From a bacterium (GTDB taxonomy: Bacteria > Patescibacteriota > Minisyncoccia > Phycocordibacterales > Phycocordibacteraceae): DNA of 34,798 bases. Shown here in pieces: positions 1 to 34,798 of this stretch. The notes beneath the pieces are model-generated. The model was not told the DNA's origin. It saw nothing but the letters and a program-made list of their open reading frames with translations, and made no database searches. Position 1 is the first letter of the stretch. Each line of letters opens with the position of its first letter. Made by a program: the position numbers and the translations under genes. The stretch is from NCBI GenBank assembly GCA_023264495.1, contig JAHFMM010000002.1, positions 21,177 through 55,974 on the forward strand, read 5' to 3'.

Positions 1-965
1 GATGCTTCCATCGCGCGCTTGGTGATCGCCATCGCACGGTCGATAAATTCGCCTGAGAGCTCTTCAAGCTTCGCGCGGCTCATCTTTATGAGGAGGTGGC
101 GCGGGCCAGAGGCATCTGATGTGAGGAATGGGATGTTAATCTCGGTTTCCATCGCGCTTGAGAGCTCGATCTTGGCCTTCTCCGCGGCTTCATCGAGGCG
201 CTGGCGCGCGAGCGCGTCAGTGCGCACATCGATACCGCTCTCCTTCTTAAACTCATCGGCGAGCCAATTGATAATCTTCTGGTCGATATCTTTGCCGCCC
301 AGGTGTGCATCGCCATCAGTCGATTTAACCTCGATAACATCGCCGCCCACTTCAAGCACCGAGATGTCAAAGGTCCCGCCGCCGAAGTCGAATACGGCAA
401 TCTTCTCGTCCTTTTTTTTATTAAATCCATAGGCGAGCGCAGCCGCGGTCGGTTCATTGATGATGCGCTTCACGTCGAGACCGGCAATTTGCCCAGCAGC
501 TTTGGTTGCGCTGCGCTGGTCGTCGTTGAAGTAGGCGGGAACGGTAATGACTGCCTCGGTAATCTTCTCGCCGAGCTTCGCTTCAGCATCGGCCTTCAGT
601 TTGCCCAAGATCATCGCCGAGACTTCTTCTGAGCGGTACCAGGCGTCGTTCATCTTAACCTCGATGCCGCCGTTATCGGCCTTGCGCATCTCAAAGGGGA
701 CAACAGACTTATCCTTCTGCACCTCGGCTTCGTCAAACGAGTGGCCGATGAAGCGCTTAATCTGATAGATCGTATTGAGCGGATTCGTTACCGATTGCCG
801 CTTCGCGAGCGTGCCGACAATGCGCTCGCCATTCTTCCCGACCGCAACGATAGACGGCGTTGTGCGTGCGCCTTCGGCGTTCTCAAGAACGCGCGGCTCA
901 CCGCCCTCGACAATTGCCATCGCGGAGTTTGTCGTGCCCAAATCGATACCAAGAATCTTTGCCAT
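1..965 (-). CDS. dnaK: Molecular chaperone DnaK (Hsp70), N-terminal part; runs off the left edge
   Basis: Reverse-strand translation from ATG at 965: [42 protein letters not shown]...; Hsp70 motifs [32 protein letters not shown]. Absent from the ORF track because it has no stop inside the window. Confidence 0.97.
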
Positions 966-1019
966 AATTAAAATTGGTTAGGTGTGAATAATCTTACGGA
1001 AACACGCGCATTGATGCAA

Positions 1020-1574
1020 CTATTTTTCGAAATGCCCGACACGCACCTTGGCAGGTCGAATGATTTTGTCGCCGATACGCCACCCTCTCTCGAGTATGAC
1101 TGTAATCATATCATCTTTCTCTTCTGAGTCAGCAACATCTTGCCCAAGCGCTTCATGCAGAGCGGGATCAAATTTCTCGCCGACTTCGCCGAGCGCTTCG
1201 AGTCCGAGCGAAGCGAAGGCGCCCTCAAGCTGCTTTGCGATAGCCGCGAAGCCCTCGGGGATCTCACCATGGTCTTTTGCCCGCTCGAGAGCGTCAAAGG
1301 CAGGCAGAAGGGTCTCGATAGCCTGTATCTTCCCTCTTTGTAGCGAAGACTTCGACTCCTCTTCGAATCGCTTTAAGAGATTCACATAGTCGGCCTTAGA
1401 GCGTTGCCAGCCGTCCATGTATTCTTGTTTTTCAGTGCGGCAGGCTTTAAGCTCCTCGCGCATCTTCGCAAACTTCATTTCCATATCAGAAGTATCGAAG
1501 TCTGACTTCGATACTTCTGATTCGTCAAGCTCAATGACGCTCGCCTCTTCGATATCGTCGCTTTTCCAATCCAT
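1020..1574 (-). CDS. grpE: Nucleotide exchange factor GrpE
   Basis: 184 aa; coiled-coil N-terminus and GrpE C-terminal pattern (FDPALHEALGQ...ITVILERGWRIGDKIIRPAKVRVG); directly upstream of dnaK. Confidence 0.95.
   Translation of the reverse strand: MDWKSDDIEEASVIELDESEVSKSDFDTSDMEMKFAKMREELKACRTEKQEYMDGWQRSKADYVNLLKRFEEESKSSLQRGKIQAIETLLPAFDALERAKDHGEIPEGFAAIAKQLEGAFASLGLEALGEVGEKFDPALHEALGQDVADSEEKDDMITVILERGWRIGDKIIRPAKVRVGHFEK
1485..1521. repeat. 37-nt perfect palindrome inside grpE (18-bp arms, one central base)
   Basis: ATCAGAAGTATCGAAGTC-T-GACTTCGATACTTCTGAT. Confidence 0.9.
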
Positions 1575-1582
1575 ATTCCTCT

Positions 1583-1611
1583 ATTATGCCTGAAGTGATG
1601 CGTGGAGTCAA
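1583..1611 (-). promoter_or_regulatory. Putative grpE-dnaK promoter (TTGACT-17 nt-CATAAT), -10 ends 8 nt from the ATG
   Basis: Minus strand: -35 TTGACT (1611..1606), 17-nt spacer, -10 CATAAT (1588..1583), AGAGGAAT, ATG. Confidence 0.7.
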
Positions 1612-1663
1612 AAAATGAAAATCCCGCTCCTCCAAACGGGGTTTCCGTTGATTGAGCGGGATT
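1606..1663 (-). terminator. Rho-independent terminator after the 1662..2138 ORF; its T-tract runs into the grpE -35
   Basis: Perfect 10-bp arms AATCCCGCTC (1620-1629)/GAGCGGGATT (1654-1663), followed on the minus strand by TTTTCATTTTTTGACT. Confidence 0.75.
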
Positions 1664-2138
1664 AGTGCACTCCAAGCCGATTGCGGACATGATAGGGCCC
1701 GGAGCGACGCAAGATGATAATCGACGGGTGTCCAAACTCGTTGGTTGCCCATGTGGCGAGTTCTTGTGCATGCTGGTCCAAATCCTCATGTCCTCGTACG
1801 TCCGTAAGGAGGAACGGGACAATGATATCGGTACCGCGTATCGCCGGTTCATACCTTGCACCGCCAAAAGCTTCGGCAATGGCCTGTATGTCGCCAAGCG
1901 AACGGTTACCGACAGGGATCTGGAGCACAATGAATCCGTGTCCCGGCCGACACCATGCCGGCTTATGGACGCGAATCGGCGTTTCCTTCCTTGCCTCTTC
2001 CGGGGTGCGGAAGAACCTGAAAAGGTTGTTCATAGATGTTACCTTCCTCTTCAGTTGGCCAAGCAGGCCTTCTGTAATTTCACCCGCTAGGTTCCAGCAT
2101 GTTTGCGACACCTTCTTTTTACCTCTGTCCTTTTTCAC
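1662..2138 (-). CDS. Hypothetical protein (start uncertain: GTG 2138 or ATG 2033)
   Basis: Open frame with terminator at its 3' end. ATG at 2033 has an upstream SD-like GAGGAAGG. No family recognised. Confidence 0.6.
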   Translation of the reverse strand: MKKDRGKKKVSQTCWNLAGEITEGLLGQLKRKVTSMNNLFRFFRTPEEARKETPIRVHKPAWCRPGHGFIVLQIPVGNRSLGDIQAIAEAFGGARYEPAIRGTDIIVPFLLTDVRGHEDLDQHAQELATWATNEFGHPSIIILRRSGPYHVRNRLGVH

Positions 2139-2231
2139 GATACATCCCCTTTTCTGTTCAATGGCGTTAAAGAATCAGAACAAAAGTGCTACTTGCTCCG
2201 CCTTTAATCAAACCATGTAAACATATAAAAA

Positions 2232-2255
2232 GCAAGGCACTCGAGAGTGCCTTGC
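2232..2255 (-). terminator. Intrinsic terminator of purCE
   Basis: 24-nt perfect palindrome GCAAGGCACTCGAGAGTGCCTTGC followed on the minus strand by TTTTTATATG. Confidence 0.8.
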
Positions 2256-2280
2256 GGGTTGATCTGCAGCTTGCCTATAA

Positions 2281-3759
2281 TTACATAGCAAGGACAGAAA
2301 GATCGACATCAAATACGGGCGGTTTTGTGACACGCTTCACGACCGGGAATTCCCCAGTCGCGGCACGATCGATCGCTAAGGCAATACCTTGGATACCCGT
2401 ATAAACGCCGAGCATCTCATCCATCACCACCGGTTGACCCGGGAGCTCGGAGATCGAGAGTTTAGCTGCCTCAAGTGCCGTACTGTCAGACACGCCGAGC
2501 GCAACGCCGATGACTGGCGTGGTATGACCGTTTTCATGCAGTAAAGCATCGAGTACCCCTGGCAAAGCAAACGCTTTCCCTCCAGCCGCAATAACAACAT
2601 CGGCACCGTAGCATCCATGCACTGCGAAGTGATGGAGTGCAGCGGGATTGCGATGGCAGCTTACGACATGTACCTCGACCTGATCAAATCCGTGCGGGAG
2701 ATGCTTAAGCACAGGAATCATCGAATGGATATCGGTCATGCTGCCGAAGATGATAGCAAGATTTCGCTTCTTATCTTCTACATCAATGTCCATACGCTCC
2801 CGCTGATACTCCTCGAGCCGCATCCAGGTGAGCCGCCAGAAAATGTAGCGGTACGTCTGAGTTGTGGCTTCAAGCAGTTCATTCGGAACGTGCAGAGCAT
2901 GCACCTTGGCGACGTCTTCGCTCAGGAGCGGGTCAAGCTTGTTGATGCCTTGCTCAATACCCCATTCGCGCACGAGCTGTTTGTCGTTTGGCGGTGGTGC
3001 TTTCCGCGCCTCCTTTTTTCTGCCAGCGAGCCACTCGTTGCGGTCCCAGAAGCGGCTTGAATCGGGTGTGCCGACTTCATCTGCCAGATAGAGGATACCG
3101 TCTTGATCGCGGCCGAACTCCATCTTGGTATCGGCGAGGACAATGCCAGACTCGAATGCCCGCTCGGCGATATGAGCGAAGGCCTCAAACAACGTAGTGG
3201 TTTCTTCCGGATATTGCGTCCGGATTTCATCTGCATCGAGGGGCATGTCATGCCCCTCTTCTGCCTTCGTTGTCGGAGTGTCAATCGCGGCCGGCAATGC
3301 ATCACTGTCTTGAATGCCGAGCGGGAGCTTATGGCCGCAGACCTCACCGTTTTTCTGGTAGTCTTTGAAACCTGAGCCAGTCAGACATTGGCGAGCGATG
3401 AACTCAATCGGAGCCATCTTTAGTTGGCGAACCACGAGCGCGCGCGATTGAAGCTCGGGATTGCCCCGGAGCTCTTCGGGCAGATAAGCGTCGATTGCCG
3501 ACCCCGCCGCGATCAGGTGCGTCTTGATGCCGATCTCTTCAAGCTGTGTGAGCCAGAAGTGATTCAGTGCTGTGAGGATAGCACCCTTCTCGTCAACCAT
3601 CGCATTCAGCACGAAGTCGAAGATGCTAAGCCCGTTGCTCGCGACGACGAGCAGGAGCCTGTTACCAAGATCGTAGGTGTCGCGAACTTTCCCGCGATGG
3701 AGCAAGTGGAGTCCCGAGAGTGTCGGAACAGCGAGTCGTTTTGGTGATAATGCTGGCAT
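2281..3759 (-). CDS. Bifunctional SAICAR synthetase (PurC) / AIR carboxylase (PurE) fusion
   Basis: N-terminal HRGKVRDTYDLGNRLLLVVASNGLSIFDFVL...FIARQCLTGSGFKDY...VLADTKMEFG (PurC). C-terminal IIFGSMTDIHSMIPVL...VVSCHRNPAALHHFA...GADVVIAAGGKAFALPGVLDAL (PurE). One continuous 492-aa frame; preceded by a strong SD AAGGAGG. Confidence 0.92.
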   Translation of the reverse strand: MPALSPKRLAVPTLSGLHLLHRGKVRDTYDLGNRLLLVVASNGLSIFDFVLNAMVDEKGAILTALNHFWLTQLEEIGIKTHLIAAGSAIDAYLPEELRGNPELQSRALVVRQLKMAPIEFIARQCLTGSGFKDYQKNGEVCGHKLPLGIQDSDALPAAIDTPTTKAEEGHDMPLDADEIRTQYPEETTTLFEAFAHIAERAFESGIVLADTKMEFGRDQDGILYLADEVGTPDSSRFWDRNEWLAGRKKEARKAPPPNDKQLVREWGIEQGINKLDPLLSEDVAKVHALHVPNELLEATTQTYRYIFWRLTWMRLEEYQRERMDIDVEDKKRNLAIIFGSMTDIHSMIPVLKHLPHGFDQVEVHVVSCHRNPAALHHFAVHGCYGADVVIAAGGKAFALPGVLDALLHENGHTTPVIGVALGVSDSTALEAAKLSISELPGQPVVMDEMLGVYTGIQGIALAIDRAATGEFPVVKRVTKPPVFDVDLSVLAM

Positions 3760-3788
3760 GATGCCTCCTTGTCTATGTCAATCATTAG

Positions 3789-3819
3789 CGCCGCGATGCG
3801 GCGTTCGGGGAGAATCCCC
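3789..3819 (-). promoter_or_regulatory. Two small hairpins in the purCE 5' leader
   Basis: Minus strand GGGGATTCTCCCC and CGCCGC-ATC-GCGGCG between the predicted promoter and the SD. Confidence 0.5.
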
Positions 3820-3838
3820 ACTGCATACTTCCGCTCGG

Positions 3839-3867
3839 AATCTACCACGGACAGAGGTGCAAAGCAA
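3839..3867 (-). promoter_or_regulatory. Putative purCE promoter TTGCTT-17-TAGATT
   Basis: Minus strand -35 TTGCTT (3867..3862), 17-nt spacer, -10 TAGATT (3844..3839). Confidence 0.55.
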
Positions 3868-3870
3868 TGA

Positions 3871-3899
3871 AATTGGCCAAAGCCTGGCTTTGGCCAATT
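3871..3899. repeat. 29-nt perfect palindrome (14-bp arms, single central base); probable rpsI-side terminator abutting the purCE promoter
   Basis: AATTGGCCAAAGCC-T-GGCTTTGGCCAATT. Confidence 0.8.
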
Positions 3900-3967
3900 C
3901 GCTTCGGCGGTTTTGCGAGGAGTCGTTGCTTAACGCTTGCTTCCTTCGAGAAGAATCAGGATCTCCG

Positions 3968-4372
3968 CTAACGCTTCGACCACTGCTTTGCCTTACGGGC
4001 TTTGACGAGACCCGGCTTCTTACGCTCCTTTGCGCGCGGGTCGCGGCGCATGAGGCCAGCGGTCTTAAGCACAGCGCGCGTCTTCGGCTCCACTTTGGTA
4101 ATCGCGCGACTGATCGCGTGGCGAAGCGCTTCGGCTTGCGCGGCGACACCACCGCCCTCGACATGGGCGACTATCGTATAGTTCTGTGCGCTCTCGGCAA
4201 TTGTGAGTGCCTCTTCAGCAATCTTTGCACGCTCATCAGTCTTAAAATATTCTTTTGCGCTTTTACCGTTGACCTGGACACTGTTCTTGTCAGCCGGATA
4301 GATGCGTACATTTGCAATAGCGGTCTTGCGGCGTCCAACAGCGGTCGTATGTGTTGTTTTTTTGTTGGTCAT
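3968..4372 (-). CDS. rpsI: 30S ribosomal protein S9
   Basis: GRRKTAIANVRIYP...GGGVAAQAEALRHAISRAI...KARKAKQWSKR. Confidence 0.96.
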   Translation of the reverse strand: MTNKKTTHTTAVGRRKTAIANVRIYPADKNSVQVNGKSAKEYFKTDERAKIAEEALTIAESAQNYTIVAHVEGGGVAAQAEALRHAISRAITKVEPKTRAVLKTAGLMRRDPRAKERKKPGLVKARKAKQWSKR

Positions 4373-4373
4373 A

Positions 4374-4745
4374 TTATGCGTTAACGATGAGATTCTTCAT
4401 GCGCGGTGTGCGGAGCTTGTTGCGCGGGATCATGCCGTCAACCGTCTTCTTGACAACATCAGCGATGCCTTTCTTGTCGATCATCACGTCCATACGTATC
4501 TCACGGAGGCCGGCTGGGTAGCCGGTATAGTGGGTGTAGACTTTGCCTTTGGTGCGGCGCTCAGGGAGGTGCAGCTTGCTCGCGTTCTCAATGACGACCG
4601 TGATCGGGAGCGTCATGTTCTTGGCGAATTGAACCGAGCGCTTGCCGAGGAGCGCGTGCGCCGCCTCGCTGGCTACGCGGCCAAGTGTGCGATCAGTCGC
4701 ATCGATGGTGTATACGGTCGGTTCTGGTTTTGTTGTGCGGGTCAT
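4374..4745 (-). CDS. rplM: 50S ribosomal protein L13
   Basis: IDATDRTLGRVASEAAHALLGK...YTHYTGYPAGLR...VDGMIPRNKLR. Confidence 0.96.
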   Translation of the reverse strand: MTRTTKPEPTVYTIDATDRTLGRVASEAAHALLGKRSVQFAKNMTLPITVVIENASKLHLPERRTKGKVYTHYTGYPAGLREIRMDVMIDKKGIADVVKKTVDGMIPRNKLRTPRMKNLIVNA

Positions 4746-4763
4746 AGTACAGAGTTATGCATA

Positions 4764-5117
4764 CTAGACAAATGCGATATATGCAAGCTTGCGGGCATCG
4801 TTCGATCCGCGGAGCGTACGCTTCACTATGCGCGTATATCCGCCGGCGCGCTTCTCATACCGCGGCCCGATCGACTCGAAGAGCTTCTTCACAGCAGTAA
4901 CATCACCGAGGTGAGTCTTTGCGAGTCGGCGACTCGCAAGAGTATTTGTCTTCGCATAGGTTACGAGGCGTTCTACGAATGGGCGCAGAGCCTTTGCCTT
5001 TGCCTCGGTCGTGGAGATGCGTTCCTCGAGGACGAGCGAACGCGCCAGAGAACGCATCAGTGCGCGGCGCTGATTTCTGGGGCGGGCGAATGTATGTGCT
5101 TTCTTAGTAAATGCCAT
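4764..5117 (-). CDS. rplQ: 50S ribosomal protein L17
   Basis: NQRRALMRSLARSLVLEERISTTEAKAKALRPFVERLVTYAKT...GGYTRIVK. Confidence 0.95.
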   Translation of the reverse strand: MAFTKKAHTFARPRNQRRALMRSLARSLVLEERISTTEAKAKALRPFVERLVTYAKTNTLASRRLAKTHLGDVTAVKKLFESIGPRYEKRAGGYTRIVKRTLRGSNDARKLAYIAFV

Positions 5118-5127
5118 AGTGAGTGCG

Positions 5128-6072
5128 TTATTCGCTCCTCAGCGTGAGCCCGAAGCGTGCGAGTGCGACTGCAATCTCCTCGACTGCTTTATCGCCGATG
5201 CCATCGAGCTCCTTAAGGGCGCTTGCCGACTTGCGTGCGAGACCTGCAGCGCTCTTGATGCCTGCTTCTTCGAGCGCCGAAGCGACGCGCGTTGAGAGTT
5301 CAAGATCGGCGATCTTCACCTTCGCAACATCGATCGAGCTCTCTTGCTCATCTGAGGCACGCGCGCCTGATGCAGACGATACGTTCTCTTGGAAGCCGAT
5401 AATCGCCTTGAGCTGGTGAATCATCGTTTCGATTGATTGTTCGAGCGCGAGGCGTGGCGCGAGAGTGCCGTTCGTCTCGATAAGGATGCGGAGACGATTG
5501 AAGTCGGTGCGATCGCCGACACGCATGTTTTCGACCTCGTAATTAACGCGGCGGATCGGCGTGAAAGTCGCGTCGAGCGCGATGGTGCCGATATCGACCT
5601 TGTCCTTCGTGAGGACTTCGCGCGATACGTAGCCGAGACCGCGCTCAATGGTCGCTTCGATCTCAAGCGACGCCTTGCCTGAGAGGTCGGCGATGTGCTG
5701 GTCAGGGTTCTTGATCTCGACCTGGCTCGGGAGCTTGAAGTCCTTGGCAGTAATGGCACCCGTACCCTTTGCCGAGAGTGAAATAGTTTGCGATTCCTCT
5801 CCGTGCAAAACGAAATGAACGCGCTTCAAGTTAAGGAGGAGCTCCATGACGGTCTCGCGGACGCCGTCAATCGTAGCGAACTCGTGCGGCACGCCATCAA
5901 TCTTTACCTGAGTAATCGCGGCACCCGGGAGTGACGAGAGGATGATGCGGCGCAAGCTGTTGCCGAGCGTGTGGCCATAGCCTGGATAGAGAGAATCGAT
6001 CTCATAAACGCCCTGAACGCCTTCTTCTGAAACAATTCTTGGCTTACTCGGAAGTGTAATGTGGTATTCCAT
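5128..6072 (-). CDS. rpoA: DNA-directed RNA polymerase subunit alpha
   Basis: YPGYGHTLGNSLRRIILSSLPGAAITQVKIDGVPHEFATIDGVRE...; C-terminal alpha-CTD-like helices. Confidence 0.97.
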   Translation of the reverse strand: MEYHITLPSKPRIVSEEGVQGVYEIDSLYPGYGHTLGNSLRRIILSSLPGAAITQVKIDGVPHEFATIDGVRETVMELLLNLKRVHFVLHGEESQTISLSAKGTGAITAKDFKLPSQVEIKNPDQHIADLSGKASLEIEATIERGLGYVSREVLTKDKVDIGTIALDATFTPIRRVNYEVENMRVGDRTDFNRLRILIETNGTLAPRLALEQSIETMIHQLKAIIGFQENVSSASGARASDEQESSIDVAKVKIADLELSTRVASALEEAGIKSAAGLARKSASALKELDGIGDKAVEEIAVALARFGLTLRSE

Positions 6073-6100
6073 AACGCAATCGTAATTACCGTTTAATAAA

Positions 6101-6712
6101 TTATCTCGTGTAGAACGAGAGCACTGCGACCAAGTCGCCTGCCGGATCGGCAGAGACGGCAGTCGGACGCTCGTTCACGCTCCCGGCCATCGACTTCGCA
6201 TCCCACGAGAGCCATGACGGCAGCGTGCGTTCTGCGAAGCGCTCTGCAAAGCCAACAAACGCGCCATGGCTCTTTGAACCATCCCGCACGCTGATGCGAT
6301 CGCCGACTGACAAGGTGTGCGATGGCACGCGCACCTTCTTGTCGCCGACCATCACGTGTCCGTGAGCAACCATCTGCCGCGCGGCGCGGCGCGTTGCTGC
6401 GAGACCGATTCGCCAGACGACATTGTCGAGCCGGAGCTCGAGAAGCTCGTGGAGCCGGTCAGACGGCTTCGCGCTGTGCGCGGCGAGCGCCTTGTTCACA
6501 TAGCTGCGGAACTGACGCTCCGGCAAGCCGTAGGTAACACGCACTTTCTGCTTCTCAAGCATCTGCTTGCCGTACTCGCTTTGCCGGCCGCGCCCGCGGC
6601 GCTTGTTCTTCGCAGAGCGTTCAGCAGAAATAGCGAATTTCTGCGTCTGAGCTTTCTCAAAGACGGTTGCGCCGAGGCGTTTTGCTATTTTATATCGCGG
6701 TCCAGTTTTCAT
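6101..6712 (-). CDS. rpsD: 30S ribosomal protein S4 (start set at MKTGPRYK; the track ORF runs to 6766 and overlaps rpsK)
   Basis: MKTGPRYKIAKRLGATVFEKAQ...YGLPERQFRSYV...RLDNVVWRIGLAATRRAARQMVAHGHVMVGDKKVRVPSH. Confidence 0.93.
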   Translation of the reverse strand: MKTGPRYKIAKRLGATVFEKAQTQKFAISAERSAKNKRRGRGRQSEYGKQMLEKQKVRVTYGLPERQFRSYVNKALAAHSAKPSDRLHELLELRLDNVVWRIGLAATRRAARQMVAHGHVMVGDKKVRVPSHTLSVGDRISVRDGSKSHGAFVGFAERFAERTLPSWLSWDAKSMAGSVNERPTAVSADPAGDLVAVLSFYTR

Positions 6713-6731
6713 AGTGATATATATCGGGTCA

Positions 6732-7166
6732 TTATATTCGTCGCGGCTTTGGCGGACGCGGACCATTGTGCGGCACCGGCGTCATATCTTTAATCGAACG
6801 GATCTGGACGCCCTTGCCTGAGAAAGCTCGCAAGACCGATTCGCGTCCGGCACCGACACCTCGAATAATCACCGAGGCTTCCTTCAAGCCGATCATCATG
6901 CCCTTCTCGCCGAGGAATTCTCCGACCTTTGCGGCAGCATACGGAGTCGACTTGCGCGCGCCCGAGAACCCGAGTGCGCCAGCTGACGATGAGATGATGG
7001 CATTTCCGCTCTCGTCGGTGATAAGCGCCTTGGTATTGTTGAAGGTCGCATCGATATGCAAGACGCCGCGCTCGATATGCCGCTTGGTTGCCTTGCCGAG
7101 TGCGCGCTCTTTCCGCCCCTGATCGAGACCTTTTCCGCTTTTCTTAATGATTCGTTTCTTTCCCAT
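6732..7166 (-). CDS. rpsK: 30S ribosomal protein S11
   Basis: GVLHIDATFNNTKALITDESGNAIISSSAGALGFSGARKSTPYAA...PVPHNGPRPPKPRRI. Confidence 0.96.
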   Translation of the reverse strand: MGKKRIIKKSGKGLDQGRKERALGKATKRHIERGVLHIDATFNNTKALITDESGNAIISSSAGALGFSGARKSTPYAAAKVGEFLGEKGMMIGLKEASVIIRGVGAGRESVLRAFSGKGVQIRSIKDMTPVPHNGPRPPKPRRI

Positions 7167-7170
7167 ATGA

Positions 7171-7551
7171 TTATGTCTTTTCGAGCGTACGACGACCTGA
7201 AGTCATGGTCTTTCGAACATTACCGCGCCGCGTCCGCGAATTTGTCTTCGTGCGCTGGCCGCGTACCGGGAGTCCGCGCGCATGACGATCGCCGCGAATC
7301 GAGCGAATATCTTTCAGTCGTTTTATATTCTGTCCAATCTCACGGCGCAATTCTCCCTCGATAAGATAAGCCTCGGCTAGAGAGCGGATCTTCTGCTCCT
7401 CATCAGCAGAGAGTTCGCCTCCTTTCTTGGTCTCTGGAACGCCGGCGGTCTTGAGGATGTCGCGAGCGCGCGCAGGGCCAATACCGAAAATAATCGGGAG
7501 TGAATACGCAAGTTGTTTAGTATCAGGAATGGTAACGCCGGCAATACGCAT
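7171..7551 (-). CDS. rpsM: 30S ribosomal protein S13
   Basis: MRIAGVTIPDTKQLAYSLPIIFGIGPARARDIL...RLKDIRSIRGDRHARGLPVRGQRTKTNSRTRRG. Confidence 0.96.
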   Translation of the reverse strand: MRIAGVTIPDTKQLAYSLPIIFGIGPARARDILKTAGVPETKKGGELSADEEQKIRSLAEAYLIEGELRREIGQNIKRLKDIRSIRGDRHARGLPVRGQRTKTNSRTRRGNVRKTMTSGRRTLEKT

Positions 7552-7562
7552 ACGAAAATAGA

Positions 7563-7679
7563 TTAGCCCTGACGAGCCTTACGACGAGGATCTTTCTTGT
7601 TGATGCGATACAGGCGCCCGCCACGGCGGACGAGCTGGTCTCCAGGTTGCTGTATTCGGATCGAAGCACGAACTTTCAT
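7563..7679 (-). CDS. rpmJ: 50S ribosomal protein L36, cysteine-free form (38 aa; not in the supplied track)
   Basis: Manual minus-strand translation [38 protein letters not shown]; sits between infA and rpsM, the usual location. Confidence 0.9.
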
Positions 7680-7700
7680 CGTAGATTTCTTTTAATTACA

Positions 7701-7937
7701 TTAAGTTAATCGGCGCACGATTCTTGCACGACCCCCATAGGGATCAAGCACCATCTCGACCTGATCGCCCATAAGAACGCGAATGCGGTGCAGACGCATC
7801 TTGCCTGCGAGGTATGCGAGCACAAGCTCGCCATCCTCCCCTTCTGTTTCAGATGGGATTCGGACACGGAATAGAGAGTTCGGCAATACCTCTTCGACAG
7901 ACCCGGCTGTCGGTGCAACTGGTTCGCTATCGCTCAT
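7701..7937 (-). CDS. infA: Translation initiation factor IF-1
   Basis: GSVEEVLPNSLFRVRI...VLAYLAGKMRLHRIRVLMGDQVEMVLDPYGGRARIVRR. Confidence 0.93.
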   Translation of the reverse strand: MSDSEPVAPTAGSVEEVLPNSLFRVRIPSETEGEDGELVLAYLAGKMRLHRIRVLMGDQVEMVLDPYGGRARIVRRLT

Positions 7938-7970
7938 CTCTTACGCATTACTCATATCAGGTACTCCAAT

Positions 7971-7999
7971 AATCTAGCAGGTGACGAAGAAATCGTCAA
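7971..7999 (-). promoter_or_regulatory. Putative infA/ribosomal operon promoter TTGACG-17-TAGATT
   Basis: Minus strand -35 TTGACG (7999..7994), 17-nt spacer, -10 TAGATT (7976..7971). Confidence 0.6.
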
Positions 8000-8002
8000 A
8001 TC

Positions 8003-9220
8003 CTACTGTGGGAGTACGGTCGTTACCGTGATTGTTGACGGGTCTTGCGGGAACGCTTGCCGCCAGAATGGCCGCAAGATGATAACCGCCTGCTTCACTT
8101 CGACATAGTTGCTGAGCGCTACTTCGGCTTCGGCCCGCGTCTTTCCTGCGACTGCAGCCGCAATGCGAGACTGGTCAATGGTATAGCGGAACGGGGCTGT
8201 CCCGGTGAGCGTGAATGAGAATGTCGTAGCGTCCGCATTTGGCAATCCGACCGCAGAAAGGCGGAGATCTGCTGTCGAGGTGAGGATAAGCGATACCCCG
8301 TCATACGCAGTACCATTGGTGACTGATTTTGCTATTGCGCTCGCGAGCGCGCTGTTCGGGAACACGACCGCAGTGATAGTTCCCTGCTCTTTCACGTCAG
8401 CCATAGCATTCGTTGCTGAGGTCGCGGTGACGAGACTTTCATAGGTGGTAGTTGCCGCGTTCGGAACGAGGACATAGCCGGACGGAATCTGTTCCTGAAG
8501 GCTCGCGCTGAGATCTGCGGCGAGTGTCTGCATGAGCGCTGCGCGCGCTTTTGACTCAAGCGCGGTATCGACAACGGGAACCTCTCCCGAAGCGCCTCCG
8601 GTCATAGCGTTTGTTGAGCGCGCGTATACGAGAGTCTCTTGCGGGGTCCCGGCAAACCCCGGGATGGTGAAGGAGGTCGGTCCGACATTGTAAGAATCAC
8701 CCGGCTTATCGGCATAGACGGTAACGGCGATGCTGCCCGGCTTTGCCGCTGTACCGCCCGGGATAGTCACTGGCGCGTGGATGCGGAAGATGAGACCAGC
8801 AGTCGTTGCGAAGCGGGTGTTCGTGATGAGTCGCTGCGCTTTTGATTGCGTGTTGTAGATCGTAATCGGCCCCGATGCCGAGGTGCTCACGGTCTTGGTG
8901 CCGGTAGATGCCACGCTTTGCGAAGCGACTTTCTGTGCCGTGACGATCTCGTATGTGAGGTCTCCCGTATTTCTATCAACCGTAAATGAGGATTGTACTG
9001 CTGCCGAGAAGGTGTTTGGCGTTACCTCTATGCTGGTTGTAGAGAAATAATACAAAGCGCCGATCGCGGCGATAATGACGACAAGCGCCGCGCCCAGCAC
9101 TCCCCAATGAGATCGAGAAGGCGGTCTTGCTGATTCGGTGCGATGAATAGAATTATTAGTAGGTGATTCGTTCTCTTTCCGGCGCGAAGGCGGGACAATG
9201 ATGTCATCAAATGTACGCAT
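8003..9220 (-). CDS. Single-pass membrane protein, Baseplate J-like/CPR-conserved repeat protein
   Basis: Basic cytoplasmic N-terminus, TM helix WGVLGAALVVIIAAIGALYYF, then a long Ser/Thr/Ala-rich beta domain (VTVYADKPGDSYNVGPTSFTIPGFAGTP) typical of CPR Baseplate-J-like proteins. Family call from memory. Confidence 0.6.
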   Translation of the reverse strand: MRTFDDIIVPPSRRKENESPTNNSIHRTESARPPSRSHWGVLGAALVVIIAAIGALYYFSTTSIEVTPNTFSAAVQSSFTVDRNTGDLTYEIVTAQKVASQSVASTGTKTVSTSASGPITIYNTQSKAQRLITNTRFATTAGLIFRIHAPVTIPGGTAAKPGSIAVTVYADKPGDSYNVGPTSFTIPGFAGTPQETLVYARSTNAMTGGASGEVPVVDTALESKARAALMQTLAADLSASLQEQIPSGYVLVPNAATTTYESLVTATSATNAMADVKEQGTITAVVFPNSALASAIAKSVTNGTAYDGVSLILTSTADLRLSAVGLPNADATTFSFTLTGTAPFRYTIDQSRIAAAVAGKTRAEAEVALSNYVEVKQAVIILRPFWRQAFPQDPSTITVTTVLPQ

Positions 9221-9259
9221 GATGGGAGTATATCACTTTGTGCCGTATACTGTGCACAT

Positions 9260-11227
9260 ATGCAGAAGGAACATTGGGGATTTGATACGCGCGACCTTGA
9301 TGCGAGCGTCCGGCCGCAGGACGATCTGTACCGCTATGCTGGCGGCAACTGGCTGAAGAAGAACGAGATACCGGCGGCTGAATCGCGCTGGGGTACGTTC
9401 ATCATGCTGCGATATGAGACGGAGAAGAAGTTGCAGAATCTTGTTAAGGAGATTGGAGCGACCCGCAGAGTCGCGCTCGGCTCTCCAGAACAGATGGTGC
9501 GCGACCTCTATCGCTCGGGGATGGATATGCGCACTCGCGTGAAGCGCGGATTACAGCCGCTCGCGCCGTACCAGAAGATGATCGAAACTGTTCAGACAAC
9601 CGACGATCTCGTCCGGTGCATCGCGGAGCTGCATACGATCGGCATCGGTGCCGTATGGGATGTCGGCATCGATCAAGACATGAAAGACAGCACGAAGAAT
9701 ATTCTCTACCTGAGCCAGGGCGGGCTCGGCATGCCGGACCGCGACTATTATCTAAACGATGATGCGGAGTCGCGGCGCGTGCGTACCGCGTACCGCCCGC
9801 ATGTCGCGCGTATGCTCACGCTCACCGGAATGACGAAGACAGAAGCGGCAGCTGCGGCAGAAACGGTGTTTACCATCGAATACAAACTCGCACAAGCCTC
9901 GATGAGGAAGGAGGATGCGCGCGACATGGACAAGATCTATCACAAGAAGACGGTTGCCGGGCTCGCTCGCATAGCGCCAAAGATCGCATGGAAGAAATAT
10001 TTCTCTCTCATCGGGGCCGGCAAGCCATCTTCGCTCATCGTGTGCCAGCCGGATTTCTTTGCCGCTGTAGGACGAGAGATGGCGGAGCTCTCAATAGCTC
10101 AGTGGCGCACCTATCTTTCGTGGCACCTGCTCGCAAGCTTTGCAAGCTTCCTTACTCCCGAGATCGAGAAGCAAAACTTCAGATTCTACGGCACGGTAAT
10201 GGCCGGCGTGAAGACGATGCGCCCGCCTTGGCGGCGCGTCCTCTCAGTAACCAATGCCGGCCTCGGGGAACTTATTGGCAAGGTGTATGTCGCAAGATAT
10301 TTTACTCCTGAGACGAAACGCCGCGTGAATGCGATGGTTGACGACATAAGTGTCGCGTATGAAGCGCGTCTCAGGCGGCTTGGCTGGATGAGTCCGGCAA
10401 CCAAGAAGCAGGCGCTCAAGAAATTACATAGCATGATACGGAAGATCGGCTACCCTGCGCGCTGGAAGTCGTATACAGGGCTCCGCATCACGCAAAACGA
10501 TTACGCAGGAAACGTATTGCGCACGACCCGTTTTGAACATCGCCGCGCGATGCGCAAACTCACGAAACCGGTTAACCGAAGCGAGTGGTATATGAACCCG
10601 CAATCGGTCAATGCCTACTACAGTTTCGGGTTGAACGATATCGTCTTCCCCGCCGCCATCCTGCAACCGCCATTCTTCGATCCTGCCGCTGACGATGCGG
10701 TGAATTACGGCGCGATAGGTATGACGATCGGCCATGAGATGACGCACGGCTTTGATGATCAAGGATCGAAGTTTGATGCGCAGGGCAATATGAAAAACTG
10801 GTGGACCGTCACCGACCGCAAACGTTTTATGCAGAAGGCACAGCCTCTTATAAAACAATTTAATACCTACACCGTCGCGCATGGCGTCCGCGTGAATGGC
10901 AAGCTCACGCTCGGCGAGAATATCGCCGACCTCGGCGGACTCTCGATTGCCTATGATGCCTACCAGCGCTGTCTCGCGCGCACGGGGCGCCGCGATATAG
11001 GCGGCTTCACGCCCGAGCAACGATTCTTCCTCGGCTTCACGCTCTTCGAACGCGAGAAGGCGCGGCCCGAGATCGAGAAGATGCTCGCGATCAACGATCC
11101 TCACTCACCAGCGGTCTTCCGCATCAATGGCCCCGTCTCAAACCTCCCCGAGTTCTATGCTGCCTTCGGCGTGAAGAAGGGCGACAAGCTCTACCGCGCC
11201 CCTAAAGACCGCATCAAGATCTGGTAA
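9260..11227 (+). CDS. M13 family zinc metallopeptidase (neprilysin/PepO-like)
   Basis: NAYYSFGLNDIVFPAAILQPPFF...TIGHEMTHGFDDQGSKFDAQGN...TLGENIADLGGLSIAYDAY. Confidence 0.95.
   Translation: MQKEHWGFDTRDLDASVRPQDDLYRYAGGNWLKKNEIPAAESRWGTFIMLRYETEKKLQNLVKEIGATRRVALGSPEQMVRDLYRSGMDMRTRVKRGLQPLAPYQKMIETVQTTDDLVRCIAELHTIGIGAVWDVGIDQDMKDSTKNILYLSQGGLGMPDRDYYLNDDAESRRVRTAYRPHVARMLTLTGMTKTEAAAAAETVFTIEYKLAQASMRKEDARDMDKIYHKKTVAGLARIAPKIAWKKYFSLIGAGKPSSLIVCQPDFFAAVGREMAELSIAQWRTYLSWHLLASFASFLTPEIEKQNFRFYGTVMAGVKTMRPPWRRVLSVTNAGLGELIGKVYVARYFTPETKRRVNAMVDDISVAYEARLRRLGWMSPATKKQALKKLHSMIRKIGYPARWKSYTGLRITQNDYAGNVLRTTRFEHRRAMRKLTKPVNRSEWYMNPQSVNAYYSFGLNDIVFPAAILQPPFFDPAADDAVNYGAIGMTIGHEMTHGFDDQGSKFDAQGNMKNWWTVTDRKRFMQKAQPLIKQFNTYTVAHGVRVNGKLTLGENIADLGGLSIAYDAYQRCLARTGRRDIGGFTPEQRFFLGFTLFEREKARPEIEKMLAINDPHSPAVFRINGPVSNLPEFYAAFGVKKGDKLYRAPKDRIKIW
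11204..11227. repeat. 24-bp direct repeat, copy 1 (3' end of the M13 peptidase CDS)
   Basis: AAAGACCGCATCAAGATCTGGTAA, identical to 13586-13609. Confidence 0.95.
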
Positions 11228-11228
11228 A

Positions 11229-11263
11229 AGAAAACGCCACCCGCAGCCGAAGCGTTGGGTGGC
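11229..11263 (-). terminator. Intrinsic terminator of purH
   Basis: Minus strand GCCACCC...GGGTGGC (arms at 11257-11263 and 11236-11242) followed by GTTTTCTTTT. Confidence 0.75.
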
Positions 11264-11286
11264 AGTTGAAGATGGAGTATGGGGAT

Positions 11287-11877
11287 TCAGTTGCTGCTAT
11301 ACAGATACGCCGATGAAATCTGACAGTACCGTGCGACAACTGCTTCTGCCATAGCGGCGTATTGAGATACGAACTTCTTTGCCTGTGTCGGATCAACCGC
11401 CCCACGTTCGACATCATAGATGTGGCGTAACACTTCGTCGAGTTGATCATTGGAGCTGACCACAATCCGCCGTCCTTTTGCTGCAGAACGGAGCATCGTC
11501 GGTCCGCCAATATCAGTCTTCGCACGAACTGATTCAGGAGTGTGATCCAGTTTCGCGATTTCTTCCTTGAGTGGGTAGAGATCAACGTATACCAGATCAA
11601 TGCGTGGGATACCGATACGGTTGAGCTCCTCCTGCTCCTCGGGTGAATCATCGGCGAGAAGAGCGGCATGCACCTCGCGCGACAAGGTCACAACTTTGTG
11701 CCCAAGGATCGGTTGGCCGACGATCTCGGCAACGTCCTGAATCGGTATTCCGTGTTCCGTAAGATGTTTTGCCGTACCCGCTGAACCAAGCAGGTGCCAT
11801 CCCAGTTGGTGAAGGCTTCTTGCGAAGTCCGCCAAGCCTGTCTTATCGTAGGCCGATAGTAACGCTGTCTTCCTCAT
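11287..11877 (-). CDS. Stand-alone IMP cyclohydrolase domain (PurH N-domain; no AICAR transformylase domain)
   Basis: ALLSAYDKTGLADFARSLHQLGWHLLGSAGTAKHLTEHGIPIQDV...IDLVYVDLYPLKEEI...KTDIGGPTMLRSAAKGRRIVV; ends after the MGS-type domain. Confidence 0.85.
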   Translation of the reverse strand: MRKTALLSAYDKTGLADFARSLHQLGWHLLGSAGTAKHLTEHGIPIQDVAEIVGQPILGHKVVTLSREVHAALLADDSPEEQEELNRIGIPRIDLVYVDLYPLKEEIAKLDHTPESVRAKTDIGGPTMLRSAAKGRRIVVSSNDQLDEVLRHIYDVERGAVDPTQAKKFVSQYAAMAEAVVARYCQISSAYLYSSN

Positions 11878-11899
11878 GGTATTTCCCCCATTCGTATTT

Positions 11900-11923
11900 C
11901 AGAAACGCCGGATGGCACTCCTG
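11900..11923 (-). promoter_or_regulatory. purH leader hairpin, ATCC loop
   Basis: Minus strand CAGGAGTGCC-ATCC-GGCGTTTCTG; all 10 positions pair when G-U is allowed. Confidence 0.7.
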
Positions 11924-12007
11924 TACATCTGGGCGGATAGTACCTAACTTTTTCAACTCACACAAGCCAGCGAGGCGAGGCCTTGATATCAAGGCCTCGC
12001 CTCGCTG
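11921..12007. repeat. 87-bp promoter/palindrome module, copy A (upstream of purH)
   Basis: 83/87 identical by manual alignment to 13494-13580. Confidence 0.95.
11937..11965 (-). promoter_or_regulatory. Putative purH promoter TTGTGT-17-TACTAT
   Basis: -35 at 11965..11960, -10 at 11942..11937, 17-nt spacer; conserved in copy B. Confidence 0.65.
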
Positions 12008-12008
12008 G
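11967..12008. repeat. 42-nt perfect palindrome (21-bp arms, no spacer)
   Basis: CCAGCGAGGCGAGGCCTTGAT|ATCAAGGCCTCGCCTCGCTGG. Confidence 0.9.
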
Positions 12009-12020
12009 GTTTGAAAAACT

Positions 12021-12043
12021 AACGCCACCGGGGAGGTGGCGTT
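12021..12043 (-). terminator. Intrinsic terminator of thrC
   Basis: AACGCCACC/GGTGGCGTT arms with 5-nt loop; minus strand continues AGTTTTTC. Confidence 0.75.
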
Positions 12044-12063
12044 GGAGGGTGGAGCATGGGGAT

Positions 12064-13449
12064 TCAGACATGCTCCATAATGTACTGCTTGATTACCGCC
12101 GGGTCTGCTGGCACGCGCGTGATGTGCTCTGGCAGGGTGCCGAACATCTCATACCCTTTCGGGATAGGAGGTTCGACCTCAAGCGCCTCACGGATAGTAT
12201 CGGCAAATTTCGCCGGATGAGCCGTTTCTGCGACGATGAGTGGCACATCCGTATGTGTGTACTGGTAGTCGAATGCCACCTTCATCCCCACGGCGGTGTG
12301 CGGGTCTATGGTTGCGCCATATCCCGTGTATACCGTGCGAATCGTACGGATGACTTCTTCGTCGGTTGCCGAGCCAGAACAGAATCCGTCCAAGGATTGG
12401 CTTTTGTCGCTCATCACGAATCTTCCTATGAGCTGAAGCGTATCCAAGAGAAGCCGGAGACGGTATGCATCGCGATCGACACAGTCGAACATGAGCCGTT
12501 CGAAGTTCGATGCCGAGGCGATATCCATCGACGGGCTGGAGGTGATCTTCACATCATCTCCCGCACGTATGCGGTAGAAACCATAACGGAAGAATTCGTG
12601 CAACACGTCGTTTTCATTCGTTGCAACGATGATATTCCTTATCGGGAATCCCATCCGCTTGGCAATGTACGCCGACAATGCATTGCCGAAGTTGCCCGAA
12701 GGCACCGACACGTCAATCACGTCTCCCGGTTTCTTGGTCGCTTGCAATGAAGCATATGCCCAATACACCACCTGTGCCGCGATGCGGGCCCAATTGATCG
12801 AGTTTACGGCACCGATCCGATGCTTCTCCTTGAAGCAGGCATCAGCATTCACTGCCTTCACTATCGCTTGGCAGTCATCGAAGTTTCCGTCTACCACGAG
12901 GTTGTGGATTGATGGATCGTTCAAGCTGTACATCTGCTGCTGTTGGAACCTGCTCATACGGCCATACGGAGAGAGCATGAAGACTTGCATGCCTTCTCTC
13001 CCCCTGTACGCATATTCAGCGGCCGAACCCGTATCGCCAGACGTTGCGCCGAGAATATTGAGCTTCTCGTCCTTCTCGCGCAGCACGTACTCCATCAAGC
13101 GGCCGAGCAATTGCAATGCCTGATCTTTGAATGAAAGCGTAGGACCATTCGAAAGGGCAAGCAACGCAAGGTCTTCGTCCAACCACTTGAGATGTGGAGC
13201 CATATTTGGTGTATAGGTTCTTGCAATGATCTTGTTCAGCTCAACCGTGGGGATATCGTCGATGAAATCCGCAAGGATGATCTGTGCGGCCTGGGTGTAA
13301 TTCAGGCCACGCATAGTATCTATCGTGCCCTCATGGTATTGCGGGTATTCTTCAGGAACGAACAGTCCGCCGTCAGGCGCGAGGCCTGCGAGCAGAACAT
13401 CCTTGAAACTTTGGGGCGGCGTAAGGCCGCGAGTCGATACATATCGCAT
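12064..13449 (-). CDS. thrC: Threonine synthase
   Basis: MRYVSTRGLTPPQSFKDVLLAGLAPDGGLFVPE...PTLSFKDQALQLLGRLMEYVL...GATSGDTGSAAEYAYRGREGMQVFMLSPYGRMSRFQQQQM. Confidence 0.95.
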   Translation of the reverse strand: MRYVSTRGLTPPQSFKDVLLAGLAPDGGLFVPEEYPQYHEGTIDTMRGLNYTQAAQIILADFIDDIPTVELNKIIARTYTPNMAPHLKWLDEDLALLALSNGPTLSFKDQALQLLGRLMEYVLREKDEKLNILGATSGDTGSAAEYAYRGREGMQVFMLSPYGRMSRFQQQQMYSLNDPSIHNLVVDGNFDDCQAIVKAVNADACFKEKHRIGAVNSINWARIAAQVVYWAYASLQATKKPGDVIDVSVPSGNFGNALSAYIAKRMGFPIRNIIVATNENDVLHEFFRYGFYRIRAGDDVKITSSPSMDIASASNFERLMFDCVDRDAYRLRLLLDTLQLIGRFVMSDKSQSLDGFCSGSATDEEVIRTIRTVYTGYGATIDPHTAVGMKVAFDYQYTHTDVPLIVAETAHPAKFADTIREALEVEPPIPKGYEMFGTLPEHITRVPADPAVIKQYIMEHV

Positions 13450-13472
13450 AATCCATACTCCTCAAGTCATTT

Positions 13473-13496
13473 CAGGAACGCGGGATCGCGTTCCTG
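13473..13496 (-). promoter_or_regulatory. thrC leader hairpin, ATCC loop
   Basis: Minus strand CAGGAACGCG-ATCC-CGCGTTCCTG, perfect 10-bp stem. Confidence 0.8.
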
Positions 13497-13580
13497 TACA
13501 TCCATGCGGATAGTACCTAACTTTTTCAACTCACACAAGCCAGCGAGGCGAGGCCTTGATATCGAGGCCTCGCCTCGCTG
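13494..13580. repeat. 87-bp promoter/palindrome module, copy B (upstream of thrC)
   Basis: Same TTGTGT-17-TACTAT promoter (13538..13510) and palindrome with one mismatch relative to copy A. Confidence 0.95.
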
Positions 13581-13585
13581 AGTTC

Positions 13586-13609
13586 AAAGACCGCATCAAG
13601 ATCTGGTAA
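13586..13609. repeat. 24-bp direct repeat, copy 2 (displaced 3' end of the M13 peptidase gene)
   Basis: AAAGACCGCATCAAGATCTGGTAA. Confidence 0.95.
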
Positions 13610-13634
13610 GTATATACATATATGTACGCTTAGG

Positions 13635-14324
13635 CTAAAGCCAATCAATCGGGCTTTTGCCGTGGGCGGTGAGATAATCGTTTGCCTGGCTGAAGTGCTT
13701 GCAACCGAAGAAGCCGGAATGTGCTGAAAGGGGCGAGGGGTGCGAAGCTTCAAGAACAAGATGCTTCGAGCGGTCTATGTGCGCTCCCTTAGTGCGGGCG
13801 TAGTTTCCCCACAGCATGAAGACAAGATGTTCGCGCTTCTCGGAGAGCGCGCGGATCACCGCATCGGTAAATATTTCCCACCCGCGACCCTGATGCGAGC
13901 CGGCGGCGTGCGCACGAACGGTAAGCGTTGCGTTGAGGAGAAGGACGCCCTGCTTCGCCCATCGCGTCAAATCTCCATCGGTGTGTACGAGCGCCTGTCT
14001 GCCAGCAGGCAGAGCTTGTCCGAGGTCAGTTTCGATTTCTTTGAAGATATTCTGGAGCGATGGCGGGACTCGGACATCTTCTTGCACTGCAAAGGCGAGG
14101 CCATTCGCTTGTCCGGCGCCGTGATACGGGTCTTGTCCGAGAATAACGACCTTCACAGCATCAAACGGACAAAGATCAAAAGTGCGGAAGATATTTTTCG
14201 GCGCCGGATAAACGATAGTTTCTTTGTATTCCTTCTTTACGAAGGCAGTGAGCTCAGTGAAATAGGGTTGCGAAAATGTGTCTCTCAATTCCCTTTTCCA
14301 TGACGACTCGATAACAACGTTCAT
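13635..14324 (-). CDS. ung: Uracil-DNA glycosylase (family 1)
   Basis: VVILGQDPYHGAGQANGLAFAV...WAKQGVLLLNATLTVRA...LVFMLWGNYARTKG...LEASHPSPLSAHSGFFGCKHFSQAN. Stop codon lies 1-2 nt left of the listed coordinate by manual translation. Confidence 0.96.
   Translation of the reverse strand: MNVVIESSWKRELRDTFSQPYFTELTAFVKKEYKETIVYPAPKNIFRTFDLCPFDAVKVVILGQDPYHGAGQANGLAFAVQEDVRVPPSLQNIFKEIETDLGQALPAGRQALVHTDGDLTRWAKQGVLLLNATLTVRAHAAGSHQGRGWEIFTDAVIRALSEKREHLVFMLWGNYARTKGAHIDRSKHLVLEASHPSPLSAHSGFFGCKHFSQANDYLTAHGKSPIDWL
13995..14012. repeat. Short palindromic insert in ung coding LPAGRQ
   Basis: CTGTCTGC-CA-GCAGGCAG; encodes ALPAGRQA at a position where I recall other Ung proteins being shorter. 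Confidence 0.6.
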
Positions 14325-15103
14325 TTCTGCTGCTCGCGATGGAGTTCGAGGAGTTTCTTCCCCGCATGTTCACGGTAGGGGCAATATTCACACCGCTCTC
14401 CGCTCGCAGGAATATGATCAGATATGAGGCATGCTTTCAATTTCTGTAAGGCTCCAAATATCCATGCGTCATCGCCATCATATGGGAGAATGGTAATATC
14501 AAATTCCAGTTTGCCGTCAAAGGCTTCTTTGTCATTTCGGCCGTTCGCGTAGACGAAATAAGCGGTTGGTGAGACGGTAAAGCCATTTTGCCGGAAGAGC
14601 CATTGATAAATCTCGACTTGCCGCTTGTATTGGATCTTCCACTCGTCATCGAGCGTTATCTCCTTCTTCCCGGCGGTGGCTTTGTAGTCAACGATATGGA
14701 GTTCGCCAGCCGAGTTCACCCACACATCGTCGATGCCGCCACGGAGAGCGATATTCGTCTCAGGATCGTGGTACTTGATGCCGCGCCGCAGCGCATCGCG
14801 CCATTCTTCAAGCCGTTCGTGCGCATACGGGATCGCGTCGATGCCGTAACGCTTCATGAGCGGATGCGCCTCGCCTTTCGCGCGGCGGACATCAAACTCC
14901 CGCTTGAAGAGCACGTCGACCGCGTTATTGAGGGTGAAAGGCGGCGTGTCAGGCCGGCCGATGCCGTGACGTGCTTCTATCCAGAAGCAGCGCGGGCATT
15001 CGAGAAACCGATCAAGCTTCGACCGAGAGATAGTATACGGTTCGTTTGAAGCAGGATCGAATCTCACTCGCACCCCTTTCAGTTTGTATCCGGCGAAGGG
15101 CAT
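14321..15103 (-). CDS. PD-(D/E)XK nuclease, Cas4/RecB-like with a four-cysteine (probable Fe-S) motif
   Basis: FLECPRCFW near the N-terminus and CEYCPYRE near the C-terminus; GGIDDVWVNSAGELHIVDYKAT core. Confidence 0.8.
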   Translation of the reverse strand: MPFAGYKLKGVRVRFDPASNEPYTISRSKLDRFLECPRCFWIEARHGIGRPDTPPFTLNNAVDVLFKREFDVRRAKGEAHPLMKRYGIDAIPYAHERLEEWRDALRRGIKYHDPETNIALRGGIDDVWVNSAGELHIVDYKATAGKKEITLDDEWKIQYKRQVEIYQWLFRQNGFTVSPTAYFVYANGRNDKEAFDGKLEFDITILPYDGDDAWIFGALQKLKACLISDHIPASGERCEYCPYREHAGKKLLELHREQQK

Positions 15104-15105
15104 GA

Positions 15106-15582
15106 TTAGTCGGTCGTGGTGAAGTGCGCGATGGCCGGACGGCTTGTCATGAAGTCGATATAGACACTGTCACTTGAGAGATCGAAAACGTTGTCGCCGT
15201 CATCACGATACAGTTCCACTGCATAGGTGAGTCCCGGTTCGGTTGCACGAAGGAGAGAGACGGTGAATTGGCTCCGCGGACCTGTTGCGCGAGCCGCACC
15301 AAGCACATTGCCGAGCATGTCGCCATTCATCTCGCGGACCGCAATCCAGACTCCCGGCGGCGGTACGGTAACCGACTCAATAGCGACAGCAGATCCCGCC
15401 GGCTGATTGGCAACGGAAACGGCCCCGCTCTCAGAGGATTGCTGCGATTCGTTTGCTGATATGTTCTGAGGAAGTTGAGAAAACAGCGAGAAAGATGTCC
15501 CGTCAAGGAACCATGCCCCCGCAAGAAGCATGCCGAGCATAGTACCGGCGACAAACGAGTATAGGGAGAAGCTCTTTGTCAT
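15106..15582 (-). CDS. Signal-anchored extracytoplasmic hypothetical protein
   Basis: N-terminal hydrophobic segment FVAGTMLGMLLAGAWFL, then a beta-rich domain; 4-bp overlap with the upstream gene. Confidence 0.75.
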   Translation of the reverse strand: MTKSFSLYSFVAGTMLGMLLAGAWFLDGTSFSLFSQLPQNISANESQQSSESGAVSVANQPAGSAVAIESVTVPPPGVWIAVREMNGDMLGNVLGAARATGPRSQFTVSLLRATEPGLTYAVELYRDDGDNVFDLSSDSVYIDFMTSRPAIAHFTTTD

Positions 15583-16448
15583 ACCGACATACTACTATGA
15601 ACAATGTCTGGAAGCGACAAGAGCCCGTCTGCCTCAGCAAGGAGCTCCCCGACCCGCTCCGGCGAGAGATGCAGCAGGTCGAGCTTCCTCCGATCCTTCA
15701 GGATCTCATCTACCGCAATGACGCCAGCATCAACTAAGAGATGTTTCTCCGCTCCCGATATCCCAGTCAAGGTTGTTATGGGATACACTTTCGCACGGCT
15801 CATACGGATGAGGAGTGATTCGTGATGCGGGTACCCCCATCCGAGGAGCTCAACGCCGGCGCACTCGGCGTACGCGATCGCTTCAGAAGTGAATTTCGTA
15901 TTCGTGATCAGGATGCCGCGGTCGATCGGACATGCGCGACTATCTGATGCGCACGAGAAAATATCGTCGAACCGGCTCTTCACATACAGCGCGACCTTGA
16001 GGTCAGTCTTATAATTCGGATCGTTATGGTACTTGAGTTCAGCCGCAAGGAACATGTTTTGCTCGGGATGCGATGCATAAAAATCAACTTCGTGTGTTAC
16101 GCATGCTCCGCGCATCATCTTGCGGGTCTCAACCTGCCACCCTTCGGCCCGATAGAGATGAGAGATGAAATCTTCGAAAGGGTGTCCTGACGGCCCGAAC
16201 TCAAGAAGCGCGCGGCGGAGCAGGTAACGGGCGGCAACCGGACGTGCCTCTTTGCGCAGGAGGGTGAAAGCGCGGCGATAGATCTCTCGAGAGGACGTAC
16301 CCGGGACAATGGTCGCAGCGACCGCTTCAGTGATGCGCTCGGCGGTGTGCTGACCGGCACCTGCTTGCTCAAGCGAGATGGTGAGTCGCATTGGGTTGAA
16401 TGGCTGGTGCGATCCGTCACCGGTAACGATGTCGGGTGTCGGTATCAT
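15579..16448 (-). CDS. ATP-cone domain fused to a restriction-endonuclease-like (Mrr/PD-(D/E)XK) domain with a C-terminal helical tail
   Basis: N-terminal IVTGDGSHQPFNPMRLTISLEQAGAG...ITEAVAATIVPGTSSREIYRRAFTLLRK (ATP-cone-like); middle HPFEDFISHLYRAEGWQVETRKMMRGACVTHEVDFYASHPEQNMFLAAELKYHN (D-ExK). Confidence 0.75.
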   Translation of the reverse strand: MIPTPDIVTGDGSHQPFNPMRLTISLEQAGAGQHTAERITEAVAATIVPGTSSREIYRRAFTLLRKEARPVAARYLLRRALLEFGPSGHPFEDFISHLYRAEGWQVETRKMMRGACVTHEVDFYASHPEQNMFLAAELKYHNDPNYKTDLKVALYVKSRFDDIFSCASDSRACPIDRGILITNTKFTSEAIAYAECAGVELLGWGYPHHESLLIRMSRAKVYPITTLTGISGAEKHLLVDAGVIAVDEILKDRRKLDLLHLSPERVGELLAEADGLLSLPDIVHSSMSV

Positions 16449-16855
16449 GGCGTCGTTGTCGCGACACGCTCATTCACGCTCACATCGATGGGGAGATGCG
16501 CCGGCGCCTCGATGCTTGTCGTGAATGGAAGAATGGCCACTCGCTTTAGGCAGACGCCAGTCGTATCGGGCATCGAGAGCGCTACCACGATGCGTTCGGT
16601 GCTTGAAGCGTTTCCCGCAAGAGTTGCTGTTGCGGTAATTGAGGCGCAGGCATCTGGCGCGCGCACTGTCCCGGTAATCGTGTGGACACCCTTCTTGAAG
16701 CTGTCGCTCAGTCTGACTTCTGGCATCAATGCTGTTGTGGTCTCAGGAGAGCGTGTGAGCGGGACCTCGTGCGTATGTGGCACCAAGAAGATAAAGCTCG
16801 CGAGGATAATGATGGCGATAATAGTCGCAGCAGCCCAAAGACGCGAAGAATTCAT
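16445..16855 (-). CDS. Small signal-anchored hypothetical protein
   Basis: TM AATIIAIIILASFIFLV followed by a compact domain with paired cysteines; 4-bp overlaps both sides. Confidence 0.75.
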   Translation of the reverse strand: MNSSRLWAAATIIAIIILASFIFLVPHTHEVPLTRSPETTTALMPEVRLSDSFKKGVHTITGTVRAPDACASITATATLAGNASSTERIVVALSMPDTTGVCLKRVAILPFTTSIEAPAHLPIDVSVNERVATTTP

Positions 16856-17847
16856 GCTTCTATCATACCACCACCTATTAATTCAGCATTTCGATAAAAG
16901 ACGATCGATTGACCGGGCGCCGGAGGCTCAGGGAGAGCGTCTGCGCTCTTGAATACATCTCCCTCGATTCTTCCGCGCACCCGAGGCCCGCGATAGCGAT
17001 ATTGCGCATGCGTTGCAGCGCGAGTGTCAGCCAACCAATTTGGTGCCGTGAACGAGATGGAAGTACCGATTGTCTGCGATACGCGCTTCTTCCCTACCAC
17101 AAGCTCATTTTTTGCAATATCCTTTGCGAGGACGAACCACGGACCGGGCTCGATCGCATCGTGAAGCGTAACGCGCTCGCCGAGCGTGACAGGGAGCGCT
17201 CCTTCGTGTTCCCCGACCACCGTTCCCACTTCGTTCAATGCGCGTCCAGGAGCTATCTCGAACTCATCACGCAAGAATTCATCGAGGGAAATATCCCCAA
17301 GGAAGCATACGCCCTGACTGTCTCGTTTGCGGGCAACCGGCAGATTGAATCGCTCTGCAAGGGTGCGCACCTCGCCCTTTGCCATCTCAGCAACCGGGAA
17401 GATCGTTGCTTCGAGGATCGCGCGCGGCACTGCCCAGAGGAAATAACTCTGATCCTTCTCGCCGCTCCGATAATGTCCGGTCGCAATCGCATCGGCTCCT
17501 GCAGATTTTGCGAAACGGTAGAATGCGCCGAACTTCACCTCCCGATTGCACATCACATCCGGGTTCGGCGTCCGCCCCGCGCCATATTCAGCAAGAAGAT
17601 AGTCGATAACGCCCGCCTTGTATTCGGCGCTCGCGTCAAGCGTATGGAACGGGATATGAAGCCGCGCGGCAACGCGCATCGCATCTCTCCGGTCTGCCGC
17701 CCAGGTGCAGGGCATCCCGGACGGATACCATCCCTTGATAAACACGCCGGTTACCTCTGCGCCCGCGCGCTTGAGCAATGCCGCCGACACTGCCGAATCA
17801 ACGCCTCCCGACAGTCCGACAAATATCTTCTTCCCTTTCAGATCCAT
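16852..17847 (-). CDS. mnmA: tRNA-specific 2-thiouridylase MnmA
   Basis: KIFVGLSGGVDSAVSAALLK...GRTPNPDVMCNREVKFGAF...ATGHY...KRDSQGVCFLGDISLDEFL. Confidence 0.96.
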   Translation of the reverse strand: MDLKGKKIFVGLSGGVDSAVSAALLKRAGAEVTGVFIKGWYPSGMPCTWAADRRDAMRVAARLHIPFHTLDASAEYKAGVIDYLLAEYGAGRTPNPDVMCNREVKFGAFYRFAKSAGADAIATGHYRSGEKDQSYFLWAVPRAILEATIFPVAEMAKGEVRTLAERFNLPVARKRDSQGVCFLGDISLDEFLRDEFEIAPGRALNEVGTVVGEHEGALPVTLGERVTLHDAIEPGPWFVLAKDIAKNELVVGKKRVSQTIGTSISFTAPNWLADTRAATHAQYRYRGPRVRGRIEGDVFKSADALPEPPAPGQSIVFYRNAELIGGGMIEA

Positions 17848-17870
17848 TCCCCTAGCTTACTACCAATGCA

Positions 17871-18806
17871 TCAGTAAAGATATTTCTTGAGATTGGCTTG
17901 GTGCTCGGTGTAGGTTGCTGCGTAGTGCATCAGGCCGTCGTTGCCGGTGAGATAGTAGAGGTACTTTGTCGCTGTAGAACTTGCGGCTGCTTGGAGCGCA
18001 TCGAGTCCCGGGTTGCCGATCGGTCCCGGCGGGAGCCCTCGATGCGCGTAAGTGTTGTAGGGCGAATCGACTTTCAGATCCTTTGGAGAAGGAGAATAGG
18101 TACTGCGGTTGAAGATGTAGCCGAACACCGCATCGACCTGGAGCGGCATGTTGCGCGCAAGACGGTTCCAGAGGATACCTGCCACGATGCGGCGATCAGC
18201 GGCGGTGCTTGCCTCCTTCTCGACAAGCGAAGCCATAGTAACAATCTCTGAGAGCGAATGTCCCGATCGGCGTATGTCATCTTGGATCGTTGTGATTTTC
18301 TTCTCGAAGTTGTCTCGGAGCGCGTTCCGTATACCGGGAGCGTCAGTCGATAGCGAGAAGAGATAGGTGTCGGGGAATAAATACCCTTCGTCAGCATTCG
18401 CGAGCGCTATGAACTCTTCTTGCGTGACGGTCGGGATGAGTTCATTAATCTGTGCCGCCATCTCGCGTACGGTACTTCCCTCAATGAAGGTGATGCGTGC
18501 AGGCGGCACGCCATAGTCGCCGACAATCATCCGGCGAGCAACGACAAAAGCGTTTTCCGCTGCAGTGAAGCGATACGCCCCTGCTTGGATGCCGCGCCCC
18601 TCGCCAAAGAAAGTAACGATATATTTAAAGGAAGCCGCGTGCGTAATGATATGTTCCGCACGCAGTTTCTCGGCGATGCTGGTGAGCGATTCTCCGCGGG
18701 CGATCGTGAGAGTCGTCCCGGGGACAAAAGAGAGCGGCGGCGCAGCGACATACGCATAGCCGAGAATGAGCAGGAGACTGATACCGAAGAGTCTCGTATA
18801 CATCAA
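17871..18806 (-). CDS. mltG: Endolytic murein transglycosylase MltG (YceG-like)
   Basis: ASLVEKEASTAADRRIVAGILWNRLARNMPLQVDAVFGYI...SPYNTYAHRGLPPGPIGNPGLDALQAA. Confidence 0.93.
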   Translation of the reverse strand: MMYTRLFGISLLLILGYAYVAAPPLSFVPGTTLTIARGESLTSIAEKLRAEHIITHAASFKYIVTFFGEGRGIQAGAYRFTAAENAFVVARRMIVGDYGVPPARITFIEGSTVREMAAQINELIPTVTQEEFIALANADEGYLFPDTYLFSLSTDAPGIRNALRDNFEKKITTIQDDIRRSGHSLSEIVTMASLVEKEASTAADRRIVAGILWNRLARNMPLQVDAVFGYIFNRSTYSPSPKDLKVDSPYNTYAHRGLPPGPIGNPGLDALQAAASSTATKYLYYLTGNDGLMHYAATYTEHQANLKKYLY

Positions 18807-20179
18807 ACAGGCAGATTATGAGGCGCTTCAGCGGTCGAAGAAGCGACCCGATCAAGACTTGGCGACTCGATAGCGCGCGAAGGGATATGGAATACGGTCG
18901 CCAGCTCTTCAGTGCTCATGACCATCGTGTCGTCCGGGTGCAATCCGCCCTCGAAGAAGGGATCATAGAAGAACTGTCGGCGGCGATAGGCCTCGACGAG
19001 CTCTTTGCGGAAGTGCTCCTTCCGTTTCTCGACGCCGATTTCCCACGGATAATCGTCAAAGGTCTTCATCCACTTCAACGAGTTAATACCGTTCCACCCT
19101 TCGGTGCTGAAGGGTTTAAAGAGACCGATGAGGTGCGCGATCGTAACGGGAACGAAATCGTTCGTTCGTCCGATATATATGCCGCGCGCGCCGACATCGA
19201 AAGCGAGTTTCGAGACGTTGCGCTCGATGGCCGCCATTTTTTCTGCTTGGCCTTTTGTCGGGTTCGGGAACCCTTCGGTTTCGCGCATCTCTCCAGTGAA
19301 GACATCCCGATACTGCACCTTGTTGACAGTCTGGGCGCGGATGTGCTGAACGAGATTCTCCCCCTCATCCTTCCAGGTATACGGTTTGCCCTGCTCATTG
19401 AGCCTGCGGTATCGCTCGCCCTTGTGAACGCGGATGACAAACTGGAGCCAGACATATTCGCCCTTCCCGATTGAGGCCATGAATTCGATGAGGTTTGCAA
19501 GCGGGTCGATCTGTTCCGGCTCTTTCTGCACCTGATCAAGCCCGTACTCGACATAGGTCTTTATCGGGAGCGGTGCCGCCGCCGTGTGCGTGAAGTCGCA
19601 TCCCCACATGCTCCAACCTTCAGAAGGGATCGGGATAGTGCGCGTATAGTCAGGCACCTCGACCAGCTGTACTCCCGGATATTGCGCATACATCTGCGAC
19701 TCGACAATTCGCCTGAAGCTCGCGCGCGTCCAGATGAAGAAATGAACGCGTCCTTCAAACGAAGCGATCTCAAGCGACCAGAAGGGGCGGATACCGCCCA
19801 AGAAACGCGCCCACCACGTCGCCTCTCCCCCGGAGAGGTGGATGCCGGAGAGGAACGTCTCCATAGCGAGCGGCGTCTTTACCAGATTGCGCGGGGGCTT
19901 TATCTCAAGAAGGAGATATTCATGGGAAGCGATAAACTCAGAACGTTTCAGGATGTACCACATCGTGTATGCGCCGCCGACACAGAGGACCGCTAACCAC
20001 AGCGGGGCAAGAAAGAGAGCCATGGAAAACGCCAGAGAGACCTCATAAGGCATGAAGAGATACGAGAGTACAATGAGTACAATGCCGAGTATGAAAAGCG
20101 GCCACGCTTCGAATCGAAGACCGATCTTATTCGTGATTGCCTTTTGAGCTCCTTCAAGCTCGTGTAAGAACGGGACCAT
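18803..20179 (-). CDS. Conserved CPR-type membrane protein, function unknown
   Basis: Two or more N-terminal TM helices, then a large soluble domain; -10 TATACT 7 nt before ATG; 4-bp overlap with mltG. Confidence 0.8.
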   Translation of the reverse strand: MVPFLHELEGAQKAITNKIGLRFEAWPLFILGIVLIVLSYLFMPYEVSLAFSMALFLAPLWLAVLCVGGAYTMWYILKRSEFIASHEYLLLEIKPPRNLVKTPLAMETFLSGIHLSGGEATWWARFLGGIRPFWSLEIASFEGRVHFFIWTRASFRRIVESQMYAQYPGVQLVEVPDYTRTIPIPSEGWSMWGCDFTHTAAAPLPIKTYVEYGLDQVQKEPEQIDPLANLIEFMASIGKGEYVWLQFVIRVHKGERYRRLNEQGKPYTWKDEGENLVQHIRAQTVNKVQYRDVFTGEMRETEGFPNPTKGQAEKMAAIERNVSKLAFDVGARGIYIGRTNDFVPVTIAHLIGLFKPFSTEGWNGINSLKWMKTFDDYPWEIGVEKRKEHFRKELVEAYRRRQFFYDPFFEGGLHPDDTMVMSTEELATVFHIPSRAIESPSLDRVASSTAEAPHNLPV

Positions 20180-20202
20180 GATGTTCAGTATAGCAAAACA
20201 AA

Positions 20203-20240
20203 CAGAGACACTCGCCTTCGAGCGAGCGTCTCTGTTTATA
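20203..20240 (-). terminator. Intrinsic terminator of the HARE-HTH gene, running into the promoter of the 18803..20179 gene
   Basis: Minus strand AACAGAGACGCTCGCTCGAAGGCGAGTGTCTCTGTT followed by TGTTTTGC and TATACT. Confidence 0.75.
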
Positions 20241-20247
20241 GGAGAGG

Positions 20248-21348
20248 TTATACGGCAGCGTAGCGGCCATCCTTCATCCTCTTGAAATATCGGGCGTCAT
20301 TCAGGTTTACGAGGATCGTATTATCCTTCACGAAGCGCGCCTCCTTCACCTGCTTGATGACCGCATCTTTCGTCAGAGGACCGGATTTCTCGATAACATC
20401 CTTGATGATGTCGCGCACTACGCCTGGCTTGTAACCCCATTCGGCGAGCGCATAGAGCCCCCGACCGACAAGCACGAATCGCGAGTCCTTGATCAACTCA
20501 TTGTGCGTTGTCGCGACATGAGCTTTCTTGGTGAAGACATTGCTGATAGCTTTTGCGACTTCTGAGAAGTGCATCGGCGAACCGTGGCGCTTGATAGCGA
20601 GGTAGGCATAATCGCGGATCCCTTTGATCCTGATCGCCGGCGAGGTAACCCGACCCCACTCAGCGAGCGGATTGCTGCCGATATGCTTTGAGAGCGAGAG
20701 CCAGCGCTTCAATACTTCCTCATTCTTGTACGCATCATTCACTTCTTTAAGCTCATCAAGGAACCGATCGAGGAGCTCTCCCTCTGAAAGAACGTCATCA
20801 TCAGGAAGCGAGGTGTAGAGCCGTGAGAGCGCGTTGTGGATGGCAGTGGCGGTCTTCATATCGACATGCCAGCGCGCCAAGAAGTCGTTTGTCTCGCGCT
20901 CGCGGAAGAATGAGGAATCGAGAACGAGCAAGAAGCGGAAACGGTTGCGGCTCTTCTCATCTTTGCCGAGAGCCGAGAGCAGAGCGTCCTCGGGTACGAT
21001 AGCCCCGAGCTTCTCGATGAATGTAGCAATTTCCTCGAATAGAGGTGCTGATTCTTTGAAGATCTTACTTGCACGTATAGAGTCAAGGCCAGCCGCCTCT
21101 ATTTGGCGGACACGTTCACGAGTAATATGCGAGTGGTCGCCGATCGCTTCGAGCGTTTCTCGCTCAGGATTCGTCCCGAGACCGAAGCGGCGGACGAGCA
21201 CCTCTCGGGCGCGCTCAGGCGCGGCGACAAGAAGACGCTTCACAAAGGTTGCGCTATCAAACGAAAAAGATGCTGCTGCAGAGGAGCGAGCGCCAGCTCG
21301 GCTGCCTTTCCCTGCTGATTTCTGTACCGTTTTCGTACTTCTTTTCAT
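20248..21348 (-). CDS. Sigma-70 region-4-like HTH protein with a C-terminal HARE-HTH domain
   Basis: RFGLGTNPERETLEAIGDHSHITRERVRQIEAAGLDSIR (sigma r4) plus HGSPMHFSEVAKAISNVF...KDSRFVLVGRGLYALAEWGY (HARE-HTH-like). Confidence 0.8.
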   Translation of the reverse strand: MKRSTKTVQKSAGKGSRAGARSSAAASFSFDSATFVKRLLVAAPERAREVLVRRFGLGTNPERETLEAIGDHSHITRERVRQIEAAGLDSIRASKIFKESAPLFEEIATFIEKLGAIVPEDALLSALGKDEKSRNRFRFLLVLDSSFFRERETNDFLARWHVDMKTATAIHNALSRLYTSLPDDDVLSEGELLDRFLDELKEVNDAYKNEEVLKRWLSLSKHIGSNPLAEWGRVTSPAIRIKGIRDYAYLAIKRHGSPMHFSEVAKAISNVFTKKAHVATTHNELIKDSRFVLVGRGLYALAEWGYKPGVVRDIIKDVIEKSGPLTKDAVIKQVKEARFVKDNTILVNLNDARYFKRMKDGRYAAV

Positions 21349-21356
21349 GTGGTGTA

Positions 21357-21385
21357 TTTATATCAAACGCTTGATATATAGTCAA
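21357..21385 (-). promoter_or_regulatory. Promoter TTGACT-17-TATAAA with an operator-like inverted repeat in the spacer
   Basis: -35 at 21385..21380, -10 at 21362..21357; TATATCAA-ACGC-TTGATATA at 21359-21378. Confidence 0.65.
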
Positions 21386-21394
21386 TATTGCCGA

Positions 21395-23704
21395 TTATAC
21401 AACAAGATTCATGATCTTGTTGGGGACATAAATCACCCGCTCAGGACTCTTCCCGCCAAGCGCAGCGGTAACTGACGAGAGCTCGTATGAGGCGGCCAAC
21501 GCCGCCTCTTGAGAAACATCGCGCGGGAGTGTCATGGAGCCGCGCCGTTTGCCGTTGACCTGCACCACGATCGTTTCATTGGCCGCCGCAACGATGGTCG
21601 CGAGAGGCCATGTCTGCTGATGTACGCTTCCTTCCCCGCCAAGCTTCTCCCAAAGATGTTCGGCGAGGTGCGGCGCGAACGGCGCGAGCATGATGACGAA
21701 TTCCCTGAAGACATCCCTGCTGAGCAGAGGTGTCGTTTCAAATTCATTCAAGAGTGTCATGAGCGCCGCAATCCCCGTATTGAATTTGAACCGATCGCTA
21801 TCTTCGGCTATCTTCATGTTCGTTCTGGCTACTGTCTGTTGAAGAGCCTCTGTCGAAGCGGCATCAGCGGCGACACGTTCGGAGGCGCGCACGATCCGAT
21901 CAAGGAATTTGCGCATACTCGCGACCCCGTCAAGATTCCAGGGATAGTTCCCCGGCTCGTTATAGGGGCCGATGAAGGCGAGGTAGATACGCACCGCATC
22001 AGCGCCATACCTCCCGACGAACTCATCAGGGTTTATCACATTCCCTTTCGACTTGCTCATCTTCTGTCCGTCGGGACCCATGATGAGCCCCCGATTGAAT
22101 CGCTCGATGAACGGTTCGTCGATCTGCACCAATGCCAGATCATGGAGCGCCTTGGTAAAAAATCGCGCATAGAGAAGGTGCATGGTGGTGTGTTCGCTGC
22201 CGCCCGAGTAGCGATCGACCGGCATCCACTTCTTCATCAGCGATTGATCGGAGAAATCGTGCGGATCCTTCGGGTCGAGGTACCGCAAGAAGTACCATGA
22301 TGAATCAACGAACGTATCGAGCGTATCGTATTCGGGCGTCCATCCCTCGCCGAATATTTTCGTAACGCGCTCTCGCAATTCTTTTGATGATGCGAGCGGT
22401 GATTTGCCAGTCGGGGTGAAATCAACATCAGCCGGCAGGAGCCACGGCAAGTGCTCGGCAGGGATCATATGCGGCTTCCCTTCTGGGTCGTACACAATCG
22501 GTATGGGGCAACCCCAATATCGCTGACGGCTCACGAGCCAGTCGCGCAAACGATACTGGGTTGTCTTCTGTCCGCCTATGCTTGCGATTTCATCCCATTC
22601 TGCGAATGTAGTTTCGACTATCGGCAGATTGAACTTCACGGCAAAATCATGGTCGCGCTCGTCGTGCGCGGGGACGGCCATGACGGCACCGGTGCCGTAG
22701 GAGGCGAGTACGTAGTCGGCGATGTAGACAGGGATTTTTTCTTTCGTTGCCGGGTTAATCGCCATAATACCTTCGAGCAGTACACCTGTCTTCTCTTTAT
22801 TCTCGCTCCGCTCGCGCTCGGTCTTGCGTTTGGTTGCCGTGATATATCCCTCGGCCTCGCTCTTGTTTGATACATGAGATAGAAGCTGTGCGACGAGAGC
22901 GTGTTCAGGCGCAAGCACGACATAGGTTGCGCCGAAAATAGTGTCGGGACGAGTCGTGAACACCTTGATTGATTCCAAGGTCGAACCTTGGAAATCGAGT
23001 GCGAGGTCGAACTTTAGGTACGCGCCTTCAGACTTGCCGATCCAGGCGCGTTGCGCCTCCTTGATCTCTTCGCGCCACGGGAGCGTGTCGAGACCGGCGA
23101 TAAGCCGATCGGCATAATCGGTGATCTTGAGGAACCATTGCGTGAGCCGCTTCTCCTCGACCGTCGTGCCGCAACGCTCGCAGCACCCGTCGATGACCTG
23201 CTCGTTGGCGAGGACGGTCTGATCCTTAGGACACCACTTTACCGCCGCCTCGCGGCGCTCCGCGAGATCATGCTCAAAGAGCTTGGTGAAGAGCCACTGC
23301 GTCCACTGGTAGTAGCTCGGGTCGCATGTAATCACCTCCTTCGACCAATCAAACGAGGCGCCCATCGAGGAGAGCTGGGCGCGCATCCGCTCGATATTCT
23401 TATACGTCCACTCCTTAGGGTCGACCCCATGCTTGATCGCCGCGTTTTCAGCCGGCAAGCCGAAGGCGTCAAACCCGATCGGGAAGAGGACGTTCTTGCC
23501 GCGCGCGCGCAGGAGGCGCGCGTAGATGTCGGTTACCGCGAAGGCGTACCAATGCCCGCTATGGAGATCGCCCGAGGGATACGGGAACTCGACGAGCAGA
23601 TAGTACGGCTCCTTTGATTCATCCGTCAGATCAGTGTGATAGAGATCGAGCGTCGCCCATTTCTCTTGCGCCTTCTTTTCTATCGCCTGATGATTGTAGG
23701 ACAT
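21395..23704 (-). CDS. leuS: Leucyl-tRNA synthetase (start at MSYNHQAIEKK; the track ORF extends to 23806)
   Basis: FPYPSGDLHSGHWYAFAVTD, FTTRPDTIFGATYVVLAPEH, QKMSKSKGNVINPDE. Confidence 0.95.
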   Translation of the reverse strand: MSYNHQAIEKKAQEKWATLDLYHTDLTDESKEPYYLLVEFPYPSGDLHSGHWYAFAVTDIYARLLRARGKNVLFPIGFDAFGLPAENAAIKHGVDPKEWTYKNIERMRAQLSSMGASFDWSKEVITCDPSYYQWTQWLFTKLFEHDLAERREAAVKWCPKDQTVLANEQVIDGCCERCGTTVEEKRLTQWFLKITDYADRLIAGLDTLPWREEIKEAQRAWIGKSEGAYLKFDLALDFQGSTLESIKVFTTRPDTIFGATYVVLAPEHALVAQLLSHVSNKSEAEGYITATKRKTERERSENKEKTGVLLEGIMAINPATKEKIPVYIADYVLASYGTGAVMAVPAHDERDHDFAVKFNLPIVETTFAEWDEIASIGGQKTTQYRLRDWLVSRQRYWGCPIPIVYDPEGKPHMIPAEHLPWLLPADVDFTPTGKSPLASSKELRERVTKIFGEGWTPEYDTLDTFVDSSWYFLRYLDPKDPHDFSDQSLMKKWMPVDRYSGGSEHTTMHLLYARFFTKALHDLALVQIDEPFIERFNRGLIMGPDGQKMSKSKGNVINPDEFVGRYGADAVRIYLAFIGPYNEPGNYPWNLDGVASMRKFLDRIVRASERVAADAASTEALQQTVARTNMKIAEDSDRFKFNTGIAALMTLLNEFETTPLLSRDVFREFVIMLAPFAPHLAEHLWEKLGGEGSVHQQTWPLATIVAAANETIVVQVNGKRRGSMTLPRDVSQEAALAASYELSSVTAALGGKSPERVIYVPNKIMNLVV

Positions 23705-23712
23705 CGTGAGAG

Positions 23713-24264
23713 CTAATCGCGGAATCGACGCCAGCCGATGTAGAGAAGAGCGACAAGACCGATAGTCGCGATAGCAAGACGGAGCCAGTTCCCTGCAGTA
23801 CCCCAATACTCGGCCGAGCCGATGACGAGTGCAATGACGCCGCCATAGGAGAGACCAGTCGAGACAATCGAGGATCCGATTGGCATGAAGCCCGCAACCA
23901 GAGCGACGAGACCGAGCGCGATCATGAGGAGGAATGCGTAGAGCGCATGCTGATCAGACGCTTCTTGATACGGCTTCTGGCACTTCGCATACATGTCGCA
24001 ATAGCCGGTCATTTTGGGTGATGACGGATCGGCATAAGCCGGAACAGGAGCGTACGCTGTCCACTCGCCTCCCTGCGCATCGCAGGTTGCCGCATCGGTC
24101 GGTGAGACGTTCACGCGCGGACAGAAATCGTCATAGACCGGAGCTGGGAACGCGAGCGCGAGCACGACTGAGAAAAATACATTAAGGATAACGACAATGC
24201 CGATCATGAGCGCCCAACGGACGAACTTAGGGTGATTCTGCACAGGTGTTTGTATTGTTTCCAT
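23713..24264 (-). CDS. Multi-pass membrane protein, unknown function
   Basis: Four predicted TM stretches; -10 TATAAT (24278..24273) 8 nt before ATG. Confidence 0.75.
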   Translation of the reverse strand: METIQTPVQNHPKFVRWALMIGIVVILNVFFSVVLALAFPAPVYDDFCPRVNVSPTDAATCDAQGGEWTAYAPVPAYADPSSPKMTGYCDMYAKCQKPYQEASDQHALYAFLLMIALGLVALVAGFMPIGSSIVSTGLSYGGVIALVIGSAEYWGTAGNWLRLAIATIGLVALLYIGWRRFRD

Positions 24265-24284
24265 AGAGGTGCATTATACCACAA

Positions 24285-24325
24285 GAACAACCCCTCGCGT
24301 ACTTGAAGTACGCGAGGGGTTGTTC
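24285..24325. repeat. 41-nt perfect palindrome (20-bp arms, one central base)
   Basis: GAACAACCCCTCGCGTACTT-G-AAGTACGCGAGGGGTTGTTC. Confidence 0.9.
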
Positions 24326-24350
24326 ACTAACCAGCTAATTCCCCTGCTTG

Positions 24351-24381
24351 TAACTTGCCAGGGAAGTCAGACTTCCCTGGC
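24351..24381. repeat. 31-nt palindrome-containing repeat, copy 1 (3' of the tail-fibre-like gene)
   Basis: TAACTTGCCAGGGAAGTCAGACTTCCCTGGC, identical to 25445-25475. Confidence 0.9.
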
Positions 24382-24396
24382 TTGCTCCTCGTTCTG

Positions 24397-25371
24397 CTAA
24401 ATTCCAACAGCGATCCATTTTGCAGGTGTTCTATCTTGGCAATGACCCGCTGTATCGCCTATCCAATAACTAAAGTTTGAAGTAGTGAAACTAGGAACAG
24501 TAAATACTCCGTCAATGTAATTAAGCGTACCTGTTATACTGAAAACGCTGTTATTAAATGGCATCGGAAAAGTAATGGTAGACGCGCATCCATTACCTGC
24601 CGGTATAGAACCCCACTGCATAACGAGACCTCCAGGCATAACTACATAACCATTTGCAGTGAGTGACATTTGACCTCCTGTTCCGATAGGAGTCCCCAAA
24701 GACACACAAGCAAGCAGTGCAACATTGCGAGGACGAGTTTCAATACCGCCTGCCGAATTTGTTACGACTAAACCCTGGTCATATCCAGTATTTTGTACAT
24801 TTGCATAGTATGTGCCTCCAGATGGACCGCCTAGAGACGATTGAGATGGAACGCCATGGCTATGACTCTTAAACATATCGGCTTGCCAGCTTCCAAGGGT
24901 ACGTCCAACATCAACACCTCTCCCACTATCTAGACCACGAACAAACTCTCCTCGCAGATCTGGCGTTCCGTTTGTTCCGTCAGCAGGGATCCATCCAGAG
25001 GGGCAGGTGCTAGCTTTGAAATATGCGATGGCTCCCGCTGAAGTAGCCGATCCGCCAGTGCCTCCGCTCGGCGCGAGCCAACTAGCCTTCCCCGTGCCGT
25101 TCGTCGTGAGGACGTAGCCGGCAGGAGCGGTACTCGCGATCTGGAACGTGGATGCGGCGATAAGGTTCCAACCGGAGATTGCTCCCGTAGAAGTGAAGTT
25201 GCCAGACTTTGCCTGCGCCGTGCCGCTCGTGTTGATAGGCGCTGAGGCGTTCCCGTCAGGGGGGGGTAGTTTCGGTACGGTCCAGGCATAGACCGAGGAG
25301 ATGCCGAAGAGGAGGACGAGGGCCGTGGTGAGCGCTGAGATATTGAAGGCTTGAGAGAGTTTGGTGAGCAT
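24397..25371 (-). CDS. Secreted protein with phage tail-collar/tail-fibre-like C-terminal region
   Basis: Signal peptide (ISALTTALVLLFGISSVYAW); PDLRGEFVRGLDSGRGVDVGRTLGSWQADMFKSHSH (collar-like) and NGYVVMPGGLVMQWGSIPAG...ITFPMPFNNSVFSITGT (gp53-like tail-fibre C-terminus). Confidence 0.85.
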   Translation of the reverse strand: MLTKLSQAFNISALTTALVLLFGISSVYAWTVPKLPPPDGNASAPINTSGTAQAKSGNFTSTGAISGWNLIAASTFQIASTAPAGYVLTTNGTGKASWLAPSGGTGGSATSAGAIAYFKASTCPSGWIPADGTNGTPDLRGEFVRGLDSGRGVDVGRTLGSWQADMFKSHSHGVPSQSSLGGPSGGTYYANVQNTGYDQGLVVTNSAGGIETRPRNVALLACVSLGTPIGTGGQMSLTANGYVVMPGGLVMQWGSIPAGNGCASTITFPMPFNNSVFSITGTLNYIDGVFTVPSFTTSNFSYWIGDTAGHCQDRTPAKWIAVGI

Positions 25372-25442
25372 GGTGAGTATTGGCGAATATGCGTACAGTA
25401 TACTCTCGGAACAGGTCTTGATATGCGTTTAGGTGTGGATAA

Positions 25443-25483
25443 CATAACTTGCCAGGGAAGTCAGACTTCCCTGGCAAGTTATG
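25443..25483. repeat. 41-nt perfect palindrome (20-bp arms, one central base) containing repeat copy 2; overlaps the ychF stop codon
   Basis: CATAACTTGCCAGGGAAGTC-A-GACTTCCCTGGCAAGTTATG. Confidence 0.9.
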
Positions 25484-26576
25484 CGTGCAAGAAGACGATT
25501 ACATCGCCATCTTGGACAATATATTCTTTGCCTTCGACACGGACGAGGCCTTTCTCTCTCGCGGCGGCATAGGAGCCGAGTTCGAGAAGCTTGTCCCACT
25601 CGATCACTTCGGCGCGGATAAACTTGTCTTTGAAATCATTGTGAATCGCGGCGCCCGCGACTGGCGCAGTGCTCTCGCGCAGTATCGTCCATGCGCGCGT
25701 TTCTTGGATACCAGTGGTGAAGAATGAGATAAGCCCGAGCGTGTCATACGCGCCCTGGATAAGGTCGGCAAGACCATCCCCGCTCACACCGAGCTCCTGG
25801 CGGAAGCTGTCGCGGTCGGTATCGGCGACATCATTGAGCTCCCGTTCGGTCGCCGCATCGACAAAGACATAGCGCGAGCCGAGTGTCTCAATAAGCTCAT
25901 AGGCGCGCTCGGCGCGGCCATCATTCACTTCATCGAGATTGTGGCCGCCGCTCTTCTTGTTGAGCGCATAGAGGATCGGCTTCATCGTAAGGAGATTCAA
26001 GCTCTGGACGAGCTTCTTCTCATCCGCAGTGAGCCCCGCATGCAGTGCGAGCTTCCCCGCCATGAATGCCTGCTCGATCTTCGCTAGCGCGGCATCTTCG
26101 GCCGCCGCGTCCTTCGATCCGGTCTTGATATCGCGCACGAGCTTGTCGCGGCGCTTCCTGACCTGCTCGCCATCGGCAAGGGCGAGTTCCATGTTGATGA
26201 TCTCGATATCCTTATACGGCTCGACTGCGCCCTCGACATGATGCACGTCCGTATCGTCAAAAAAGCGGACGACCTGAAGGATCGCATCAGTCTCGCGAAT
26301 GTTTGCAAGAAATTGGTTGCCGAGCCCTTCGCCCTCGGCCGCACCCTTCACGAGCCCCGCAATATCGACAAACTCGATTGCTGCGGGAATGATTGTGGCC
26401 GTCCCCGAGAACTGCGCGAGTGCGCCGAGCCGTGCATCGGGTACGCCGACCACGCCGACCGAAGGGTCGATGGTACAGAAGGGATAATTCTCTGCCGGCA
26501 CGCTCGCCTTGGTGAGCGCATTAAAAAGCGTGGACTTCCCCACGTTCGGCAGGCCGACGATCCCTATCTTCAACAT
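25479..26576 (-). CDS. ychF: Redox-regulated ATPase YchF (Obg-family)
   Basis: [43 protein letters not shown]...[24 protein letters not shown]. Confidence 0.97.
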
Positions 26577-26615
26577 CTCTCTAACCTATCGCGCTTTGTA
26601 CTAAAAAGGAAGAGG

Positions 26616-27119
26616 TTATGCGCGCGGACGAACGAGAGATCGGGCGTAGTGGAGGAGCGCATAGAATATGGCGGTCGCAACGACAAAGAAGAAGATCATG
26701 CCGCCGAAGGAGAGCGGTGGGAGAAGGTCGAAGGTGAGATAGGCGAGGAACCACCACGCAGTGAAGGCGAGCGCCGACCCGAGCGCGAAGGAGATCCGCT
26801 TGCGTGAGAGCGCCCATGAGACGTAGATGATAAGGAGCGAGATCAGCATAAGCGTCCAATAAGCAACCACAAAGACCGGCTGTACGGGCGCCTGTATGGC
26901 ATACGCGACAACGACGAGCGCGAACGAGGCAAGGAGAAGGAGCGTCATGCCCCAGCGGAGCCCGCGTGCAAGAGCATCGAGATGTGCGCGCTCCGCGCGA
27001 TCGATCCGTCCGTCATGCATCGCTTTGAAGTAGGCGAGCTCGCCCCACACGACCATGCAGGCGCCGATACCAGCGCCAAGACCCTGGCAGAAGAGGACGA
27101 ATGAGACGAGTGCCGTCAT
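26616..27119 (-). CDS. Multi-pass membrane protein, unknown function
   Basis: Four hydrophobic segments; 4-bp overlap with the upstream gene. Confidence 0.7.
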   Translation of the reverse strand: MTALVSFVLFCQGLGAGIGACMVVWGELAYFKAMHDGRIDRAERAHLDALARGLRWGMTLLLLASFALVVVAYAIQAPVQPVFVVAYWTLMLISLLIIYVSWALSRKRISFALGSALAFTAWWFLAYLTFDLLPPLSFGGMIFFFVVATAIFYALLHYARSLVRPRA

Positions 27120-27346
27120 CGTTGCATGAGCGCGGCAAGCTCGGCGCGATATTTCTTCATCACCTCCATCGCCGCTTTCGTCTCGCCTTCCCCGCCCTTC
27201 TTGCGGCGCTCGATCTCGTCGCCGATCTTCTTAAAGAGTTCCGGTTTCTTCGAGACAAGCGCGGTCATCTGCTCGCGCTGCGACTCGGGCAGGTCTTTAA
27301 GCTTCCACTTTGCGTATTGACTGAGGAGGAATCCTTGGACGGACAT
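27116..27346 (-). CDS. Small charged helical protein, unknown function
   Basis: 76 aa, MSVQGFLLSQYAKWKLKDLPESQREQMTALVSKKPELFKKIGDEIERRKKG...; operonic position. Confidence 0.7.
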   Translation of the reverse strand: MSVQGFLLSQYAKWKLKDLPESQREQMTALVSKKPELFKKIGDEIERRKKGGEGETKAAMEVMKKYRAELAALMQR

Positions 27347-27349
27347 ACG

Positions 27350-27772
27350 TTATTGCAGGGTTGGCCGTTGGATGATGCCGCGAATGGTGCGCGTCGTGAA
27401 ATAAAGTGAGAGGAGTGAAAGGAGTGAAAGAGCCTCGATTGAAGCAAATGATGAGTCAAAGATGCTGAGTCCTGCGCGGTAATGATCTACCGCAGAGGTG
27501 CCGAAGATGAGCGTTCCTACGATGGCGATGAGCGCGTTGAACCAATGGATGCCGAATTGCGCCGGATTCGTGATCCCTGCGGTGATTACCAGTATGATCG
27601 CGGCGATGACCGCATTCGTGGTCGAGAGGGGCAGGTCGGCACCGATCGATTCGGCGACGACAAGAACAAGCGCAGAGACAAGGAAGAGGACGCGCACTTC
27701 GTCTCCATGATAGTGGGCGGTTTTCCGGCGGCGCGGTACCATCTCTCCATCGCTAACATTATCGTATGACAT
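27350..27772 (-). CDS. Multi-pass membrane protein (start placed at MSYDNVSDG, 27772)
   Basis: Three or four TM segments; -10 TATACT (27784..27779) 6 nt before this ATG, so the track start at 27805 is unlikely. Confidence 0.7.
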   Translation of the reverse strand: MSYDNVSDGEMVPRRRKTAHYHGDEVRVLFLVSALVLVVAESIGADLPLSTTNAVIAAIILVITAGITNPAQFGIHWFNALIAIVGTLIFGTSAVDHYRAGLSIFDSSFASIEALSLLSLLSLYFTTRTIRGIIQRPTLQ

Positions 27773-27808
27773 ATCTGTAGTATACGCCTTCTGCGAATTC
27801 TGCAACTC

Positions 27809-28057
27809 TTAGATAAGGATAGTCGCCTGGTTATGCGAGACCTCGGCGATGCTGTCGTTCGGGACGCTGAAACTCAGCGATTCTCCGCTTGGCGTCTTCA
27901 CGCGCGCTTGCCCCTGACCGAGCCGCGAGATAAACGCCTCATGGTCTGCCAAGATTTCGAAGACACCCTCGATGCCCGGGAGCGTGATAGATATCGCTTC
28001 TCCCTCGAAGAGGTGTTCGCCTACTTTTGCGATCGTGAGATGAAATGCTTTCGCCAT
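27809..28057 (-). CDS. atpC: ATP synthase F1 epsilon subunit, N-terminal beta domain only
   Basis: 82 aa, FHLTIAKVGEHLFEGEAISITLPGIEGVFEILADHEAFIS...; ends before the usual C-terminal helical hairpin. Confidence 0.9.
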   Translation of the reverse strand: MAKAFHLTIAKVGEHLFEGEAISITLPGIEGVFEILADHEAFISRLGQGQARVKTPSGESLSFSVPNDSIAEVSHNQATILI

Positions 28058-28065
28058 GGAGATGA

Positions 28066-30368
<2,303 letters not shown>

Positions 30369-30371
30369 AGG

Positions 30372-31928
30372 TTATGCGCTTTGATGCGCCACGAAGGCGT
30401 CAAGCTTCTCGCGAAGCGTCTTTTCGGTTTCCTCGCGGATCTCCTTCGATTCTCTGATAGCGGTGAGTATGCCGCCTGCCTCGCGCGAGAGATATGCGCG
30501 CAGCTTCTCTTCGGCAATTCCGATCTGCGCCGGAGCGATAGTGTCAAGATAACCGTTTGTCGCGGCGAAGATGACCGCCGCCTCCATCTCGAACGAGAGC
30601 GGTACGCCGCGGCCCTGATTCAGGACTTCAGTCATGCGGCGGCCGGTATCGATCCGCTTCTTGGTGTCCGCATCAAGGTCGGACGAGAACTGCATGAACG
30701 CCTCAAGCTCGCGGAACTGGGCGAGTTCGAGCTTGATCTTCCCCGAGACCTTTTTCATCGCTTTCGTCTGTGCCGAGCTTCCCACGCGCGAGACCGAGAT
30801 GCCGACATTGATCGCCGGACGCTGACCTTTGTTAAAGAGGTTCGCTTCAAGATAGATCTGCCCGTCAGTAATCGAGATGACGTTTGTCGGGATATACGCG
30901 GACACATCGCCCTCCTGCGTCTCGATGATCGGCAATGCGGTGAGCGACCCGCCGCCCTTCTCCTTCGAGAGCTTCGCGGCGCGCTCAAGGAGGCGCGAAT
31001 GCAAGTAGAAGATGTCGCCCGGGTATGCCTCGCGGCCCGGCGGACGGCGCAGGAGAAGCGACATCTGCCGATACGCCACCGCCTGTTTCGAGAGATCATC
31101 ATAGATCACGAGCGCGTCCTTCCCCTGCTCCATGAAATATTCGCCGATCGTTGCTCCGGCGAACGGCGCGAGGAACTGGAGCGCGGCTGGTGCCGAAGCG
31201 GGTGCTGTCACTATGATCGAGTACTCCATCGCGCCGCGAGCCGCGAGCTCAGCGACGAGTTTCGCCGTCTTCGATTCCTTTTGGCCGATGGCGACATAAA
31301 TGCAGATAGGGCGAGTCGCGTCCGGTTCATTCTTCTGATTGATGATGGTGTCGATGGCGATACTCGTCTTGCCAGTGCCGCGATCACCGATGATGAGCTC
31401 GCGCTGTCCGCGACCGATCGGGATCATCGCATCGATCGCCTTGATGCCGGTATGGAGCGGGACATTTACTGAAGAACGATCAATGACGCCATACGCTTGC
31501 CGTTCGATCGGGCGATCTTCTTTCGCTTTAGTCGGACCTTTGCCATCAACCGGTTCGCCGAGCGGGTTGACGACCCGCCCAAGGAGCGAATCGCCGACCG
31601 AGATCGAGAGCGGTTTCCCGAGCCGCCGCACCAGCATCCCCTCATGCACGCGGGTCGAGTCGCCAAGGATGACGGCGCGCACCCCGTCTTCTTCAAGATT
31701 GAGGATAAGACCGTAGATTGGCGACGTATCCTTAAGCGCGTCCTCGAGCGTCCGATCAAAGACCGCATCGAAGAGCACCATCTCAGACATCATCGCCTGC
31801 GCAAGCCCGTCAATCTCGGCGATACCGTCACCCGCGGCGCGCACGATGCCGGTCTCCAGGGACGCGCCGCCGCTCGTGGGATCCCACGCAGCGATTTCTT
31901 TCTCAATTCTCTCGATAATGCTCTGCAT
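30372..31928 (-). CDS. atpA: ATP synthase F1 alpha subunit
   Basis: [47 protein letters not shown]. Confidence 0.98.
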
Positions 31929-31931
31929 ATG

Positions 31932-32303
31932 CTATGCGGTTACCTTCTGATAAATCTGGATGAGCGCCTGTTTCGCGCTACGGTCGATGAGCCGCCCTCG
32001 GCTCTGCGCGCGCCAGCCGCGGATGAGTGACGGGTTTATCTCTACCTGCTCTACCGCAATGCCCAGCGTCTTGGCATCTTTGAGGGCTGCCGGAACTTCC
32101 TTAGCCGAGGCAACTTCGAGACGCGGATGCAGAGCGTTCCGGCGCGCTGCAATCGTGCGCAGTTCGCGCACGATCTGCGGGAGCATCTTCATGCGTCCCA
32201 TGCTCTTCAGGTGTCGTACGAGTTTCGTTACCGCGACATCAGCGACTGCCGTCTCTCCCGTGTCCGCAACCGCCTTGAGCAATCTCGTGTAAGAATCAAT
32301 CAT
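31932..32303 (-). CDS. atpH: ATP synthase F1 delta subunit (short, 123 aa; start at MIDSYTRLL)
   Basis: Position between atpF and atpA; C-terminal EINPSLIRGWRAQSRGRLIDRSAKQALIQIYQ resembles delta (INPSLIGG...). Confidence 0.85.
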   Translation of the reverse strand: MIDSYTRLLKAVADTGETAVADVAVTKLVRHLKSMGRMKMLPQIVRELRTIAARRNALHPRLEVASAKEVPAALKDAKTLGIAVEQVEINPSLIRGWRAQSRGRLIDRSAKQALIQIYQKVTA

Positions 32304-32745
32304 GATTGGTACGCAAGATCTTCTCGGCGGCAAGCGTTGCGATCCGCGCGATTTCCCCCTCGCTCTCTCGGAGCGACCTGGCCGCCTCCTCATGCGCGCG
32401 GTCTTCAGCATCGCGAGCGATGCGAACCGCCTGCGTCTCGGCCTCGGTGAGCATGCGCGTCTTGTCAGCTTGTGCAGAGCTCCGCGCGCGCTTGACGATA
32501 TCTTCTGCTTCATGCTCGGCAGCGCTCAAAAGCTGCTGCGCTTCGGTACCGGCACGCGAGAGTTTCTCGGTCGATGCTTCGGCATCCGCGATGCCCTGAG
32601 CGATGACCCGCTCGCGTTCGCGCACCATCTTCAGCACCGGCTTATAGAGGAACCACGTGAGTGCAACGACGAGAAGCACGAAGTTTACCGTCTGCGCGAT
32701 GAGCAGATGCCAGTCGATGCCGAAAGTGGTGAAAAGCGCGGTCAT
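32296..32745 (-). CDS. atpF: ATP synthase Fo b subunit
   Basis: Single N-terminal TM (LIAQTVNFVLLVVALTWFLYKPVLKMVRERERVI) and long helical stalk. Confidence 0.93.
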   Translation of the reverse strand: MTALFTTFGIDWHLLIAQTVNFVLLVVALTWFLYKPVLKMVRERERVIAQGIADAEASTEKLSRAGTEAQQLLSAAEHEAEDIVKRARSSAQADKTRMLTEAETQAVRIARDAEDRAHEEAARSLRESEGEIARIATLAAEKILRTNHD

Positions 32746-32752
32746 GCGGAGG

Positions 32753-32989
<237 letters not shown>

Positions 32990-32993
32990 TTAA

Positions 32994-33812
32994 TTACGTT
33001 ACTAAAGACACCCTTCGTTCAGAATCATCGAGGAACTCTTCCTCGATCTTCTCAACTTCTTCGTCATGCAATTCTACCGCAATCTTGGTGAAAAAGAGAG
33101 TGAGGAGCGCGAAGATCGCCGCCTGGATGAACCCCACAAAGGTCTCAAACGCGAGAAACGGCACGGGTACGATAAACGGGACGAATAGCATGATGACGAG
33201 CACCAGCACTTTGCCGGCGAAGATATTCCCGAAGAGACGGAAGGAGAACGATACGAGGCGCACCAGCTCAGAAACGAATTCGATGAGCCCCACCATGAAT
33301 GCGAGCGGTGATGAGAAGGTGATGAACTTTCCCGCATACTTCATCACGCCCAAGGTCGTGATACCGGCAATCTCGATGGCAAAGAAAGCAATCAGAGCGA
33401 GCGCGAGCGTCATATTGAGATCCGTTGCGCCCGGATAGAAGAACGGAACGACCTCTGTGACGCCCTTGACCTCTTCGACAATGCCGACCGAGGCGACGAA
33501 TGGCAGAAGTCCGAACCAATTGATCGAGAGAATGAAGAGGAAGATCGTCATGATGAGCGGGAACATCCGATCAGCAAGATCCTCATTGCCCAGCGTCTCG
33601 CGGACGAGATTGTAAGGATACATGATGAGCAACTCGAGAACTGCCTGCGCACCAGTCGGCCTGAGCTTCAATGACCGTCCGACAATAAAAGCGCCTATGA
33701 TGCATACGAGCGATACGACGATCGCCGTAACGAGCGTATTCGGAATCGGGACCGATCCGATATGAAAAAGCGCCAGAGGCGCCAGATGGATTGCTATCCC
33801 GCCATCGTGCAT
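32994..33812 (-). CDS. atpB: ATP synthase Fo a subunit
   Basis: FVSELVRLVSFSFRLFGNIFAGKVLV contains the stator arginine motif; -10 TACAAT (33825..33820) 7 nt before ATG. Confidence 0.96.
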   Translation of the reverse strand: MHDGGIAIHLAPLALFHIGSVPIPNTLVTAIVVSLVCIIGAFIVGRSLKLRPTGAQAVLELLIMYPYNLVRETLGNEDLADRMFPLIMTIFLFILSINWFGLLPFVASVGIVEEVKGVTEVVPFFYPGATDLNMTLALALIAFFAIEIAGITTLGVMKYAGKFITFSSPLAFMVGLIEFVSELVRLVSFSFRLFGNIFAGKVLVLVIMLFVPFIVPVPFLAFETFVGFIQAAIFALLTLFFTKIAVELHDEEVEKIEEEFLDDSERRVSLVT

Positions 33813-33889
33813 AATGCCTATTGTAGCAGATTGCCATAGTGTATGCTATATACGAGGCAGTGATTACTAATAATAGATACTGATTCATC

Positions 33890-34135
33890 ATGGTAAATGC
33901 AGCATTGTCAAAACCTCTAACCCTCTCGCCCGAACTCGAGGCCGTTATCGGCGCTGGCCCGCTCCCGAGAACAGAGGTTGTGAAGAAACTTTGGGAATAC
34001 ATCAAGAAGCACGATCTCCAGAATCCGGCTAACAAGCGCAATATTCTTGCAGATGAAAAGCTTCGTGTTGTCTTCGGCAAAGATGAAGTAACGATGTTCG
34101 AGATGACGAAGCTCGTCTCAGCACACTTGAAGTAA
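33890..34135 (+). CDS. SWIB/MDM2-domain protein
   Basis: 81 aa: LSKPLTLSPELEAVIGAGPLPRTEVVKKLWEYIKKHDLQNPANKRNILADEKLRVVFGKDEVTMFEMTKLVSAHLK. Confidence 0.92.
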   Translation: MVNAALSKPLTLSPELEAVIGAGPLPRTEVVKKLWEYIKKHDLQNPANKRNILADEKLRVVFGKDEVTMFEMTKLVSAHLK

Positions 34136-34159
34136 CACAGGGTGTCCTGTTTGCTCGCT

Positions 34160-34195
34160 ATACGACCCGCCTCACGGCGGGTCGTATCATTTTTT
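34160..34195 (+). terminator. Intrinsic terminator of the SWIB gene
   Basis: ATACGACCCGCC-TCAC-GGCGGGTCGTAT followed by CATTTTTT. Confidence 0.9.
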
Positions 34196-34284
34196 CCCTC
34201 TATCACTGTGAACAATCGATTTACTGCTATACGAGCGTGATACATTGAGAAGAGTGGCGTTAGTCACGGGCAATATTTCAAACG

Positions 34285-34798
34285 ATGGCAGAGCCAATCA
34301 TTACCGTCAAAGATCTCAACTTCTACTACGACTATAAAACGCCGTTGCAGATGCTCGCACTCAAGAATGTCAATCTCGAGATTGATCGCGGACAGTATGT
34401 CGTCTTCTTCGGCCCCTCTGGCTGTGGCAAGACGACCCTCGTCTATCTTGTCTCGGGTATCACGACTGGAGACAATGGCACGGGCAAGATAACCGTCAAC
34501 GGCCAGGATATCCTCGGCCTTTCTCGAGACGAGCTTTCGGTATTCCGCCAGACCGGTATCGGCATCATCTTCCAACAATTCAACCTGGTTCCCTCTCTGA
34601 CCGTGCTCGACAACGTTGCGCTCCCGATGACCTTCATCGGCGTGCCGCAGGACAAGCGCCGAAAAGATGCGTATGAGATCTTGAAGCGCTTGAATATGGA
34701 AAAGTATGCCGACCGGTACCCGAGCGAACTCTCGGGAGGACAGCAGCAACGTGTCGGCATCGCACGCGCACTCGCCAACAACCCTCCTATCATCATCG
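34285..34798 (+). CDS. ABC transporter ATP-binding protein (LolD/MacB-like), truncated by the right edge
   Basis: MAEPIITVKDLNFYYDYKTPLQMLALKNVNLEIDRGQYVVFFGPSGCGKTTLVYLVSG...LSGGQQQRVGIARALANNPPII. Not in the ORF track because it is open-ended. Confidence 0.95.
   Translation, partial: MAEPIITVKDLNFYYDYKTPLQMLALKNVNLEIDRGQYVVFFGPSGCGKTTLVYLVSGITTGDNGTGKITVNGQDILGLSRDELSVFRQTGIGIIFQQFNLVPSLTVLDNVALPMTFIGVPQDKRRKDAYEILKRLNMEKYADRYPSELSGGQQQRVGIARALANNPPIII

Follow-up and report, generated by a model that had tools for sequence, protein, structure and literature searches.

The 3' end of an M13 peptidase gene in this bacterium is followed by a 2.36-kb islet that encodes a predicted IMP cyclohydrolase and a threonine synthase, and we read it as an acquired, palindrome- and RAYT-associated islet that was inserted with a 24-nt duplication of the M13 gene end and belongs to a recurring class (probability roughly 0.55). 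Members of this proposed class in the genus would consist of palindrome-bounded DNA lying within a 17-44 nt duplication of flanking sequence, often a gene 3' end; they usually contain a RAYT-type HUH transposase gene and, at the M13-ung locus, metabolic cargo. The islet was studied within a contiguous stretch of 34,798 nucleotides, hereafter the window, to which the following coordinates refer:

9260-11227, + strand: M13 peptidase gene (ORF; Pfam M13_N and M13), whose last 24 nt are repeat copy 1
11204-11227, + strand: direct repeat copy 1, AAAGACCGCATCAAGATCTGGTAA, the end of the M13 gene
11228-11286, - strand: terminator-like hairpin and 3' UTR of the purH unit, at the left end of the insert; the hairpin is no stronger than those of shuffles (z -0.73)
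11287-11877, - strand: PurH IMP cyclohydrolase (MGS) domain only, 196 aa (profile matches)
11896-12011, - strand: control region of the purH unit with 5' UTR hairpin, promoter-like TTGTGT-N17-TACTAT and palindrome 11964-12011
12012-12063, - strand: 3' UTR and terminator-like hairpin of the thrC unit (z -3.73)
12064-13449, - strand: thrC, threonine synthase, 461 aa (profile matches)
13469-13584, - strand: control region of the thrC unit with palindrome 13541-13580, 91% identical to 11896-12011
13586-13609, + strand: direct repeat copy 2, AAAGACCGCATCAAGATCTGGTAA, non-coding, 5 nt from the palindrome
13635-14324, - strand: ung, uracil-DNA glycosylase (ORF, profile matches), right flank of the insert

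The two copies of the 24-mer are exact, with zero mismatches, and are separated by 2358 bp. Copy 1 makes up the last seven sense codons and the stop of the M13 gene (KDRIKIW*), and copy 2 stands 5 nt past the 40-nt palindrome, in the intergenic space that separates this palindrome from the 3' end of ung, whose stop codon is 25 nt away. The first-pass annotation had reported this repeat of the M13 3' end and had given the second copy no coding role, and both statements are borne out. Neither the window (0.00 expected from shuffles) nor the 559,921-base assembly contains a third copy with up to three mismatches, so that the 24-mer is not a dispersed repeat, an outcome that would have counted against an insertion. 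In 29 relatives the M13 C-terminus reads mostly KDRAKIW or similar, and the last 24 nt of the gene have at least four mismatches to the 24-mer in all of them. Since no relative's M13 end comes within three mismatches, copy 2 derives from the M13 gene of this lineage itself, and the identity of the two copies indicates that the duplication event was probably recent.

Comparison with relatives strengthens the case for insertion. In 12 genomes of the same genus, M13 and ung lie next to each other in convergent orientation with a gap of 6-76 nt; the annotation had named such direct adjacency as support for an insertion. In other relatives the gap holds a different small gene or other sequence. The nearest M13 among the genomes compared is 63% identical. 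A thrC gene occurs in four of the 92 other genomes of the genus (45-56% identity) and purH-like genes occur in six; the two together are found in none of the 92, and both are missing from every M13-ung spacer that was examined. From the adjacency of M13 and ung in relatives, the patchy distribution of the cargo and the cargo-free spacers we infer an acquired islet; real acquisition by insertion is very probable, and there is good support for a duplication of the M13 3' end in the course of it. The annotation had also suggested insertion with a target duplication: the acquired segment and the duplicated M13 end are upheld, but a plain transposon target duplication is not established.

Two readings that dispense with insertion appear very improbable. 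According to the first, the genes are ancestral at the locus and the 24-mer was copied later by local duplication. The base composition of the insert, only slightly unlike that of its neighbours, would suit this reading, but the distribution of the cargo is patchy, the genes are absent from the examined spacers of relatives, and the 24-mer copies mark the ends of just the accessory segment. According to the second, which we consider just as improbable, the islet was wrongly joined into the M13-ung gap during assembly of this metagenome-derived genome. The assembly does comprise 31 contigs, and long palindromes can break assemblies; however, the palindrome is common to another locus on the same contig, the composition is near that of the neighbouring genes, and a wrong join is not expected to copy 24 nt of a flanking gene to the far side of the joined segment.

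With regard to the cargo, the gene that the annotation had called purH encodes only the N-terminal IMP cyclohydrolase (MGS) domain, its 196 aa aligning to positions 5-193 of the 510-position PurH model. Similar short versions occur elsewhere in the order (for example in G134, 60% identical). The thrC product is full length, scoring above the cutoff of TIGR00260 and matching 3v7n end to end. In a thrC tree it groups with L073, G060 and a genome of the Parcubacteria group and adjoins a clade of betaproteobacterial type, a placement which suggests that the immediate donor was probably another small-genome bacterium. No comparable anatomy was seen at the closest thrC (L073, 58%). The composition of the insert departs only slightly from that of its neighbours, and the codon score of purH is the lowest among 13 genes compared. 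Models of defence systems matched neither the cargo nor the RAYT protein described below.

The 2358 bp were originally interpreted as a two-gene cassette. They do hold purH, thrC and their control elements, but these are organised as two near-identical expression units and not as one simple cassette, each unit comprising a palindrome, a promoter-like element, a 5' UTR hairpin, a gene and a terminator-like hairpin. The two control regions are 91% identical across 116 nt, from which it would appear that the surroundings of one unit were copied around a different gene. Within them, the palindrome arms are complementary at 96% (11964-12011) and 95% (13541-13580), and each unit has a putative promoter, TTGTGT-N17-TACTAT, as read from the sequence. 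The 5' UTR hairpin is conserved between the units with one two-sided and three wobble changes; its 10-bp stem precedes both cargo genes on the - strand (11878-11955 and 13450-13530). A terminator-like hairpin follows a conserved 3' UTR block in both units and exceeds shuffles only in the thrC unit. Palindromes thus stand at the right end and in the middle of the insert, and the left end has none. No Rfam family matched the control regions, the 5' UTR hairpin included, up to E=1, and searches with the 116-nt region elsewhere in the order returned just short palindrome-like matches in two genomes; one of these, in L221, looks like an ordinary hairpin and was set aside.

The absence of a transposase, as first reported, holds for the inserted segment, but the same contig does carry a RAYT-type HUH-Y1 transposase gene with a matching palindrome (contig 12:19692-20375). 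This gene is located outside the window, about 0.8 kb to the left of its start and 12 kb away from the insert. Outside the insert, its palindrome was found only flanking this RAYT gene and as a related, shorter pair on contig 30. The REP_Tyr_transpos and Y1_Tnp models match the RAYT protein below their cutoffs, and its relatives pass Y1_Tnp; the HxH and Tyr residues are conserved without exception among five aligned proteins, and a sequence comparison with solved structures gave nothing meaningful. As judged by the neighbouring ORFs, the gene lies between dnaJ and dnaK, and the whole RAYT unit is enclosed by an exact 19-bp direct repeat, ACTTTTCTGTATGCAAAAT, which at dnaJ is not a gene 3' end. 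Through this palindrome and this repeat, the contig carries two insertions that have a palindrome in common and that both lie within a long direct repeat.

Palindromes are also found in other surroundings in this genome. Nine RAYT-like matches were counted in the 560 kb of G000, several with their own palindrome type. On contig 30 (L202:2237-3739), a gene of the endonuclease/exonuclease/phosphatase type and an ORF of unknown function are located between two TATCAAGGCCTCGCCTTGATA palindromes, which are related to that of the insert. Within the window, a tail-fibre-like gene (24351-25483; Gp53-like_C, weak Collar) is bracketed by a repeated 31-bp palindrome whose core, present seven times in the genome, is identical to that of a RAYT unit on contig 6. 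The window also has long palindromes that belong to other types, at 1485-1521, 3871-3899 and 24285-24325.

We then compared the left and right flanks, with palindromes masked, of 74 distinct RAYT loci of the genus. Many of these have cognate palindromes on both sides, an arrangement already published for RAYT genes (PMC2817692). Exact flank repeats of at least 17 bp were found at three of the 74 loci (36, 19 and 17 bp), whereas mispaired flanks (1/5402) gave an expectation of 0.014; as the 19-bp repeat of the source locus was known before the test, the stricter figure is 2/73. The remaining 71 of the 74 have no exact flank repeat of this length. The 36-bp repeat is found where a helicase-like gene has its 3' end (L259), and the 17-bp repeat is part of a terminator-like hairpin (L248). 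At a further locus (L225), 41 nt of the 3' end of gyrA, a name given from the protein sequence, recur with their stop beyond the transposase unit with eight differences, of which six are synonymous. As background, 305 kb of DNA from the genus that had not been chosen for RAYT genes yielded, at a spacing of 500-4000 nt, only one repeat pair of at least 17 bp besides that of L283, the locus considered next; repeats of this kind are thus rare in such DNA.

L283 belongs to a genome of the same genus, G072, and carries an AT-rich thrC of a different lineage, placed on a long branch in the tree. This gene lies within a segment of about 3.5 kb that adjoins atpC (L283:218-3838) and has ATGAGGGGTTTCGTAAACCCCTCAT-type palindromes at both ends. 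The locus contains an exact 44-nt repeat (L283:232-275 and 3795-3838), in which a palindrome arm and a spacer are combined with the final 24 nt of atpC, stop codon included. In its anatomy the locus is closely like the islet between M13 and ung. Neither repeats nor palindromes of a convincing kind were seen at the three other thrC loci of the genus (L280-L282), one in four being a small sample, and the other purH loci had no convincing flanking repeats.

How the 24-nt repeat arose can be considered in the light of these loci. In the explanation that we prefer, the islet with its two self-contained units would have been gained by horizontal transfer and inserted at the M13 3' end, the last 24 nt of M13 being duplicated in the process: a staggered break, which a RAYT-type nickase active near palindromes may have opened, would have been filled in around the islet. 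Two parts of this account are inferences, namely a role of the RAYT/palindrome system in moving or capturing the islet and the origin of the duplication in such fill-in during insertion. A functional link between the islet and the palindrome/RAYT system has about even odds, and the staggered-break origin of the repeat is put forward more tentatively. Set against this explanation are the missing left-end palindrome, the 71 repeat-free RAYT loci, the synonymous differences in gyrA and the three bare thrC loci.

A less likely alternative is homology-facilitated illegitimate recombination, in which incoming DNA carrying an M13 3' end and the islet recombined homologously within M13 on one side and was joined illegitimately on the other, 24 nt before the end of the recipient M13, leaving that remnant downstream without the need for a transposase. 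Recombination of this kind is documented, and it has been put forward as a way in which old gene 3' ends are displaced downstream (PMC5361080, PMC3240628). It would account for repeats that vary in length and often fall at gene 3' ends (M13, atpC, gyrA and the helicase-like gene), and the mostly synonymous differences between the gyrA copies at L225 point to one-sided homologous import there. At the M13 gene, however, the identical, lineage-specific copies would require a conspecific donor that already had the islet beside M13, and they fit the staggered-break route at least as well; nor does such recombination explain the shared palindrome or the 19-bp repeat at dnaJ, as that repeat is not the 3' end of a gene. 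We therefore slightly favour the staggered break over one-sided homologous import.

The transposase itself is not claimed as the maker of the duplication, because larger target duplications are not known for IS200/IS605-type enzymes (PMC2817692), REPtrons reportedly do not move as units (PMC6006769) and most RAYT loci are free of repeats. It is doubtful that the RAYT enzymes of this genus, with their palindromes, capture and insert unrelated metabolic genes in addition to the gene that encodes them, with duplication of 17-44 nt of target and a preference for gene 3' ends; such a cargo-carrying, duplication-making mode, if true, has not been described for RAYT or IS200/IS605 enzymes. The locus bears on whether RAYT systems move anything besides their own palindromes. 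In very small bacterial genomes, where biosynthetic genes are few, such genes are acquired patchily, and a readable footprint of palindrome and duplicated gene end would reveal recent acquisitions from sequence alone. The loci may reflect a gene-uptake route shared by related bacteria.

Known systems resemble the islet in part. As in integrative elements with attL and attR, a gene 3' end is repeated at the far end of the insert, but the islet has no recombinase gene and each locus repeats a different sequence. If a recombinase had acted in trans and used the M13 3' end as its attachment site, the geometry of a gene end intact on one side and copied on the other would fit; such site-specific integration is nonetheless highly improbable, as the 24-mer has two copies only and thus no further attachment site. 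In the Vibrio T6SS effector arrays (PMC5361080), too, new genes have been placed after a gene, and its former 3' end persists farther downstream; the islet differs in that just 24 nt of that end are left, the two copies are identical and the junction carries a palindrome. Its 24-bp duplication also departs from the rule for IS200/IS605 elements, which insert without a larger target duplication (PMC2817692). A further likeness is to RAYT/REP systems (REPtrons), in which an HUH-Y1 gene has cognate palindromes on both sides: the palindrome of the insert is of the type that flanks a RAYT gene in the same genome. Unlike a REPtron, the insert encodes only the purH-MGS domain and thrC in place of a transposase, is bare at its left end and lies within a direct repeat. 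With neither a transposase gene nor a left-end palindrome, the islet does not count as a RAYT/REP element in its own right; it has the look of a non-autonomous relative that carries cargo.
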